From positions 1,364,001 through 1,428,000 of the forward strand of contig NZ_CP012669.1 of NCBI RefSeq assembly GCF_001281485.1: 64,000 nucleotides of DNA. Direction: 5' to 3'. The notes under the pieces were generated by a model. It ran no database searches and was not told the DNA's origin. It saw only the letters and a list, made by a program, of their open reading frames with translations. Position numbers and translations under genes: made by a program. Positions within the stretch are counted from its first letter, which is position 1. Every line of letters begins with the position of its first letter. Source of the DNA: Altererythrobacter epoxidivorans. GTDB taxonomy: Bacteria > Pseudomonadota > Alphaproteobacteria > Sphingomonadales > Sphingomonadaceae. This document shows, in pieces, positions 1 through 64,000 of the stretch.

Positions 1-303
1 CCGGATATAAGGCTGACCGGAAGCGATCTCTCGCGTCATGACATTCTGGATGATCGGATCGGGCCGGGGGGCACCGAACGGTATGCGGTGGAACTGCGCC
101 ACGCGCAGCATGTCGCGCAACGTATAACCAAGCCAGTTGGGATGGTTCCGCTCGAAGAAATCGGGCTGACGGATGGCCAGCGGGTACACCGGCCTGAGGT
201 CGATATCGACGTCGTATTCTTCGGCCATGGCGCGATATCGCCCTACGCTGAGATAGCTGTAGGGCGAACGGAAGCTGAAATAGAGATCGGCCTTGAGTGT
301 CAC
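1..303 (-). CDS. DsbA-family / 2-hydroxychromene-2-carboxylate isomerase-like protein, N-terminal part (runs off window)
   Basis: Only the first 101 codons are visible; the reading frame is open to the window edge. From a GTG start the protein reads VTLKADLYFSFRSPYSYLSV. The Ser-Pro-Tyr-Ser motif near residues 13-16 replaces the CxxC of thioredoxin-fold oxidoreductases and is typical of the glutathione-dependent isomerases of aromatic degradation (NahD) and their relatives. The later segment IPFGAPRPDP fits the same fold. The start is uncertain: in-frame GTG and TTG codons lie slightly upstream, before a TAA overlapping the palindrome at 355-372. It is transcribed away from the MarR-efflux operon, so that regulator may also control it. 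The exact substrate cannot be inferred. Confidence 0.75.
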   Translation of the reverse strand, partial: MTLKADLYFSFRSPYSYLSVGRYRAMAEEYDVDIDLRPVYPLAIRQPDFFERNHPNWLGYTLRDMLRVAQFHRIPFGAPRPDPIIQNVMTREIASGQPYIR

Positions 304-354
304 GCCCCGCACGCTAGCCGCGATCAATCCATCCCGCCAGAGCGCACTTGTGAT

Positions 355-372
355 TAATAAGCTAGCTTATTA
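355..372. promoter_or_regulatory. 18-bp perfect palindrome, probable MarR operator
   Basis: TAATAAGCTAGCTTATTA is identical to its reverse complement. It lies 11 bp before the marR start codon and about 50 bp before the divergent isomerase gene, in the only non-coding gap between them. MarR dimers typically bind AT-rich palindromes of 16-20 bp next to their own gene, so autorepression and control of both directions is the simplest reading. Assignment to this MarR is inference. Confidence 0.75.
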
Positions 373-383
373 TATGGCCACGT

Positions 384-827
384 ATGATTCTGGATATCGG
401 CTATCGCATGTCTGACAACTCGCGGCTCTTGCGCCGCCTGTTCGACGAACGGGTGCGCGACCTCGGCCTTACCGCCGCACAGGCGCGCCTGCTCCTCTCG
501 CTCAACCGCCACCCGGGCGAGAACCAGGCTTTCCATGCGGAGCGGCTCGAAGTCGAACCTATCACCCTCACCCGCATCATCGACCGGATGGAAGAGGCCG
601 GCTGGGTGGAGCGCAAGGCCGACCCCGCCGACCGGCGCGCCCGCATCCTCCACCTCACCGACAAGAGCCGCGGCACGGTGGAAGGATTGCGGCAGATCGT
701 CGAAGCGATGTTCGAAGAAGTCCTGACGGGTCTCGACGATGGCGAGCGCCGCCATCTCGCCGGCATGCTCGAACGGATCGGCGCCAATCTTGCCGCCGCG
801 CGCGAAGTGGAACTGGTCAATGGCTGA
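384..827 (+). CDS. MarR family transcriptional regulator
   Basis: A 147-aa winged-helix protein. The N-terminal dimerisation helix (LDIGYRMSDNSRLLRRLFDE) has the usual MarR pattern, which supports the first ATG even though no strong ribosome-binding site precedes it. The recognition helix spans about residues 58-71 (EPITLTRIIDRMEE) and the wing carries DPADRRARI at 80-88, the hallmark D-x-R-x-R segment. The stop overlaps the start of the downstream membrane-fusion gene by 8 bp, so the two are translationally coupled. MarR proteins linked to emrAB-type pumps usually repress them until a phenolic or lipophilic ligand binds. The ligand here is unknown. Confidence 0.9.
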   Translation: MILDIGYRMSDNSRLLRRLFDERVRDLGLTAAQARLLLSLNRHPGENQAFHAERLEVEPITLTRIIDRMEEAGWVERKADPADRRARILHLTDKSRGTVEGLRQIVEAMFEEVLTGLDDGERRHLAGMLERIGANLAAAREVELVNG

Positions 828-1908
828 AGCAGATCCCGTCATCGAGACCGCAACGGCCGAAGAGGTGCAGGTCGAACAGCAGGAAGCTGCAAAGCCCCGG
901 CGCAACTGGCTGCGCCTGATCGCGATGCTTTCCGTCCCGCTCGTCCTCATGGTCGCCGCGGGTGTTTATTGGCTCGGCCTGCAAGGCAAGGTTTCGACCG
1001 ACAATGCCTATGTCCAGCAGGACAAGGTTTCGGTCAGTTCCGAAGTCGGCGGCAAAATCGTGGAAGTGCTGGTCGAGGAAGGCGACATGGTCGAAGCCGG
1101 ACAACTGCTGTTCCGTATCGATCCTGAGCCGTACCAGTTGCAGATCGCGCAGGCGAATGCCGCGATTGCCGGCGCGCAGGCAAATGTCATTGCGCTCAGC
1201 AACAGCAGCGACCTGACCGGCGTGGACATTTCCGCCGCCCGTGAAGACATCGCTTTCGCGCAGGCCCGCTTCAACCGTGTGAAGGCGCTGTGGGATCGCG
1301 GCTTCAGCACGAAGGCCGATTACGATGCTGCCGAACACGCGGTCGCTCAGGCACGCGAGAGCCTTCGCCAGGCCGAGGCGCGCCAGACAGAAGCCCGCGC
1401 ACGGCTCGCCACCGGGTCGGCCGTCCCGGGCGTCAATCCGCAGGTCGCTGCCGCCCAGGCAGACAAGGCGACGGCGGAACTTGCCCTGAGGCGGACGGAA
1501 GTGCGCGCTCCCGTCGCAGGCCGCGTGGCGCAGGCCGATCGCCTGCAGCCGGGTCAGCAAGTTGTCCCGAACCTTCCCGTGCTCACTCTTGTCGCCGAAC
1601 AGGACGCTTATGTGGAAGCGAATTTCAAGGAAACCGATCTTGCAGAGATGAGGCCGGGCCAACGCGCGCGGATCGAATTCGACGCTTACCCCGGCCTCGA
1701 GATAATGGGCCATGTCCAGACCATTGGCGCAGGTACCGGCTCCGAGTTCTCTGTCCTGCCGGCACAGAACGCGACCGGCAACTGGGTCAAGGTGACGCAG
1801 CGCGTGCCGGTGAAGATCGCCATAGACGAAAAGAGTCCGCGGCGTATGATCGCAGGACTTTCGACCGAGGTCACCGTCTATACGGATGACGCCAAAGGCA
1901 AGCACTAG
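820..1908 (+). CDS. emrA: HlyD/EmrA-type membrane fusion protein of an efflux pump
   Basis: A 362-aa periplasmic adaptor anchored by one N-terminal membrane segment (about residues 31-52). A lipoyl-like half domain follows (DNAYVQQDKVSVSSEVGGKI, 61-80), then an alpha-helical hairpin rich in Ala, Gln and Glu (about 105-215), the second lipoyl half (TEVRAPVAGRV) and a beta-barrel region. This order is standard for EmrA/VceA adaptors that link an inner-membrane MFS pump to an outer-membrane channel. The ATG inside the marR stop region was preferred to an in-frame upstream codon because it removes a meaningless extension. The pump gene follows after 2 bp. No TolC-like gene is seen nearby, so the channel is probably encoded elsewhere. 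Confidence 0.9.
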   Translation: MAEADPVIETATAEEVQVEQQEAAKPRRNWLRLIAMLSVPLVLMVAAGVYWLGLQGKVSTDNAYVQQDKVSVSSEVGGKIVEVLVEEGDMVEAGQLLFRIDPEPYQLQIAQANAAIAGAQANVIALSNSSDLTGVDISAAREDIAFAQARFNRVKALWDRGFSTKADYDAAEHAVAQARESLRQAEARQTEARARLATGSAVPGVNPQVAAAQADKATAELALRRTEVRAPVAGRVAQADRLQPGQQVVPNLPVLTLVAEQDAYVEANFKETDLAEMRPGQRARIEFDAYPGLEIMGHVQTIGAGTGSEFSVLPAQNATGNWVKVTQRVPVKIAIDEKSPRRMIAGLSTEVTVYTDDAKGKH

Positions 1909-1910
1909 CC

Positions 1911-3512
1911 GTGGCCAGTCGCGCCGCATCCGGAAGCGCGCCTGCGCCTGCGCCAAGCGGTGTGCCAGCCTCTGCAGGCGCCGATGTACCGGAACTTCAT
2001 ACCGATAATTACTGGCTGTTGATGGCCGGGATCATGGCAGCCTCCATGATCCAGATCCTCGATACGACCATCGCCAACGTCGCAATCCCGCACATGCAAA
2101 GCTCGCTCGGCGCGACGGTCGACACCGTTACATGGGTGCTGACGAGCTATATCATCGCCTCTGCCGTGGCGCTGCCGCTGACCGGCTGGCTGGCGGATCG
2201 CATCGGGGCACGGCGGCTGTTCATTTCATCGGTCGGCGGGTTCATCGTCGCATCGATGCTGTGCGGCATGGCGCAGAACCTCGAAGAGATGGTCATTTTC
2301 CGCGCCCTGCAGGGCGTCGCCGGCGCATTCATCGCCCCACTCAGCCAGTCCTTCATGCTCGATTCGACCCGCCCGTCGAAACATCCCCAAATCATGTCTG
2401 TCTGGGGCATGGGCATCATGATCGGTCCCATCCTCGGCCCTATCCTCGGCGGCTGGCTGACCGAGAGCGTGAACTGGCGGTGGGTGTTCTATGTGAACCT
2501 TCCGATCGGCGTATTCTCGATGTCCGCACTGATCGCCTACCTGCCGCACCGCGAGCAAAAGCGCCGGAAATTCGACATCTTCGGCTTTGCCCTGCTCGCA
2601 GTCTGCCTGACCTCGCTGCAACTGATGCTCGATCGCGGAACTCAGCTCGACTGGTTCGATTCAGGAGAAATCTGGCTCTATGCGCTCGTCTGCGCATCGA
2701 CCGGCTGGATGGTGGTGGTGCATTTTGCGACCGCTGCCAATCCGATGTTCGAGACGACCCTGTTCAAGGATCGCAACTTCGCGATCGCGCTATCCTTCAT
2801 GATCGTGATCGGCATCGTCATGTTCGCCGTCATGGCGCTGATGCCGCCGATGCTGCAAAACCTGTTCGGATATGGCGTGATCGACACCGGTATCGTGCTG
2901 ATGCCGCGGGGCGTCGGCATCCTGTTCAGCATGCAGATTTCAGGCTGGCTGATGCGCCGCGGGTTCGACGCAAGGCCGGTCGTCGCCACGGGCTTCCTGA
3001 TCTGCGCACTCTCGCTATGGCAAATGTCGCACTGGTCGCTGGCCGTCGACCAGTTCCACATCATCATGTCGGGATTGCTCCAGGGCCTCGGCATGGGACT
3101 GGTTTTCATCCCGCTGCAGGTGAGCGCCTTTGCCACGTTAAAGCCGCACCTGCGCACCGATGGTTCAAGCCTGCTCAACCTGATGCGCTCCATCGGGGCC
3201 TCGATCGGCATTTCGATCATGACCGCGCTGCTCGGCCAGAACATCCAGACTTCGCACGAGGAACTTGCAGGCCATGTCACCGCGGCCACCGGCGGCTTCA
3301 TCGATTTTTCGACCATCGATCGTTTCCAGGCGCTGGGCGATGCCGCGCTTCGCATCGTCGATGCCGAGGTGAACCGGCAGGCGGCAATGGTCGCCTATAT
3401 CGACGATTTCTACCTGATGATGTGGATCACGCTGGCCGCAGCGCCGCTGACGCTGATCATGCGCAAGAACGTGTCGCCTCACGCTGCACGCAAGGTCGAG
3501 ATCAGCGAGTAA
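1911..3512 (+). CDS. emrB: DHA2 family MFS multidrug efflux permease (EmrB-like)
   Basis: A 533-aa inner-membrane drug:proton antiporter of the 14-helix DHA2 subfamily. Visible signatures are motif D1 (LDTTIANVAIP, residues 50-60), motif A (GWLADRIGARR, about 92-102), the antiporter motif C (GPILGPILGG, about 172-181) and NWRWVFYVNLPIG (188-200). The first 30 residues are an Ala/Pro-rich cytoplasmic lead with GTG as the start. It is the third gene of the marR-emrA-emrB operon and should form a tripartite exporter with the adaptor. The substrate range is unknown. The C-terminal tail (MRKNVSPHAARKVEISE) is cytoplasmic. Confidence 0.92.
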   Translation: MASRAASGSAPAPAPSGVPASAGADVPELHTDNYWLLMAGIMAASMIQILDTTIANVAIPHMQSSLGATVDTVTWVLTSYIIASAVALPLTGWLADRIGARRLFISSVGGFIVASMLCGMAQNLEEMVIFRALQGVAGAFIAPLSQSFMLDSTRPSKHPQIMSVWGMGIMIGPILGPILGGWLTESVNWRWVFYVNLPIGVFSMSALIAYLPHREQKRRKFDIFGFALLAVCLTSLQLMLDRGTQLDWFDSGEIWLYALVCASTGWMVVVHFATAANPMFETTLFKDRNFAIALSFMIVIGIVMFAVMALMPPMLQNLFGYGVIDTGIVLMPRGVGILFSMQISGWLMRRGFDARPVVATGFLICALSLWQMSHWSLAVDQFHIIMSGLLQGLGMGLVFIPLQVSAFATLKPHLRTDGSSLLNLMRSIGASIGISIMTALLGQNIQTSHEELAGHVTAATGGFIDFSTIDRFQALGDAALRIVDAEVNRQAAMVAYIDDFYLMMWITLAAAPLTLIMRKNVSPHAARKVEISE

Positions 3513-3515
3513 GGC

Positions 3516-4301
3516 TTAGCCGGCTGCCTGCCAACGCAGCGACATGCACGACAGGCCCGCATCGATCTTGGCGATCTCCGAAACCGGCAGGGCGCGTGTC
3601 TCGATGCCCATGTCCTCGATCAGTTTGCGGGTCTTGGGGAAACCTTCCCCGATCAGGATTGTATCGCGGATCCGCAACAGGTTCGCCGCAGGCTTCTCGT
3701 CTTCGGGCAGGACCAGCCTGCGCAAGCGGCCGAACAGGTTGTCGTCATCGAGTTCAGGGATGACCGCGACGGTTTCCTCGTCGATCATACCGCAACCCGT
3801 CTTGAAATGAAGGACCCCGGGCGGCGTCGCGACCATTCGGCCCTTGCGCCCGAGTCCAGCGAGAGCGGCGATGAGGGCATTGGCACCCTTCCTGTCGGTA
3901 CGCGCAGAAAGGCCAATCAGCACCTCTGACGGTGTCACGAGCACGTCACCCCCGTCGACGTGCCCTTCCCCAATGGAAAGAACGTGATCGAACCGCTGAG
4001 CCAGTTCGGGCGCAATTTCACCCACTTCGCCAGCGCGCGTCGGTGCCCCGGGATTGAGCAGGATTGCGCCCTCACCGAAAACCAGCGCCGGATCTTCGAC
4101 GAAAACGGAATCGGGATAGGCTTCGAGCGGCGGCAGTACCTCGACCACCAGGCCAAGGTCCTTCAGCGCTGCAGCATAGGCCGCATGCTCGCGTGCGACG
4201 TCGGCATAGGCCGGACCTGCGTGATCACCATCGCGCAAGCCGTCCGTAACCGTGCGCGCAGGCGACCTCAGCAAGGCATGCGTGAAGTCGAATGCGCCCA
4301 T
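3516..4301 (-). CDS. Dimethylargininase (DDAH)-family amidinohydrolase
   Basis: A 261-aa member of the guanidino-group-modifying superfamily, closely resembling Pseudomonas DDAH, which converts N-methylated arginine to citrulline and methylamine. Visible elements are FVEDP (67-71), the acidic catalytic position in HVDGGD (D116), the catalytic His in VLHFKTG (H165) and the nucleophile in GLSCMSLR (C252). Asp rather than Glu at the acidic position resembles the mammalian enzyme. The ATG chosen gives MGAFDFTHALLRSPAR, aligning with family N-termini; an upstream extension overlapping asd is not credible. It starts 5 bp after the asd stop and probably shares its transcript. Arginine deiminase-like or other amidinohydrolase specificity is possible. 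Confidence 0.85.
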   Translation of the reverse strand: MGAFDFTHALLRSPARTVTDGLRDGDHAGPAYADVAREHAAYAAALKDLGLVVEVLPPLEAYPDSVFVEDPALVFGEGAILLNPGAPTRAGEVGEIAPELAQRFDHVLSIGEGHVDGGDVLVTPSEVLIGLSARTDRKGANALIAALAGLGRKGRMVATPPGVLHFKTGCGMIDEETVAVIPELDDDNLFGRLRRLVLPEDEKPAANLLRIRDTILIGEGFPKTRKLIEDMGIETRALPVSEIAKIDAGLSCMSLRWQAAG

Positions 4302-4306
4302 GGTCC

Positions 4307-5332
4307 TTATCCCTTCTGGAGGTGACGCCGTCCCAGCAGTTCGGCGATCTGCACAGCGTTCAGGGCCGCACCCTTGCGCAGATTGTCGGACACGCACCAC
4401 AGCGTCAGGCCGTTTTCGACCGTCGGATCTTCGCGGACACGACTGACATAGGTTGCACCGTCGCCCGCGCATTCGATCGGGGTGACGTATCCGCCATCTT
4501 CGCGCTTATCGACCAGCATGACGCCCGGCGCTTCGCGCAGGATGTCCATTGCCTGTTCGGCGCTCAGTTCGTTCTCGAACTCGATGTTCACGGCTTCGGA
4601 ATGGCCGACGAACACCGGCACGCGTACGCAGGTCGCGTTGAGCTTGATCTTGGGATCGAGGATCTTCTTCGTCTCGACCACCATCTTCCACTCTTCCTTG
4701 GTCGAACCATCGTCGAGGAAGACATCGATGTGCGGAATGACGTTGAAGGCGATCTGCTTGGTGAATTTCTTCACATCAGGCTGGTCGCCAACGAAGATAG
4801 CGCGGCTCTGTTCGAACAGTTCATCCATGCCCGCCTTGCCGGCGCCGGAAACCGACTGATAGGTCGATACGACGACGCGCTTGATCGTGGCAGCATCGTG
4901 CAGCGGCTTTAGAGCGACGACCAGCTGCGCTGTCGAGCAGTTGGGGTTCGCGATGATGTTGCGCTTGGTATAGCCGTCAATGTCATCCGGGTTCACTTCC
5001 GGGACGATCAGCGGAACATCGGGCTCCATGCGATAAAGCGAGCTGTTGTCGATCACGACGCAGCCGGCGGCCGCAGCCTTGGGCGCATATTCCTTGGCCG
5101 GACCACTGCCTGCCGCAAACAGGGCGATGTCCCAGCCGTTGAAGTCGAAATGCTCGATGTTCTTGCATTTGAGCATCTTGCCGGTTTCGCCGAACTCGAC
5201 CTCGCTTCCGGTCGAACGCGGGGACGCAACCGCCGCGACTTCGTCGCACGGAAACTCACGCTCGGCGAGGATCGCCATCATTTCACGACCGACGTTACCG
5301 GTCGCACCCACCACGGCTACGCGATAGCCCAA
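4307..5332 (-). CDS. asd: Aspartate-semialdehyde dehydrogenase
   Basis: A 341-aa NADP-dependent enzyme reducing aspartyl-4-phosphate to the semialdehyde, the branch point to lysine/diaminopimelate, threonine and methionine. The nucleotide-binding loop GATGNVG is at residues 9-15 and the catalytic cysteine is C132 in NPNCSTAQ. Length and N-terminus (MGYRVAVVGATGNVGRE) match alphaproteobacterial Asd. The start codon is TTG, preceded by a good GGAG eight bases upstream; no in-frame ATG lies nearby. It heads a two-gene unit with the DDAH-like gene. Confidence 0.95.
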   Translation of the reverse strand: MGYRVAVVGATGNVGREMMAILAEREFPCDEVAAVASPRSTGSEVEFGETGKMLKCKNIEHFDFNGWDIALFAAGSGPAKEYAPKAAAAGCVVIDNSSLYRMEPDVPLIVPEVNPDDIDGYTKRNIIANPNCSTAQLVVALKPLHDAATIKRVVVSTYQSVSGAGKAGMDELFEQSRAIFVGDQPDVKKFTKQIAFNVIPHIDVFLDDGSTKEEWKMVVETKKILDPKIKLNATCVRVPVFVGHSEAVNIEFENELSAEQAMDILREAPGVMLVDKREDGGYVTPIECAGDGATYVSRVREDPTVENGLTLWCVSDNLRKGAALNAVQIAELLGRRHLQKG

Positions 5333-5474
5333 TTCAACTTCTCCGTTTATCGAAACAACGAGTGCGCGGCGCTGCCCTTCCGCATGCCAAATGGCAATAA
5401 GGAATAGATATGCGCAGCTAAAGTCATATCAACCCGAACGGGTCCGGGTCGAGCGGCATGTGGCATGCCCCGCC

Positions 5475-7727
5475 TTATTCGGGCGGGGTCACACCGTGGC
5501 GTTCGAGGAATGCGAAGATCGTGTTCCAGACGTGCGGCGAAATGTACTTCCCGCCCACGCGGTGCGTGTAACCGGGATAGAGCATCATCTCGAACGGGGT
5601 GTTCGTCCCCTGCAGCTTTGCGATCAGTTCCGACGAATTTTCGAACACGACGTTGTCGTCGGCCATCCCGTGGATCAGCAGCAGCGGATCGGAAATCTTC
5701 GTGGCGTCCTCGATCGCGCCCGATGCGGCATAGGCCTCAGGCACTTCTCGAGGATCGCCCATATACCTTTCGGTGTAGTGGGTATCGTACAATTCCCACT
5801 TGGTTACAGGCGCGCCCGAAATGCCCGCAGCGTAGAGGCCCGGATCGGCTTCAAGCTGCTTCAGCGTCATGTAGCCGCCATAGGACCAGCCGTAGATCGC
5901 GATCTTGTCCGGATCGACGAAATTGAGCGATTTCAAGTACTGCGCTCCCGACTTCTGATCCGCGACTTCGACGGTGCCCATGGCGCGATAGATCGGCTGT
6001 TCAAAGTCGACGCCGCGATTTGCCGAACCGCGATTGTCGATCTCGAACCAGATATAGCCCTTGTCGACGACTGCCTGGGCCATTGCGCCCTTCCAGCCCT
6101 TGGTCACGTTCTGCGCGTGCGGGCCGCCGTAATGCGAGAAGAACACCGGGTAACGCTTGCCCGGCTTCATTTCCGGCTTGATCATTTCCCAATAGAGCGT
6201 CGTACCGTCCTCGGCAGCGATCGTGCCATATTCGACCGGGCGATGGCTGGGAAGATAGGGCGCATAGGGATGGTTCGCGTCGAGAGCGTTTTCCTCGACC
6301 CAGGCGAGCCGTTTGCCGTCACCATCAGCGAGGAAGGTCTGCGTGGGCTGGGTGTCCGAAGAACGCGAAACCAGCAAGGTCTTACCCTTCCCGTCCATCG
6401 ATGCCGAATAGGTATAGCCGGGCTCCGAGATCTGCGATGCCGGTCCGCGCAGATCGTTGCCGTAATCGAGGCTGTAGATGTGCTGTGCGAGCGGATCGTC
6501 CTGCGTATTGGCAAGGAAGAAGATGCGCTCGCTTTCTTCGTCCACGCCGATCAGGCGCGTTACATTCAACGGTTCACGCGACTTTTGGTCGTAGCTGGCG
6601 AAGCCATCGTCACCGTTGAACAAGTACAGCTGGCCAAATCCGCTCCGTTCCGACCACCAGAGCAGGTCGCCGTTCTTCAGGAATTTGTAGTTGTCGGACA
6701 GGTTCACCCAGTAGTTTTCGCGGGCCGCCTTCTCGGTCAGCACGACCGAGCTCTTGCCCGTCGCAGGATCGACCCTGAGCAATTCGAGCACGGTCTGCGC
6801 ACGGTTCTGGCGCTGGACGTAGAGATTGCCGTCGGGTGCCCAGTTGGCGCGGGCGAGATAGATGTCGGTATCCTTCCCCAGGTCGACCTTCACGCGGTCG
6901 CTGCCATCGGGGTCCATGATGTAAAGCTCGACCACGGCGTTGTCGGTACCCGCGGCGGGATAACGCTGGTCGTAGACGCGCGTGCCGGTCGCGCCGATCG
7001 CCGCCCGGGTGACGATGCCGACCGGACCTTCATCGGTGCGCTGCACGGCGATGCGCGTGTCGTCGCCATTCCACCAGAAACCGGTGCTGCGGCTCATTTC
7101 TTCCTGTGCAACGAACTCGGCCTCGCCCCAGCGGATGTCATCGCCTTCCTTCGGGGTAACGGGAACTGCATCCTTGCCGACTTCGCCGACCCAGAGCTGG
7201 CGGTCGCGAACGAAGGACACATACTTGCCGGTCTTGCTGAGCGCGGGATTGAGTTCGCTTTCCTCCGTGTCGGTAAGCTGGGTCACCGTGCCATCGAGAC
7301 GGGCGAGGAACAGGTCGCCGTCGAGCGGTACCAGCACGCCCTCCCCATCGGGCGCCCACTGATAGGTGATAATGCCCTTCAGGCCAGCGACACGAGCGCG
7401 TTCGCGCTGCATCTTTTCGTCTTCGGACAGTTCGCGGCCGGTGCTCAGCTTCTTGGAATCGACCAGCATGGTCCATTCACCGCTGTCGCGATCATATCCC
7501 CACAGGTCGTAACGCTCGCGTTCGTCGGCGCGGTTGCGCAGGACGGTCAGGTAGCGGCCATCGGGCGAAAGCTTTGCCCCGCGCGGGCTCGATCCGTCGA
7601 GCGAAGGGGAATCGAAAACGCGTTCGAAGGTCAATTGCGGTGGCGAGGTCATGTCTGCCTCCTTGGCCTGGAGTGGGGCGGAAACTGCGATCATGGCGAG
7701 CGCAAGCGCAACTGACGGAAGACGCAT
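5475..7727 (-). CDS. Dipeptidyl peptidase IV-like S9B family serine peptidase, exported
   Basis: A 750-aa protein with a signal peptide (residues 1-21, ending SAPLQA), so probably periplasmic. An N-terminal beta-propeller (about 40-480) contains the double-Glu motif VAQEEMSRSTGFWW, which anchors the substrate N-terminus in DPP-IV enzymes. The C-terminal alpha/beta hydrolase has the nucleophile S615 in GWSYGG, the Asp of HGMADDNV (about 690) and H722 in PGYTH. It should cleave X-Pro or X-Ala dipeptides from peptide N-termini, fitting a protein-scavenging marine or soil lifestyle. It appears monocistronic. Confidence 0.92.
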   Translation of the reverse strand: MRLPSVALALAMIAVSAPLQAKEADMTSPPQLTFERVFDSPSLDGSSPRGAKLSPDGRYLTVLRNRADERERYDLWGYDRDSGEWTMLVDSKKLSTGRELSEDEKMQRERARVAGLKGIITYQWAPDGEGVLVPLDGDLFLARLDGTVTQLTDTEESELNPALSKTGKYVSFVRDRQLWVGEVGKDAVPVTPKEGDDIRWGEAEFVAQEEMSRSTGFWWNGDDTRIAVQRTDEGPVGIVTRAAIGATGTRVYDQRYPAAGTDNAVVELYIMDPDGSDRVKVDLGKDTDIYLARANWAPDGNLYVQRQNRAQTVLELLRVDPATGKSSVVLTEKAARENYWVNLSDNYKFLKNGDLLWWSERSGFGQLYLFNGDDGFASYDQKSREPLNVTRLIGVDEESERIFFLANTQDDPLAQHIYSLDYGNDLRGPASQISEPGYTYSASMDGKGKTLLVSRSSDTQPTQTFLADGDGKRLAWVEENALDANHPYAPYLPSHRPVEYGTIAAEDGTTLYWEMIKPEMKPGKRYPVFFSHYGGPHAQNVTKGWKGAMAQAVVDKGYIWFEIDNRGSANRGVDFEQPIYRAMGTVEVADQKSGAQYLKSLNFVDPDKIAIYGWSYGGYMTLKQLEADPGLYAAGISGAPVTKWELYDTHYTERYMGDPREVPEAYAASGAIEDATKISDPLLLIHGMADDNVVFENSSELIAKLQGTNTPFEMMLYPGYTHRVGGKYISPHVWNTIFAFLERHGVTPPE

Positions 7728-7793
7728 TTTTGTGGCAACCCTTCGTAATTATCGTTCGCCCCCTCCTCGCATGCCGAGCGCCGGTTGCAAACG

Positions 7794-7823
7794 AAAAAGG
7801 GCGGCTCCCGCAGGAACCGCCCT
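7794..7823 (-). terminator. Rho-independent terminator after rplS
   Basis: On the minus strand the sequence forms AGGGCGG...CCGCCCT arms around a short loop and runs into TTTTT. It lies about 30 bp past the rplS stop and ends the trmD-rplS unit. Confidence 0.8.
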
Positions 7824-7852
7824 CTCTTTTCTGGTCGTATGGACCGCCGCTC

Positions 7853-8224
7853 TTATGCGTCGGTCTTAACGTTGACCTTGCGTTCCGCGATACGCGCACG
7901 CTTACCGGTGCGGCCACGCAGGTAGTAGAGCTTCGCACGACGCACGACACCGCGGCGGACCACGGTAATGCTGTCGACGATCGGCGAGTAAAGCGGGAAC
8001 ACGCGTTCCACGCCTTCACCGAAGCTCATCTTGCGCACGGTGAAGTTGCTGCCCATGCCGCGGTTGGAGCGGGCAATGACAACGCCTTCGAAATTCTGGA
8101 CGCGCTCACGGGTGCCTTCGACAACCTTCACGCCGACGCGCACGGTATCACCGGCGCGGAATTCGGGAATGTCCTTCCCGAGGTTCTCGATAGCTTCTGC
8201 TTCGAGCTGCTGAATGAGGTTCAT
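7853..8224 (-). CDS. rplS: 50S ribosomal protein L19
   Basis: A 123-aa ribosomal protein at the 30S-50S interface. Family landmarks are [33 protein letters not shown], split here as [11 protein letters not shown] and [10 protein letters not shown], then [21 protein letters not shown]. It starts 5 bp downstream of the trmD stop and ends in a clear terminator, so it is the last gene of the trmD-rplS unit. Confidence 0.97.
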
Positions 8225-8229
8225 CGAAC

Positions 8230-8970
8230 CTATCCTTCTTCTTCTCGCTGCGCGCCAGAGGCAGGCTGGACCGGAGCGTCACTGTAACGCTCCCACAAAT
8301 CCGGCCTGCGTAACCGAGTGTCTTCTTCGCTCCTTGCCTTGCGCCAAGCAGCGATCTTCGCATGATCCCCCGATCGCAGCACTTCAGGGATCGTGCGCCC
8401 TTCCCATTCCTGAGGTCGGGTATATTGCGGATATTCGAGCAGTCCTTCCTCGAAGGATTCCTCATGTCCGCTTGAAGGCGCGCCCATTACGCCGGGAAGC
8501 AGGCGAATGCAAGCGTCAAGTATGGCCAGGGCGGCAGGCTCTCCGCCCGACAGGACGACGTCGGCGAGGCTCACCTGTTCGATCTCTGGCCGCGCTTCGA
8601 ACAGCCGCTCGTCGAACCCCTCGAACCGGCCACAAAGGATGGTGACACCGGGCCCCGTGGCAAGCTCGCGTATGCGGTCCTGCGATATCGGCTTTCCGCG
8701 CGGAGTCATCGCCAGGATCGGCGCATCGGGGTGCAGCGACTTCGCATGATCGACCGCTGCGCCCAGCACGTCCGCCTTCAGCACCATGCCAGCACCGCCG
8801 CCCGCAGGCGTGTCGTCTACCGTGCGATGCCTGTCGGTGGTGAAGTCGCGGATCTGCACAGTCTCGCATGTCCAATCGCCCCGCTCCAGTGCCTTCCCGG
8901 CGAGCGAAATGCCCAAGGGCCCGGGAAACATCTCCGGATAGAGCGTTAGGATAGTGGCGGCGAATGTCAT
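8230..8970 (-). CDS. trmD: tRNA (guanine-37-N1)-methyltransferase
   Basis: A 246-aa SPOUT methyltransferase that methylates G37 next to the anticodon and prevents frameshifting. Family segments are [10 protein letters not shown] at the N-terminus, [17 protein letters not shown], and the trefoil-knot AdoMet site [14 protein letters not shown] with [17 protein letters not shown]. The start at [15 protein letters not shown] matches the family; an ATG four codons upstream is a second choice. Only 29 bp separate this start from the divergent flavoprotein start, so its promoter must lie inside that gene. Confidence 0.96.
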
Positions 8971-8999
8971 GCTCCCGCCCATGCGCAAGAGAGGACCGG

Positions 9000-9920
9000 A
9001 TGGCAAGCACAGTGGACGACTGCATTATCGTTGGCGCGGGGCCTGCGGGCCTGACCGCAGCGATATACCTTGCACGCTATCGCCTCGATATCCGGCTTTT
9101 CGACTGCGGCACCAGCCGCGCGAGTTGGATCCCGACGAGCCACAATCATGCTGGCTTTCCCGACGGGATCAATGGCGAGGAACTGCTGGAAAGAATGCGC
9201 GAACAGGCCGCGAAATATGGCGCATTGCGCGAACCGAAGCGTGTCACCGATCTCAGGAAAGACGGCGACTGCTTCATCGTATCCTGCGATGACGAAGTGT
9301 TCGAGGCAAGCACTGTCCTGCTCGCAACCGGGGTGGTGAACAATAGGCCCGACGGGATCGACGACCAGCTGCATGATGAAGCCATGTCGCGCGGCCTGAT
9401 CCGCTATTGCCCGGTGTGCGACGGTTACGAGGTTACGGACAAGCGTGTCGCGGTCATCGGCACCGGAGATCACGGCACGGCAGAGGCGCAATTCATCCGC
9501 GGCTTCACCGCAGACCTCACCCTCGTCTCCCCGAATGGAGACCACGATCTGAGTGAAACTTGTTCAAGGGCGCTGGACGATGCCGGAATTGCCCGGGTCG
9601 CGGGGCCATGCGGCGGCTTCGCGATCGAGGGCGAACGGATCGCATTCGATACCGCCGACGGCCGCATGTCTTTCGACTCGCTCTACCCCGCGCTCGGATC
9701 GTTGGTCCGCTCCGGCCTCGCCCGGTCTTGCGGGGCCGAGGTCGGAGAAAACGACTGCATCAGGGTGGACGATCACCTGGAGACCAGCGTCCCCGGGCTA
9801 TTCGCAGCGGGTGACGTCGTGATCGGGCTGGACCAGATCAGCCATGCGATGGGACAGGCAGGCGTCGCCGCCACCACGATCCGCAACCACCTGGCCGAAA
9901 CGCGCCCGCTCAGGCGCTAG
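9000..9920 (+). CDS. Thioredoxin reductase-like FAD/NAD(P)-dependent oxidoreductase
   Basis: A 306-aa flavoprotein of the two-dinucleotide-binding-domain class. The FAD loop GAGPAG lies at residues 12-17, a redox-active CPVCDGYE at 137-144 (C137, C140), a second nucleotide loop (VIGTGDHG) near 152-159 and the C-terminal FAD contact [12 protein letters not shown]. The Cys motif position is as in bacterial TrxR, but Pro-Val replaces the usual Ala-Thr, so the disulfide partner may not be classical thioredoxin. The ATG follows AGAGAGGA. It is the only plus-strand gene inside the ribosomal-protein block and overlaps the next minus-strand gene by 11 bp tail to tail. Confidence 0.85.
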
Positions 9921-10212
9921 GAAGGCCGCCCCGTCGCCGCGGGGTGATGAGCCGCGTCACACCATAGGACGTACCGAAAGCAAGCGCGCTGACCGCGCCG
10001 CCGAACAGCAGGTCGCCGCCGTGCAGGACTGCACTGTCCTGTCCATCGAGCAAGACCAGGAACGTCGCGGCGATAGGGGCCGCAGTCGACAGCAGCTGGC
10101 GGAAGAACGGCTTCACCGCAGGCGAATATTTGGCGATTGCGAAACTCAGCCCGGCCGAACCGGCGAGGCTGGCAGAAGCGAAGGTGAGAGCGTGGTCGAG
10201 CAGCACTGGCAT
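9910..10212 (-). CDS. Small hydrophobic protein, unrecognised
   Basis: A 100-aa protein of unknown function with three hydrophobic stretches (about residues 8-28, 41-56 and 68-88) and a basic C-terminus (TPRRRGG), so probably a small inner-membrane protein. GGAG lies immediately before the ATG, closer than ideal, making the exact start uncertain. Its 3' end overlaps the convergent flavoprotein gene. It follows rimM in the same direction, with an inverted repeat in the 52-bp gap. The frame is intact and not a shadow of a neighbouring gene, but I recognise no family. Confidence 0.6.
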
Positions 10213-10239
10213 TCTCCATGAGACACGTTAATGCCCATG

Positions 10240-10259
10240 TGTATTGCAATGCTAATACA
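10240..10259. promoter_or_regulatory. Inverted repeat TGTATT-N8-AATACA upstream of the small hydrophobic gene
   Basis: The 20-bp segment has 6-bp arms separated by 8 bp and lies 28 bp before the ATG of the 100-aa gene, just past the rimM stop. The size and spacing suit a dimeric helix-turn-helix regulator. It lacks the GC-rich stem and T-run of a terminator. The regulator is unknown. Confidence 0.35.
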
Positions 10260-10264
10260 GTAAG

Positions 10265-10768
10265 TCAATCGTCGGCAAAATCCGCGCCGATGACCAGCCT
10301 TTCGGCATCCCAGCCAATCACCGCGTCCTTCGTCATCGGGACCATGAAGGTCTTCATGCCCTTTGCCGGGACAGGATCCTTGGCGATCTCGACGATGTCG
10401 GTGGCGCCGAAGTTCTCGACTGCGACGACCGTGCCGACCCTTGCACCGGCATCGGTTTCGACCGCCAGCCCGATCAGGTCTGCGTGATAATACTCGCCCT
10501 CGCCCAGTTCGGGCAGCGCGTCGCGCAAAACAGTAAGGGCAGTGCCTCGCAGCTGCTCGGCAGAGGTGCGATCCTTCACCTCGGCAAAGCGCGCGATGGC
10601 ACCGCCCTTGTTGTCGCTGCGTATTTTTACGAGGGTCAGCGCTCCCTCGTTGAAGCTGTCATGGGCTTTCAGCGCGTCCACGCCATCACCCAGCAGCTTG
10701 AGACGGACTTCGCCCGCCACGCCATGCGCACCGGTAACGGCAGCCAGCGTGAGGGGCGTGTCCGACAT
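10265..10768 (-). CDS. rimM: Ribosome maturation factor RimM
   Basis: A 167-aa 16S rRNA-processing factor that binds S19 during 30S assembly. The N-terminal RimM barrel begins LAAVTGAHGVAGEVRLKLLG, and the PRC-barrel half contains EYYHADLIGLAVETDAGARVGTV (split as EYYHADLIGL and GARVGTV). It lies 8 bp after rpsP, as expected, but trmD does not follow directly; a flavoprotein gene and a small membrane-protein gene intervene. Confidence 0.95.
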   Translation of the reverse strand: MSDTPLTLAAVTGAHGVAGEVRLKLLGDGVDALKAHDSFNEGALTLVKIRSDNKGGAIARFAEVKDRTSAEQLRGTALTVLRDALPELGEGEYYHADLIGLAVETDAGARVGTVVAVENFGATDIVEIAKDPVPAKGMKTFMVPMTKDAVIGWDAERLVIGADFADD

Positions 10769-10776
10769 GGACGAGA

Positions 10777-11295
10777 TTACTCGCCCTTTTCTTCGGCTGC
10801 GTCTTCGGCAGCAGCTTCTTCAGCCGGTGCTTCTTCTGCAGCAGCTTCCTCGGCGGGAGCTTCTTCAGCAGCAACTTCTTCAGCGGCAGCTTCTTCAGCC
10901 GGAGCTTCGGCAGCAGCCTTGGCTTCTTCTTCGGCTGCCTTTGCAGCTTCTTCAGCTTCAGCGGCCTTTGCAGCCTTTTCTTCAGCGCGTTCCTTGGCAG
11001 CTTCGCCAGGCTCGGCCTTCTTCGGGTTGTTGCGCGGTGCACGCTCGAGGATGCCGGCGGCATCGAGGAAGCGGTGGACGCGGTCCGAAGGCTTCGCGCC
11101 AACCGACAGCCAGTGACGCGCACGGTCTTCGTTGAGCTTCACGCGCTCGCCCGAATCCTTGGGCAGCATCGGGTTGTAGGTGCCGATCTGCTCCAGGTAC
11201 TTGCCGTCACGCGGGCTGCGCGAATCCGACACGACGATACGGTAGTAAGGACGCTTTTTCGCGCCACCGCGCGACAAACGAATTGCAACTGACAT
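10777..11295 (-). CDS. rpsP: 30S ribosomal protein S16 with long acidic C-terminal extension
   Basis: The first about 82 residues are canonical S16 ([20 protein letters not shown], then [16 protein letters not shown]), followed by about 90 residues composed almost only of Ala, Glu, Lys and Pro with repeated PAEEAAAEE units. Bacterial S16 is commonly 80-100 aa, so the 172-aa length comes from this low-complexity tail. The tail is in frame, ends EKGE and is encoded by repetitive GCN/GAR codons, which makes it prone to length change. Similar but shorter tails occur in other alphaproteobacteria (from memory). Confidence 0.95.
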
Positions 11296-11326
11296 GTTAT
11301 TACCTTTCCAGTCTAAACTTTTGAAA

Positions 11327-12808
11327 TCACTTCTTATTCAATAAATCGCGAAGGTCCGGGGGGAGCGTGTTCGGATCGACCGAAGGACCGCCGGCACTAC
11401 CACCGAAACCGCCCATGCCGCCCATTCCACCGGGTCCGCCAAGGCCCGGCATCGCGGCACCCATGCCGCCCTTGCCGAACAGGGCGCCAAGGCCCTTGAG
11501 CCCGCCCATCTTCTTGATCTGTTTCATCGCACGGGACATTTCCTGGTGCATCTTGAGCACCTTGTTCACGTCCTGCACCTGCGTGCCCGAACCGGCCGCA
11601 ACGCGCTTCTTGCGCTTCGCATTCATCAGTTCGGGGCGTGCGCGTTCCTTGGCAGTCATCGAACCGATGATCGCGTCCATGTGCAGCAGGACCTTGTCGT
11701 CCATGTCCGACGCCGCGAGAGCCGCCTTGGCCTTCTTCATGCCCGGGAGCATTCCGGCCAGCATGCCGAGGCCGCCCATCTGCTGCATCTGGCGCAGCTG
11801 GGTGCGCAGGTCGTTGAGGTCGAACTGGCCCTTCGCCATGCGCTTGGCCAGCGCTTCGGCGTCTTCTTCCTTGATCGTCTGCGCGGCCTTTTCGACCAGG
11901 CTGACGACGTCGCCCATGCCGAGGATACGGCCGGCAACGCGCTTGGGATCGAACGCCTCGATCGCGTCGAGTTTCTCGCCCGTCCCTGCAAACTTGATCG
12001 GCTTGCCTGTGACATGCCGCATCGACAGCGCCGCACCGCCGCGCGCATCGCCGTCCATACGGGTCAGCACCACGCCGGTCAGCGGGACTTCGCCACTGAA
12101 GCTCTGGGCAACGTTGACCGCGTCCTGGCCGGTCAGGCTATCGACGACGAGCAGGACTTCGGTGGGTGCCGAAACACCGGCAACGGCCTTCATCTCTGCC
12201 ATCAGCGCTTCATCGACGTGGAGGCGGCCCGCCGTGTCGAGCAGCAGCACGTCGAACGCCTGAAGCCGTGCCGATTCCATCGCGCGGCGCGCAATATCGA
12301 CCGGCTGCTGGCCGGCAACGATCGGCAGGGTGGCGACATCGACCTGCTCGCCCAGCACCTTCAGCTGTTCCTGTGCGGCCGGACGATTGACGTCGAGCGA
12401 TGCCATCATCGCCTTCTTGCCGTGCTTCTCGCGGATCAGCTTGGCAAGCTTGGCGGTCGTGGTCGTCTTACCCGAACCCTGCAGGCCGACCATCATGATC
12501 ACGACCGGAGGACGGGCGTCGAGCTTCAGCCCTTCGACCTCGGTGCCGCCCAGCATGTCGACCAGTTCGTCATTGACGATCTTGACGACCTGCTGGCCCG
12601 GCGTGACCGAACGTAGGACGTCCTGGCCGATCGCGCGTTCGGTGACGGCATCGATGAAGCGGCGGGCGACCGGCAGCGCAACGTCTGCTTCGAGCAGCGC
12701 CACGCGCACTTCGCGCATCGCATCGCGCACGTCCTGTTCGGACAGCGCACCGCGACCACGCAGGCGATCAAAGACGCCGCCAAGGCGGTCTGACAGATTG
12801 TCGAACAT
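11327..12808 (-). CDS. ffh: Signal recognition particle protein Ffh
   Basis: A 493-aa SRP54 GTPase that binds signal sequences with SRP RNA and docks on FtsY. The N domain covers about 1-90, the G domain has the P-loop [10 protein letters not shown] (108-117), [21 protein letters not shown] and [10 protein letters not shown], and the methionine-rich M domain runs from about 295. The tail is Gly/Met-rich ([14 protein letters not shown]). The start at MFDNLSDRL follows AGGAG; a longer frame would run through the tRNA-Ala gene and was rejected. It heads the ffh-rpsP-rimM unit. Confidence 0.97.
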
Positions 12809-12927
12809 CGTCTTTGTCTCCTCTTCCTGCCTTGCGACAGGGATTAAACGCGAAAAACGCCGGCGGACGAAAACTCGTCGGCCAGCGTGCGAACTCCCAA
12901 GGGGAAATCCGACTTTTCTGTTTCGAG

Positions 12928-13003
<76 letters not shown>

Positions 13004-13097
13004 GAGCACTCGATTTTTGCAGCGCAGCAAGCGCCGCACCCTTGCGGGAAGCGCCCTTTAGAAAGCGCGCCTCCCCAATGCAATGTTTTTTTCCGAC

Positions 13098-13433
13098 TTA
13101 GTTGTCGTCGTCGTTGTCGTCGCCCTTGCCGGTGCTGACGCCAAGATCGTCGTCGCCTGTATCGAGGTCGACATCGTTGTCGGGCGAATCATCATCGTCG
13201 TCGATGTCGATATCCAGATCGTCATCGTCGCCGCCGAGATCGGAATCGGCTTCTTTGTCCTTCTTCTTCTCGTCGTCTTCGAACGGGATCGGCTGCTTGG
13301 TCTTGAGCACGGGCTCAGGATGCCATTCTTCGCCGCACTCGATGCAGGTGACGGGGTCTTCCTTGCCAAGGTCGTAAAAACGCTCGCCGCATTTCGGGCA
13401 GCTACGCTTGGTTCCCCATTCTGGCTTGGCCAT
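13098..13433 (-). CDS. TIGR02300 (FYDLN acid) family zinc-ribbon protein
   Basis: A 111-aa protein with an N-terminal zinc ribbon (C12-x2-C15 in [12 protein letters not shown] and C30-x2-C33 in CIECGEEW) and a very acidic Asp-rich C-terminal half (about residues 52-111). The order 'GTKR-CPKCG-FYDL-acidic tail' defines the alphaproteobacterial family TIGR02300, whose function is unknown. The start at [10 protein letters not shown] is the conserved one. Its promoter region is shared with divergent aroA. Confidence 0.92.
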
Positions 13434-13613
13434 GTTTCTCATATTCCTTTGATCGGACCCGGGATCGGTGCGCCGGGTCACGCGAAAAATTCTTCTATCT
13501 TGATGGGTAGCAAAAGGCCCCGAATCAAGAGCGCGGCGCGCCTTGCCATAGGGGCATGGCGCTGTCAAAAGCCGCGCTCGCCTCGCCACCCCTTCCAGAT
13601 AACGGATTTCGAC

Positions 13614-14927
13614 GTGCCTGCCCATCGCTTTTTACCGCGCGGACCGCTCACCGGCAGGCTTCGCGTCCCCGGCGACAAGTCGATCAGCCACCGTTCGATC
13701 ATGTTCGGCGCGCTGGCCGTGGGCGAGACGCGCGTGACCGGCTTGCTCGAGGGCGAAGACGTGATGGCGACCGCCGCAGCGATGCGGGCAATGGGCGCTC
13801 AGATCGAAAAATCGGGCGATGAGTGGATCATTCACGGCGTCGGCGTCGGTGGATTGCTGCAACCGGAGCAGGCACTCGACATGGGCAATAGCGGCACCTC
13901 GACGCGGCTCCTGATGGGCCTGGTCGCCAGCCATGACATAACCACCAGCTTCACTGGTGATGCCAGCCTGTCGAAGCGCCCCATGGGGCGCGTGATCGAC
14001 CCGCTTTCGCTGATGGGCGCACATTTCGAGGCATCGCCCGACGGGACGCTGCCGCTGATGATGCGCGGCGCCCAGCCTGCCGTACCGATCACCTACCGCC
14101 TGCCGGTTGCGAGCGCGCAGGTGAAGAGCGCGGTGCTGCTCGCGGGCCTCAACACGCCCGGCATCACGACCGTGATCGAGCCTGTGCCGACCCGCGACCA
14201 TTCGGAACGCATGTTGCGCGGCTTCGGCGCCGAACTGGAGGTCGAGGAAGTGGATGGCGAACGGATCATCCGCATCCACGGCGAAGCCGAGCTGAAGCCG
14301 CAACAGGTGGAGGTGCCGGGCGATCCTTCCTCTGCCGCCTTCTTCATCGTCGCCGCGCTGATCACCGAGGGAAGCGACCTGGTGATCGAGAACGTGGGCC
14401 TCAACCCGACCCGTGCCGGGATCGTCGAGGTGCTGCGCCAGATGGGCGGCAGCATCGAGGAACTGGACCGGCGGGAAGTCGGCGGCGAGCCAGTGGCGGA
14501 CCTTCGCGTTAGGCATTCCGCCCTCACCGGGATCGAGGTCGATCCTTCGATCGCGCCTTCGATGATCGACGAATTTCCCGTGTTCTTCGTGGCGGCGGCG
14601 CTTGCGAACGGCACTACGACCACCAGCGGGCTCGACGAATTGCGGGTCAAGGAAAGCGATCGCCTGTCCGCAATGGCTGCCGCACTTACCGGTGCCGGAG
14701 TACAGGTGGAGGAAAGCGAGGACGGGCTGACCATTCAGGGATCCGGCGGAGAACCGCTGCGCGGCACCTCCAATAGCCGGACAAAGACCCATCTCGATCA
14801 CCGTATCGCGATGAGCATGGCTGTGGCCGGCCTCGCATCGAGAGACGGTGTCGAGGTCGACGACATTGCGCCTATCCAGACAAGCTTCCCCAACTTCATG
14901 GAGCTGCTGGATCGGGCCGCTTCGTGA
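13614..14927 (+). CDS. aroA: 3-phosphoshikimate 1-carboxyvinyltransferase (class II EPSP synthase)
   Basis: A 437-aa shikimate-pathway enzyme transferring enolpyruvate from PEP to shikimate-3-phosphate. The sequence is class II-like: [12 protein letters not shown] (17-28), [51 protein letters not shown] and DHRIAMS. The residue equivalent to the Ala of the glyphosate-tolerant CP4 enzyme is Gly (GNSGTSTR, 91-98). GTG at MPAHRFLP is the best start; longer frames add unlike sequence. It begins an operon with a small membrane protein, cmk and a DUF2238 protein. Confidence 0.95.
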
Positions 14928-15181
14928 TGCAGCTCGACTGGGCAGCCCTGGTGGGCTTCGTCGGCACCGCATGCATCATCGGAGCCTATTTCTACCTGAC
15001 CGCCAGCGAGAAACCGAACCCGCTGATCCTGCACGGGACGAACCTCGCGGGCGCAGCCTTGCTGACCGTTTCCCTCCTCGTCCACACCAACTGGCCCAGC
15101 CTCGTGCTCGAAGGGTTCTGGGCAGCGATTGCCATCTGGGGCTTGTGGAAGGCGCTGCGTGCGCGCAAAAACGCGCCATGA
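14927..15181 (+). CDS. CBU_0592-like small membrane protein
   Basis: An 84-aa protein with three predicted membrane helices (about 8-25, 37-53 and 56-75) and a basic C-terminus (RARKNAP). The pattern FVGTACIIGAYF...HGTNLAGAALL resembles the small uncharacterised CBU_0592-like membrane family. The ATG shares one base with the aroA stop, and the stop overlaps cmk as ATGA, so it is translationally coupled on both sides. Function unknown. Confidence 0.8.
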   Translation: MQLDWAALVGFVGTACIIGAYFYLTASEKPNPLILHGTNLAGAALLTVSLLVHTNWPSLVLEGFWAAIAIWGLWKALRARKNAP

Positions 15182-15804
15182 TCATCGCTGTCGACGGACC
15201 AACCGCCTCGGGCAAGGGCACGATCGCCAAGGCTATTGCCGCGCATTTCGGCCTGCCGCATCTCGATACCGGCCTGCTCTACCGCGCAGTCGGGAGGCAG
15301 GTGCACATCAACGGCGGCGACCCCGACAATGCCGATGATGCGCTGGCCGCGACCCGCTTTCCGGACGAATTGCTGACAGACGACATCCTGCGCAGCGAAG
15401 AAACCGGCGGCCTCGCAAGCCGCGTTTCCATCCATCCATCCGTCCGCCAGGCATTGTTCGAGCGCCAGCGCGCCTTTGCCGAACAGGCAGGCGGTGCCGT
15501 GCTCGACGGCCGCGACATCGGCACGGTCATCGCGCCGGAAGCGGACGTGAAGCTGTTCATCACGGCGAGCGTGGAAGCGCGCGCCATGCGCCGCTGGCTC
15601 GAGATGACGGGCCGCGAAATCGATATTCCGCTGATGGAGATCGAACAGGATATCGTCGCCCGCGACCAGCGCGACATCACGCGCAAGGATGCGCCGCTGA
15701 AAGCCGCGCCCGATGCTGTGGTCATCGACACGACCAAGCTGGACAAGGAACAGGCGATCGCCGCCGCCATTGCCGCGGTCGAAGAAAGGCGCGCCGACAG
15801 ATGA
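15178..15804 (+). CDS. cmk: Cytidylate kinase
   Basis: A 208-aa P-loop kinase converting CMP/dCMP to the diphosphates. The Walker A GPTASGKGT lies at residues 7-15, with DTGLLYRAVG for substrate binding and LDGRDIGTVIAPEA in the middle. The lid contains the Arg-rich segment ARDQRDITRKDAPL. It overlaps both neighbours by ATGA. Placement after aroA and shortly before rpsA is the usual bacterial arrangement. Confidence 0.95.
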   Translation: MIIAVDGPTASGKGTIAKAIAAHFGLPHLDTGLLYRAVGRQVHINGGDPDNADDALAATRFPDELLTDDILRSEETGGLASRVSIHPSVRQALFERQRAFAEQAGGAVLDGRDIGTVIAPEADVKLFITASVEARAMRRWLEMTGREIDIPLMEIEQDIVARDQRDITRKDAPLKAAPDAVVIDTTKLDKEQAIAAAIAAVEERRADR

Positions 15805-16424
15805 GCGGCCCTGCAGGCTATCGCGGCAAGCTGTGGTTGCTCACCGCGATCTGGATTGCCGCGCTGTTATTGTCAGGCTGGGCGCCATACGACCGTGCGA
15901 CATGGTGGATGGAGGTCGCGCCGGTGCTCATCGCGCTGCCGATCCTGTGGTGGAGCGCGCCACGCTTCCCGCTCACCACCCTCGCCCTCACCCTCATCGG
16001 CTTCCACGGCCTCGTCCTGATGCTTGGTGGGGCCTATACCTACGCCCGCGTGCCGCTCGGTTTCACCGTGCAAGAATGGTTCGACCTCGCCCGCAATCCC
16101 TACGACCGTTTCGGCCATTTCATCCAGGGCTTCGTCCCCGCCATCGTGCTGCGCGAATTGCTCGTGCGTCTGGGCGGGTTGAAACCCGGTTGGCTGCTGG
16201 CAACACTGGTGCTCGCCTGCTGCCTCGCCGTCAGCGCGTCCTATGAACTGATCGAGTTCGGCGCGGCGATGGCGCTGGGCCAGGGCGCGGACGAATTTCT
16301 CGGCACACAGGGCGATCCGTGGGACACCCAGTGGGACATGCTCATGTGCCTGATCGGTGCAGCCGTTTCGCTGGCTTTGCTGACGCGGCTGCACGACAGG
16401 CAATTGAGCGCACCGCGCGACTAA
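15801..16424 (+). CDS. DUF2238 family integral membrane protein (YjdF-like)
   Basis: A 207-aa protein with about six hydrophobic helices. Landmarks are RNPYDRFGHFIQGFVPA, a conserved His/Asp-containing segment, SASYELIEFGAA and GTQGDPWDTQWDMLMCLIGA, the set found in the DUF2238 (YjdF) family of uncharacterised membrane proteins. It overlaps cmk by ATGA and closes the aroA operon. Function is not established. Confidence 0.85.
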   Translation: MSGPAGYRGKLWLLTAIWIAALLLSGWAPYDRATWWMEVAPVLIALPILWWSAPRFPLTTLALTLIGFHGLVLMLGGAYTYARVPLGFTVQEWFDLARNPYDRFGHFIQGFVPAIVLRELLVRLGGLKPGWLLATLVLACCLAVSASYELIEFGAAMALGQGADEFLGTQGDPWDTQWDMLMCLIGAAVSLALLTRLHDRQLSAPRD

Positions 16425-16768
16425 TACGGCTGTCCTACAGCGGTCCGATCGCGCACCTTGGGGCCGATGATCGCCCCGCCCTTTTCCTCCGCCGAAGATT
16501 CGAGTCCCAGGACTGTGTTCCATGTGTTCCATCCAGTAGGATTTCAGCGAGGAGCCGCAGGCGCATTTTCCTTGCTTTTGCCGCCTCCATCGCCTAGGCG
16601 CGCGCCCGTTCACTTGCATCCCTGGATGAAAGGAACCTCTGCGTTGGCAACCGGCCTCGTGGAGATGTCGGCCTCTTGCCCCGTTAGCCCGAGCAATCCC
16701 GCCCGGAGACGGTAAAAGACCCCGGTAAAACCGGTGGCCGGTAGCAAAACGATTAGGACACTCAAATC
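16425..16768 (+). other. Untranslated region before rpsA
   Basis: No convincing gene lies in this 344-bp gap. It holds a weak GC-rich hairpin (GGGGC...GCCCC near 16458-16485) that may end the aroA operon, a 9-bp tandem duplication TGTGTTCCA x2 (16514-16531), and shortly before the rpsA start a hairpin CCGG-TAAAA-CCGG. The length allows a promoter and a structured leader for S1 autoregulation, but no known leader motif is recognisable. Confidence 0.5.
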
Positions 16769-18475
16769 ATGGCGACTTCTGCCAATCCTACGCGCGACGA
16801 TTTCGAAGCGCTGCTTAACGAACAACTCGGTGGTGCAGGTGACGAAGGCTTCGAAGGCCGCGTCGTAAAGGGCACCGTAACCGCGATCGAAAACGGCATG
16901 GCCGTTATCGACGTAGGCCTGAAGAGCGAAGGCCGCGTCAACCTCAAGGAATTCATGCGCGTCGACGACGAGCACGGCCTCGAAGTCGGTAGCGAAGTCG
17001 AAGTCTATGTCGACCGCGTCGAAAACGCCGACGGCGAAGCGATGCTGTCGCGCGACCGCGCACGCCGCGAAGCTGCATGGGACAAGCTGGAAAGCGAATT
17101 CGGCGAAGGCAAGCGCGTCGAAGGCCGCATCTTCGGCCGCGTCAAGGGTGGCTTCACCGTCGACCTCGACGGCGCCGTTGCCTTCCTTCCGGGCAGCCAG
17201 GTCGATATCCGCCCCGTGCGCGACGTCGCCCCGCTGATGGATGTTCCCCAGCCCTTCCAGATCCTCAAGATGGACCGTCGCCGTGGCAACATCGTCGTTT
17301 CGCGTCGTGCCGTTCTTGAAGAAACCCGCGCAGAACAGCGCAGCGAACTGATCGACAAGCTGAGCGAAGGCCAGGTTACCGACGGCGTCGTGAAGAACAT
17401 CACCGACTACGGTGCGTTCGTCGACCTCGGCGGCATCGACGGCCTGCTGCATGTTACCGACATGAGCTACAAGCGCGTCAACCACCCGAGCGAAGTGATC
17501 GAAATCGGCCAGACCGTGACCGTCCAGATCATCCGCATCAACGAAGATACTCAGCGCATCAGCCTCGGCATGAAGCAGCTGGAATCGGATCCGTGGGATG
17601 GCGTTGCAGCGAAGTACCCGGTCGGCATGAAGCTGTCGGGCACCGTCACCAACATCACCGAATACGGCGCATTCGTCGAACTGGAACCGGGCATCGAAGG
17701 CCTCGTCCACGTTTCGGAAATGAGCTGGACCAAGAAGAACGTCCACCCGGGCAAGATCGTTTCGACCTCGCAGGAAGTCGAAGTCATGGTCCTCGAAGTC
17801 GACAGCGAAAAGCGCCGGATTTCGCTTGGCCTCAAGCAGGCCCAGCGCAATCCGTGGGAAGAATTCGCAGAGAAGCACCCGGTCGGCAGCGAAGTCGAAG
17901 GCGAAGTCAAGAACGCCACCGAATTCGGCCTGTTCATCGGCCTCGATGGCGACGTCGACGGCATGGTTCACATGTCGGACATCGCATGGGGCATCTCGGG
18001 TGAAGACGCACTGGCGCTCCACCGCAAGGGCGAGCAGGTCAAGGCAGTCGTTCTCGACGTCGACACCGACAAGGAACGCATCAGCCTCGGCATGAAGCAG
18101 CTCGAAAAGGGTGCACCTTCGGCTGAAGGCGCTGATTCGAGCGCGCTGCGCAAGAACCAGACCGTCACCGTCACCGTTCTCGAAGTCCGCGATGGTGGCC
18201 TCGAAGTGCAGGTTGGCGACGATGGCGCAACCGGCTTCATCAAGCGTTCGGACCTCGGCCGCGACCGCGACGAACAGCGTCCGGATCGCTTCCAGACCGG
18301 TCAGAAGATCGACGCGATGGTCACCGGTTTCGACCGTTCGAAGAAGCCGACCTTCTCGATCAAGGCACGCCAGATCGCAGAAGAGAAGGAAGCAGTTGCA
18401 CAGTTCGGTTCGTCCGACTCGGGTGCATCGCTCGGCGACATCCTCGGCGAAGCGCTGAAGAAGAAGGAAGACTAA
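16769..18475 (+). CDS. rpsA: 30S ribosomal protein S1
   Basis: A 568-aa RNA-binding protein that brings mRNA to the 30S subunit. Six S1/OB repeats are recognisable; repeats 3-6 carry the clearest signatures: VVKNITDYGAFVDLGGIDGLLHVTDMS, VTNITEYGAFVEL, VKNATEFGLFIGL and VEVRDGGLEVQVG. Length and the acidic N-terminus fit alphaproteobacterial S1. Codon use is strongly biased, as expected for a highly expressed gene, and a strong terminator follows. Confidence 0.97.
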   Translation: MATSANPTRDDFEALLNEQLGGAGDEGFEGRVVKGTVTAIENGMAVIDVGLKSEGRVNLKEFMRVDDEHGLEVGSEVEVYVDRVENADGEAMLSRDRARREAAWDKLESEFGEGKRVEGRIFGRVKGGFTVDLDGAVAFLPGSQVDIRPVRDVAPLMDVPQPFQILKMDRRRGNIVVSRRAVLEETRAEQRSELIDKLSEGQVTDGVVKNITDYGAFVDLGGIDGLLHVTDMSYKRVNHPSEVIEIGQTVTVQIIRINEDTQRISLGMKQLESDPWDGVAAKYPVGMKLSGTVTNITEYGAFVELEPGIEGLVHVSEMSWTKKNVHPGKIVSTSQEVEVMVLEVDSEKRRISLGLKQAQRNPWEEFAEKHPVGSEVEGEVKNATEFGLFIGLDGDVDGMVHMSDIAWGISGEDALALHRKGEQVKAVVLDVDTDKERISLGMKQLEKGAPSAEGADSSALRKNQTVTVTVLEVRDGGLEVQVGDDGATGFIKRSDLGRDRDEQRPDRFQTGQKIDAMVTGFDRSKKPTFSIKARQIAEEKEAVAQFGSSDSGASLGDILGEALKKKED

Positions 18476-18512
18476 GTCTTCCATCGAGTTACCCGTGCAA
18501 ACGGGACTGGGG

Positions 18513-18545
18513 GGCCCGCCATTCGCAAGAGTGGCGGGCCTTTCC
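18513..18545 (+). terminator. Rho-independent terminator after rpsA
   Basis: Arms GGCCCGCCA and TGGCGGGCC enclose a 10-nt loop and are followed by TTTCC. It lies about 37 bp past the rpsA stop. Confidence 0.9.
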
Positions 18546-18603
18546 TATTGCGGAAACGGCGCGTAGGCTGGCCCTCGACCACAAGTCATAGGCAATTCAA
18601 TCC

Positions 18604-19359
18604 ATGCTCGAGATCCACCAGTTTCCCTGCCTCTCCGACAATTACGGATATTTGCTCCACGATCCTGCCAGCGGCGAAACCGCCGCCATCGATACGCCGG
18701 ACGGCGCCGAATATCTCAGGCAGGCAGAGGCCAAGGGCTGGACCATCACGCAGATCTGGAACACCCATTGGCATCCCGACCACGCCGGCGGGAACAAGGA
18801 TATCGTGGCGGCGACAGGAGCGACTGTCGTTGCCCCGCAAGAGGTAGAGCGGCTGACTTCGATCGATCGGGTCGTAGCCCACGGTGATACGGTCTCTCTC
18901 GGCGAATTTACCGCAAAGGTGATCGATGTGGGCGGCCACACGCACGGCCACGTCGCGTTCCACATTCCCGAAGCGGGAATAGCATTCGTCGGCGACAGCG
19001 TGTTCGCGCTTGGTTGCGGGCGTATGTTCGAAGGCGATCCAGAGCAGTTCTGGGCCAGCCTCAAGCGAGTGCGGGAACTCCCACCGGAAACGACGCTCTA
19101 CTGCGCGCATGAATACACCCAGGCAAACGCTGCTTTCGCGCTCCATGCCGATCCCGATAACGCAGCGCTGCAACACTACGCCGAAGAGATTGCCGACAAG
19201 CGTTCACGCGGCGAACCGACCGTCCCGATGGGCTTGGCGCGGGAGCTGGAGACGAACCCCTTCCTGCGTGCAGATACCGCCGAAATGCAGCAACGATGGG
19301 GCGGTAATACCCCGGCAGAAACCTTTGCCGCGATCCGCGCCGGCAAGGACGGTTTCTAA
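18604..19359 (+). CDS. gloB: Hydroxyacylglutathione hydrolase (glyoxalase II)
   Basis: A 251-aa metallo-beta-lactamase-fold enzyme hydrolysing S-lactoylglutathione to lactate and glutathione in methylglyoxal detoxification. The binuclear metal motif THWHPDHAGG lies at 54-63, further ligands in GGHTHGHVAFH and GDSVFALGCGR, and the C-terminal CAHEYTQANAAFA segment is specific to glyoxalase II. Size matches GloB. It precedes a quinone-oxidoreductase gene by 5 bp, a likely two-gene detoxification unit. Confidence 0.95.
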   Translation: MLEIHQFPCLSDNYGYLLHDPASGETAAIDTPDGAEYLRQAEAKGWTITQIWNTHWHPDHAGGNKDIVAATGATVVAPQEVERLTSIDRVVAHGDTVSLGEFTAKVIDVGGHTHGHVAFHIPEAGIAFVGDSVFALGCGRMFEGDPEQFWASLKRVRELPPETTLYCAHEYTQANAAFALHADPDNAALQHYAEEIADKRSRGEPTVPMGLARELETNPFLRADTAEMQQRWGGNTPAETFAAIRAGKDGF

Positions 19360-19364
19360 GCTAC

Positions 19365-20339
19365 ATGAAAGCGCTTCGCGTCACATCGCTGAGCGACGAC
19401 CTGTCCGGCGTCGCGCTGACCGAAACCCCTGTGCCCGCTCGTTCTTCGGGCGAAGTGCTGGTGAAGATCGAGGCAGCCTCACTCAACTTTCCCGACTTGC
19501 TGATGACGCAAGGTAAGTACCAGTTCAAACCGGAGCTGCCCTTCACCCTCGGCATGGAACTGGCCGGAGAGGTCGTCGAGGCGGCCCCCGATAGCGGACT
19601 TGCAGTGGGCGACCGAGTGATGGGGGGCGCGAAGACGGGCGGCTTTGCAGAATATGCAGCGGTCCCAGCCCGTTCGCTTCGCACGATACCGGAAGGGTTA
19701 TCCTTCGCAACGGCAGCCGCGATGGGCGCGGCCTACTCCACTGCCTATACCGCGCTCGTCGAGATCGGCGGCCTCGCAGCGGGTCAGACCGTGCTCGTGC
19801 ACGGAGCGAGCGGAGGGGTCGGCCTTGCCGCCTGCGACCTCGCCAGGGCCTATGGCGCGACCGTCATTGCGACAACGCACAATGAAGCCAAGATCGACGC
19901 TCTCAAGGCAGCCTCGCAGGCCGACCACGTGATCCTCAATACAGGCAGTTTTCGCGAACAGGTCTTCGACCTGACCGAGGGCCAGCTTTGCGATCTCGTT
20001 TACGATCCGATTGGCGGTGATGTATTCGACGAAAGCACCCGCTGCGTGACATTCGGCGGCAAGCTGCTGGTGATCGGGTTCGTCGCCGGGCGCATTCCCG
20101 AAATCGCGGTCAACATTCCCCTGATCAAAGGCTTCTCGGTCGTCGGCGTTCGCGCCGGAGAATACGCGCGCCGCTTCCCTGATCGTGGGAAGCGGATTGC
20201 CGCAACCATTGCCGAACTTGCGACCACTGGCCGTATTCACCCACATGTCGACCGGACCTTCGCCCTAGACGAGTGGCGAGAAGCCTTCGCAACGATGCAG
20301 TCCGGCGGACTGATGGGGAAACTGATCCTCGAGCCGTGA
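19365..20339 (+). CDS. Zinc-independent NADPH:quinone oxidoreductase family protein
   Basis: A 324-aa medium-chain dehydrogenase/reductase without the catalytic zinc-binding cysteines. The N-terminal catalytic domain contains NFPDLLMTQGKYQFKPELPF (split as NFPDLLMTQG and KPELPFTLGMELAG) and the Rossmann domain has LVHGASGGVGLAA. It should reduce quinones or enones with NADPH. Substrate specificity cannot be read from sequence. It follows gloB directly and is ended by a two-way terminator shared with the atp operon. Confidence 0.88.
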   Translation: MKALRVTSLSDDLSGVALTETPVPARSSGEVLVKIEAASLNFPDLLMTQGKYQFKPELPFTLGMELAGEVVEAAPDSGLAVGDRVMGGAKTGGFAEYAAVPARSLRTIPEGLSFATAAAMGAAYSTAYTALVEIGGLAAGQTVLVHGASGGVGLAACDLARAYGATVIATTHNEAKIDALKAASQADHVILNTGSFREQVFDLTEGQLCDLVYDPIGGDVFDESTRCVTFGGKLLVIGFVAGRIPEIAVNIPLIKGFSVVGVRAGEYARRFPDRGKRIAATIAELATTGRIHPHVDRTFALDEWREAFATMQSGGLMGKLILEP

Positions 20340-20344
20340 TACGA

Positions 20345-20370
20345 AAAGGGCGACCCGCGGGCCGCCCTTT
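20345..20370. terminator. Bidirectional terminator between the quinone reductase gene and atpF
   Basis: AAAGGGCG...CGCCCTTT arms flank an inner CCCGCGGG palindrome. The gene pair is convergent, and the minus-strand copy runs into TTTTC while the plus-strand copy ends CCCTTTGC, so it can serve both transcripts. A second small hairpin CCTCGA-TAG-TCGAGG follows at 20378-20392. Confidence 0.85.
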
Positions 20371-20396
20371 GCATATTCCTCGATAGTCGAGGGATG

Positions 20397-20966
20397 TCAG
20401 ATCGACGAGATAACCTGGTCGGCCAGCTTGCGATCGTCGTCCACGCCGTGCCGTTCCTTGATCAGGTTACGTGCGGCAGCGGTCGCGGCCTGTGCAGCCT
20501 TGCTGCGAACTTCTTCGACGGCATCGCGCTCGGCGGCAGAGATCTTGTCTTCGGCCATCTTCTTGCGGCGTTCGACCATCGCCTTGCTGTCGGCTTCGGC
20601 CTTGTCGAGGATGGCGTCGGCTTCGCGCTTGGCGCCTTCGACCATCGCTTCCGCATCCTTCTCGGCGTTCGAGATTTTCGCGGCATATTCGTCACGAAGC
20701 TTTTCGGCTTCGCTGCGGAGTTCTTTCGCTTCATCGAGCTGCTGCTTGATGGCGGCGATCTTGTTGTCGAGCCCGCCTGCGATCGTCTTGTGCACCTTCA
20801 CATAGAAGAATGCGATCAGCAGCAGGACCGCCATGGCGATCGAAACCCACTGGAACGGCGCAAAGCCGAGCAGTTCGGGTTCGGCATGCGTCGGAGCGCC
20901 GCCGTGGCCTTCTTCGACGAGGACCTGAGCAGCTTCGGTTGCGAAAACTTCGGGAGCCTCAGACAT
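20397..20966 (-). CDS. atpF: F0F1 ATP synthase subunit b
   Basis: A 189-aa peripheral-stalk subunit. An acidic/His-rich N-terminus (about 1-35) is followed by one membrane helix (PFQWVSIAMAVLLLIAFFYV, about 37-56) and a long charged coiled coil. It overlaps the upstream b' gene by 8 bp. Together b and b' form the heterodimeric stator found in alphaproteobacteria and photosynthetic bacteria. Last gene of the atpI-B-E-F'-F operon. Confidence 0.93.
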   Translation of the reverse strand: MSEAPEVFATEAAQVLVEEGHGGAPTHAEPELLGFAPFQWVSIAMAVLLLIAFFYVKVHKTIAGGLDNKIAAIKQQLDEAKELRSEAEKLRDEYAAKISNAEKDAEAMVEGAKREADAILDKAEADSKAMVERRKKMAEDKISAAERDAVEEVRSKAAQAATAAARNLIKERHGVDDDRKLADQVISSI

Positions 20967-21453
20967 TGGCCATCGCCTCCTTCACAGCAGCCTTGGCCGC
21001 GGCTTCGTCCACCGATGCGCCAGCGACCCGTGCAACGATTTCCTGCGTCACGTCGGCCGCGACGTTTTCGATTTCCGACATGGCAGCACCGCGAGCTTCG
21101 GCGATACGCGCCTCTGCTTCGGTCAGCTTCTTGTCGAGCCGCTTCTGTGCGGCGGCAATCTTCTTTTCGGACTTGGACGCGGCCTCGCTCTTCGCAGCTG
21201 CGATCAGAGCCTGCGCCTCTGCGCGGTTTTCGTTCTCGCGCTGACGCCAGGCTTCTTCCTGCTCGTCAGCACGATCGCGAGCAGCCTGAGCCGCAGCCAG
21301 ATCGTCGGCGATCTGCTTGTCGCGCATGGCGACCGTATCCATCACCTTGGGGACCATGCCCCGGCCGATGAGGAAGAAGGTGATGCCGAAGAAAACCAGC
21401 AGCCAGAAGACCTGGCTGGAGTAGGTTTCGGCAAGCTGCGCTATCTGAGGCAT
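20959..21453 (-). CDS. atpG: F0F1 ATP synthase subunit b'
   Basis: A 164-aa paralogue of subunit b with a short N-terminus, a membrane helix at about residues 14-32 (VFWLLVFFGITFFLIGRGMV) and a long Ala/Glu/Lys-rich coiled coil. MVPKVMDTVAMRDKQI after the helix is characteristic of b'. The name atpG (also atpF2) follows photosynthetic-bacterial usage. It sits between atpE and atpF. Confidence 0.93.
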   Translation of the reverse strand: MPQIAQLAETYSSQVFWLLVFFGITFFLIGRGMVPKVMDTVAMRDKQIADDLAAAQAARDRADEQEEAWRQRENENRAEAQALIAAAKSEAASKSEKKIAAAQKRLDKKLTEAEARIAEARGAAMSEIENVAADVTQEIVARVAGASVDEAAAKAAVKEAMANV

Positions 21454-21529
21454 GCGTCGGGTCCGAAATCAGGTATTCGAAAGACAATACCGCCGGTCGG
21501 CCTGAGGCCAACCGGCAGCATCGAAGTCG

Positions 21530-21757
21530 TTAGGCGACGAAGATGAGGATCATCGCAACGACGAATGCCAGCAGGCCGAGAAGTTCGGCTGCGGCGAAGC
21601 CGATGAAGAGGCGGCCCTGCTGGCCGTCTGCTGCACCCGGGTTACGAAGAGCCGACTCGAGGAACGAGCCGAAAACGTTACCCACGCCGATGGCGGCCAT
21701 GCCGGCACCGATAGCTGCGAGACCAGCACCAACGAGCTTGGCTGCTTCTGCGTCCAT
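21530..21757 (-). CDS. atpE: F0F1 ATP synthase subunit c
   Basis: A 75-aa rotor-ring proteolipid with two membrane helices and a polar loop (RNPGAADGQQGRL, 38-50). The ion-binding carboxylate is E58 in FAAAELLGLLAF. The Gly-rich first helix (GAGLAAIGAGMAAIGVG) is typical. AGGAG lies nine bases before the chosen ATG; the longer in-frame extension overlapping atpB is not real. I see no strong Na+-binding signature, so H+ coupling is the default reading. Confidence 0.96.
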   Translation of the reverse strand: MDAEAAKLVGAGLAAIGAGMAAIGVGNVFGSFLESALRNPGAADGQQGRLFIGFAAAELLGLLAFVVAMILIFVA

Positions 21758-21803
21758 TTGAAAAACTCCTTTAGGTAAATTCGTGTGTGTTGAAGGACGA
21801 AAC

Positions 21804-22592
21804 TTAGTGAAGGTTCTCTGCGTCGTTGATGTAGAGCGACGAGAGAAGCGCGAAAACATATGCCTGGATGCCTGCAACCAGGATCTCGAGTGCGCAGATA
21901 CCAATCATCAGCACAAAGCTGGGAACGCCGACCAGCAGGCCGAACTGCGCACCGGCATTCCAGCCGTCGATCACGAAGCTCGAAAGCACTTCGAGCAGGA
22001 CGTGACCGGCCATCATCGCGACGAAGAGTCGGAGGCCGAGGCTGAAAGGACGGACGAGGAACGAGATAAGCTCGATCGGGAAAATGATCGGGATCATGGG
22101 CAGCGGCGTGCCATGCGGCACGAACAGGCTGAAGAAGTGGAAGCCGTGCTTCCAGAAACCCACGATCAGCACGATCGAGAAACTGATGATCGCCAGCACG
22201 CCGGTAACAGTGAAGTGGCTGGTGAAAGTGAACGGGTGCACGCCGAGCACGCCAAGCGGCATCAGGCCGAGGATGTTGGCGAACAGGATGAACATGAACA
22301 GGCTGAAGATATAGGGCACGTACTTGCGCCCTTCCTTGCCGATGTTCGCTTCAAGCATGTCGTCGATGAAGCTCGTGAAGGTCTCGACGGCCATCTGCCA
22401 GCGACCAGGTACGAGCTGGCGCTTCATCCCGCCGGCGACGAACACCCACAGCACGACCGTGGTGATCGCCATCCACAGCGCGGAGTTGGTGAATGCGATG
22501 TTGAATCCTGCAACTTCCCAGCCCTGCGAGCCGAAAAGCGGCTCGATGGTGAACTGGTGCATCGGATCGACTTTGCCCTCTACGGCTGCCAC
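21804..22592 (-). CDS. atpB: F0F1 ATP synthase subunit a
   Basis: A 262-aa integral stator subunit forming the proton half-channels. The essential arginine lies in LGLRLFVAMMAGHVLL, and MHQFTIEPLF near the start, PYIFSLFMFILFANILGLMP and the C-terminal ILVAGIQAYVFALLSSLYI are family landmarks. It lies 46 bp after the atpI-like gene and before atpE. Confidence 0.96.
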   Translation of the reverse strand: MAAVEGKVDPMHQFTIEPLFGSQGWEVAGFNIAFTNSALWMAITTVVLWVFVAGGMKRQLVPGRWQMAVETFTSFIDDMLEANIGKEGRKYVPYIFSLFMFILFANILGLMPLGVLGVHPFTFTSHFTVTGVLAIISFSIVLIVGFWKHGFHFFSLFVPHGTPLPMIPIIFPIELISFLVRPFSLGLRLFVAMMAGHVLLEVLSSFVIDGWNAGAQFGLLVGVPSFVLMIGICALEILVAGIQAYVFALLSSLYINDAENLH

Positions 22593-22638
22593 GATCGCTG
22601 ACCCCTAAACCTACATAATAAGACGCGGCCTCTTGACC

Positions 22639-22965
22639 CTATTCAGGATCGCCAGGTCGCGTGTTCGCTGCACGAATTACGTTCCTGAAGGCAACGACTA
22701 TCCCGAAGAACAGCATCACCAACAGACCCCAGGGCGATGTTCCGGCGAAGGTATCTATAGCCCAGCCGATGACAGCGCCTCCGAGAATACCGCCGAGAAG
22801 GTCTGCAAGGACCCGGTTGCCACTGCGATAATTCGCATCGGCGCCCGAAACCTGCGGTCGGTTACGCTGATCTTCACGCTCGCGTGCGGCTTTTAACCGC
22901 GCTTCGAGCGCGTCAATCCGCGCATCCTCAGCGATTGGTTCCCGTGCGGGTTTCTCTTCGCTCAT
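22639..22965 (-). CDS. atpI: AtpI/AtpZ-like ATP synthase accessory protein
   Basis: A 108-aa protein with a charged N-terminal region (1-48, rich in Glu/Arg) and two membrane helices (about 51-70 and 75-93; GGILGGAVIGWAIDTF and GLLVMLFFGIVVAFRNV). First gene of the F0 operon, as in other bacteria, where it assists c-ring assembly or Mg2+ supply. The fold class is secure; the exact role is inferred from position. Confidence 0.88.
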   Translation of the reverse strand: MSEEKPAREPIAEDARIDALEARLKAAREREDQRNRPQVSGADANYRSGNRVLADLLGGILGGAVIGWAIDTFAGTSPWGLLVMLFFGIVVAFRNVIRAANTRPGDPE

Positions 22966-23150
22966 GCCAGCCTCCTTGATTGGAAATGCGCGGCACAGGC
23001 AAGAGGTGCCCGCCGAGGGCGCCGCCCCCTTAGAAGGGGGGCATAATCAAGTCAACCGGTGGACGGCCTCAATATGACGAAAGTCGCAAGATTCTCGGTT
23101 GCGAAGGCTAGTGCGCCGAAGCAGGCTTCTTCCGCCTCACCGCAGCGGGA

Positions 23151-23540
23151 TCAGGGGCAACGCGGATCGCGCATTGGATCTTCGCCGGTGCGCGTATGCC
23201 ATTCACCGTCCGGTGCCTGGTATTTTTCACCCGCGACGGTCCGCGCAATGGCGAGGCAACCGGCCGTGAAAGCATATTGCTCGGTAGTGGCCTTTTCCGC
23301 CCTTGCCCGCTCGGTATAAACAGCCTTGCGCTTGATATTGATGTCGTCGACCAGGTCCTGAAGCGCAGCAGTGGGCGCACCTACGATACCAAGGTAACCG
23401 TCCATCTTCTCGCCAACCTTTCCGGACGAGCGGGCTGCGGCATAGGCTGGATCGCGCTGAGCAAAGGCAGGCGCGGCCATTCCAGCCATCAGTCCGGCGA
23501 ATACGGCGCCGCCGAAAACGGCTTTGGCAAAAGTGTTCAT
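23151..23540 (-). CDS. ydbL: YdbL family (DUF1318) periplasmic protein
   Basis: A 129-aa protein with a signal peptide (cleavage after AFA at about residue 27) and the DUF1318 region AYAAARSSGKVGEKMDGYLG...DINIKRKAVYTERA. In E. coli YdbL is encoded with YdbH and YnbE and modulates YnbE assembly. The start MNTFAK follows GAGGAAGG; an 11-codon upstream extension was rejected. It is third in the ydbH-ynbE-ydbL unit, 29 bp after ynbE. Confidence 0.9.
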   Translation of the reverse strand: MNTFAKAVFGGAVFAGLMAGMAAPAFAQRDPAYAAARSSGKVGEKMDGYLGIVGAPTAALQDLVDDINIKRKAVYTERARAEKATTEQYAFTAGCLAIARTVAGEKYQAPDGEWHTRTGEDPMRDPRCP

Positions 23541-23569
23541 CGTCACGCCTTCCTCAAAAAATCTCAGCC

Positions 23570-23758
23570 TCAAAAAATATCGGCATTTTCTTCGATCGTA
23601 TCGCCGGCATCGGCAGCCAGGCGATAGACAACCTCTTGCTGGATGTTGATGTTAAGCTCGATCACGATCGGCTTGTCGGGGGCAGAAACATTGATGCACC
23701 CCTGCAGCATCGCGACGGCCAGTATCGCCATCCCAACCTTGCCCTTGTTGCTGCCCAT
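23570..23758 (-). CDS. ynbE: YnbE family lipoprotein
   Basis: A 62-aa lipoprotein with lipobox LQGC (C21) and the YnbE core APDKPIVIELNINIQQEVVYRLA. E. coli YnbE (about 61 aa) is the outer-membrane partner of YdbH. An alternative ATG 23 codons upstream overlaps the ydbH stop as ATGA and is possible, but the shorter form gives a normal lipoprotein signal and family length. Confidence 0.88.
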   Translation of the reverse strand: MGSNKGKVGMAILAVAMLQGCINVSAPDKPIVIELNINIQQEVVYRLAADAGDTIEENADIF

Positions 23759-23823
23759 TCCCCTCTCCCCGAAATTCGGGAGAAATGTGGCACCGCCGCA
23801 AGGCACGGTCAAATCAGAGGAGT

Positions 23824-26800
23824 TCATGGCAGGTTCTCGCTTTCTTGCGCCTGAATGGGTGGTTCATCGGTTTCAATATCTTCGGGTTTGATCGCGGGCA
23901 TCCCCAGGGTCGACCTGGCCTCGAGCCGCCCCTCTACAGCAGTAAACAGGCCAAGTTCCCTCGGATCGCGGAGGAATGCAGGATCGAATGCCCCGCGAAG
24001 CCCCTGTATCAACTCGAGAAAATCGGCCCTGATATTGACCCGGAACTGGATCGGCAGCTTCGAAAGCCGCTTTGTAATGAAGTTGCGGTCGGCGCCGGTG
24101 CCCTGCGAAATCCCGTCGAAGCGGAGGCGGGTGATGATCTCTCCGGCGAGCGGACCTTCCATGTCGACCATCATCTGCTGGAAATCGAGCGATTTGAGCG
24201 AATCGAAGGCAAAATTGGCCATCGGAGACAGGTCTTCGTAGGTTAGTTCGCCGACGTAGGAGAGGTTTCCGCCCGGGGGCCGTGAAACGAGGACGCCGCC
24301 GTCGATCCGTCCATTGCCGTCGGTATCGAATTCGATCGGCACCGTGCCATCGAAGGTACCCGTCGCGGAAAGATTTTCGAAATCCATGTTTTCGACAAAT
24401 TTCGCAGCGTCGAGACCGACGATCTCGAACACATAGCGGCGAACTTCGCTGACCCCCAGATTGAGATCGACCGAGCGCATGATCAGCGTGCCACCCATGA
24501 ATGGCCAGCTTGCCCCTTCGACCGAAATGAATTGTCCGTCGCGCAAAGCAAACTCGAGCTCGCCATCGGTGACGAGGACGCCGGGATTGATCGCGCCGAT
24601 CTTCAGTTTCTGACCCGGCGCCGTCGTAAGAGCCAGCAAGTCGTCGAAAACGATTGTGCCGCTCGCATCTTCAACGGGACCGAAGGCTGCGGCAAAGTCG
24701 AGTTCATCGCTCGAAAAAGCTCCGCTGCTGGTTACGCCCGCCTCGTTCCAGTCGATTCGGCCCTGACCTGTCACGATGCCATTGACGAGGGCGACCACAC
24801 CCTTTGCATTTTCCGTTAGGTCGTCAGGTTGCAATACCGGATCGAATTTCAGTCTATCGACAAACAGATCGGCATGCCCGGTTCCGGTCGTCAGGTCATG
24901 GCGAATGGCAACCCGTGTCACTTCGCGCCCGGTCGCCGGATGCCGCATCAGTGCCCGGGCCTCGATCACGCTGTCCTGCAGCGTGAGCGATGCGCCTTGA
25001 GAAACGAGCCTGTTGAACCTTGCAGCTTCCTGCCTGTCGGTCAGGTCGAACGATGCATCCTCGATCGAAAGAATTTCGCCGGAATAATTCCAGTTGCCAG
25101 CCAGGTTTGAAAGGTCGAGCGGCACGGCTTCGAGTTTGACATCGGCATCGGCGAACTGTCCGCCGATCGTATCGCCGAACGTTGCGTCGAGCGACGGGAT
25201 CGAAAACTCGGTCGAACTTCCCGCTGGTCCAAGAACGACATCTATGTCTTTTGCCGTTACCGCTCCCGGCCATGCAATCCCCACCGCCCCGCTCTTAAGG
25301 ACAAGTGGTGTCCCCGCGAGATCGCCGGAAAGCTCAAGTGCGGGTATCCCCGCCGCGACACGAAGCCCGGCATCGTCATATCTGACGATCGCCTGCCTGC
25401 TGCTCGCCGGACAGAGCTTGAGACCATGCCGATTGAGGGCGACGCTCGACAGCCTGATCCCGTCGAACCTGATGTCGGTGCACCCGCGCCAGAGCGAAAG
25501 TCCGCGGGCGCTCGACCAATTCCCGTCGATCGGCAGGGTCAACGCACGCACTTCGCCGCCGGGAATCGCACCTGTTGCCCTTGCCTGCCCCGCAAAGCCC
25601 AGCGCGCCGCCGGGCGCTTGCGAGATTACCAATTCGGGAAGCGAGAGCGCGCTATCGCCCGAGGCGTATTCTGCCATGCGCAGGCGCATCACGACTTCGC
25701 CGCGGGAACTGCGCTCCATGCGGCCCACGATGCGCGGCAAATCGCGCCCGCCGGTGGAAAAATTGCCCGATAGTTTCGGCGCGCCCGATCCTGCGGAGCT
25801 GAACTGCACCTGCGACATGGAAACGAGATCACTGCCGCTCGCCCCGCGAATCCGTGCCGACTGCACGATCCCGCTCATGATCTCGCCGGTTCGCCTCAGC
25901 GAGAGCTGCGCATCGACTGTTCCCCCTGGAAGTTCGCTGCGCAATCCCTGCCGCATCTTCGCGATTAGCGGCGAAAGCAGCGTTCCATTGGTGCTGTCCT
26001 GATAGCTTGCCAGCGATTGCTGCATATCGGAGGCGAGACCGAAACCCTCTCCTTCCAGATCGAGTTCGAGCTCGCTCCTGCTCAACGATTCGCGAGCACG
26101 AAATGCTCCGTCTGCCCGCGCCCTGTCGAGAACGACCCCGGCGCCGCTCGCCTGGGTAATTGCGAGATCGAATTTCGAGATGATCGCTTCATTGCGCCAG
26201 TCGAGTTTGACCTCCCCTGCCACTGCACGGACACGGTTTTCCGCGGCAGAAAAGCCGTTTGCATCGAGGCCGAAGGTTGCAGTCAGTCCGGCAAGGTTCC
26301 GGTCACCCGATAGGCTGGTCGCGGCGTCGAGACCCGCAAGCCGCAAATCCATCCCCGGGCACGAGAGCGACCTGATTCGGACCGGCCCATCGAAAGCCGG
26401 TTTTCCGCGCGCGACCTTTATCGTTCCATATGCCGTAGCATTTTCGACCTCGCACTCAGGCGTGGCAACTTGCGGCGCAACGACCGCGAGTATCCCTTCG
26501 AATCCATCGTCGAGTTCGCCCTCTCCCTCCGCCTTGAACGCGATGCGACCGAAATCGCTTTCTATCAGGCCTCGTGCATCGATCAGCCTGAGGTCGATAT
26601 CGGGCAATCCTGGCGGGCCATCGCTTTCTGCGAAGACGATCGGGTCGAGCGCGCCGAAGCTGAGCTTTCCCTCTCTCAGCGTCCCGAAGATACGCGGCCT
26701 GACAAGCTCGATTCGCCCGATTACCGGTGTGCCGAATCGGTAACGCAGGTAAACGGCAACACGCTCGATCGTGAGGTCTGGCGCTTCCGCATCGCCGATG

Positions 26801-27060
26801 ACGACGTTGGACAAGACCTGCTTGCCCGGTTCGATGGAGGTGACCTCGTATTTTGCCGAAACGCCGTATTTGCCCAGCTGGCTTTCGATGATGTTTGTGG
26901 CGATCCGGTCTCGCGACATCCAACCGATGATCGCGGCGCTTATGAAAATGCCGAGGAATAGGACGACAGCCTGCCAGCGCTTCCGGCGCGGCCATAGCCG
27001 CCTACGCCGCGCATGAGCGAGGGGCGGTTGTTCGTCCAGTGGCTCGTCGACATCCGCCAT
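23824..27060 (-). CDS. ydbH: YdbH-like AsmA-family intermembrane phospholipid transport protein
   Basis: A 1078-aa inner-membrane-anchored protein. After a basic cytoplasmic lead (about 1-29) one membrane helix (about 30-47) is followed by a huge predicted beta-strand-rich periplasmic domain ending in the YdbH C-terminal region (TGTFDGTVPIEFDTDGNGRIDGG and LTYEDLSPMANFAFDSL). YdbH, TamB and YhdP are bridge-like proteins carrying phospholipids to the outer membrane. MADVDEP follows GGGTGGGTGACG; a more upstream ATG lacks a ribosome-binding site. First gene of the three-gene cassette, divergent from radC. Confidence 0.88.
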   Translation of the reverse strand: MADVDEPLDEQPPLAHARRRRLWPRRKRWQAVVLFLGIFISAAIIGWMSRDRIATNIIESQLGKYGVSAKYEVTSIEPGKQVLSNVVIGDAEAPDLTIERVAVYLRYRFGTPVIGRIELVRPRIFGTLREGKLSFGALDPIVFAESDGPPGLPDIDLRLIDARGLIESDFGRIAFKAEGEGELDDGFEGILAVVAPQVATPECEVENATAYGTIKVARGKPAFDGPVRIRSLSCPGMDLRLAGLDAATSLSGDRNLAGLTATFGLDANGFSAAENRVRAVAGEVKLDWRNEAIISKFDLAITQASGAGVVLDRARADGAFRARESLSRSELELDLEGEGFGLASDMQQSLASYQDSTNGTLLSPLIAKMRQGLRSELPGGTVDAQLSLRRTGEIMSGIVQSARIRGASGSDLVSMSQVQFSSAGSGAPKLSGNFSTGGRDLPRIVGRMERSSRGEVVMRLRMAEYASGDSALSLPELVISQAPGGALGFAGQARATGAIPGGEVRALTLPIDGNWSSARGLSLWRGCTDIRFDGIRLSSVALNRHGLKLCPASSRQAIVRYDDAGLRVAAGIPALELSGDLAGTPLVLKSGAVGIAWPGAVTAKDIDVVLGPAGSSTEFSIPSLDATFGDTIGGQFADADVKLEAVPLDLSNLAGNWNYSGEILSIEDASFDLTDRQEAARFNRLVSQGASLTLQDSVIEARALMRHPATGREVTRVAIRHDLTTGTGHADLFVDRLKFDPVLQPDDLTENAKGVVALVNGIVTGQGRIDWNEAGVTSSGAFSSDELDFAAAFGPVEDASGTIVFDDLLALTTAPGQKLKIGAINPGVLVTDGELEFALRDGQFISVEGASWPFMGGTLIMRSVDLNLGVSEVRRYVFEIVGLDAAKFVENMDFENLSATGTFDGTVPIEFDTDGNGRIDGGVLVSRPPGGNLSYVGELTYEDLSPMANFAFDSLKSLDFQQMMVDMEGPLAGEIITRLRFDGISQGTGADRNFITKRLSKLPIQFRVNIRADFLELIQGLRGAFDPAFLRDPRELGLFTAVEGRLEARSTLGMPAIKPEDIETDEPPIQAQESENLP

Positions 27061-27169
27061 CGTCACCCACCCTTGCGCCCATCGCATTCGAAAGGCAATC
27101 ATGACAGCAGGTTAATTGGCGGGGGGTCGCTTGCCACAAGCTGAAGACAATACATCGGTCCAGGCCGAC

Positions 27170-27841
27170 ATGCCGGGTCATATCGGGCATCGCGCGCGCT
27201 TGCGGGACCGTCTTCTGAAAGGCGGGGCGGAAGCCCTCGCCGATTATGAAGTGCTGGAATATCTGCTGTTTGCAGGGATGCGCCAGGGCGACACGAAGCC
27301 GGTTGCACGCGCTCTCATACGGCGCTTCGGCTCCCTCTCGGGCGTGCTGAATGCCGACCCGGGTGCCTTGCAGCAGGTCAAGGGAGTGGGCGAAACCACC
27401 GCCGCAGCGCTCAAGAGCGTGGCGCTCGCTGCCCGGCGCATGGCACGGAGCGAAGTTCGCGACAAACCCGTGCTTGGCAGCTGGCAGGCGCTGCTCGACT
27501 ATCTCAGCATCGACATGGCGCACCTCACCGTAGAGCGGGTTCGTGTGCTCTATCTCGATACGCGAAATCGCCTGATCGACGACCACCATGTGGGTGACGG
27601 ATCGATCGATGAAGCATCGATCCACCCGCGCGAAGTAATCCGCCGGGCTATGGATGTGGGCGCCACTGCGCTGATTCTCGTCCATAACCACCCCAGCGGC
27701 AATCCCGACCCTAGCCGAGCCGATATCGACGTGACGCGGCGCATTGCAGAGGCTGGCCGGTTGCTTGGCATTACCGTGCACGATCACGTGATCATCGGGC
27801 GCGAGGGACATGTCAGCCTGCGATCGAAGGGGCTGATCTGA
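27170..27841 (+). CDS. radC: RadC/JAB-domain DNA repair-associated protein
   Basis: A 223-aa protein with an N-terminal helix-hairpin-helix region (DYEVLEYLLFAGMRQGDTKP, QQVKGVGETTAAAL) and a C-terminal MPN+/JAMM domain with HNHPSGNPDPSRAD, the zinc-metalloprotease-like motif. The biochemical activity of RadC is still uncertain. The start is ambiguous: in-frame TTG codons at 27116 and 27131 would add 18 or 13 residues. The ATG at MPGHIGHRARLRDRL is chosen on codon type and conservation. Confidence 0.85.
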   Translation: MPGHIGHRARLRDRLLKGGAEALADYEVLEYLLFAGMRQGDTKPVARALIRRFGSLSGVLNADPGALQQVKGVGETTAAALKSVALAARRMARSEVRDKPVLGSWQALLDYLSIDMAHLTVERVRVLYLDTRNRLIDDHHVGDGSIDEASIHPREVIRRAMDVGATALILVHNHPSGNPDPSRADIDVTRRIAEAGRLLGITVHDHVIIGREGHVSLRSKGLI

Positions 27842-27997
27842 CCCCGTCACGCCAGCCCCTACTCAACGGCACCAAAGGTGACACAGCGTGACCTAAAGCA
27901 AACTTACCCCGCCGATAGGGCGGCCGTGCTTGCGTTTCCCGACCCATCCCCCTAGCGGCTGCGGCATATTCCTCCTTTTGCCAGCCCGGAGTCTGAA

Positions 27998-29308
27998 ATG
28001 GTCCCCCGCTACGCCCGCCCCGAAATGACCGCGATCTGGGAGCCGGAAGCGAAGTACCGCATCTGGTTCGAAATCGAAGCTCACGCGACGCAAAAGCTGG
28101 GCGAACTTGGTGTCGTCCCGGAAAGCGGCCCGAAGGCCCTGTGGGACTGGTGGGCGACCGATCCGAAGATCGACGTCGATGCGATCGACGAGAAGGAGCG
28201 CATCCTCAAGCATGACGTGATCGCCTTCCTCGACTGGGTGGCAGAACAGGTCGGACCCGAGGCGCGCTTCATGCACCAGGGCATGACGTCGAGCGATGTT
28301 CTCGACACGACGCTTGCGGTGCAGCTCAGCCGCGCCGCCGACATCCTCCTTGCCGATCTCGACGATCTGCTCGCCGCGATCAAACGTCGCGCCGAAGAGC
28401 ACAAGTACACGCCAACGATCGGTCGCAGCCACGGCATCCACGCCGAGCCTGTCACCTTCGGTCTCAAGCTGGCGCAGGCCTATGCCGAATTCGACCGCTG
28501 CAAGAAGCGCCTGGTTGCTGCACGGGACGAGATCGCGACCTGCGCGATCAGCGGCGCGGTCGGCACATTTGCCAATATCGACCCGCAGGTCGAAGAATAC
28601 GTCGCAGAACAGCTCGGCCTGTCGGTGGAGCCGGTTTCGACGCAGGTCATCCCGCGTGACCGGCACGCGATGTTCTTCTCCGTCCTTGCGGTCATCGCCA
28701 GCTCGATCGAGCGACTGGCGGTCGAGGTTCGCCACCTGCAGCGCACCGAGGTGCTCGAGGCCGAAGAATACTTCTCGCCCGGCCAGAAGGGTTCCAGCGC
28801 CATGCCGCACAAGCGCAACCCTATCCTGACCGAAAACCTGACGGGACAGGCACGAATGATCCGCGCCTATGCACTTCCCGCGCTGGAAAACGTGGCGCTC
28901 TGGCACGAACGCGACATTTCGCATTCGTCGGTCGAACGCTTCATCGGCCCCGATGCGACGATCACGCTCGACTTCGCGCTCGCGCGCATGACCGGCGTCA
29001 TCGACAAGCTGCTGGTCTATCCCGAGCGCATGATGAAGAACCTCGACAAGATGGGCGGCCTTGTCCACTCCCAGCGCGTGCTGCTGGCGCTGACGCAGGC
29101 AGGCATCACCCGCGACAACGCCTATCGCCTGGTCCAGCGCAACGCCATGAAGGTATGGGAATCGGACGGCCAGATGTCGCTGCTCGAATTGCTGAAGGCT
29201 GACGAGGAAGTCACTGCCGCCCTGTCGAACGAGGAGCTCGAGGAGAAATTCAACCTCGATTACCACTTCAAGCACGTCGACACGATTTTCGACCGCGTCT
29301 TCGGCTGA
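27998..29308 (+). CDS. purB: Adenylosuccinate lyase
   Basis: A 436-aa fumarase-superfamily enzyme acting twice in purine synthesis (SAICAR to AICAR and adenylosuccinate to AMP). Signature KGSSAMPHKRNPI lies at about 265-276, with the catalytic His segment TIGRSHGIHAEPVTFG and HQGMTSSDVLDT. Length matches the shorter Bacillus/Thermotoga-like type. Monocistronic by spacing. Confidence 0.97.
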   Translation: MVPRYARPEMTAIWEPEAKYRIWFEIEAHATQKLGELGVVPESGPKALWDWWATDPKIDVDAIDEKERILKHDVIAFLDWVAEQVGPEARFMHQGMTSSDVLDTTLAVQLSRAADILLADLDDLLAAIKRRAEEHKYTPTIGRSHGIHAEPVTFGLKLAQAYAEFDRCKKRLVAARDEIATCAISGAVGTFANIDPQVEEYVAEQLGLSVEPVSTQVIPRDRHAMFFSVLAVIASSIERLAVEVRHLQRTEVLEAEEYFSPGQKGSSAMPHKRNPILTENLTGQARMIRAYALPALENVALWHERDISHSSVERFIGPDATITLDFALARMTGVIDKLLVYPERMMKNLDKMGGLVHSQRVLLALTQAGITRDNAYRLVQRNAMKVWESDGQMSLLELLKADEEVTAALSNEELEEKFNLDYHFKHVDTIFDRVFG

Positions 29309-29397
29309 ACCCGCCTGATCCGGCGCATCGGCCTAGACTCGGGGGACAAAAACCTTAGTTTCCCGGTCGAATACCGAGAACAAGTAGGGGAATGGGA

Positions 29398-29796
29398 ATG
29401 CAGGTCGTACGTACAATCGTCTGGGTGGTGATCCTGATTGGACTGCTGATCTTCTCATTCCTCAACTGGCGTCCGGTTGAAGTTGCACTGTGGAGCGACC
29501 TGGTGCTCGAAACCAAGGTCCCTGCCCTTGTGATCGTCGCCTTCCTGCTCGGACTGATCCCGATGTGGCTCTATCACCGCGGGGCGAAATGGCAGCTCAA
29601 CCGACGTATTTCCTCGCTCGAAAGCGCGGTCAAGTCGAGCGCGCTGTCGCGTCACGCCCCAACACCGACTGCAACGGCGGCGACGGCCGCACCTGCTCCG
29701 ACGCCGACCCCGGCACCTGCGGCGACACATGCAACCGATCCGGCCGATACCAAAGCCGGCGACACGCTGACACCTTCGAAAGACAATCCTGCATGA
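29398..29796 (+). CDS. lapA: LapA domain (DUF1049) membrane protein
   Basis: A 132-aa protein with two membrane helices (about 7-22 and 43-59) in the LapA pattern (LLIFSFLNWRPVEV and VIVAFLLGLIPMWLYH), a short basic/coiled stretch and a Thr/Ala/Pro-rich tail (PTPTATAATAAPAPTPTPAP), likely disordered. In E. coli LapA works with LapB/FtsH in lipopolysaccharide control; no lapB is adjacent. AGGGG six bases before the second ATG supports this start over one two codons upstream. The stop overlaps pyrF as ATGA. Confidence 0.85.
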   Translation: MQVVRTIVWVVILIGLLIFSFLNWRPVEVALWSDLVLETKVPALVIVAFLLGLIPMWLYHRGAKWQLNRRISSLESAVKSSALSRHAPTPTATAATAAPAPTPTPAPAATHATDPADTKAGDTLTPSKDNPA

Positions 29797-30467
29797 GCAA
29801 TCCGGTTTACCTTGCGCTTGACGTGCCACAGCTTGAAGCTGGCAAGGCACTGGTCGAAAAGCTCAAGGCCCATATTGGCGGGGTGAAGCTAGGTCTCGAA
29901 TTCTTCTGCGCGCACGGGCACCACGGGGTTCACGAGATCGCCCACTGCGGACTGCCGATCTTCCTCGACCTGAAATTGCACGACATCCCCAACACCGTTG
30001 CAGGCGCAATGCAGTCGATCCACGTTCTCGAACCGGCCATCGTCACGGTGCACGCCAGCGGCGGGCGCGCCATGATGGAAGATGCGAAGGCTGCTGCAGC
30101 CGAGCATACCAAGGTGGTCGCCGTGACCATGCTCACCAGTCTCGACGAACGCGATCTCAAGCGTACCGGGGTTGATGGCAGCGCGCATGACCAGGTGATG
30201 CGGCTGGCCGATCTGGCGCAAGAAGCCGGCCTCGACGGTATCGTCTGTTCGGGACAGGAAGTCGGTACAGTCCACAAGCAGTGGAAGGACGGTTTCTTCG
30301 TCGTGCCGGGCCTGCGACCTACAGGAAGCAGCATTGGCGACCAGAAGCGCGTAGTGACGCCGCGTCAGGCCCGCAACGATGGCGCAAGCGTGCTGGTGAT
30401 CGGCCGCCCGATCAGCAAGGCCGACGATCCCGTCGCTGCAGCGCGGGCGATCGAAGCGACGCTTTAG
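29793..30467 (+). CDS. pyrF: Orotidine 5'-phosphate decarboxylase
   Basis: A 224-aa TIM-barrel enzyme making UMP from OMP. The catalytic Asp-Lys pair is in LDLKLHDIPNTV (D59, K61), and VVPGLRPTGSSIGDQKRVVTP binds phosphate. The ATGA overlap with lapA implies co-translation. Part of the lapA-pyrF-trp run. Confidence 0.97.
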   Translation: MSNPVYLALDVPQLEAGKALVEKLKAHIGGVKLGLEFFCAHGHHGVHEIAHCGLPIFLDLKLHDIPNTVAGAMQSIHVLEPAIVTVHASGGRAMMEDAKAAAAEHTKVVAVTMLTSLDERDLKRTGVDGSAHDQVMRLADLAQEAGLDGIVCSGQEVGTVHKQWKDGFFVVPGLRPTGSSIGDQKRVVTPRQARNDGASVLVIGRPISKADDPVAAARAIEATL

Positions 30468-30477
30468 GACTGAGCCA

Positions 30478-31110
30478 ATGTCGGTCATGATCAAGATTTG
30501 CGGGCTGTCGACGCCCGAAACGGTGGAAGCCGCCATTGCTGCAGGCGCCACGCATATCGGTTTCGTGCATTTCGAGCCCAGCCCCCGCCATGTGACGCTG
30601 GAACAGGCGCGGGAACTGCGCGGACTGGTCGGTAACCGGGCGAAGACCGTGCTGCTGACCTCGAACGCCGATATCGATACGGTGAGCAGGGGTTTGAACA
30701 TGGTCCAACCCGACATCATGCAATTCCACGGCAGCGAAACGCCCGAATGGATTGCGCTCGTTCGCGAAAAGATCGGTGTCGAAGGATGGAAAGCGTTGGG
30801 CCTGAAGGACGCCGGCACACTGGAGCGCAGCGCCAAGTTCATCGGCAAGGTCGACCGCCTGCTGTTCGATGCGCCGGCGAAGGCATTGCCCGGCGGCAAT
30901 GGCGAGACCTTTCGCTGGGACCTGCTCAACGGCCACGAACACAAGGTGGACTGGGCGCTGGCCGGTGGTCTGACGCCCGACAATGTCGCAGAGGCGATCC
31001 GGGCAACCGGCGCACCTCTGGTCGATACTTCGAGCGGCGTCGAAAGCGAACCCGGTGTCAAGGATGTGGACTTGATCCGTGCCTTCTGCAAAGCGGCTTT
31101 GGAAGCGTGA
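30478..31110 (+). CDS. trpF: Phosphoribosylanthranilate isomerase
   Basis: A 210-aa TIM-barrel enzyme of tryptophan synthesis. [19 protein letters not shown] at the N-terminus carries the catalytic Cys, and the phosphate-binding end reads [15 protein letters not shown] and [15 protein letters not shown]. Lies 10 bp after pyrF and 7 bp before trpB. Confidence 0.97.
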
Positions 31111-31117
31111 GAACAGC

Positions 31118-32332
31118 ATGACCGAGCAACCCAATTCCTTCCGCAACATGCCCGACGAACGCGGGCACTTCGGCGAATACGGCGGCCGCTTCGTGGCCGA
31201 GACGCTGATGCCGCTCGTGCTCGACCTGGAACGCGAATATCGCGCAGCACAGGCCGATCCGGCATTCCAGGCGCAGTTCGACGACCTGCTCGAACATTAC
31301 GTGGGGCGCCCCTCGCCGCTCTATTTCGCAGAGCGGCTGACCGAGGCGCTCGGCGGCGCGCAGGTCTGGTTCAAGCGTGACGAGCTCAATCACACCGGCG
31401 CGCACAAGATCAACAATTGCATCGGGCAGATCCTGCTGGCGATGCGTATGGGCAAGACCCGCATCATCGCGGAAACCGGCGCGGGCCAGCACGGCGTTGC
31501 CACGGCGACCGTCTGCGCGCGCTTCGGTCTCCCTTGCGTCATCTACATGGGCGCAGAGGACGTTCGGCGGCAATCCCCCAATGTCTTCCGTATGAAGCTG
31601 CTGGGCGCAGAAGTCGTGCCCGTCACCAGCGGTCGCGGCACGCTCAAGGACGCAATGAACGAAGGGCTGCGCGACTGGGTCGCGAACGTCCACGACACAT
31701 TCTACATCATCGGCACCGCCGCGGGGCCGCATCCCTATCCGGAACTCGTCCGCGATTTCCAGAGCGTGATCGGCAAGGAAGCACGCGAACAGATGCTTTC
31801 CCGCACCGGCCGCCTGCCCGACCTGCTGGTGGCAGCGATCGGTGGCGGCTCCAACGCGCTCGGCCTGTTCCACCCCTTCCTCGACGATGCGGACGTCAAG
31901 ATGCTCGGTGTCGAGGCGGCAGGTCACGGCCTCGATGGTGACGAACACGCAGCAAGCCTCCTCGGCGGCTTCCCCGGCGTGCTGCATGGGAACAAGACAT
32001 ATCTCCTGCAGGACGAGGACGGCCAGATCACCGAAGGCCACTCGATCAGCGCCGGCCTCGATTATCCCGGCATCGGTCCCGAACACGCCTGGCTGAAGGA
32101 CACAGGCCGCGTCGAATACACTGCCGTGACCGACGACGAGGCGCTCGACGCCTTCCAGCTGCTGTGCCGGACCGAGGGTATCATTCCCGCTCTGGAGCCG
32201 AGCCACGCTATCGCGGCAGTGGCAAAGCGCGCCAAGGAAATGCCGGATGACAGCATCATCCTCGCCAACCTGTGCGGTCGCGGTGACAAAGACATCTTCA
32301 CTGTGGCTGACAAGCTTGGGGTGAAGATGTGA
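31118..32332 (+). CDS. trpB: Tryptophan synthase beta chain
   Basis: A 404-aa PLP enzyme condensing indole with serine. The Schiff-base lysine is K97 in [10 protein letters not shown], and the PLP phosphate loop is [26 protein letters not shown] and NLCGRGDKD complete the family set. MTEQPNSF was chosen because a longer frame runs into trpF. The stop overlaps the next small gene as GTGA. Confidence 0.98.
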
Positions 32333-32514
32333 GCATTTCAGCCGGACGCGCGCTCGTATTTTTCATGATCGGCCTTCCCATCGGGTTCATCCTGACGGCG
32401 CTCGGCTTCGTGGTTACTGACCGCGAGATCGATGCAGGAGCGATGGCGCCCTGGGCGCTCGCGATTGCCGCCGCGACAGGCCTTGTCGCTGCTTTCGGAA
32501 AGCCCAGTAGATGA
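32329..32514 (+). CDS. Small two-helix membrane protein inside the trp operon
   Basis: A 61-aa protein of unknown function, with two hydrophobic helices (about 8-27 and 40-56) separated by a short acidic loop ([10 protein letters not shown]). It begins with GTG overlapping the trpB stop (GTGA) and ends overlapping the trpA start (ATGA), so translation of all three is coupled and trpA translation may depend on it. No catalytic motif or known family is visible. Confidence 0.7.
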
Positions 32515-33290
32515 CCCGCCTCTCCGCAGCCTTTGCCAAGCCCCACCCCGCGCTCGTCTGCTTCATAACGGCAGGCGATGGCGACACGGCGGCCAATCTC
32601 GATGCCTTGGTCGAGGGCGGCGCGGATGTGATCGAGCTAGGGATGCCCTTCACCGATCCGATGGCCGATGGTCCCGCGATCCAGCAGGCCAACATCCGCT
32701 CGCTCGGCGCCGGAACAACGACACGTGACGTTCTGATGATCGCGAACGAGTTTCGCGCACGCCATCCGGAAGTGCCGCTGGTGCTGATGGGCTATGCCAA
32801 CCCGATGATCCGCCGCGGCCCCGAATGGTTCGCAGCCGAATGCAAGGGTTGCGGCGTCGATGGCGTGATCTGCGTCGACATCCCGCCGGAAGAGGACGAT
32901 GCGCTCGGCCCGGCTTTGCGCGACGCCGGAATCGCTCCGATCCGCCTCGCCACACCGACCACCGATGAAAAGCGGCTTCCGCAGGTGCTCGAAGGCTCGG
33001 CAGGCTTTCTTTACTACGTCTCCGTCGCCGGGATCACCGGCAAGCAGCAGGCGGCACAGGCGAGCATCGAGGATGCCGTCGCCCGTCTGAAAGCCGCGAC
33101 CGACCTGCCGATTGCAGTCGGTTTCGGCGTTCGGACACCCGACCAAGCAGGCGCCATCGCCAAGGTGGCGGACGGGGTCGTGGTCGGATCGGCGCTCGTC
33201 GAAATCGTCGCCCAACATGGCAAGAAAGCGCCGGAAAAGCTGCGCGAACTCACGTCTTCGCTTGCCGAAGCCGTGCATAATGCGCGATAG
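32511..33290 (+). CDS. trpA: Tryptophan synthase alpha chain
   Basis: A 259-aa TIM-barrel subunit cleaving indole-3-glycerol phosphate and channelling indole to TrpB. Catalytic residues are E42 and D53 in IELGMPFTDPMADGP, and the phosphate site is near AVGFGVRTPDQA. The start overlaps the upstream small gene. Confidence 0.97.
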   Translation: MTRLSAAFAKPHPALVCFITAGDGDTAANLDALVEGGADVIELGMPFTDPMADGPAIQQANIRSLGAGTTTRDVLMIANEFRARHPEVPLVLMGYANPMIRRGPEWFAAECKGCGVDGVICVDIPPEEDDALGPALRDAGIAPIRLATPTTDEKRLPQVLEGSAGFLYYVSVAGITGKQQAAQASIEDAVARLKAATDLPIAVGFGVRTPDQAGAIAKVADGVVVGSALVEIVAQHGKKAPEKLRELTSSLAEAVHNAR

Positions 33291-33299
33291 GGCCGCCCC

Positions 33300-34148
33300 A
33301 TGAACTGGTTTACCCGCGTCCGCAATTCGATCGGCTGGCTGCCCAAGCGCAGCACCGAGAAAGACCTCTGGATCAAGTGCCCCTCCTGCCAGGAGATGCT
33401 CTTTGCCAAGGAATACGAAGAAAACCTGAGCGTATGCCCGCGCTGCGACCACCATGGCCGCATCGGCGCGGACGAGCGGCTTTCGCTGATCCTCGATGAA
33501 GGTTTCGAAATGCTCGACCAGCCCGAGGTCGAGGAAGATCCGCTCAAGTTCAAGGATACGAAAAAGTACACCGACCGCCTGAAGCAGGCGCGCGCCAAGA
33601 ACCCGCATGCCGATGCATTCAGCGTCGGCTCCGGTACAATCAACGGCCATGACGCCGTGGTCGGCGTGCAGGATTTCGGCTTCATGGGCGGGTCGATGGG
33701 CATGGCGGTCGGCACGGCATTCTGCGCCGGTGCGCAGCGCGCCATCGCTCGCAAATGCGCCTATATCGTGTGCACGGCAGCTGGCGGTGCACGCATGCAG
33801 GAAGGCATCCTGAGCCTGATGCAGATGCCCAAGGCGACCGTGATGACGCGCCGCCTGAAAGAAGCCGGCCTGCCCTACATCGTCGTTCTGACCGATCCCA
33901 CGACGGGCGGCGTTACCGCCAGCTATGCAATGCTGGGCGACGTCCATATCGCGGAACCCGGCTGCCTGATCGGCTTTGCCGGACAGCGCGTGATCCAGGA
34001 CACGATCCGCGAGAAGCTGCCCGATGGGTTCCAGCGGGCCGAATACCTGCACAAGCATGGCATGGTCGACATGGTCGTCCACCGCAAGGACCTGAAGGGG
34101 CAACTTTCGACGCTGCTCGAATACCTGCAGCCCGCAAAGGCAGCCTGA
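33300..34148 (+). CDS. accD: Acetyl-CoA carboxylase carboxyltransferase subunit beta
   Basis: A 282-aa crotonase-fold subunit transferring carboxyl from biotin to acetyl-CoA in the first step of fatty-acid synthesis. The N-terminal zinc ribbon uses C27, C30, C46 and C49 ([15 protein letters not shown]). The acetyl-CoA site contains [18 protein letters not shown] and [15 protein letters not shown]. Placed 9 bp after trpA and 7 bp before folC, as in many alphaproteobacteria. Confidence 0.97.
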
Positions 34149-34155
34149 CCCACCG

Positions 34156-35451
34156 ATGAAGGATTTCGGACGCTCGGACGATCCGCGCGTCCAGGCGCAG
34201 CTCGACCGGCTGGCCGCACTTTCGGTGCCGCAGGGCCGCCTCTGCCTCGAAACGACCCGCGCATTGATGGAGCGCCTCGGCAACCCGCATCGCCGCTTGC
34301 CACCTGTGTTCCATGTCGCGGGCACCAACGGCAAGGGGTCCACCTGCGCTTTCCTGCGCGCCATGCTGGAGGCCGATGGCAAGCGCGTCCACGTCACCAC
34401 CAGCCCGCACCTTGTCCGCTATAACGAGCGGATCCGCATCGACGGCGAGCTCGTATCGGACGGCGAACTTGCGGGTTTGCTCGAAGAGGTGCTCGATGCG
34501 GGAGAGGACCTTGGACCGAGCTTTTTCGAAGTCACAGTAGCTGCCGCATTTCTGGCATTCAGCCGTACGCCTGCGGATGCTTGCGTCGTCGAAGTCGGCC
34601 TGGGCGGACGGTTCGACGCGACCAATGTGCTGGAGGCTGAAGCGCTCGCCGCGTGCGGGATCGCCGCACTGGGGATCGACCACGAACGTTTCCTGCTGGC
34701 ACCGGAAGACGGCGTGCCGGAAGCGCCACTAGCCCGGATCGCATTTGAAAAGGCAGGTATCGCGAAGCGCGGGGTGCCGCTCGTGACCCTCGGCCCGACA
34801 ATGAGCGCTGCGGCGGAAATCATGAATGTGGCCGAGAAGGTCGGATCGCCGCTTTTCATGGAAGGCGTCGACTGGCAGGTTTTTGCCGAGGCAGAGCGGT
34901 TCCATGTCGTGGCTGGCGGAACGCAGATCACCCTGCCCATGCCGGGAATGCCGGGGCACCACCAAATCGCCAATGCCGCGCTCGCTGCCGCCATGATCCG
35001 CTATCAGGACAGGGTCGAAGTTTCGCCCGATGCAATGGCGGAAGGCGTCCGGACCGCCCATTGGCCGGCAAGGTTGCAGGCTCTCTCGAGCGGTCCGCTA
35101 GTTGGCGAGCGAGAGGCCTGGCTCGACGGGGGGCACAATCCCAATGCCGCAGAGATGCTGGCCCGTCATTTTTCCGGGCAGCAGGTGCATCTGGTCGTAG
35201 GTATGATCGAGGGGAAGGACCCGGCCGGCTTCCTGCGCGCACTCGGCAGGATTCCGGCCAGCATCACTGTCGTCCCAGTCCCTGCGCATGACTGGCAGGC
35301 TGCCGAGCGGTTCGGGCCGGAAGCACGATTTGCCCCCGACGTGCCGAGTGCCCTTGGCACATTGCCCGACGACGGGTTGCCGATCCTGATCGCCGGATCA
35401 CTCTATCTCGCGGGCGAAGTCCTGCGCCTCAACGAAGAGCTACCGGACTGA
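34156..35451 (+). CDS. folC: Bifunctional folylpolyglutamate/dihydrofolate synthase
   Basis: A 431-aa Mur-ligase-fold enzyme adding glutamate to folates. The P-loop is AGTNGKGSTCAF (55-66), with TSPHLVRYNERIRI and the ligase signature VVEVGLGGRFDATNVL. The C-terminal Mur domain contains LDGGHNPNA. It ends the trp-accD run and abuts the convergent permease gene with no gap. Confidence 0.95.
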   Translation: MKDFGRSDDPRVQAQLDRLAALSVPQGRLCLETTRALMERLGNPHRRLPPVFHVAGTNGKGSTCAFLRAMLEADGKRVHVTTSPHLVRYNERIRIDGELVSDGELAGLLEEVLDAGEDLGPSFFEVTVAAAFLAFSRTPADACVVEVGLGGRFDATNVLEAEALAACGIAALGIDHERFLLAPEDGVPEAPLARIAFEKAGIAKRGVPLVTLGPTMSAAAEIMNVAEKVGSPLFMEGVDWQVFAEAERFHVVAGGTQITLPMPGMPGHHQIANAALAAAMIRYQDRVEVSPDAMAEGVRTAHWPARLQALSSGPLVGEREAWLDGGHNPNAAEMLARHFSGQQVHLVVGMIEGKDPAGFLRALGRIPASITVVPVPAHDWQAAERFGPEARFAPDVPSALGTLPDDGLPILIAGSLYLAGEVLRLNEELPD

Positions 35452-37179
35452 TCATTCAGCCGGCGCGGCTGCCGCTTCGGGTGCCACAACACCGGACGCC
35501 TTGCCCAGTCTTGCCTGTCTGACCCATTCGATGATGCAGAGCACGACCGCGAACATACCGATCGCGGTGGTCAGGATGAAGACGTCGAAATAGCCCTGCT
35601 CTTCGATCATCTGGCCTAGCGCGCCGCGCCCGAGGGTGCCAACCAGCAGTGTCAGTGACGACAGCAGCGCATATTGCACAGCGCTGTATCCCTTCGACAC
35701 GATGCTGGAGAGATAGGCGACGAAGGCAGCACCGGCGACGCCAACAGCAATATTCTCGCCCGCAATGGCCATCATCAACTTCGCCAGCCGTGCGTCGCCG
35801 CCAAGGTGCGACACCAGCCAGGTGAAGCCGGTGAGGTTGGAGAACGCCTCCATCGTCGCTCCGCCGCGTGCCAGGTCCGCATAAAGCAGATTGGTTGCGG
35901 CAGCGAAGAAGGCCCCCAGTGTCAGCGTCAGCATGCGCCCGATGGCGGTGAGCAGATAGCCACCGAGCGCCAGCCCGAGCAGCAGGGCCCCTACCCCGAA
36001 GAACTTGGACGCCACAGCGACTTCGTCCTTCGTGTATTCAAGTTCGCCGAGATAGAAGGGATAGGCAAAGCTGCCCCAGATGGCATCGGTGATACGATAC
36101 GTCAGGACCAGCGCGATCACGATGATCATGGCCCATCCCAGCCGCCCGATCAGATCGGTCAGCGGCAGGATCAGTGCGCGATAGAGGTGATCCATCGCCC
36201 TGTCCCCGGCACTGGTGGCCGGAGCAGCTTCGACGAGGAGGTTCGTGCCCTTCCGCTCCTGCCGAACAAGCCAGGCGGCGATGAGCGAGGGCAAGACCAC
36301 GGTCGCTATCACAACCATCGGCCCCATGGTCGAAATGAATTCCACGGAATCGGGCCGTGTGTCGGGATTGCTGGAAAGGGAGCGAACCATGAACAGGCCG
36401 ACGGTCACGAGCGCCCAGCCCCACAGCAGTCCCACGGCGCCAAGTGCATAGGCTCTCAGTCGCGGGTTGATCTGCCCGGCCTTGCGCAGTCCGTATGGAT
36501 CGCCTTCATCCTCGGCTGTTTCGCGCGCGCCTGCATCTGCATCGGGTGCCCACAGGCCCAGAAATCCGACCACCAGCATGAGTGCGCCCATGGAAAGATA
36601 GACTGTCGGCCAGTCGGTCCGCTCTGCCATGAACAGCGCGAGCGCACCCCCCACGAGAGCGGCGATACGGTAGCCCATCTGGTAAACGGTCGAGAGCATG
36701 TCGATCGTCGCGACCTCGTCAGCCACATCAACGCGCCAGGCATCGATCACCACGTCCTGCGTCGCGCTGGCAAAGGCGGCCAGTCCGGCAAGCAGGCTGA
36801 AAATGCCGATCGTATCGTTCGAAGGTGCAATCATGCTGAGAGCGACCAGAGCGGCACCTATCAGCAGCTGGGCGGTCACGATCCACTGCTTGCGCTTGCC
36901 CAGCCGGTTGAGCAGCGGAACATCGACCCGGTCGAGCGCGGGCGACCAAAGGAATTTGAAAGCATAGGCCAGGCCGATGAGCGAAAAAACACCCATCGTT
37001 TCAAGATCGATCTCTCCGCTGTCGGAAAGCCATGCGTAGAGCGTGCCGAGCACGAGGGCGTAGGGCAGGCCAGCGGCAAATCCGAACAGCAGCATATAGC
37101 CGGTCTTGCGGTTCCTGAGTGCGAGGCCCAGGGCGCGCCACGAGCTTTTCTTCTTTTTCTCTGCAACCGCTGCGGCCAT
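35452..37179 (-). CDS. ampG: AmpG-like muropeptide MFS transporter
   Basis: A 575-aa major-facilitator protein with 12 or more helices. LFGFAAGLPYALVLGTLYAWL near residues 32-51, KFLWSPALDRVD and QDVVIDAWRVDVADE fit the AmpG/SLC33 family, which imports GlcNAc-anhydro-MurNAc peptides from cell-wall recycling. It is longer than E. coli AmpG (491 aa). No ampC or ampD gene is nearby, so the recycling role rests on homology alone. Confidence 0.82.
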   Translation of the reverse strand: MAAAVAEKKKKSSWRALGLALRNRKTGYMLLFGFAAGLPYALVLGTLYAWLSDSGEIDLETMGVFSLIGLAYAFKFLWSPALDRVDVPLLNRLGKRKQWIVTAQLLIGAALVALSMIAPSNDTIGIFSLLAGLAAFASATQDVVIDAWRVDVADEVATIDMLSTVYQMGYRIAALVGGALALFMAERTDWPTVYLSMGALMLVVGFLGLWAPDADAGARETAEDEGDPYGLRKAGQINPRLRAYALGAVGLLWGWALVTVGLFMVRSLSSNPDTRPDSVEFISTMGPMVVIATVVLPSLIAAWLVRQERKGTNLLVEAAPATSAGDRAMDHLYRALILPLTDLIGRLGWAMIIVIALVLTYRITDAIWGSFAYPFYLGELEYTKDEVAVASKFFGVGALLLGLALGGYLLTAIGRMLTLTLGAFFAAATNLLYADLARGGATMEAFSNLTGFTWLVSHLGGDARLAKLMMAIAGENIAVGVAGAAFVAYLSSIVSKGYSAVQYALLSSLTLLVGTLGRGALGQMIEEQGYFDVFILTTAIGMFAVVLCIIEWVRQARLGKASGVVAPEAAAAPAE

Positions 37180-37251
37180 TCCCTAGCGTCCTTCCCGTTT
37201 CACGCAATTTCTGCGACACTAGCCGCGAGATGAGAGGATAGGAACGCCGCA

Positions 37252-38412
37252 ATGAACGGTGTCGATACGAAATCACCACCTTTGCGCCCGACCGAGGGGC
37301 AATTGACGCTGGCCAGGAATGTCGCTGCGGGCGAGATGCGAGAAAGCGATGCGATCACGCATATCCCGGCGAGCGCCTATACCGACCCGGCGCATTTCGA
37401 ACGGGAAAAAGCCGGGCTGTTCGACCGGCTGCCGCAGGTTCTGTGCCCCTCGGCATTGATCCCCGATCCCGGCATGGCGGTTCCTCACGACGCAACCGGC
37501 CGTCCCCTGCTCATCACACGCGATGCGGACGGGAAGGCGCACGTCTTCCTCAATGTCTGCAGGCATCGCGGGACGCGGCTTGTCGAAGGGCAGGAAGTGC
37601 AATGTGCCAAGCGGCTCGTCTGCCCCTATCACGCCTGGACCTACAAGCTTGACGGCAAGCTGCTCGCCCTGCCCCGGCCGGAAACCTTTCCCGGCATGGA
37701 CAAGGGAGATTTCGGGCTCGCCGAACTGCCCAGCTGCGAGGCTGGCGGCCTGATCTGGTATTCGCCTGTCGAAGGTGCCGACTTCAGCGACGCAAGAACG
37801 CTGGGTGAAGACTTCGACGCCTTTGCCATGGCGGACAGCTACCTCTTCCGGCGGAAACTCCATTCGGTGAAGGGGAACTGGAAGCTGATCATGGATGCTT
37901 TCCTAGAAAGCTATCATGTCACCCGCCTGCACGCGAAGACCATCGGCCCCTTCTTCAAGGACGGTGTTACCAGCGGCGACCAGATCGGCCCGCACCAGCG
38001 TTCGGCTGTCGGGCGCCTCGAGGAAATGGAAGGCGTTGACCTCGAAGACATGGGCCAATTGCGCCGCGTGGTGACCTTCGCCTACCAGTTGCTGCCGGCG
38101 ACAATCATCATACCCAGCCCTGATTATGTGAACGTCATGGTCCTGATGCCTCAGGCGCACGACCACACACTAGTCGAGGATTTCATGCTGATCCCGGAAG
38201 CGCCAGCGACCGACAAGGCGCGCGACCACTGGGAACGCAGCTGGAAACTGCTCGATGGCGGCGTTTTCGCAAGCGAGGACTTCCGCGCGGCAGAGCTTGG
38301 ACAGCAGGGTTTGGCCAGCGGCGCGATCGAGCAATTGACGCTTGGCACGCTGGAAGGCGGCATCTCCCGTTTCGACCAAATCGTTCAAGAGGCGTTGCGC
38401 GGGGTGAATTGA
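37252..38412 (+). CDS. Rieske aromatic ring-hydroxylating oxygenase, alpha subunit
   Basis: A 386-aa oxygenase with a Rieske [2Fe-2S] domain (C103-x-H105 in CRHRGTRL and C124-x2-H127 in CPYHAWTY) and a mononuclear iron domain whose histidine ligands are H222 and H227 in [12 protein letters not shown]. This is the architecture of ring-hydroxylating dioxygenases and related demethylases. No small subunit, ferredoxin or reductase gene is adjacent, so electron donors must come from elsewhere. Substrate unknown. Confidence 0.87.
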
Positions 38413-38429
38413 TCACCTAACCGCAGGAA

Positions 38430-39209
38430 ATGCCTAAAGCTCCTCCTCGCGCCCCGGACCGTCCCGAGGGTGATCGCATCGCGAAACTCCTTGCCCGCGC
38501 AGGCGTCGCGAGCCGCCGCGAAGTGGAGCGCATGATTGCCGACGGGCGCGTGTCCATCGATGGCAAGGTTCTCGATACGCCAGCAACGATCCTGCAGGAT
38601 CTCAAGGGTGTGACAGTCGACGGCAAACCTGTCGCAAAGCCCGAACCGACGCGTCTCTTCGCCTTTCACAAGCCGACCGGACTGCTGACGGCGGAGAACG
38701 ATCCCCAGGGGCGGCCGACGATCTATGACGCGCTGCGCAATGCACTGCCCAAGAACACGCCGCGAGTAATGCCGATCGGCAGGCTCGATCTCAACACCGA
38801 AGGCCTGTTGCTGCTCACCAATGACGGCGAGCTGAAGCGGCAGATGGAACTGCCATCTTCCGGCATTCCGCGGACCTATCGTGCGCGCACTTTCGGCGAC
38901 ATAACGCAGGAACAGCTCGAGGAACTGATCGATGGCATCACCATCGATGGCATGACCTACGGCAGCATCGACGCCAATCTCGAACGGCGGACGGGACGCA
39001 ACCAGTGGATCGAGATGACCATCACTGAGGGCAAGAACCGCGAGGTTCGCCGCGTGCTCGAGCATCTCGGCCTGCAGGTCAGCCGCCTGATCCGCACGTC
39101 CTATGGCCCCTTCGAACTCGAGGACCTGCCGCGTGGCGGGGCACGCGAAGTTCGCAAGCACGAGCTCGGCCGCCTGCGCGGCGACCTGCGCAAGTGGGTC
39201 CACGAGTGA
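38430..39209 (+). CDS. rluB: rRNA pseudouridine synthase (RsuA/RluB family)
   Basis: A 259-aa enzyme with an N-terminal S4 RNA-binding domain (about 14-60) and a pseudouridine synthase domain. The catalytic aspartate is D120 in GRLDLNTEGLLLLTNDGEL, preceded by FHKPTGLLTAE. RluB (23S U2605) is the best guess over RluE, RluF or RsuA because of the S4 domain and GMTYGSIDANLERR region. It lies 10 bp before rsmD. Confidence 0.9.
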   Translation: MPKAPPRAPDRPEGDRIAKLLARAGVASRREVERMIADGRVSIDGKVLDTPATILQDLKGVTVDGKPVAKPEPTRLFAFHKPTGLLTAENDPQGRPTIYDALRNALPKNTPRVMPIGRLDLNTEGLLLLTNDGELKRQMELPSSGIPRTYRARTFGDITQEQLEELIDGITIDGMTYGSIDANLERRTGRNQWIEMTITEGKNREVRRVLEHLGLQVSRLIRTSYGPFELEDLPRGGAREVRKHELGRLRGDLRKWVHE

Positions 39210-39219
39210 GCATAGCTTC

Positions 39220-39771
39220 ATGAGGATCATTGCCGGAGAATGGCGCGGCAGGAAACTGGCCGCACCAAAGGGAGAAGCGACGCGCCCAACAGCCGATCGG
39301 ACGCGTGAAACGCTTTTCTCGATGCTGACCAGCCGGCTTGGCACCTATGAAGATCTGAGCGTTGTCGACCTGTTCGCCGGCTCGGGCGCGCTCGGCCTCG
39401 AAGCGCTGTCGCGTGGTGCCGGTTTCTGCCTGTTCGTCGAGCAGGACCAGGCGGCGCTCGCGACCATCAAGTCGAATATCGAAACTCTCGGCTGCCGCAG
39501 CCGGAGCAGCGTAAGCGCAGGCTCGGTGATGTCATTGGGTCCGGCCAAGCAACCGCACGACCTGATCCTGCTCGACCCGCCCTATGAAACAGGCGCGGGC
39601 TCGGTTGCGCTCGACCGCCTGCTACGGCTCGGGTGGGTCGGCCCTGCAAGCTGGATGGCGGTCGAAACCTCGGCCAAGGAAGAGGTCAGAGTGCGAGGCC
39701 TTGCCGTCGAGGCAGAGCGCCAAGTCGGCAAGGCCAAGCTTACTTTGCTGCGAATGGAATCGGCCGTCTAG
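39220..39771 (+). CDS. rsmD: 16S rRNA (guanine-966-N2)-methyltransferase RsmD
   Basis: A 183-aa Rossmann-fold methyltransferase. MRIIAGEWRGRKLAAPKG at the start, RPTADRTRETLFSML, the AdoMet loop VVDLFAGSGALGLEALSRGA and the catalytic LLDPPYE are diagnostic. The chosen start excludes a longer frame overlapping the pseudouridine synthase gene. Confidence 0.95.
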   Translation: MRIIAGEWRGRKLAAPKGEATRPTADRTRETLFSMLTSRLGTYEDLSVVDLFAGSGALGLEALSRGAGFCLFVEQDQAALATIKSNIETLGCRSRSSVSAGSVMSLGPAKQPHDLILLDPPYETGAGSVALDRLLRLGWVGPASWMAVETSAKEEVRVRGLAVEAERQVGKAKLTLLRMESAV

Positions 39772-39804
39772 GGACTGTTAGATCGGCCGTTCGCAGCACC
39801 CCAA

Positions 39805-39873
39805 TCAAACGAAATTGGGCGTGACGACGACCATCAGCACTCCCAGCAGGACGGCGTAAGATATTCTGCGCAT
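39805..39873 (-). CDS. 22-residue membrane micropeptide candidate
   Basis: MRRISYAVLLGVLMVVVTPNFV: two Arg, then about 16 hydrophobic residues. Its ATG is preceded by GAGAGGAGG with ideal spacing, one of the strongest ribosome-binding sites in the window. It lies in a 380-bp gap without larger genes, well beyond the terminator at 40073-40106, so it should have its own promoter. Too short for family recognition. The strong initiation site argues for real translation, but no experimental evidence is available. Confidence 0.5.
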   Translation of the reverse strand: MRRISYAVLLGVLMVVVTPNFV

Positions 39874-40072
39874 TGCGACCTCCTCTCCCGAGCTGTTCCA
39901 AGCGCGACGAACGCTGACCACTCCCCCAAGCGACAATGGCCAAGCTGCGCCCGAACTGCGGTCTTGAGAAGAGTAGCGGCGGGGCTCAAACGCTTGGCAG
40001 GCCCCGTTCAGCGCGAAGCGTTCGTAAAATGCGGCGACCGGAAGGCGCGCAAAACTACCAAAGCGCGACATG
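39874..40072 (-). other. Non-coding stretch upstream of the micropeptide
   Basis: About 200 bp without a credible gene; a continuous minus-strand frame exists but its upper part lacks coding character. It probably contains the micropeptide promoter. No clear -35/-10 pair or regulator site is recognised. Confidence 0.4.
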
Positions 40073-40106
40073 AAAAGGGGCAGCCGCACCTGAGTGCAGC
40101 TACCCC
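40073..40106 (-). terminator. Strong Rho-independent terminator after the small secreted protein gene
   Basis: On the minus strand GGGGTAGCTGCAC pairs with GTGCGGCTGCCCC (13 bp with two G-T pairs) around loop TCAG and runs into TTTT. It separates the secreted-protein transcript from the micropeptide. Confidence 0.85.
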
Positions 40107-40152
40107 CGTCGCCATTGCCCGATAACGGGCAGGCGCGACGAATTCGCAGTGA

Positions 40153-40428
40153 TTACATCTCGCTGGCGGGCTTGCCCGGCCAGTAGCTCAGCGGGCGATT
40201 GCCCCACTTGAGGCCGGCAGCGCGCGGGTTGATGCAGCTGTCCTGACCTTCGGTCATGCAAACGTCGTAGGTGTTGTCGCCGATTTTCACCTTGGTTGCC
40301 TGACCCTTCGCATTGGTTTCGACAACTTCCGGCGTCGGCGCCTTGTATTCGTGATGGTCGGCCATGGCCGGTGCGGTCAGGCCGAGTGCGAGCGTCGTTG
40401 CAGCGGCAGCGGTAAGTATCCGTTTCAT
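40153..40428 (-). CDS. Small exported protein, unrecognised
   Basis: A 91-aa protein with a clear signal peptide (MKRILTAAAATTLALG..., cleavage after AMA at about residue 23). The mature part is about 68 residues, begins with Asp-His-His and has two cysteines (C57, C65) that could form a disulfide. AGGAG precedes the ATG. A lineage-specific periplasmic protein of unknown function; no family recognised. Confidence 0.8.
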   Translation of the reverse strand: MKRILTAAAATTLALGLTAPAMADHHEYKAPTPEVVETNAKGQATKVKIGDNTYDVCMTEGQDSCINPRAAGLKWGNRPLSYWPGKPASEM

Positions 40429-40535
40429 ATCAAAATCTCCTCTGCCCCGTCCGATTGCGTGAACAACGGGCGACCCGGCACGACGGTTCCAAAATGGGCA
40501 AACGCGCCCATTCTGCGCTTGCGGCGCAGCCTTGC

Positions 40536-40550
40536 GTTCCCTACCTGTTC
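40536..40550. promoter_or_regulatory. LexA (SOS) box upstream of uvrD
   Basis: GTTCCCTACCTGTTC matches the alphaproteobacterial LexA consensus GTTC-N7-GTTC exactly and lies 12 bp before the uvrD start codon, where bound LexA would block transcription or early elongation. It resembles the recA box in this window (GTTCCCCACTTGTTC) in 12 of 15 positions. Confidence 0.85.
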
Positions 40551-40562
40551 ACAAGGTTTCCG

Positions 40563-42865
40563 ATGAGCAGCGACAATCCCCCCCAGCAGCGCCAAAACGC
40601 GCAAGTGCCCGCCTATGCAGCGCGGCTGAACCCTCCCCAGCGCGAGGCCGTGCTGACGACGGAAGGTCCGGTCCTGATGCTGGCAGGTGCCGGAACCGGC
40701 AAGACTGCGGCGCTAACCGCTCGCCTCGCCCACCTGGTTGCCACCGGCAGGGCTTATCCCAGCCAGATCCTGTGCGTGACCTTCACCAACAAGGCTGCGC
40801 GCGAAATGCGACACCGTGTTGCCGGGCACCTGGGCGAAGCTGTCGAAGGGATGCCGTGGCTCGGCACCTTCCACTCGATCTGTGCAAAGATGCTGCGCCG
40901 TCATGCAGAGCTTGTAGGGCTCGAATCGAATTACACGATCATCGACACCGACGATCAGATCCGCCTGCTGAAACAGCTGATCAACGACAACGATCTTGAC
41001 GAAAAGCGCTGGCCGGCGCGGCAACTGGCCGGCCTGATCGACGGCTGGAAGAACCGCGGCCTGAACCCCGAAGATCTCGATGCAGTCGACAATGAAGCCT
41101 ATGCCAATGGCCGGGGACAGCAGTTCTACAAGCTGTACCAAGACCGGTTGAAGGCGCTGAACGCCTGCGATTTCGGCGACCTTCTGCTGCACATGCTCAA
41201 CATCTTCCGCCGCGAGCATGACGTGCTCGAGCGATATCAGCGGCAATTCCGCTACATCCTCGTCGACGAATACCAGGATACCAATGCGGTCCAGTATCTG
41301 TGGCTGCGATTGCTGGCGCAGGCGAGCAAGAATATCTGCGTCGTGGGTGACGACGACCAGTCGATCTATTCCTGGCGCGGCGCCGAAGTCGCCAACATCC
41401 TGCGCTTCGAGAAGGATTTTCCCGGCGCAAAGGTAGTGAAGCTGGAGCAGAATTATCGCTCCACTCCTCACATCCTGGGTGCTGCATCGGGCTTGATCCG
41501 CGCCAACAGTGAACGCCACGAAAAGACGCTGTGGACCGAGCATGACCACGGCGACAAGGTGCGCGTCATCGGCGTCTGGGATGCCCCGGAAGAGGCCCGG
41601 CGTGTGGGCGAGGAAATCGAGCGGCTGGAACGCGAGGGAGCGAGCCTGGACGAAGTCGCCATCCTCGTTCGCGCCCAGTACCAGACCCGCGAGTTCGAAG
41701 ACCGCTTCATCCAGATCGGGATCAATTATCGCATCATCGGCGGTTTCCGCTTTTACGAGCGTGCCGAAATCCGCGACGCCCTCGCCTATCTGCGCGTCAT
41801 CGCCCAGCCGCAGGACGATCTCGCTTTCGAGCGCATCTACAACCAGCCCAAGCGTGGGCTTGGCGCGAAGACGCTGGAGAAGATGCACCAGCATGCGCGC
41901 CGCACGGGCCTGCCGCTCGCCGCCGCATCATTGCAGATTGCCGACAGCGACGAGTTGCCAGCGCGTGCCGCCAACACCATCGGCGGGTTGATGCGGCAGT
42001 TTCTCCACTGGCGCGAGCAGTCCGAGCAGGTCACCCCCGCCGATCTGTTGCGCATGGTGATGACGGAATCGGGCTATGACGAGATGCTCCAGAAAGAGCG
42101 GACCGCCGAATCTGCCGGCCGCCTGGAAAACCTGTCCGAACTTGCCCGCGCCATGGAAGAATACGAGACGCTCGGCGATTTCCTCGAACATGTTTCGCTG
42201 GTGATGGATAACGACGCGGCCGATGACGAGGAAACCGTCACCATCATGACGATGCACGCTGCAAAGGGGCTCGAATTCGATCACGTTTTCCTGCCCGGCT
42301 GGGAAGAAGGCGTCTTCCCCAGCCAGCGCGCGATCGACGAAGGCGGCCTCGCCAGCCTCGAAGAGGAACGCCGCCTCGCCTATGTCGGGATCACCCGTGC
42401 GCGGCGTCGATGCACGATTTTCCATGCTGCGAACCGCCGCATTTATGGGCAGTGGACGAGTAGCATCCCGAGCCGTTTCATCGAGGAATTGCCGCCCGAA
42501 CACATCGATCAGGAAACGACGATGACCGGCGGCGCATCGCTGTGGCGAGCGAACTGGACCGAACAGGAAGACCCCTTCGCGCATGTTTCGCAATCGCGTC
42601 CCGACCGCAGCGGCGCGCGCGGTCCGGGCTGGCAACGGGCGCTTGCAACGGGATACGAAACTAAACCTGTGCGCGTGCAGGAAAATCGCCGATCAGCAGC
42701 CAGCTTTGCAGCCAAGCCGCGCACCGACGTCGCCATCGGCGCGCGCGTTTTCCATGAAAAGTTCGGCTATGGCACCGTAACCGACCAGGAAGGCAACAAG
42801 CTCGAAATCGACTTCGAGCATTCCGGCACGAAGCGTGTCATCGACAGCTTCGTCAAGCTGGCCGA

Positions 42866-42869
<4 letters not shown>
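40563..42869 (+). CDS. uvrD: UvrD/PcrA-family ATP-dependent DNA helicase II
   Basis: A 768-aa superfamily 1A 3'-5' helicase for nucleotide-excision and mismatch repair. Motifs in order: Q motif LNPPQREAV, Walker A AGAGTGKTAA (41-50), VDEYQDTN, GDDDQSIYSWRGA, VKLEQNYRST, MTMHAAKGLEFDHVF and AYVGITRARRR. The C-terminus (FHEKFGYGTVTDQEGNKLEIDF) is the PcrA/UvrD Tudor-like domain. MSSDNPP was chosen because the longer frame contains the LexA box. Its 3' end overlaps the convergent helicase gene by 4 bp. Confidence 0.96.
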
Positions 42870-44266
<1,397 letters not shown>

Positions 44267-44392
44267 ACGTATCAAAATGTCCGGATGGCGGGGCCCTTGC
44301 GGGCCCGACTTCAAGCAGGCGTGGAGAGACCACAACCAATCGCGGCGCCCTTCGCGCAAAACCCTCGCAAAGTCAAGATTTCGGAGGTTTCG

Positions 44393-44968
44393 CTATTCCT
44401 CGACAGCGACCAGCTGGCGCATGCGTTCGACCTCGCAATTCGCACCCGAACGCGATTGCAGCTTGTCCCGATCGACGCAAAGCATGCCATCGTCGCTCCG
44501 CTCGATATAAAAACCGGAGTAGAAATCGCGCGCACGGCATGATTTTTCGAGGCTGGCGGTAACGGTCCTGCGATCGTTCAGGAACAGCAGCAGGCGATTG
44601 CCGCTGCCCGTTTGCACACCGACGACATTGGCCACCGGCACACATTTTTCCATCTTGCGCTCTTCAAACCGCGAAGTCGGTGCGCGCGTTGGCAGTTCGG
44701 CGAACATGCTCTGCCGCGCGCTCGGCTGACGCGGGGAAATACGGACGATCACCCGTTGTTCGATCCTGACCTGGCGCTGGATCGGCACTGCATATGGCGC
44801 CACCATTGGAATGACCGGTTCGTCCGCCACCATGGAGGACATGGGTGCACTGTTCGGCTCGAGCCGCGCTTCCACATCTCCGTTCGGAACAGGCGGTACC
44901 TCCTGCTCGCCACCGAAGACCGGCAGCAAGAGCACCAGCGGTGCTAGGAAGGCGAGTGGGTTAGCCAT
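44393..44968 (-). CDS. Hypothetical exported protein
   Basis: A 191-aa protein of unknown function. It begins with a hydrophobic signal-like segment (MANPLAFLAPLVLLLPVFGG), then a Pro-rich low-complexity region (about 25-100) and a compact C-terminal half with three cysteines (KMEKCVPV, EKSCRARDFYSGFY, MLCVDRD) and NCEVERM. Codon usage matches its neighbours. It resembles conserved hypotheticals of sphingomonads, but no functional motif is identifiable. Confidence 0.75.
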   Translation of the reverse strand: MANPLAFLAPLVLLLPVFGGEQEVPPVPNGDVEARLEPNSAPMSSMVADEPVIPMVAPYAVPIQRQVRIEQRVIVRISPRQPSARQSMFAELPTRAPTSRFEERKMEKCVPVANVVGVQTGSGNRLLLFLNDRRTVTASLEKSCRARDFYSGFYIERSDDGMLCVDRDKLQSRSGANCEVERMRQLVAVEE

Positions 44969-45128
44969 TCAATTGCGCGAAGAAATTCGTCCCCGTGTGC
45001 TTCGTTGCGGCTGATTCTCGATCAACCGGTATGGCTTTCTATCAGGCAGTCTTGAATACTGGCTTAATCCGAATTGCCCCGCCTGCAAGTCCTAGTCGCG
45101 AGGCGATAGCTATGTCATAGGCGCGTGC

Positions 45129-46577
45129 ATGAGCGATCCGGGCAGCTTTGTAAGCGATGTACGCGCCCTTCTGGGCGAGCGCGGTTTCACCTCCGATCCC
45201 GAGCTTATGTCTCCGTGGCTGACCGATTGGCGAGGTCGTTTTGCTGGCGCTGCCATCGGTATCGCCTCGCCCGCGAACACGCAGGAAGTTTCGGCCTTTG
45301 TCGCCCTGTGCGACAGGCATGATGTTCCGATCGTACCCCAGGGCGGAAACAGCGGAATGTCGGGTGGCGCGACACCGGACACTGCAGGCCACAGCGTGCT
45401 GCTATCGCTCCGCCGGATGGACGCCATCCGCGCGTTCGACAGTGACGCGGGACAGATCGTCTGCGAAGCAGGAGTTATTCTTCAGAACCTGCACGAAGTA
45501 GCTGAAAAGGAAGGACTTCGCTTTCCATTGACCCTGGGCGGGAAAGGGTCTGCGACCGTCGGTGGCCTAATCTCCACGAACGCAGGGGGTACGCAGGTGC
45601 TGCGACATGGCACGATGCGCGCTCAGGTCCTGGGCATCGAAGCGGTCCTCGCGAATGGCGAGATATTCAACGGCCTCACGGCGCTTAAAAAGGATAACCG
45701 CGGCTTCGATCTCAAGCAGTTGCTGATCGGTTCCGAAGGTACTCTCGGTATCGTGACCGCCGCGAACCTTCGGCTATTACCCGCAACGGAAGAACGGGTG
45801 GTGGCCTGGATTGGCCTGAAATCGATTGGCGATGCACGCCGCCTGTTACGGAAACTGCAGGCACGCTTGCCCGATCATCTCGAAGGGTTCGAGGTCGTTC
45901 CTGCGCACTGCCTGTCAGCTGTCCTCGATCACCTCCCCGCCGCGAAAGCCCCGCTGGAGCGTGAGCACGCATGGAACGCGCTGGTGGAATGCACTGGAAC
46001 GTCGGCGGAGATCGATTCCGTTCGCGAAAGGCTTGAAGAACAATTGGCCAGCGCCATGGAAGACGGCCTCGTCAATGACGCCGTTTTCGCTGCGAACGAA
46101 CGCCAAGCCGAAGATTTCTGGACCCTGCGCGATTCCATCGCCCCTGCAGAACGGGCGCTGGGGCCCGCAGTCCAGCACGATATTTCCGTACCGGTGGAGA
46201 AGATGCCGCAATTCGTCGAGGCGGCGATACCGGCTGTGGAAGAGGCCTTTCCGGGAACGAGCGGGGTCGCCTTTGGTCACCTTGGCGATGGAAACGTCCA
46301 TTTCCACGTGCTCGCAGAACCCGGTGCCACGCGCCGCGAGTGGGAGAATGGTACGGGCAAGGAAATCAGTCGCTTCGTTCACGATCTTGTCACCGAATAT
46401 GAAGGTTCGATCAGCGCCGAACACGGGATCGGGCAACTCAAGCGTGACGAATTGGGCCGTCTGGGCGATCCGGTTTCACTGTCACTGATGCGGAGTATCA
46501 AGGGTGCGCTGGACCCCAAGGGCCTGCTCAATCCGGGCAAGCTGGTGCCGCTTGCGCCGGGGGACGCAAAGCCCTAA
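45129..46577 (+). CDS. FAD-linked D-2-hydroxyacid dehydrogenase (D-2-hydroxyglutarate/glycolate oxidase type)
   Basis: A 482-aa vanillyl-alcohol-oxidase-type flavoprotein. The FAD-binding PCMH domain (about 35-215) contains VPIVPQGGNSGMSGGA and LGGKGSATVGGLISTNAGG; the C-terminal domain has FGHLGDGNVHFH, with the metal-binding histidines, and EHGIGQLKRDEL. This fits D-lactate/D-2-hydroxyglutarate dehydrogenases and GlcD; no glcE/glcF partners are adjacent, favouring a single-subunit D2HGDH-like enzyme. Substrate assignment is tentative. Confidence 0.88.
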   Translation: MSDPGSFVSDVRALLGERGFTSDPELMSPWLTDWRGRFAGAAIGIASPANTQEVSAFVALCDRHDVPIVPQGGNSGMSGGATPDTAGHSVLLSLRRMDAIRAFDSDAGQIVCEAGVILQNLHEVAEKEGLRFPLTLGGKGSATVGGLISTNAGGTQVLRHGTMRAQVLGIEAVLANGEIFNGLTALKKDNRGFDLKQLLIGSEGTLGIVTAANLRLLPATEERVVAWIGLKSIGDARRLLRKLQARLPDHLEGFEVVPAHCLSAVLDHLPAAKAPLEREHAWNALVECTGTSAEIDSVRERLEEQLASAMEDGLVNDAVFAANERQAEDFWTLRDSIAPAERALGPAVQHDISVPVEKMPQFVEAAIPAVEEAFPGTSGVAFGHLGDGNVHFHVLAEPGATRREWENGTGKEISRFVHDLVTEYEGSISAEHGIGQLKRDELGRLGDPVSLSLMRSIKGALDPKGLLNPGKLVPLAPGDAKP

Positions 46578-46652
46578 AGCACCCGCGCTTGGCCGCCCGT
46601 CTGGATAGGCTGGCCTTAAATCACATTCCTTTAGACTTTTCGGAGAGTTTTC

Positions 46653-47438
46653 ATGGCGAGCGCGCCGCAGCCCCAACTGCCTGTTTTCTACAACGACCTC
46701 ATGCCCCTCAACAGCCGCGATCACAAAGGCTGGAAGAGCACGCAGTTAAACGACGCCACATTCTTTGGCACAAGCCATGCTGTTCCGATCACCGTCGAAG
46801 AATTCGTCGATGCGCAGCGTTCGTTCCCGATCGTTTTCACCAGCGGCGAAGGCGCCCTGCCCATCGCTCTGATGGGCCTGAACGAAGGCGTGAACACTTT
46901 CGTCGGCGAAGACGGCAAGCTGACCGAAGATGTGTACGTCCCGGCATACGTCCGTCGCTATCCCTACATGCTGGCACGCCTGCGTCCCGACAGCGACGAT
47001 CTTTCGCTTTGCTTCGACCCGAGCGCCGGCGTTGTCGGTGAATTCGATGAAGGCAACGAGCTTTTCGACGCCGAAGGCAAGCCGACCGAATTCACGAATG
47101 GCGTGATGGAATTCTGCCGCAACTTCGAAGAAGCCGGCGTCCGCACCCAGAACTTCATGGCAGATCTCGCCAAGCACGATCTCCTGATGGACGGCGAAAT
47201 CGCGATCACGCGCAATGACGATCCCGAGCGCCCCTTCGTTTACCGCGGCTTCCGCATGGTCGACGAAAACAAGCTGCGTGAACTTCCGACCGAAGTTCTC
47301 GAAGAGCTGAACAAGAGCGGCGCGTTGATGATGATCCACGCCCATCTTTTCTCGCTCAACCTGATGCGCGTGATCTTTGCCCGCCAATCGGCACAGGGCA
47401 AGATTCCGCAGCCCAACGCAGCACAGCCGGCAGGCTGA
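46653..47438 (+). CDS. SapC family protein
   Basis: A 261-aa cytoplasmic protein with the SapC pattern: PLNSRDHKGWK, PITVEEFVDAQRSFPIVFT, VPAYVRRYPYMLAR and a C-terminal ALMMIHAHLFSLNLMRVI. SapC-family proteins are named from surface-layer export loci but function is uncertain, and in marine alphaproteobacteria they often sit near TonB receptors. Here it stands alone and shows no signal peptide. A good GGAGAG lies before the ATG. Confidence 0.88.
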   Translation: MASAPQPQLPVFYNDLMPLNSRDHKGWKSTQLNDATFFGTSHAVPITVEEFVDAQRSFPIVFTSGEGALPIALMGLNEGVNTFVGEDGKLTEDVYVPAYVRRYPYMLARLRPDSDDLSLCFDPSAGVVGEFDEGNELFDAEGKPTEFTNGVMEFCRNFEEAGVRTQNFMADLAKHDLLMDGEIAITRNDDPERPFVYRGFRMVDENKLRELPTEVLEELNKSGALMMIHAHLFSLNLMRVIFARQSAQGKIPQPNAAQPAG

Positions 47439-47450
47439 TCCGACGCGTTG

Positions 47451-47495
47451 ATCGGATGAGAGGGGCTTGAACGCCCCTCCTCCCGATCCTATTTT
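47451..47495 (+). terminator. Hairpin after sapC, probable terminator
   Basis: Nested arms ATCGG/CCGAT and GAGGGGC/GCCCCTC form a stem-loop followed by CCTATTTTG. It lies 12 bp past the sapC stop. The T-run is weak, so readthrough toward the sRNA candidate is possible. Confidence 0.6.
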
Positions 47496-47527
47496 GAAGA
47501 GGTCAGGTCACGCGCCCCTCATGGCGT

Positions 47528-47601
47528 GGCCCGACTGCACCGAAAGGTGCAATCCTCCCTGAACCTTGGCCACCTCGTGCAGTTGCACGAGGTGGTTTTT
47601 T
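47528..47601 (+). ncRNA. Candidate small RNA, MmgR/alpha-r8-like
   Basis: A compact two-hairpin RNA: hairpin 1 TGCACC-GAAA-GGTGCA (47536-47551, GNRA loop), an unpaired linker containing TCCTCCCTGAACCTTGG, and a strong terminator CCACCTCGTGCA/TGCACGAGGTGG followed by TTTTTT. The linker is an anti-Shine-Dalgarno sequence. Two hairpins flanking an exposed UCCUCCC is the architecture of the alphaproteobacterial alpha-r8 family, whose member MmgR controls polyhydroxybutyrate storage in Sinorhizobium. The neighbouring N-formylglutamate amidohydrolase and cpdR genes match the neighbourhood I recall for mmgR. The 5' end is estimated. Confidence 0.7.
47570..47601 (+). terminator. Rho-independent terminator of the sRNA candidate
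   Basis: A 12-bp perfect stem CCACCTCGTGCA/TGCACGAGGTGG with a 2-nt spacer and six T residues. It is oriented for plus-strand transcripts; the minus-strand side has no T-run, so it does not serve the convergent amidohydrolase gene. Confidence 0.92.
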
Positions 47602-47617
47602 CATATTTGGGGTCAGG

Positions 47618-48565
47618 CTACTCGGCTGCCTGCGCAAAAGGCCCCTTGAGCGAGAGGTTCGCGGTCGCAGCGCCAAGTTCACGCACCAGACCCGCAAGGA
47701 ATCGCGCCAGGGGTTCTAGCCCCGGACCCGGCTCCAACATTTGCGCATCGAGATATATCGACCGGCAAATCTCCAGCTGGATGGCATGGAGCCCACGCTG
47801 GGGTGCCGCGTGCCGATCGAGCACATAACCACCCGAATAGGGTCGGTTGTGTGCGACTGGCCGGTTGCCGGCTTCGATATAGGACAATGCACGCTCGACG
47901 ATGCCGTTGTCGCATGATGCTCCGAAGCGGTCACCCATTACGATATGTGCCGGCCGTTCCGCGCCGAAGCGCGGCTTCAGGGGCGGCATCGAATGCATGT
48001 CGATGAGGAGGGCTGCGCCCCAATCGTCGCGGATCTTCTCCAGGTGTCGCGCCAGTGCGGAATGATATGGACGGTGCACACTCGAGATACGCGCCTGGAG
48101 GTCGGAATTGTCGACCGGCCCCCGCCAGATCTCCCCCGATTGGGGCAATCGACGGGGTACCAGGCCGAGGCCGCTGCGCGCCCTGCGATTGGCGTGCGAA
48201 TGCCGCGATACGGGCGGCCTGGCACCTGCGACCATCTCCCAATCCACATCGTCCTTCGCCCGGTTGAGATCGATCATCGCGCGCGGTGCATTCGCGACCA
48301 GCAGGGCTGCACCTGTCAGCCTGGCGACTTCCCTTGCGAGTATATCGACCTTGCGATCTTCGAGACGCGATGCCGCAAGCTCGGGCTGGCGCATGTTCGA
48401 TAGGAGGTTGGCCGGATACTCCCGCCCTGCATGCGGGACTGCGATGAGGACGGGCAATGGCAGATGTACCGGCATTTCGAGGGTATATGCCTGAGCTTCG
48501 CAGCCGGGGATTGCCCCGCCCTGCTCGATCCGCGAATCGCGGCGGTCACCCTCGGCATCTGTCAT
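47618..48565 (-). CDS. N-formylglutamate amidohydrolase family protein
   Basis: A 315-aa hydrolase. VLIAVPHAGREYP, APRAMIDLNRAKDDVDWE, DNSDLQARISSVHRPYHSAL and LLIDMHSMPP are hallmark segments, with several His/Asp/Glu residues suited to metal binding. The family releases glutamate or acts as an N-acyl-amino-acid hydrolase in histidine breakdown; no hut genes are nearby, so the physiological role is open. MTDAEGD is the most likely start; a TTG further upstream is less likely. Confidence 0.82.
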   Translation of the reverse strand: MTDAEGDRRDSRIEQGGAIPGCEAQAYTLEMPVHLPLPVLIAVPHAGREYPANLLSNMRQPELAASRLEDRKVDILAREVARLTGAALLVANAPRAMIDLNRAKDDVDWEMVAGARPPVSRHSHANRRARSGLGLVPRRLPQSGEIWRGPVDNSDLQARISSVHRPYHSALARHLEKIRDDWGAALLIDMHSMPPLKPRFGAERPAHIVMGDRFGASCDNGIVERALSYIEAGNRPVAHNRPYSGGYVLDRHAAPQRGLHAIQLEICRSIYLDAQMLEPGPGLEPLARFLAGLVRELGAATANLSLKGPFAQAAE

Positions 48566-48660
48566 GACGTCATTGCTGCCTGTAAGACGGTTGTGTGTCA
48601 AAGCTGGCCATGGGCTAACTCAAAATGCTTTCTTAAAACAATCGGCGTATTGGCAGGTCC

Positions 48661-49050
48661 ATGACAGCTACCGATTCCATCAAGATCCTCCTGGCCGAGG
48701 ATGATGAGGCCATGCGAACCTATCTTACGCGTGCGCTCGACAATGCAGGATACGACGTAAAAAGCGTTGCCATGGGCACCGAAGCCGTTCCCCTGCTCGA
48801 ATCGGAGCATTTCGACCTCTTGCTGTCCGACATCGTGATGCCGGAAATGGACGGGATCGAACTCGCACAGCGTTGCGGCGAGATCAGCCCGAAGACGAAG
48901 GTCATGTTCATTACCGGCTTTGCTGCCGTCACCCTGCGTGCCAGCCGTGAACAGCCGCAGGCGAAAGTGCTGTCCAAGCCCTTCCACCTGCGCGATCTCG
49001 TGCTCGAAGTGGAACGGGTTTTCGAAGACCGGGCCGAGGCGAGCTTATAA
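48661..49050 (+). CDS. cpdR: Single-domain response regulator CpdR
   Basis: A 129-aa receiver domain without an output domain. Acid pocket D14/D15, phosphoacceptor D57 in LLLSDIVMPEMDGIELAQR, FITGFAAVTLRAS and LSKPFHLRDLVLEVERVF; the last two are nearly identical to Caulobacter CpdR. Unphosphorylated CpdR primes ClpXP to degrade CtrA pathway proteins, and CckA-ChpT phosphorylates it. A CckA homologue lies 14 kb downstream. Confidence 0.9.
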   Translation: MTATDSIKILLAEDDEAMRTYLTRALDNAGYDVKSVAMGTEAVPLLESEHFDLLLSDIVMPEMDGIELAQRCGEISPKTKVMFITGFAAVTLRASREQPQAKVLSKPFHLRDLVLEVERVFEDRAEASL

Positions 49051-49130
49051 TATTTCGCGAATCGCTTGCGCCTTGGCGCAGGCTTGGTTATTGGGCGCCT
49101 CCGCCGCGACGAGCGGCTGCTTGATGGATC

Positions 49131-49205
49131 GGGCGTATAGCTCAGTGGTAGAGCACTATGTTGACATCGTAGGGGTCGGAAGTTCAATCCTTCCTACGCC
49201 CACCA
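49131..49205 (+). tRNA. tRNA-Val (anticodon GAC)
   Basis: A 75-nt cloverleaf with encoded CCA. Acceptor GGGCGTA/TACGCCC, D-arm AGCTCAGTGGTAGAGC, anticodon stem CTATG/CGTAG with loop TTGACAT (anticodon GAC) and T-arm GGAAGTTCAATCCTTCC. Confidence 0.97.
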
Positions 49206-49214
49206 TCTAGCCAA

Positions 49215-49239
49215 AGCCCGCCCTTCCGGCGGGCTTTTT
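49215..49239 (+). terminator. Rho-independent terminator after tRNA-Val
   Basis: AGCCCGCC/GGCGGGCT arms around CTTCC, followed by TTTT. Located 10 bp past the tRNA. Confidence 0.93.
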
Positions 49240-49346
49240 CGTGTCCGGCACCAGGCACGAAGACCTTAGGCTACCTTGCGCAGCGCCAAGCCTCTGCTAA
49301 AGCCCGCGCAACACCCAAGACATTCAAGAAGACAGACAGGTCAAAC

Positions 49347-50570
49347 ATGCAGAAAATTCAGGTCAAGAACCCGGTCGTCGAACTCGACGGCGACGAAATG
49401 ACGAGGATCATCTGGCAGTGGATTCGCGAACGGCTGATCCTGCCCTACCTCGATGTCGACCTGAAGTATTACGATCTCTCCGTCGAAAAGCGCGACGAAA
49501 CCGACGACCAGATCACCGTCGATGCCGCCAACGCGATCAAGCAGTACGGCGTCGGCGTGAAATGCGCCACGATCACCCCTGACGAGGCTCGCGTCGAAGA
49601 GTTCAACCTGAAGAAGATGTGGAAGTCGCCGAACGGCACGATCCGCAACATCCTCGGCGGCGTGGTGTTCCGTGAACCGATCGTCATCGACAACGTCCCG
49701 CGTCTCGTCCCGGGCTGGACCGACCCGATCGTTGTCGGCCGTCACGCTTTCGGCGACCAGTATCGCGCAACCGACACGTTGATTCCGGGCCCCGGCGAGC
49801 TGCGTCTCGTCTTCAAGGGCGAGGACGGCCAGGAAATCGACCTCAAGGTCTTCGATTTCCCGAGCGCCGGCGTCGCCATGGCGATGTACAACCTCGACGA
49901 TTCGATCCGCGACTTCGCTCGCGCGAGCTTCAACTACGGTCTCAACCTTGGCTGGCCGGTTTACCTGTCGACCAAGAACACGATCATGAAAGCCTATGAC
50001 GGCCGCTTCAAGGACCTTTTCCAGGAAGTGTTCGACAACGAAGGCTTCGCCGAGAAATTCAAGGCTGCGGGCATCGTTTACGAGCACCGCCTGATCGACG
50101 ACATGGTCGCATCGGCACTCAAGTGGAACGGCAAGTTCGTCTGGGCCTGCAAGAACTACGACGGTGACGTCCAGTCGGACACCGTGGCACAGGGCTTCGG
50201 TTCGCTCGGCCTCATGACCTCGGTCCTAATGACCCCGGATGGCAAGACGGTCGAAGCAGAGGCGGCTCACGGCACGGTTACCCGCCACTATCGCCAGCAC
50301 CAGCAGGGCAAGGCGACGTCGACCAACCCGATCGCCTCGATCTTCGCCTGGACTCGCGGCCTCATGTATCGCGGCAAGTTCGACGACACCCCCGATGTGG
50401 TGCGTTTCGCCGAAACGCTCGAGAAGGTCTGCATCCAGACCGTCGAGAACGGCTCGATGACCAAGGACCTCGCGCTCCTGATCGGTCCGCAGCAGAGCTG
50501 GATGACCACCGAGCAGTTCTTCGAAGCGATCGTGCAGAACCTCGAGAAGGAAATGGCCAGCTGGTCCTGA
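49347..50570 (+). CDS. icd: NADP-dependent isocitrate dehydrogenase
   Basis: A 407-aa TCA-cycle enzyme. [20 protein letters not shown] at the start, [13 protein letters not shown] (substrate loop), [28 protein letters not shown] (split as [10 protein letters not shown] and [12 protein letters not shown]) and [11 protein letters not shown] show the eukaryote-like (type II) homodimeric NADP-IDH subfamily, distinct from E. coli Icd. Single-gene unit after the tRNA terminator. Confidence 0.97.
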
Positions 50571-50625
50571 AACCAATAACCCGTTCCGGCATTGGTTCAC
50601 TAGAGTGACGGAACGGGGTTGAATT

Positions 50626-52293
50626 TTGGCAAAGCAGGTTCGCAAGAAACGCCCTTCGGCAAAGGCTGAAGGGGAAAAGCTGGGGCAGGCACGGCTCCTC
50701 GTCCGCCAGGCGATGATCAAGGACATTCGCGGAATTTCCGCGCTTGTCCGGCGCGCCTACGACGACCTGCCTGCCTACAAGCAGAGCGAGATTCGCGGAC
50801 AGATCAACAACTTCCCCGAAGGTTGTTTCGTCGCCCTGCTCGATGATGAGATCGTGGGTTACTGCGCTTCGATGCAGCTACCGGAACCGGTGGTCTTCGC
50901 TCCCCATGATTGGGACGAGATATCGGGCAACGGCTATGGCAGCCGCCACGATCCGACCGGCGATTGGCTCTACGGCTATGAAATGTGCGTCGACCCAAAG
51001 GTCAGGGGCGTGCGCATCGGTCGTCGCTTGTACGAGGAACGCCGCGCGCTGGCCGAGGAACGCGACCTCACCGGCATCGTATTTGGCGGCCGCATGCCTG
51101 GGTATGACCGTGCCCGCCGGCGCAAGAACAACAGGGTCGAAAGCCCGCAGGACTACCTCGAGCAGGTGCTGTCCGGAAAACTGCACGACCAGGTCCTGCG
51201 CTTCCAGTTGGCCAACGGGTTCGAACCCGACGGCATCCTCGAAAACTACCTGCCCGAAGACAAGAAATCCCATGGCCATGCCATCAAGATGGTGTGGCGC
51301 AATCCCTATGTGGATCGCGACCAGCCGGTAAAGAAGCGCCTGCCTCGCGGCGTGGAATCCGTCCGTGTCGCGACCTGCCAGCTGCAGGCACGTGCGGTGA
51401 AGGATTACGACGAATTCCTTGGCGCGATCGAATATTTTGTCGACGTCGCGTCCGATTACGAAAGCGACTTCATCGTCTTTCCCGAATTGTTCACGCTGAT
51501 GCTGTTGAGCTACGAGGCGAAGGAACTCTCGCCTCTCGAGGCGATCGAGCGACTTTCGGAATACACCCCGCGCCTCAAAACCGACATCTCCGAATTCGCG
51601 CTGCGGTACAACATCAACATCATCGCCGGATCGCATCCCACCCGCATGGAGGACGGCGACATCCACAATGTCGCCTATGTCTGCCTGCGCGATGGTTCGG
51701 TCCACGAACAGGAGAAGATCCACCCTACCCCCAACGAGCGGTACTGGTGGAACATCAAGGGCGGTGACAAGATCGACGTCATCCAGACCGACTGCGGCCC
51801 GATCGGCGTCCAGATCTGTTACGACAGCGAGTTTCCGGAGCTCAGCCGCAAGCTCGCCGACGAGGGTGCGCGGATCATCTTCGTACCGTTCTGCACCGAC
51901 AGCCGGCAGGGCTATTTGCGGGTTCGATATTGCGGACAGGCTCGTGCAATTGAAAACCAGTGTTTCGTCGTCCTGTCGGGCAATGTCGGCAATTTGCCCA
52001 ACGTCGGAAACATGGACATCCAGTACGCGCAAAGCTGCATCCTCACGCCGTGCGATTTCCCATTTGCCCGCGACGGCATTGCAGCCGAGGCCAGCGAAAA
52101 CGTCGAAACCCTGACGATCAGCGATATCAATCTCGCCGACCTCAGCTGGGCTCGCGCAGAAGGCACGGTGCGCAACCTCGCCGACCGCCGGTTCGATCTT
52201 TACCGGATCGAATGGGACGAAAGCGGCGACCATCCCGGCAAGACCAAGCCGCGGGCCGAGCCTCTTGGTACGGGCGGACCCGGCGGGGGCTGA
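50626..52293 (+). CDS. GNAT acetyltransferase-nitrilase fusion protein
   Basis: A 555-aa two-domain protein. Residues about 25-215 are a GNAT-type N-acetyltransferase (VDPKVRGVRIGRRLYEER forms the acetyl-CoA P-loop, RxxxxG/A type) and about 245-525 a carbon-nitrogen hydrolase with triad E287 (FPELF), K364 (QEKIHPTP) and C398 (GVQICYDSEFPE). Fusions of this kind are a recognised nitrilase-superfamily branch of unknown substrate. The start is TTG; ATG is available only 30 codons later. It abuts convergent putP with no gap. Confidence 0.88.
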   Translation: MAKQVRKKRPSAKAEGEKLGQARLLVRQAMIKDIRGISALVRRAYDDLPAYKQSEIRGQINNFPEGCFVALLDDEIVGYCASMQLPEPVVFAPHDWDEISGNGYGSRHDPTGDWLYGYEMCVDPKVRGVRIGRRLYEERRALAEERDLTGIVFGGRMPGYDRARRRKNNRVESPQDYLEQVLSGKLHDQVLRFQLANGFEPDGILENYLPEDKKSHGHAIKMVWRNPYVDRDQPVKKRLPRGVESVRVATCQLQARAVKDYDEFLGAIEYFVDVASDYESDFIVFPELFTLMLLSYEAKELSPLEAIERLSEYTPRLKTDISEFALRYNINIIAGSHPTRMEDGDIHNVAYVCLRDGSVHEQEKIHPTPNERYWWNIKGGDKIDVIQTDCGPIGVQICYDSEFPELSRKLADEGARIIFVPFCTDSRQGYLRVRYCGQARAIENQCFVVLSGNVGNLPNVGNMDIQYAQSCILTPCDFPFARDGIAAEASENVETLTISDINLADLSWARAEGTVRNLADRRFDLYRIEWDESGDHPGKTKPRAEPLGTGGPGGG

Positions 52294-53766
52294 TCAGGCC
52301 GGGTTTGCGGCGACACTACCCTGCGTCGCCTTGCTTACCGCAATAATGGCGACGAGTGCGGCGATGAACCCCGGAATGATCTCGTAAACTCCTGGACCGC
52401 CGAGGAAGCTCGCGCTCCAACCGGCTGCGATCCAGCCGAATACGACGACTGCACCGGTAATCAGGCCGGCGACAGCGCCCGCGCCCGTCATCCGGTCCCA
52501 GGTCAGCGAAAGGAGGATCATCGGTCCGAAGGCAGCGCCGAAACCGGCCCAAGCGTTCGAAACGAGTCCCAGGACTTCGCTTTCAGGGTCGGAGGCGATT
52601 ACGATCGCAGCGATTGCGACGATCAGTACGAATAGGCGACTGACATTCACGCTTTCACGCTCGCTCGCATCCTTGCGCAGGAACAGGCGATAGAAATCTT
52701 CGGTCAGCGAACTCGACGACACCAGCAGCTGCGAGCTGATCGTGCTCATGATCGCGGCAAGCAACGCAGCGAGCAGGAAGCCTGTGACCAGCGGATGGAA
52801 CAGCGTTTCTGCAAGCAGCATGAAGATCGTTTCCGGATCCTCCAGCGTCATGCCGTTGCGTTCGACATAGGCGCGTCCAGCAAGGCCGACGCCAAGTGCG
52901 CCAGCAAGGCAAAGCGCCATCCATCCCATGCCGATCCAGCGCGCGTTCTTCACTTCCGGTACCGATCTGATTGCCATGAAGCGGACGATGATGTGCGGTT
53001 GCCCGAAATAGCCGAGGCCCCAGGCGATCGCGGAAAGGAAGCCGATGAAGGTCAACCCTTCGGTCAGGCTGAGAAAGCCGGGCTGCACTTCGGTCAGCGA
53101 TGCACCGGCTTCACCCCCGGCCCCGAACATGACGACGAGCGGCATGATAATAAGCGCGAGGAGCATAATTATGCCTTGGACGAAGTCCGTCAGACTGACG
53201 GCGAGAAAGCCCCCGATCATCGTGTAGGCGACTACGACGCCCGCGGTCAGCAGGATGCCAGCCATGTAGGGCGACAGGCCCCAGTCGCCGACGATGGGCG
53301 CGAAACTGGTGGCAAACAGCTTGCCACCGCCGACGAGGCCCGCTGCCGTATAGACGGTGAAGAATGCGACAATCACGACGGCGCTGGTAACGCGAAGCGC
53401 CAGTGCCTTGTCAGGGAAACGGTTCGCCAGAAATTCCGGGATCGTCAGTGCGTTTCCGAGCTTCTCCGTCTGCGCCCTCAATCGAGGGGCGACGATCAGC
53501 CAGTTGAACAACGCCCCGACGAAAAGCCCGATGCCGATCCAGGCTTCGACCAGGCCAGTTGCATAGAGGGCGCCGGGAAGCCCGAGCAGCAGCCAACCGG
53601 ACATGTCAGACGCGCCTGCAGAGAGTGCGGCGACCGATGGAGGCAGGTTTCGACCTGCAAGGAGATAGCCTTCGCTATCGGAGGTCGACTGCCGCTGGGC
53701 ATAGAGCCCGATGGCGATCATGAGTATGAAATAAAGGGCAAGCGATACGATAATTCCTGTTTCCAT
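52294..53766 (-). CDS. putP: Sodium/proline symporter
   Basis: A 490-aa member of the sodium:solute symporter family with about 13 helices. SEGYLLAGRNLPPSVAALSAGASDMSGW (split as EGYLLAGRNLPP and AGASDMSGWLLLGLPG) and GWGLGYFGQPHIIVRFMA-like segments (AWGLGYFGQPHI) place it in the PutP branch. A METG start 4 codons into the open frame is preferred, matching family length. No putA is adjacent. Confidence 0.9.
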   Translation of the reverse strand: METGIIVSLALYFILMIAIGLYAQRQSTSDSEGYLLAGRNLPPSVAALSAGASDMSGWLLLGLPGALYATGLVEAWIGIGLFVGALFNWLIVAPRLRAQTEKLGNALTIPEFLANRFPDKALALRVTSAVVIVAFFTVYTAAGLVGGGKLFATSFAPIVGDWGLSPYMAGILLTAGVVVAYTMIGGFLAVSLTDFVQGIIMLLALIIMPLVVMFGAGGEAGASLTEVQPGFLSLTEGLTFIGFLSAIAWGLGYFGQPHIIVRFMAIRSVPEVKNARWIGMGWMALCLAGALGVGLAGRAYVERNGMTLEDPETIFMLLAETLFHPLVTGFLLAALLAAIMSTISSQLLVSSSSLTEDFYRLFLRKDASERESVNVSRLFVLIVAIAAIVIASDPESEVLGLVSNAWAGFGAAFGPMILLSLTWDRMTGAGAVAGLITGAVVVFGWIAAGWSASFLGGPGVYEIIPGFIAALVAIIAVSKATQGSVAANPA

Positions 53767-53844
53767 GGCCCCCCACATAGTGACTTGAGGTCAGATGTCA
53801 CCCGTAGCCGTGACAAGCACGCCCTTGCGGGATAGACGCCGGGA

Positions 53845-55605
53845 ATGGCTGGCGAACTCTCCCCCTCTCCGATGTTGTCCGATGCTTTGGTGATCCTTGG
53901 CTCTGCCGGGATCGTCATTCCGGTGTTCACGCGTTTCCGCATCACGCCGGTCATTGGCTTCATCCTGATCGGGATACTGGTGGGTCCATTCGGGCTGGGC
54001 AAGCTGGTGTTCGAATACCCTTGGCTAGCCCATGTGACGATATCCGATCCCGACGGGCTGGAACCCTTTGCCGAGTTCGGGATCATCCTGCTGCTCTTCA
54101 CGATCGGCCTCGAACTCAGCTTCAAGCGTCTTTGGCAGATGCGGCGGCTCGTCTTCGGCTTGGGCGCGCTCGAATTGATGCTGATCGGGACTGCGCTTGC
54201 TGTCGCGTTGTCGATGATGGGACAATACTGGACCGGCGCCCTGGCACTGGGCTTCGCCCTCGCCTTCTCCTCCACCGCTATCGTGTTGCCGATTTCGGGC
54301 ACGACTTCGCCCGTCGGAAGAGCGGCACTTTCCATGCTCCTGTTCGAGGATATCATGATCGTCCCGATCGTTTTCATCCTCGGCGCAATGGCCCCCTACG
54401 CCCAGTCAGACGGCGTAGAAGGATTGGTCGATACGCTGTGGCAGGGCGGGCTCGTCGTGGTCGCCCTGCTGGTTCTCGGGCGCATTGCCCTCCCCCGCCT
54501 GTTTGCGCAGGCTGCACGCACCAAGAGCCCCGAGCTCTTCCTCGCTGCCTCGATGCTGGTGGTTATCGGCGCAAGCCTTGCAACAGCTGTGACGGGCCTG
54601 TCGCCCATCGTCGGAGCGCTGATCGCAGGCCTGCTGATCGCGGAAACCGAATATCACGGTGAAGTCGAAGCCATTATGGAGCCTTTCAAGGGATTGGCTC
54701 TCGGCGTCTTCCTGATCACTGTGGGCATGAGCATCGACCTCACCACCGTGTGGGACAATCTCGGCATGATCTCGCTGGCGGTCGTTCTCGTGCTCGTGTT
54801 CAAGGCCGCGGTAACAGGGCTTCTGCTGCGACTGATGGGCGCGCGCCGATCCACAGCCGCTGAGACTGGCGTGCTCATGGCCAGCCCCAGCGAGACGACC
54901 CTGATCGTCCTTGCCGCAGCAAGCTCGGCCATGCTGATCCAGCCCGGCACGGCGCAGTTCTGGCAGATCGTGACGGCCATTGGCCTGACGGTGACGCCGC
55001 TGCTTGCAAGGCTCGGGCGCGTGCTCGCGCGTCGGGTCGAGGCCGCTCCCGAATTGCCCGAGGAAGACGCCGGAGAACCGCGGACGATCATCGTCGGTGC
55101 CGGGCGTGTCGGCCTGCTTATCGCGGACATGCTCGATGCCCACGACAAACCTTACGTTGCGCTCGATTCCGATGCCGACCTGATCGAATCCGCCAAGAGA
55201 GATGGCTACCGCGCGACCTTCGGGGATGCCGGGCGCGGCGACGCGCTGAGCAGGTTGGGTATCGAGACTGCCCCTGCCGTCGTGCTGACGATGGACGAGC
55301 CGGTCCTGGCGCAGCGGCTCGTGGCGAAACTCCGCAAATCATATCCTGACCTGCTGATCGTGGCTCGTGCCCGCGACCCGGAACACGCCGCCGAACTTTA
55401 CCGCGCAGGTGCGAGCCATGCGGTCCCGGAAACTCTGGAGAGTTCGCTACAACTTTCAGAAGCCGTGCTGGTCGATATCGGGGTCGCGATGGGACCGGTG
55501 ATCGCCTCTATCCACGAGAAGCGCGACGAATTCCGCGTCAAGCTGGAGCGTGACGGAAACCTCGATTACCGCCCCAAGCTAAGGACCAGCAACGCCGAGG
55601 CCTGA
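53845..55605 (+). CDS. CPA2-family monovalent cation:proton antiporter with TrkA-N domain (KefB/C-like)
   Basis: A 586-aa membrane protein. The first about 385 residues form 12 or so helices (PVIGFILIGILVGPFGLG, the antiporter SSTAIVLP segment); after a linker comes a Rossmann RCK/TrkA-N domain (IIVGAGRVGLLIADMLDA, about 412-429) that binds nucleotides and gates transport. KefB/KefC-like in layout, but the ion (K+ or Na+) and glutathione gating cannot be determined, and no KefF/KefG partner is present. Confidence 0.88.
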   Translation: MAGELSPSPMLSDALVILGSAGIVIPVFTRFRITPVIGFILIGILVGPFGLGKLVFEYPWLAHVTISDPDGLEPFAEFGIILLLFTIGLELSFKRLWQMRRLVFGLGALELMLIGTALAVALSMMGQYWTGALALGFALAFSSTAIVLPISGTTSPVGRAALSMLLFEDIMIVPIVFILGAMAPYAQSDGVEGLVDTLWQGGLVVVALLVLGRIALPRLFAQAARTKSPELFLAASMLVVIGASLATAVTGLSPIVGALIAGLLIAETEYHGEVEAIMEPFKGLALGVFLITVGMSIDLTTVWDNLGMISLAVVLVLVFKAAVTGLLLRLMGARRSTAAETGVLMASPSETTLIVLAAASSAMLIQPGTAQFWQIVTAIGLTVTPLLARLGRVLARRVEAAPELPEEDAGEPRTIIVGAGRVGLLIADMLDAHDKPYVALDSDADLIESAKRDGYRATFGDAGRGDALSRLGIETAPAVVLTMDEPVLAQRLVAKLRKSYPDLLIVARARDPEHAAELYRAGASHAVPETLESSLQLSEAVLVDIGVAMGPVIASIHEKRDEFRVKLERDGNLDYRPKLRTSNAEA

Positions 55606-55660
55606 CAAGTTTCTCGAACCCATTTCCATGCTCATGCGTTGGAAAGGAAAGGAGAAAATT

Positions 55661-55837
55661 ATGTCAGACCCGACGAAACCGACGCCCAATAGCGAAAAGT
55701 TCAAGCCGCAGAACGTCCAGGATCCGCTCAAGGATACCAATCCCCGCAACCAGCTGCGCGGTCAGCCCGGCGACACCCAGGGTTATGACATCGAAAGTGG
55801 CAGCAGCGGCGTGACAAAAAGCACGCCGGGCGCCTGA
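55661..55837 (+). CDS. Small hydrophilic protein, probably disordered
   Basis: A 58-aa protein of unknown function: no hydrophobic core, rich in Pro, Asn, Asp, Gln and Ser, with NPRNQLRGQPGDTQGY in the middle. The start follows GGAGAAAA at good spacing; an 11-codon upstream extension was rejected. It lies 55 bp after the antiporter gene, in the same direction, and 9 bp before the convergent alaS stop. Composition alone suggests a stress or accessory protein, but nothing specific. Confidence 0.65.
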   Translation: MSDPTKPTPNSEKFKPQNVQDPLKDTNPRNQLRGQPGDTQGYDIESGSSGVTKSTPGA

Positions 55838-55846
55838 TCCGACAGC

Positions 55847-58513
55847 TTAGGCGTTAGCCTTCGCGATTGCGTCCCTGACGGCAGCAAGAGCTTCCTCAGC
55901 CTTGCTTCCGTCGGGTCCGCCGCCTTGAGCCATGTCAGGCCGGCCACCGCCGCCCTTGCCGCCCAACGCTTCGACACCGACGCGTACGAGATCGACTGCG
56001 CTGAAGTGGTCCGTGAGATCGTCCGTGACTGCCGCCGCGAAAGCTGCCTTGCCGTCATTGACCGCGCAAATTGCCGCAATTCCGGATCCAAGGCGTCCCT
56101 TCGCTTCGTCGAGCAAGGGCCGAAGCTCCTTGGGATTGAGCCCCTCAAGAACTTGCCCACTGAATTTCACACCGACGATTTCTTCCTCGGCAGACGCATT
56201 CGCTCCACCTGCGCCGCCACCGCCCAAGGCCAGCGCCTTGCGCGCTTCTGCCAGCTCCTTTTCCAGCTTCTTGCGCTCTTCCAGCAGCGCCGCAATCCTG
56301 CCCGGGACCTCTTCAGGTGTAGCACGGATGGCCCCTGCTGCAGCCTTCAATGCCTCTTCACGGTCGACGAGCCAGCGCCTTGCAGATTCCCCGGTCAGAG
56401 CCTCGATACGGCGAACGCCCGAACTCACTGCGCCTTCCGACACGATCCGGAACACGCCGATGTCACCGGTGGCCTTCACATGGGTACCCCCGCAAAGTTC
56501 AACGGAGTAATTTCGGCCCTCGCCTCCCTTGCGCCCCATGGACAGGACCCGAACCTCGTCGCCGTACTTCTCGCCGAACAGCGCCATTGCGCCAGCTTCG
56601 ATGGCATCTTCCGGGCTCATCAGCGTCGTACCGACGGGCTCATTTGCGCGGATCTCTGCATTCACCTCTGCTTCGATCGCAGCGATTTCATCTGCTTCGA
56701 GCGGCTTGGGATGCGAGAAGTCGAACCGGAACCGATCGGCTGCGACCAGTGATCCCTTCTGCGTCACATGCTCGCCGAGCTTGTTGCGCAAGGCAGCATG
56801 GACGAGGTGCGTGGCCGAATGATTGGCGCGAATGCGATCCCGCCGCTCGACATCGACTGAAAGGTGCACCGTATCGCCGACCTTGATCGAACCGGATTCG
56901 ATCCTGGCCTGATGGGCATGGAGCCTGCCAAGCGGCTTGGAGGTATCTTCTACCTTTGCCGAGAGCCTGCTGGTCGACGTGATCGTGCCAGCATCGCCCG
57001 ACTGACCGCCGCTTTCGCCATAGAACGGCGTCTGGTTGGTCAGGATGATCACGTTGTCGCCCGCAGCGGCGCTTTGGACCTCGGCGCCATCCTTCACGAT
57101 GGCCACGACGTTACCTTCGCCGCTGGTCGAGGAATAGCCGGTGAATTCGGTCGCGCCTTCACGCTCGGCAATGTCGAACCAGACCTCGCTGTCAGCTGCC
57201 TGGCCGGAACCCTTCCAGGCTGCACGAGCAGCCGCCTTCTGGCGGTCCATCGCGGCGTCGAAACCGCCCCGGTCGACGCCGATGCCGCGCGAACGCAGGG
57301 CATCTTCGGTCAGGTCATAAGGGAAGCCGTAGGTATCGTAGAGCTTGAACGCGGTTTCGCCGTCCAGTTCGCCGCCTTCGCCCATGTCGCCGGTTGCTTC
57401 GTCGAGAAGCTTGAGGCCCTTGTCGAGGGTGCGCCGGAATTGCGTTTCTTCGCGTTCGAGCACTTCCTGGATCAGTGCCTGGCCGCGCTGAAGTTCGGGA
57501 TATGCCTGCCCCATTTCAGTGACCAGAGCAGGTACCAAGCGGTGCATGAGAGGCTCTGAAGCACCCAGAAGGTGCGCATGGCGCATCGCGCGGCGCATGA
57601 TGCGACGCAGGACATAGCCGCGCCCCTCGTTCGAGGGCAGAACACCATCGGCCATCAGGAAACTGGTGGAGCGCAGGTGATCGGCAATGACGCGGTGGCT
57701 GGCGGTCTTGTCCCCTTCAGCCTTTACGCCGGTCAGCGCTTCGCTCGCGCCGATCAGCGCCTTGAACGTATCGGTATCGTAATTATCGTGGACGCCCTGC
57801 ATCACGGCAGCGACGCGTTCGATGCCCATGCCGGTATCGATGCTCGGCTTGGGAAGGTCACCAACGATTTCGTCGTTTTCCTGCGTGAACTGCATGAACA
57901 CGAGGTTCCAGATCTCTACGAAACGATCGCCATCCTCTTCCGGCGATCCCGGAGGGCCGCCCCAGATGTGATCGCCATGGTCGTAGAAAACTTCGGAGCA
58001 GGGACCGCACGGCCCGTCCGAACCCATTGCCCAGAAATTGTCCTTGGTCGGGATGCGGATGATGCGCTCTTCCGGAAGGCCGGAAATCTTGCGCCAGAGG
58101 TCGAATGCCTCGTCATCGGTGTGATAGACGGTGGCGGTCAGCCGGTCGGGTGCAATGCCCCATTCCTTCGTCAGCAGGGTCCAGGCGTGAACGATCGCCT
58201 GTTCCTTGAAATAATCGCCGAACGAAAAATTGCCGAGCATCTCGAAGAAGGTGTGATGCCGAGCGGTGTAACCGACATTGTCGAGATCGTTGTGCTTGCC
58301 GCCGGCACGAACGCACTTTTGAGCGGTCGTCGCACGCGGCGCCGGAGGCGTTTCGAGGCCGGTAAAGGCGTTCTTGAACGGAACCATGCCCGCGTTGACG
58401 AACATCAACGTAGGATCGTTGTACGGCACGAGAGGTGCGCTAGGCACCTCGGCATGATCTGCACCGGCGAAATAGTCGAGGAAGGACCGGCGTATGTCGT
58501 TGGTCGAAGTCAT
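55847..58513 (-). CDS. alaS: Alanine--tRNA ligase
   Basis: An 888-aa class II synthetase. Motif segments [20 protein letters not shown] (split), [24 protein letters not shown], the editing domain with [16 protein letters not shown] (HxxxH) and [15 protein letters not shown], and the C-Ala region with [13 protein letters not shown]. Length is standard. [12 protein letters not shown] is the family start. Confidence 0.97.
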
Positions 58514-58566
58514 GCCAGCGCAGTTAGGCGTTCACGCGCGAGGCGACAAGCCGCGAAGTGCAGTCT

Positions 58567-59391
58567 TCAAGCGGTTGCAGAGACAATCCATACCGACGCA
58601 TCCATGGCGACGCGTCCGTCGGCGCAATTCTGCTGTGCCAAGGACCGCACCTTCTCGCGCATCGCCGGTCGCTCCTCTGCAGGAAGTTCGGCTATGGCAC
58701 GAGCAGCGGGACCGATGCGGGCAAAATAGGCCATCGCCTCTTCGACAGGATCCTCGCCTGCTCCAGCAATCATCGAAAAGTCGAGCCGATCGAAGGCTAT
58801 GTCGCGCCATCCGGCATCTGCCAGGATCCCTGCCACCCGGTCTTTATCAGAAAAGGCGAATGGTCCCGGCGCATGAGGGTCGGGCGGTGGTCCATCCGCA
58901 GGCGGCAGGATCTTGCCGAACTCACCGAAGAACGGGTTGTCGGCAACCGTCCGGAAGCAGGAAAATACGAGACCTGCACCGCGCACAGCCTGCCCCCGCA
59001 AGTGTGAGAAAGCAGCCACGGGATCATCGAAAAACATAACACCGTGCCGGGACATCAACACGTCCGGTCTCGCACCGGGTTCACAGGTCCATTCCGCAGC
59101 ATTGGCAAGATCGAATGCGACGTTGTCATCCGCGGTAACGCGCGATTTCGCAGTCTCGATGAGGGCTGGTGAGAGGTCAATTCCTTGAACGAAGGCATCG
59201 GGCCTGTCACGCGCCACCAGCAACGACAGTTCGCCCGCTCCGCAACCGACATCGAGGACATTGGCCCCAGCAATGTCCGAAAGGCGGCGGCGCAGGTGCG
59301 GTGTCAGTTCACTGAAGCTCAGATCGGTCCGCTGCCATTCGGCAGCCCAGGATTGTCCGACCCTGCCCAGCCAGTCTTGCGCGCCTGTCAT
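58567..59391 (-). CDS. Class I SAM-dependent methyltransferase
   Basis: A 274-aa protein with the AdoMet loop NVLDVGCGAGELSLLVA (about 45-61), an acidic residue after the second strand (GIDLSPALIE) and SRHGVMFFDDPVAAFSHLR, features of methyltransferase types 11 and 25. The substrate is unknown. GGGGGAG precedes the ATG; GTG immediately upstream is the alternative start. It follows recA but is separated by a terminator, so it is probably transcribed separately. Confidence 0.85.
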   Translation of the reverse strand: MTGAQDWLGRVGQSWAAEWQRTDLSFSELTPHLRRRLSDIAGANVLDVGCGAGELSLLVARDRPDAFVQGIDLSPALIETAKSRVTADDNVAFDLANAAEWTCEPGARPDVLMSRHGVMFFDDPVAAFSHLRGQAVRGAGLVFSCFRTVADNPFFGEFGKILPPADGPPPDPHAPGPFAFSDKDRVAGILADAGWRDIAFDRLDFSMIAGAGEDPVEEAMAYFARIGPAARAIAELPAEERPAMREKVRSLAQQNCADGRVAMDASVWIVSATA

Positions 59392-59493
59392 CACTTTCTC
59401 CCCCGTGCCTTCGTCCGTGCGCTTGGCATGAAGCGCAAGGTTTGGGCAAGGCCGGAGAAGTCCGGAAACGATGTTTCCACGTCACCCAAACGA

Positions 59494-59537
59494 AAAGCCG
59501 GCGGGAATTGCTGATCGAGGCAGCATCCGCCGGCTTT
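59494..59537 (-). terminator. Rho-independent terminator after recA
   Basis: On the minus strand AAAGCCGGCGG and CCGCCGGCTTT form an 11-bp stem around a 22-nt loop, ending in TTTTCG. It lies about 45 bp past the recA stop. Confidence 0.85.
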
Positions 59538-59581
59538 CCTTGTTTCCGAGCAACCCTTCGGTGCCCGCTTGAGCGATGATG

Positions 59582-60640
59582 TCAGTCTTCCGCGTCCGGG
59601 CCTGTCATCATCTCCTCGGCGACTTCGTCGGTCCGGCCGCGAATGGCAGCTTCCAACTTGTCGCAAATTTCGGGGTTTTCCTTGAGGTAGGTCTTCGCGT
59701 TTTCGCGGCCTTGGCCAATCCGGATACTGTCGTAAGAGAACCAGCTACCCGATTTTTCGACCACGCCGGCCTTGACCCCCAGATCGAGAATTTCGCCGAT
59801 CTTGGAGATGCCCTCGCCATACATGATGTCGAATTCGACCTGCTTGAACGGCGGTGCCACCTTGTTCTTGACGACCTTGACGCGGGTGGCGTTGCCGACA
59901 ACCTCGTCGCGGTCCTTGATCTGTCCTGTGCGACGGATGTCGAGGCGGACCGAAGCGTAGAACTTGAGCGCATTACCGCCAGTCGTGGTTTCCGGATTGC
60001 CGTACATCACGCCGATCTTCATGCGCAGCTGGTTGATGAAGATCACCATGCACTTGGAACGGTTGATCGACCCGGTGAGCTTGCGCAGGGATTGGGACAT
60101 GAGGCGCGCCTGCAGGCCGACATGGGAATCGCCCATCTCGCCTTCGATTTCGGCGCGGGGGACCAGCGCAGCTACCGAGTCGACCACCAGCACGTCGATC
60201 GCGTTCGAACGTACCAGTGTATCGGTGATTTCGAGCGCCTGCTCGCCCGTGTCGGGCTGAGAGACGATCAGTTCGTCGATATCCACGCCCAGCTTCTTCG
60301 CATAGACGGGGTCAAGCGCGTGTTCGGCGTCGACGAAAGCGGCAGTCCCACCGTTCTTCTGCGCTTCTGCAATCACATGCAGCGCGAGAGTGGTCTTGCC
60401 CGAGCTTTCGGGGCCGTAAACTTCGATAACACGGCCCTTGGGCAGGCCGCCAATACCGAGCGCGATGTCGAGACCAAGCGAACCGGTCGAGATCGATTCG
60501 ACGTTCATCGCTTCCTTCGAGCCCAGCTTCATGGCCGAACCCTTGCCGAAAGCACGGTCGATCTGTGCCAGTGCGGCGTCGAGCGCCTTTTGACGATCCA
60601 CGGAATTTTCCTTTTCTACCAGCTTGAGATTCGCGGACAT
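59582..60640 (-). CDS. recA: Recombinase RecA
   Basis: A 352-aa strand-exchange ATPase and LexA co-protease. Walker [10 protein letters not shown] lies at 76-84, followed by [34 protein letters not shown], the DNA-binding loop [15 protein letters not shown] and [17 protein letters not shown]. The ATG follows AAGGAGG. A LexA box lies about 90 bp upstream, as expected for an SOS gene. Confidence 0.98.
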
Positions 60641-60728
60641 CGCATGGCCTCCTTCGCTTGCCTAGGGGTGCGACCGGGTTATCGACCGCCCCGCTGTAGG
60701 ATTGCGATGTATTCCATTTGTTCTCATA

Positions 60729-60743
60729 GAACAAGTGGGGAAC
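60729..60743. promoter_or_regulatory. LexA (SOS) box upstream of recA
   Basis: On the recA strand this reads GTTCCCCACTTGTTC, an exact GTTC-N7-GTTC alphaproteobacterial LexA site, 88 bp before the start codon. It overlaps a candidate -35 (TTGTTC) 17 bp from TACATC. A 17-bp palindrome TTGTTCTCATAGAACAA (60719-60735) shares its second GTTC. Confidence 0.9.
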
Positions 60744-60768
60744 GAAATTTTTTTGCCGGGCTGGAAAA

Positions 60769-63231
60769 TCAGCCCTTCTTCGTTCCTGCCTGGCGCATGA
60801 TAGCTGCTACCCTGTCGCCGATCTGCTGGACGCTGAATGGCTTAGGCATGAAGTGCATGTTCGGAATATCGATGTCCTTGCGCAGCTGTTCTTCCGCATA
60901 GCCGGACATGAACAGGACGGGCAGCTGCGGCTTCAGCTTGCGGATCTCGCGGGCCATCGCGGGGCCATCGAGGCCGGGCATCACGACATCGCTGACGACC
61001 AAGTCGAACGCTCCGCCCTGTTCCACCGCGGTCAGGCCCTCTTCCCCGTCGGCGCAGGATGTCACGGTATAGCCGGCACGGGTCAGTGCGCGTTCCGCCA
61101 CGGCACGCACCATGTCCTCGTCTTCGACAAGGAGGATGCTGCCCCCGCCCGACCATTCGCTGGACGGTTCGGGCTTTGTCGGTGCTTGAGCGGCGCGGCT
61201 CGGAACTTCGCCCTTGTGCACGGGCAGGTAGATCGTGAAGCGGGCACCGGTCGGGTACCCTTCGGCGTTCTTCACATTGTCTGCAAAGATGAAACCGCCC
61301 GATTGCTTCACGATGCCATAGACGGTCGAAAGGCCAAGGCCGGTGCCCTTCCCTTGCTCTTTCGTCGTGAAGAACGGCTCGAACAGCTTGGGCAAGGCTT
61401 CGGCAGGGATGCCCCCGCCGTTGTCCTGCACGATCAGGACAGCATAGTCGGCCGCCGGAAGGATTTCCGAGCCCATCTGCTGGACCTGGGTGGAGGTAAC
61501 ACGCCGCGTCAGGAGGGATATCCGCCCCGCCTTCACACCATGCGACTGGATCGCATCGCGCGCATTGACGGCCAGGTTCATGATGACCTGCTCAAGCTGC
61601 TGTGGGTCGGCGCGCACCGGCCCAAGGTCGCGATCATGCTGGACGTAATAGTCGATCTTGTTGCCAATCAGGCGAGTGATGAGCGGGCTGACTTCGCTGA
61701 CCACGTCCGGCAGCTGGAGTATCTCGGGGCGCAAGGTCTGCTGGCGCGAGAATGCCAGCAATTGCCTGGTAAGCGCCGCCGCACGGTTTGAATTTGCGCG
61801 AATTTGCTGGATGTCGTCGTAATCGCTGTCGCCCGGTGTATGGCGCAGCAGCATGAGATCGCATGTGCCGATAATTGCAGTCAGCACATTGTTGAAGTCA
61901 TGCGCGACGCCGCCAGCAAGCTGGCCGACCGCCTGCATCTTGGTCGCCTGGGCGACTTGCCGCTTCAGCTGCGTTTCCTCGGACGAATCCGTGAGGCTTA
62001 GCAGTACCGCCGCTTCGCCCAGTCCGCGCACACCGGCGAGGCCCATCGACACCGGCTCGTCCGGGTTGGAAACGAGCCTGATCGCCACATCACCGCTGGT
62101 CGCGGGCCCACGCCCATGGCGACGCACGGCATCAGAAAGTGGCCCCTTGTCTTCGCGAACGACCAGGTCGGTCGGGAAAGCCGGCAGGCCGCGATCTTCC
62201 CTTTCGACAGAGCGCAGGAAGGCATCGTTCCCGAACAGGAAACGGCCATCGCGATCCGTCATGGCAAGGCCGAGCGGAAGCTGTCCGAGCAAGGCTTCGA
62301 GCTGGGCGACACCGGCTTGCGATGGACCGTCCCATCCGCTGCCGATCCCGACGCCGCTATCGACGAGCAGCATCAACGATTGCCCCTTGTCGGGCGCAGA
62401 ACCGCTGCGTTTCTCGACCGCATCCAGCGGAACATGTATCAGGGTCTGGGGCGTACCGCCCCGCCCTTCGCGCGAGAAATATATGCGATCGCGCTCGTCG
62501 GATCGCAGGAATCCCACGAAATCCTGCCCAGCCAGTGTCGCATTGGGATCGCCCGCGGCACGTTCGGCGAAGCCGGTGCTTACGCTCTTGATAACGCCCT
62601 GAGGCGTAGTGATGACCGCTTCGATGCCGGAACGCGAGAGCATCCGGCCAAGTTCGCCTGTCACGTCGATATCGATCGATTCGTCTTTGACTTGGCCTGC
62701 GCATGGCGCGAACCGCCAGACGAGATGATCCTCGCCGCGACCGGCGCGCTCTGCATGGACCTGCCAGCGCGCTTCGAAGTCTTCACTCTCACCGAGCGCG
62801 GACGCCTGCGACACACCATCACGCCACGCCTCGCGCGCTAGCCTCACGAGTGCCTCGAGTTCGCCGGGCTTGGCAGGAAGGTTCGGCGGTGCACTTTGCG
62901 AACCGAACCACTCGACAAATGTGCCATTCGCACAGACCAGCCGGTTTGCGCGATCCGTGATCGCTATCGCTTCGCCTTCGCGCTCGATGGCTGCGACAGT
63001 GACCGACCAGTCCGGCGCGGAAGTCACCTCTTCACTCGGGTTGCGTCGCATCATCTCGACCATCGCGAAGCCTGCGAGCAGGACGACAAGGCCGAGCACG
63101 AAGGCGAGAGCGACCACGACCGAGGAAGTGACGGCGAACAGCACGGCGGCGCTCAGCATGAATGCCAGCCCCAAGCCGCCAATCAGCATCCGGTTGTTCG
63201 AATTGCCGGCCTTTGCGAGCAATTCCTTCAT
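60769..63231 (-). CDS. cckA: Hybrid sensor histidine kinase/phosphatase CckA
   Basis: An 820-aa cell-cycle kinase. Two membrane helices (about 15-60) are followed by PAS-type regions (about 80-430), a HisKA domain with phosphorylated H444 in GGVAHDFNNVLTAIIG, an HATPase_c domain (NGGGIPAEALPKLFEPF, GTGLGLSTVYGIV) and a C-terminal receiver with D748 in VVSDVVMPGLDG. This layout and the FNNVLTAIIG segment identify CckA, which through ChpT phosphorylates CtrA and CpdR. It overlaps the upstream DUF2062 gene by ATGA. chpT and ctrA are outside the window. Confidence 0.93.
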   Translation of the reverse strand: MKELLAKAGNSNNRMLIGGLGLAFMLSAAVLFAVTSSVVVALAFVLGLVVLLAGFAMVEMMRRNPSEEVTSAPDWSVTVAAIEREGEAIAITDRANRLVCANGTFVEWFGSQSAPPNLPAKPGELEALVRLAREAWRDGVSQASALGESEDFEARWQVHAERAGRGEDHLVWRFAPCAGQVKDESIDIDVTGELGRMLSRSGIEAVITTPQGVIKSVSTGFAERAAGDPNATLAGQDFVGFLRSDERDRIYFSREGRGGTPQTLIHVPLDAVEKRSGSAPDKGQSLMLLVDSGVGIGSGWDGPSQAGVAQLEALLGQLPLGLAMTDRDGRFLFGNDAFLRSVEREDRGLPAFPTDLVVREDKGPLSDAVRRHGRGPATSGDVAIRLVSNPDEPVSMGLAGVRGLGEAAVLLSLTDSSEETQLKRQVAQATKMQAVGQLAGGVAHDFNNVLTAIIGTCDLMLLRHTPGDSDYDDIQQIRANSNRAAALTRQLLAFSRQQTLRPEILQLPDVVSEVSPLITRLIGNKIDYYVQHDRDLGPVRADPQQLEQVIMNLAVNARDAIQSHGVKAGRISLLTRRVTSTQVQQMGSEILPAADYAVLIVQDNGGGIPAEALPKLFEPFFTTKEQGKGTGLGLSTVYGIVKQSGGFIFADNVKNAEGYPTGARFTIYLPVHKGEVPSRAAQAPTKPEPSSEWSGGGSILLVEDEDMVRAVAERALTRAGYTVTSCADGEEGLTAVEQGGAFDLVVSDVVMPGLDGPAMAREIRKLKPQLPVLFMSGYAEEQLRKDIDIPNMHFMPKPFSVQQIGDRVAAIMRQAGTKKG

Positions 63232-63815
63232 CCTTCTTTCGCCCCCAGACGACTGTCGAGCCGGGCTTCCATCAGCTTGAGCCGTTTTGCCCGGCGACGG
63301 GCGACCATAAAGCGCCAGATGAAGCTGGAGAGGAGGTATCCGACTGCTGCCGACACGATTGCCAGAACGACGAAGCCAAAGGCGGTAACCCCGGCGAGTT
63401 CGAAGAATTGCGCCAGCGGCCCGCGGTCATCTGCGAACTGGCCGGCTGCACCGGGGCCAACGACAGCATCGATATTGAGCACCAGTTCTCCGGTTTCCTT
63501 CGCGACGACCGCCCAGAACGGGAAGGTCAGCGGGTTCGTTACGAAAGTAACAGCTGCCGAAAGGGGGACGTTGGCCCGCGCCGGGAGAGCAAGAAATGCA
63601 GCCAGGAATATCTGGCCCAAGGGAACTATGAAGGCAGCAAAGAGCCCCAGAGCGACACCGCGAGGAACAGAGCGCCGGGTGAACCGCCACAACTCGGGCG
63701 ACAGGAACCTGTGGGCGATGGGCGCAAGGTATCGGTTGCTCGCCATTTCCTCTCTCGAGGGCATGTAGCGCCGCAATTTATCTGCCAGCCAGGTTTTCGA
63801 TCCGAATTCGCTCAT
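63228..63815 (-). CDS. DUF2062 membrane protein
   Basis: A 195-aa protein with three or four membrane segments. SRRSVPRGVALGLFAAFIVPLGQ-like region (RSVPRGVALGLFAAF), ALPARANVPLSAAVTFVTNPLTFPFWA is the DUF2062 hallmark (arginine before a membrane helix and NPLT/FPFW motif). It overlaps cckA by ATGA, so the two are co-translated; function unknown but the pairing recurs in sphingomonads in my memory. Confidence 0.88.
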   Translation of the reverse strand: MSEFGSKTWLADKLRRYMPSREEMASNRYLAPIAHRFLSPELWRFTRRSVPRGVALGLFAAFIVPLGQIFLAAFLALPARANVPLSAAVTFVTNPLTFPFWAVVAKETGELVLNIDAVVGPGAAGQFADDRGPLAQFFELAGVTAFGFVVLAIVSAAVGYLLSSFIWRFMVARRRAKRLKLMEARLDSRLGAKEG

Positions 63816-63932
63816 CGTCCGGGGTCGCCTTGCTCCGCCTCTACCGCTTAAGCAAGTGCCCAATCAGTATATTCGGCGAAGCGGTTGTCGTTTTCGACAT
63901 GGGTATGCCGCCTGCATTCGCCAAGCGGTAAA

Positions 63933-64000
63933 TCAGCCCCGGTCGCGCATCAGGCGCGCCTTGTCGCGCTTCCAGTCGCGTTCCTTGATCGACTGGCGCT
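63933..64000 (-). CDS. smpB: SsrA-binding protein SmpB, C-terminal end (runs off window)
   Basis: Only the final 22 codons are visible: RQSIKERDWKRDKARLMRDRG followed by TGA. This basic tail, with the IKERDW-x-RDKARLM pattern, is the conserved SmpB C-terminus that reaches into the mRNA channel during trans-translation. The gene begins outside the window. A 117-bp gap separates it from the DUF2062 gene. Confidence 0.85.
   Translation of the reverse strand, partial: RQSIKERDWKRDKARLMRDRG

What the first reader, a model, noticed from the sequence alone, without database searches (positions are those of the whole stretch)
47528..47601. Candidate MmgR/alpha-r8-type anti-Shine-Dalgarno small RNA
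Two stable hairpins, the second a strong terminator, flank an unpaired UCCUCCC-UGAACCUUGG linker complementary to ribosome-binding sites. Architecture and neighbouring genes match alpha-r8 sRNAs as I recall them. If confirmed it extends the family to this genome and implies control of carbon storage.
Basis: partly seen in the sequence, partly recalled or inferred. Interest (0 to 1): 0.7.

Follow-up and report, generated by a model that had tools for sequence, protein, structure and literature searches.

The report
Sphingomonad relative of MmgR small RNA
The window encodes a conserved, probably independently transcribed small RNA of about 100 bases that looks built to block ribosome-binding sites; it is a divergent sphingomonad version of a known regulatory RNA family and scores below the standard database model's threshold.

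Summary
A sigma70-like promoter (TTGAAC-17 nt-TATTTT, 47467-47495) lies upstream, its -35 box in the loop of a hairpin after sapC.

Rfam's MmgR/alpha-r8 model gives only 15.9 bits (gathering 41). Yet this is the alpha-r8 locus: the RNA lies convergent to the FGase gene, as over-threshold alpha-r8 hits do in 17 of 24 genomes of sister families. A model built from 26 relatives matches 213 of 249 family genomes and also canonical alpha-r8 RNAs (up to 39.3 bits). Stem-loops 1 and 2 covary.

This genome's over-threshold alpha-r8 hit is another locus. The window RNA is best read as a divergent positional orthologue, apparently lost three times in its genus. Anti-SD repression is inferred from SisA and Sphingopyxis SuhB; control of carbon storage is possible but unshown.

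The parts
47460..47479 (+). Hairpin GAGGGGC-TTGAAC-GCCCCTC just downstream of sapC, carrying the -35 box in its loop
   Evidence: Read from sequence. TTGAA is invariant in 11 of 11 aligned genus orthologues and present in a 12th. Its role as the SapC terminator is inferred.
47467..47472 (+). -35 box TTGAAC
47490..47495 (+). -10 box TATTTT, 17 nt after the -35
   Evidence: In the orthologues my script read the -10 at a fixed 17-nt spacing; 9 of 12 then begin with TA, 3 do not (TTAAAT, AAATCT, CATCTT).
47502..47601 (+). Predicted small RNA, about 100 nt, alpha-r8-like, three stem-loops
   Evidence: Fold -53.3 kcal/mol; own model R1 85.2 bits at 47501-47601 (the window is one of its 26 training rows); R1 matches in 213 of 249 family genomes
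47502..47535 (+). Stem-loop 1; C/U-rich loop GCCCCUCAUG at 47514-47523
   Evidence: 12 of 13 pairs with both-sided changes; CCCTCAT invariant in 26 of 26 rows of A6, a set chosen to share this loop type
47536..47551 (+). Stem-loop 2 TGCACC-GAAA-GGTGCA
   Evidence: 5 of 7 pairs with both-sided changes
47552..47567 (+). Unpaired linker AUCCUCCCUGAACCUU with the anti-Shine-Dalgarno core UCCUCCCU
   Evidence: conserved in genus rows and named genomes (these were found by a pattern that includes part of the linker and of the terminator arm)
47568..47601 (+). Rho-independent terminator GGCCACCUCGUGC-AGUU-GCACGAGGUGG plus U run
46653..47438 (+). SapC family protein, upstream neighbour
   Evidence: PF07277, 236 bits
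47618..48601 (-). N-formylglutamate amidohydrolase (FGase), convergent neighbour
   Evidence: PF05013, 210 bits
48661..49050 (+). Single-domain response regulator (CpdR-like: name recalled)
   Evidence: PF00072

Best explanation
This is a free-standing, trans-acting small RNA gene: the Sphingomonadaceae positional orthologue of the FGase-linked alpha-r8 RNA (MmgR in Sinorhizobium, SisA in Caulobacter), diverged enough to fall below Rfam's threshold. Shown by comparison: it is conserved with a promoter-like element, three stem-loops (two supported by covariation), a conserved linker and a terminator, at the alpha-r8 locus. Inferred: it is transcribed from about 47502 and ends in the U run, which binds Hfq. 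The linker UCCUCCCUGAACCUU pairs with purine-rich ribosome-binding sites of several mRNAs and blocks translation or triggers decay, as reported for SisA and for Sphingopyxis SuhB. The C/U-rich loop of stem-loop 1 is a probable second contact site. Which mRNAs are targets, and whether PHB or carbon use is affected, is unknown.
For: Synteny: an over-cut-off RF00519 hit lies convergent to FGase, within 800 nt, in 17 of 24 genomes of other families (coordinates compared by eye); same arrangement here. Reciprocal similarity: R1 hits all 7 over-threshold alpha-r8 sources of other families that I gave it (6 distinct RNAs; L013/L042 39.3 and L019 35.4 are FGase-linked; L018 33.4, L015 30.4, L014 29.5, L021 24.9) and 2 of 4 sub-threshold ones (L037 31.6, L038 24.8) (linkage). 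RF00519 hits FGase-linked orthologues of the family at 39.1, 33.1, 32.3, 30.5, 29.6, 28.7, 25.5 and 24.1 bits. Covariation 0.312 versus 0.189 shuffled, 0 of 500 as high. R1 matches in 213 of 249 family genomes, 81 of 91 genera. TTGAA in 12 of 12 genus orthologues at a similar distance. Hfq is present. Mechanism by analogy: SisA represses through its 10-mer with Hfq (PMC12559287, passages); SuhB of Sphingopyxis granuli binds the thnR 5' UTR with Hfq (PMC6563040, passages).
Against: No transcript evidence was available. RF00519 gathering score not met here or in any of the 16 FGase-linked RNAs of the family scored by cmscan; 7 of them give no RF00519 hit within E 1. Other families' models also touch such RNAs below threshold (isrB 32.2 and SorY 25.3 bits in L086). 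R1 misses two sub-threshold suhB hits of other families (L039, L040) and the second locus type. Two of ten core letters differ from the published 10-mer. In 6 of 12 genus minimum-energy folds part of the core is paired. The RNA is absent at 14 of 30 FGase loci of the genus, so it is dispensable there. The pairing test gave no clear target.
Confidence: 0.8

Rival explanations
1. It is an independent anti-Shine-Dalgarno RNA, closer to the alpha-r14/AbcR type with C/U-rich loops, that came to lie beside FGase by chance or by replacement of the original alpha-r8 gene.
For: The best Rfam hit of the window is ar14 (20.2 bits versus suhB 15.9), spanning the whole predicted RNA; two anti-SD-like sites recall AbcR (described in PMC7143759, passages). 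The published alpha-r8 10-mer is not complete. isrB and SorY also reach 32.2 and 25.3 bits in L086.
Against: Both Rfam scores of the window are far below threshold (58.8 and 41). Eight FGase-linked orthologues score 24-39 bits with suhB, and the sources gave no ar14 hit within E 1. R1 hits canonical FGase-linked alpha-r8. Same position and orientation as alpha-r8.
Confidence: 0.12
2. It is a processed 3' UTR fragment or read-through product of the sapC mRNA rather than a gene with its own promoter.
For: It follows sapC on the same strand (sapC ends at 47438), and the -35 box overlaps the hairpin after sapC. The -10 box is loose in 3 of 12 genus orthologues.
Against: TTGAA is kept in 12 of 12 genus orthologues, and a hairpin resembling a terminator lies between sapC and the RNA. 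The alpha-r8 RNA beside FGase in L042 has no SapC within the 10 kb fetched.
Confidence: 0.12
3. Only the terminator matters; the conserved stretch is a plain terminator of sapC or a transcription barrier towards FGase.
For: In the 14 of 30 genus loci without an R1 match, several show a simple GC-rich hairpin with a T run in its place (by eye).
Against: Conserved, mostly unpaired linker; covariation in two further hairpins; promoter-like element.
Confidence: 0.05

Closest known systems
alpha-r8 / MmgR (Rfam RF00519 suhB), Sinorhizobium meliloti
   Same: UCCUCCCU core after a hairpin, terminator, FGase-linked family locus; a putative sigma70 promoter was deduced for sm8 (PMC2573895, passages)
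   Different: RF00519 score 15.9 versus 41; AA in place of the first UU of the 10-mer; about 100 nt (predicted) instead of 77 nt (PMC7143759, passages); C/U-rich loop in the 5' stem-loop and a long, little-varying terminator stem
SisA-D, Caulobacter crescentus (PMC12559287; passages, part of the abstract included)
   Same: SisA lies downstream of FGase; anti-SD core; several alpha-R8 siblings in one genome; Hfq-bound repressor, sponged by CrfA
   Different: SisA-D have the full UUUCCUCCCU behind a weak hairpin; no sponge was looked for here
SuhB of Sphingopyxis granuli TFA (PMC6563040, passages)
   Same: Sphingomonad RNA of the same name as the Rfam family; Hfq-dependent repression of thnR translation; linked to growth rate and PHB status
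   Different: 61 nt; its locus was not identified here. It may correspond to the second, over-threshold locus type (CCUCUCCC core) rather than to this one: inference only
alpha-r14 / NfeR1 (RF02344)
   Same: C/U-rich loop in stem-loop 1
   Different: 20.2 versus 58.8 bits; a better, still sub-threshold ar14 candidate exists elsewhere in this genome (35.5 bits)

Membership tests
alpha-r8 (MmgR/SisA) | Rfam RF00519 gathering score, 41 bits | tested here: not met
   15.9 bits; 0 of 16 FGase-linked RNAs of the family scored by cmscan reach it (window; 7; 8)
alpha-r8 (MmgR/SisA) | Single-stranded 10-mer UUUCCUCCCU (PMC12559287) | tested here: not met
   AAUCCUCCCU: 8 of 10 kept; UCCUCCCU is unpaired in the window's fold
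alpha-r8 (MmgR/SisA) | Hairpin directly upstream of the core | tested here: met
   SL2 47536-47551; covaries
alpha-r8 (MmgR/SisA) | Rho-independent terminator | tested here: met
   47568-47601
alpha-r8 (MmgR/SisA) | Family locus beside FGase | tested here: met
   FGase 47618-48601, convergent; 17 of 24 in other families
alpha-r8 (MmgR/SisA) | Similarity in the reverse direction: own model hits canonical members | tested here: met
   24.9-39.3 bits on 7 of 7 over-threshold alpha-r8 sources of other families given (6 distinct RNAs); 2 of 4 sub-threshold ones (L037, L038 hit; L039, L040 not); 0 of 5 sources of the second, over-threshold locus type of the genus (L016, L017, L020, L022, L023)
alpha-r8 (MmgR/SisA) | Hfq association and expression | not testable with these tools
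   Only the presence of an Hfq gene was shown
alpha-r14 | RF02344 gathering score, 58.8 bits | tested here: not met
   20.2 bits

The most novel reading that the evidence does not exclude
In Sphingomonadaceae the FGase-linked alpha-r8 RNA became a two-site regulator: besides the linker, the C/U-rich loop of a covarying 5' stem-loop (CCCUCAU or CCCCCCUUU) is a second, separately conserved targeting or sponge-binding site, giving it a regulon distinct from the second, Rfam-visible alpha-r8-type RNA of the same genome, and making it dispensable in some lineages.
Probability: 0.3. Interest if true: 0.55.

Novelty: new variant of a known kind. Interest (0 to 1): 0.4.

Why it matters
Alpha-r8 RNAs are tied to carbon storage in Sinorhizobium and to the feast-to-famine switch in Caulobacter (passages). 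Sphingomonads are much-studied degraders of pollutants, yet at Rfam's threshold the RNA at the ancestral locus goes unseen in the cases I scored, while another alpha-r8-type RNA is seen. The model here (matches in 81 of 91 genera) would let it be annotated and tested across the family, and the apparent losses in one genus offer natural knock-outs.

Tried and rejected
Rejected: that the window copy passes the MmgR model; that 47528 is the 5' end; that the genome's over-threshold suhB hit is this locus (it is C1:2747170-2747244; core CAUCCUCUCCC).

Led nowhere or of limited weight: MAFFT on 12 genus RNAs aligned the 5' hairpins badly, so RNAalifold found only the terminator. For the pair counts I re-aligned 26 rows of one loop type (A6: 23 of the 73 non-redundant sequences, plus the window and two genus rows). 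I left out other rows of that loop type whose hairpins have other lengths or aligned less well (L030, L097, L101, L104, L113, L126, L128, L165, L174 and others), so the percentage of paired cells flatters the structure. The Sphingomonas loop type (A7) was aligned and folded row by row but not pair-counted. The pairing test with start regions (58 background frames, starts guessed): for the linker, a fraction 0.12 of the background pairs as well as the phasin (through an internal start) and 0.50 as well as each phaC; for the loop 0.76, 0.52 and 0.83: not informative. The promoter scan of 101 loci (99 with a candidate, 2 without) is permissive and has no shuffled control; I rely on the 12 genus promoters, where the 17-nt spacing was imposed by my script. 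R1 matches were not checked one by one for FGase. Whether a small peptide is encoded was not tested. Lagares et al. 2016, the distribution study of this family, and Lagares et al. 2017 are not held, so I cannot say whether this sphingomonad form was already listed there.

Full report
What is there. The 74 bases fold at -37.2 kcal/mol against a shuffled mean of -20.5 (z -6.05).

Own promoter. Upstream, TTGAAC (47467-47472) and TATTTT (47490-47495) stand 17 bases apart. TTGAA is invariant in 11 aligned genus orthologues, and a twelfth (G018) has TTGAAG-17-TATTTT. My script read the -10 at a fixed 17-base spacing: 9 of the 12 hexamers begin with TA, 3 do not. The -35 box lies in the loop of a hairpin just after sapC. 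The start site near 47502 is a prediction; no transcript data were available.

Conservation. A 126-base blastn query found a match in 11 of 41 genomes, its own included. Of these, 108 lie next to FGase and/or SapC in the expected order (104 with FGase), and 12 do not, 8 of them near the end of the stored stretch. The record titles include Sphingomonas, Novosphingobium, Erythrobacter, Qipengyuania and Altererythrobacter. Of the 108, 101 were complete enough to use, 73 after removal of near-copies.

Covariation and a model. I chose 26 rows of one loop type (alignment A6), leaving out rows of that type that aligned less well. SL1 has both-sided changes in 12 of 13 pairs, SL2 in 5 of 7, the terminator in 2 of 13 (8 never vary). 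The covariation score is 0.312 against 0.189 shuffled (0 of 500 as high), and sliding the partners by 1-3 columns drops it to 0.103 or less. Model R1 from A6 matches 213 of 249 genomes of the family and 81 of 91 genera at E <= 0.001, 16 of 114 genomes drawn across the class at E <= 0.01 (2 in this family, 14 weaker at 24.8-41.5 bits) and 2 of 120 across the phylum, both in this family. The window and 25 relatives trained the model, so their own scores are not independent.

Relation to alpha-r8. Against membership: RF00519 gives the window 15.9 bits against a gathering score of 41, and ar14 gives 20.2 against 58.8. Of 15 further FGase-linked RNAs of the family that I scored with cmscan, 8 show RF00519 hits of 24.1-39.1 bits and 7 none within E 1; none passes (these 15 are 7 genus loci and 8 of the 120 named stretches, picked by me). 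A further one, G021:C1:2439467-2439558, has 33.9 bits. The published core UUUCCUCCCU (PMC12559287, passages) reads AAUCCUCCCU here. For kinship: in 24 genomes of other families in the order, 17 carry an over-threshold RF00519 hit convergent to FGase within 800 bases, and 7 do not (G025, G029, G032, G035, G037, G053, G058; searches compared by eye). R1 hits all 7 over-threshold alpha-r8 sources of other families given to it (6 distinct RNAs, 24.9-39.3 bits) and 2 of 4 sub-threshold ones. PMC12559287 states that most species carry one alpha-R8 copy beside FGase and that sisA lies downstream of it; sm8/MmgR lies between SMc04042 and SMc04043 (PMC2573895, passages). I therefore call it a divergent positional orthologue and do not file it as a full member.

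A second alpha-r8-type RNA. The best RF00519 hit of this genome is elsewhere: C1:2747170-2747244, 56.1 bits, core CAUCCUCUCCC. Best hits fetched from 20 further genus genomes (16 over the threshold, 4 just under: G004, G009, G018, G052) all show a CCUCUCCCA core before a T run (20 of 20). R1 does not hit this type (L016, L017, L020, L022, L023). Genomes with both types resemble the multi-copy state of Caulobacter SisA-D.

Loss in the genus. Of 37 genus genomes, FGase loci of 30 were fetched; R1 finds the RNA at 16 of these 30. On a quick tree of three neighbouring proteins the presence/absence label needs 3 changes (shuffled mean 10.2), and starred branches force 3. The count cannot tell gain from loss; because the RNA is widespread in the family, I read the changes as losses. 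L067, next to the 12-locus clade without it, keeps a copy with a broken U run (by eye).

How it probably works. The genome has an Hfq gene, two PhaC_N matches and one phasin match. SisA represses mRNAs through its core with Hfq (PMC12559287), and Sphingopyxis SuhB binds the thnR 5' UTR with Hfq (PMC6563040). By analogy the linker here should pair with ribosome-binding sites. In 6 of 12 genus minimum-energy folds the core is wholly unpaired; in 4 (L032, L033, L035, L036) its first bases, and in 2 (L025, L030) more of it, are paired. A pairing test with guessed starts did not single out phaC (a fraction 0.50 of 58 background frames pairs as well) or the phasin (0.12, through an internal start). 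Carbon storage is a reasonable hypothesis, not a result.

Verdict. The finding is real and mostly well read, with a wrong 5' boundary and an unsupported functional claim. It is a family-wide variant, below Rfam's threshold in every case I scored, of a known kind of regulator.

Noticed in passing
G000:C1:2747170-2747244 (L023 5171-5245): Second alpha-r8-type RNA, over Rfam's threshold (56.1 bits), core CAUCCUCUCCC, upstream of a CDC48-type AAA ATPase gene; in G012 the matching locus (L041) has a CoA-transferase gene nearby.
   Followed up: partly
G000:C1:2675008-2675081 (L024 4465-4573): Candidate alpha-r14-like RNA: 35.5 bits with RF02344 (gathering 58.8), hairpin with a C/U-rich loop holding CUCCUCCC.
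   Followed up: partly
G000:C1:1135525-1135950 (L193, L194): Two Hfq matches 237 bases apart, so in one frame, each reported in a 221-aa open frame: probably a tandem-domain Hfq. My attempt to print the protein found nothing.
   Followed up: partly
L067 2491-2600 and the 14 of 30 genus FGase loci without R1 matches: Apparent decay of the RNA (broken U run) beside a clade of 12 loci that lack it.
   Followed up: partly
L037 4996-5078, L038 4999-5076: Further RNAs with a UUUUCCUCCCUGAAC core in another family, with no FGase match to the window's protein in the 10 kb fetched; possible extra alpha-r8 siblings.
   Followed up: no
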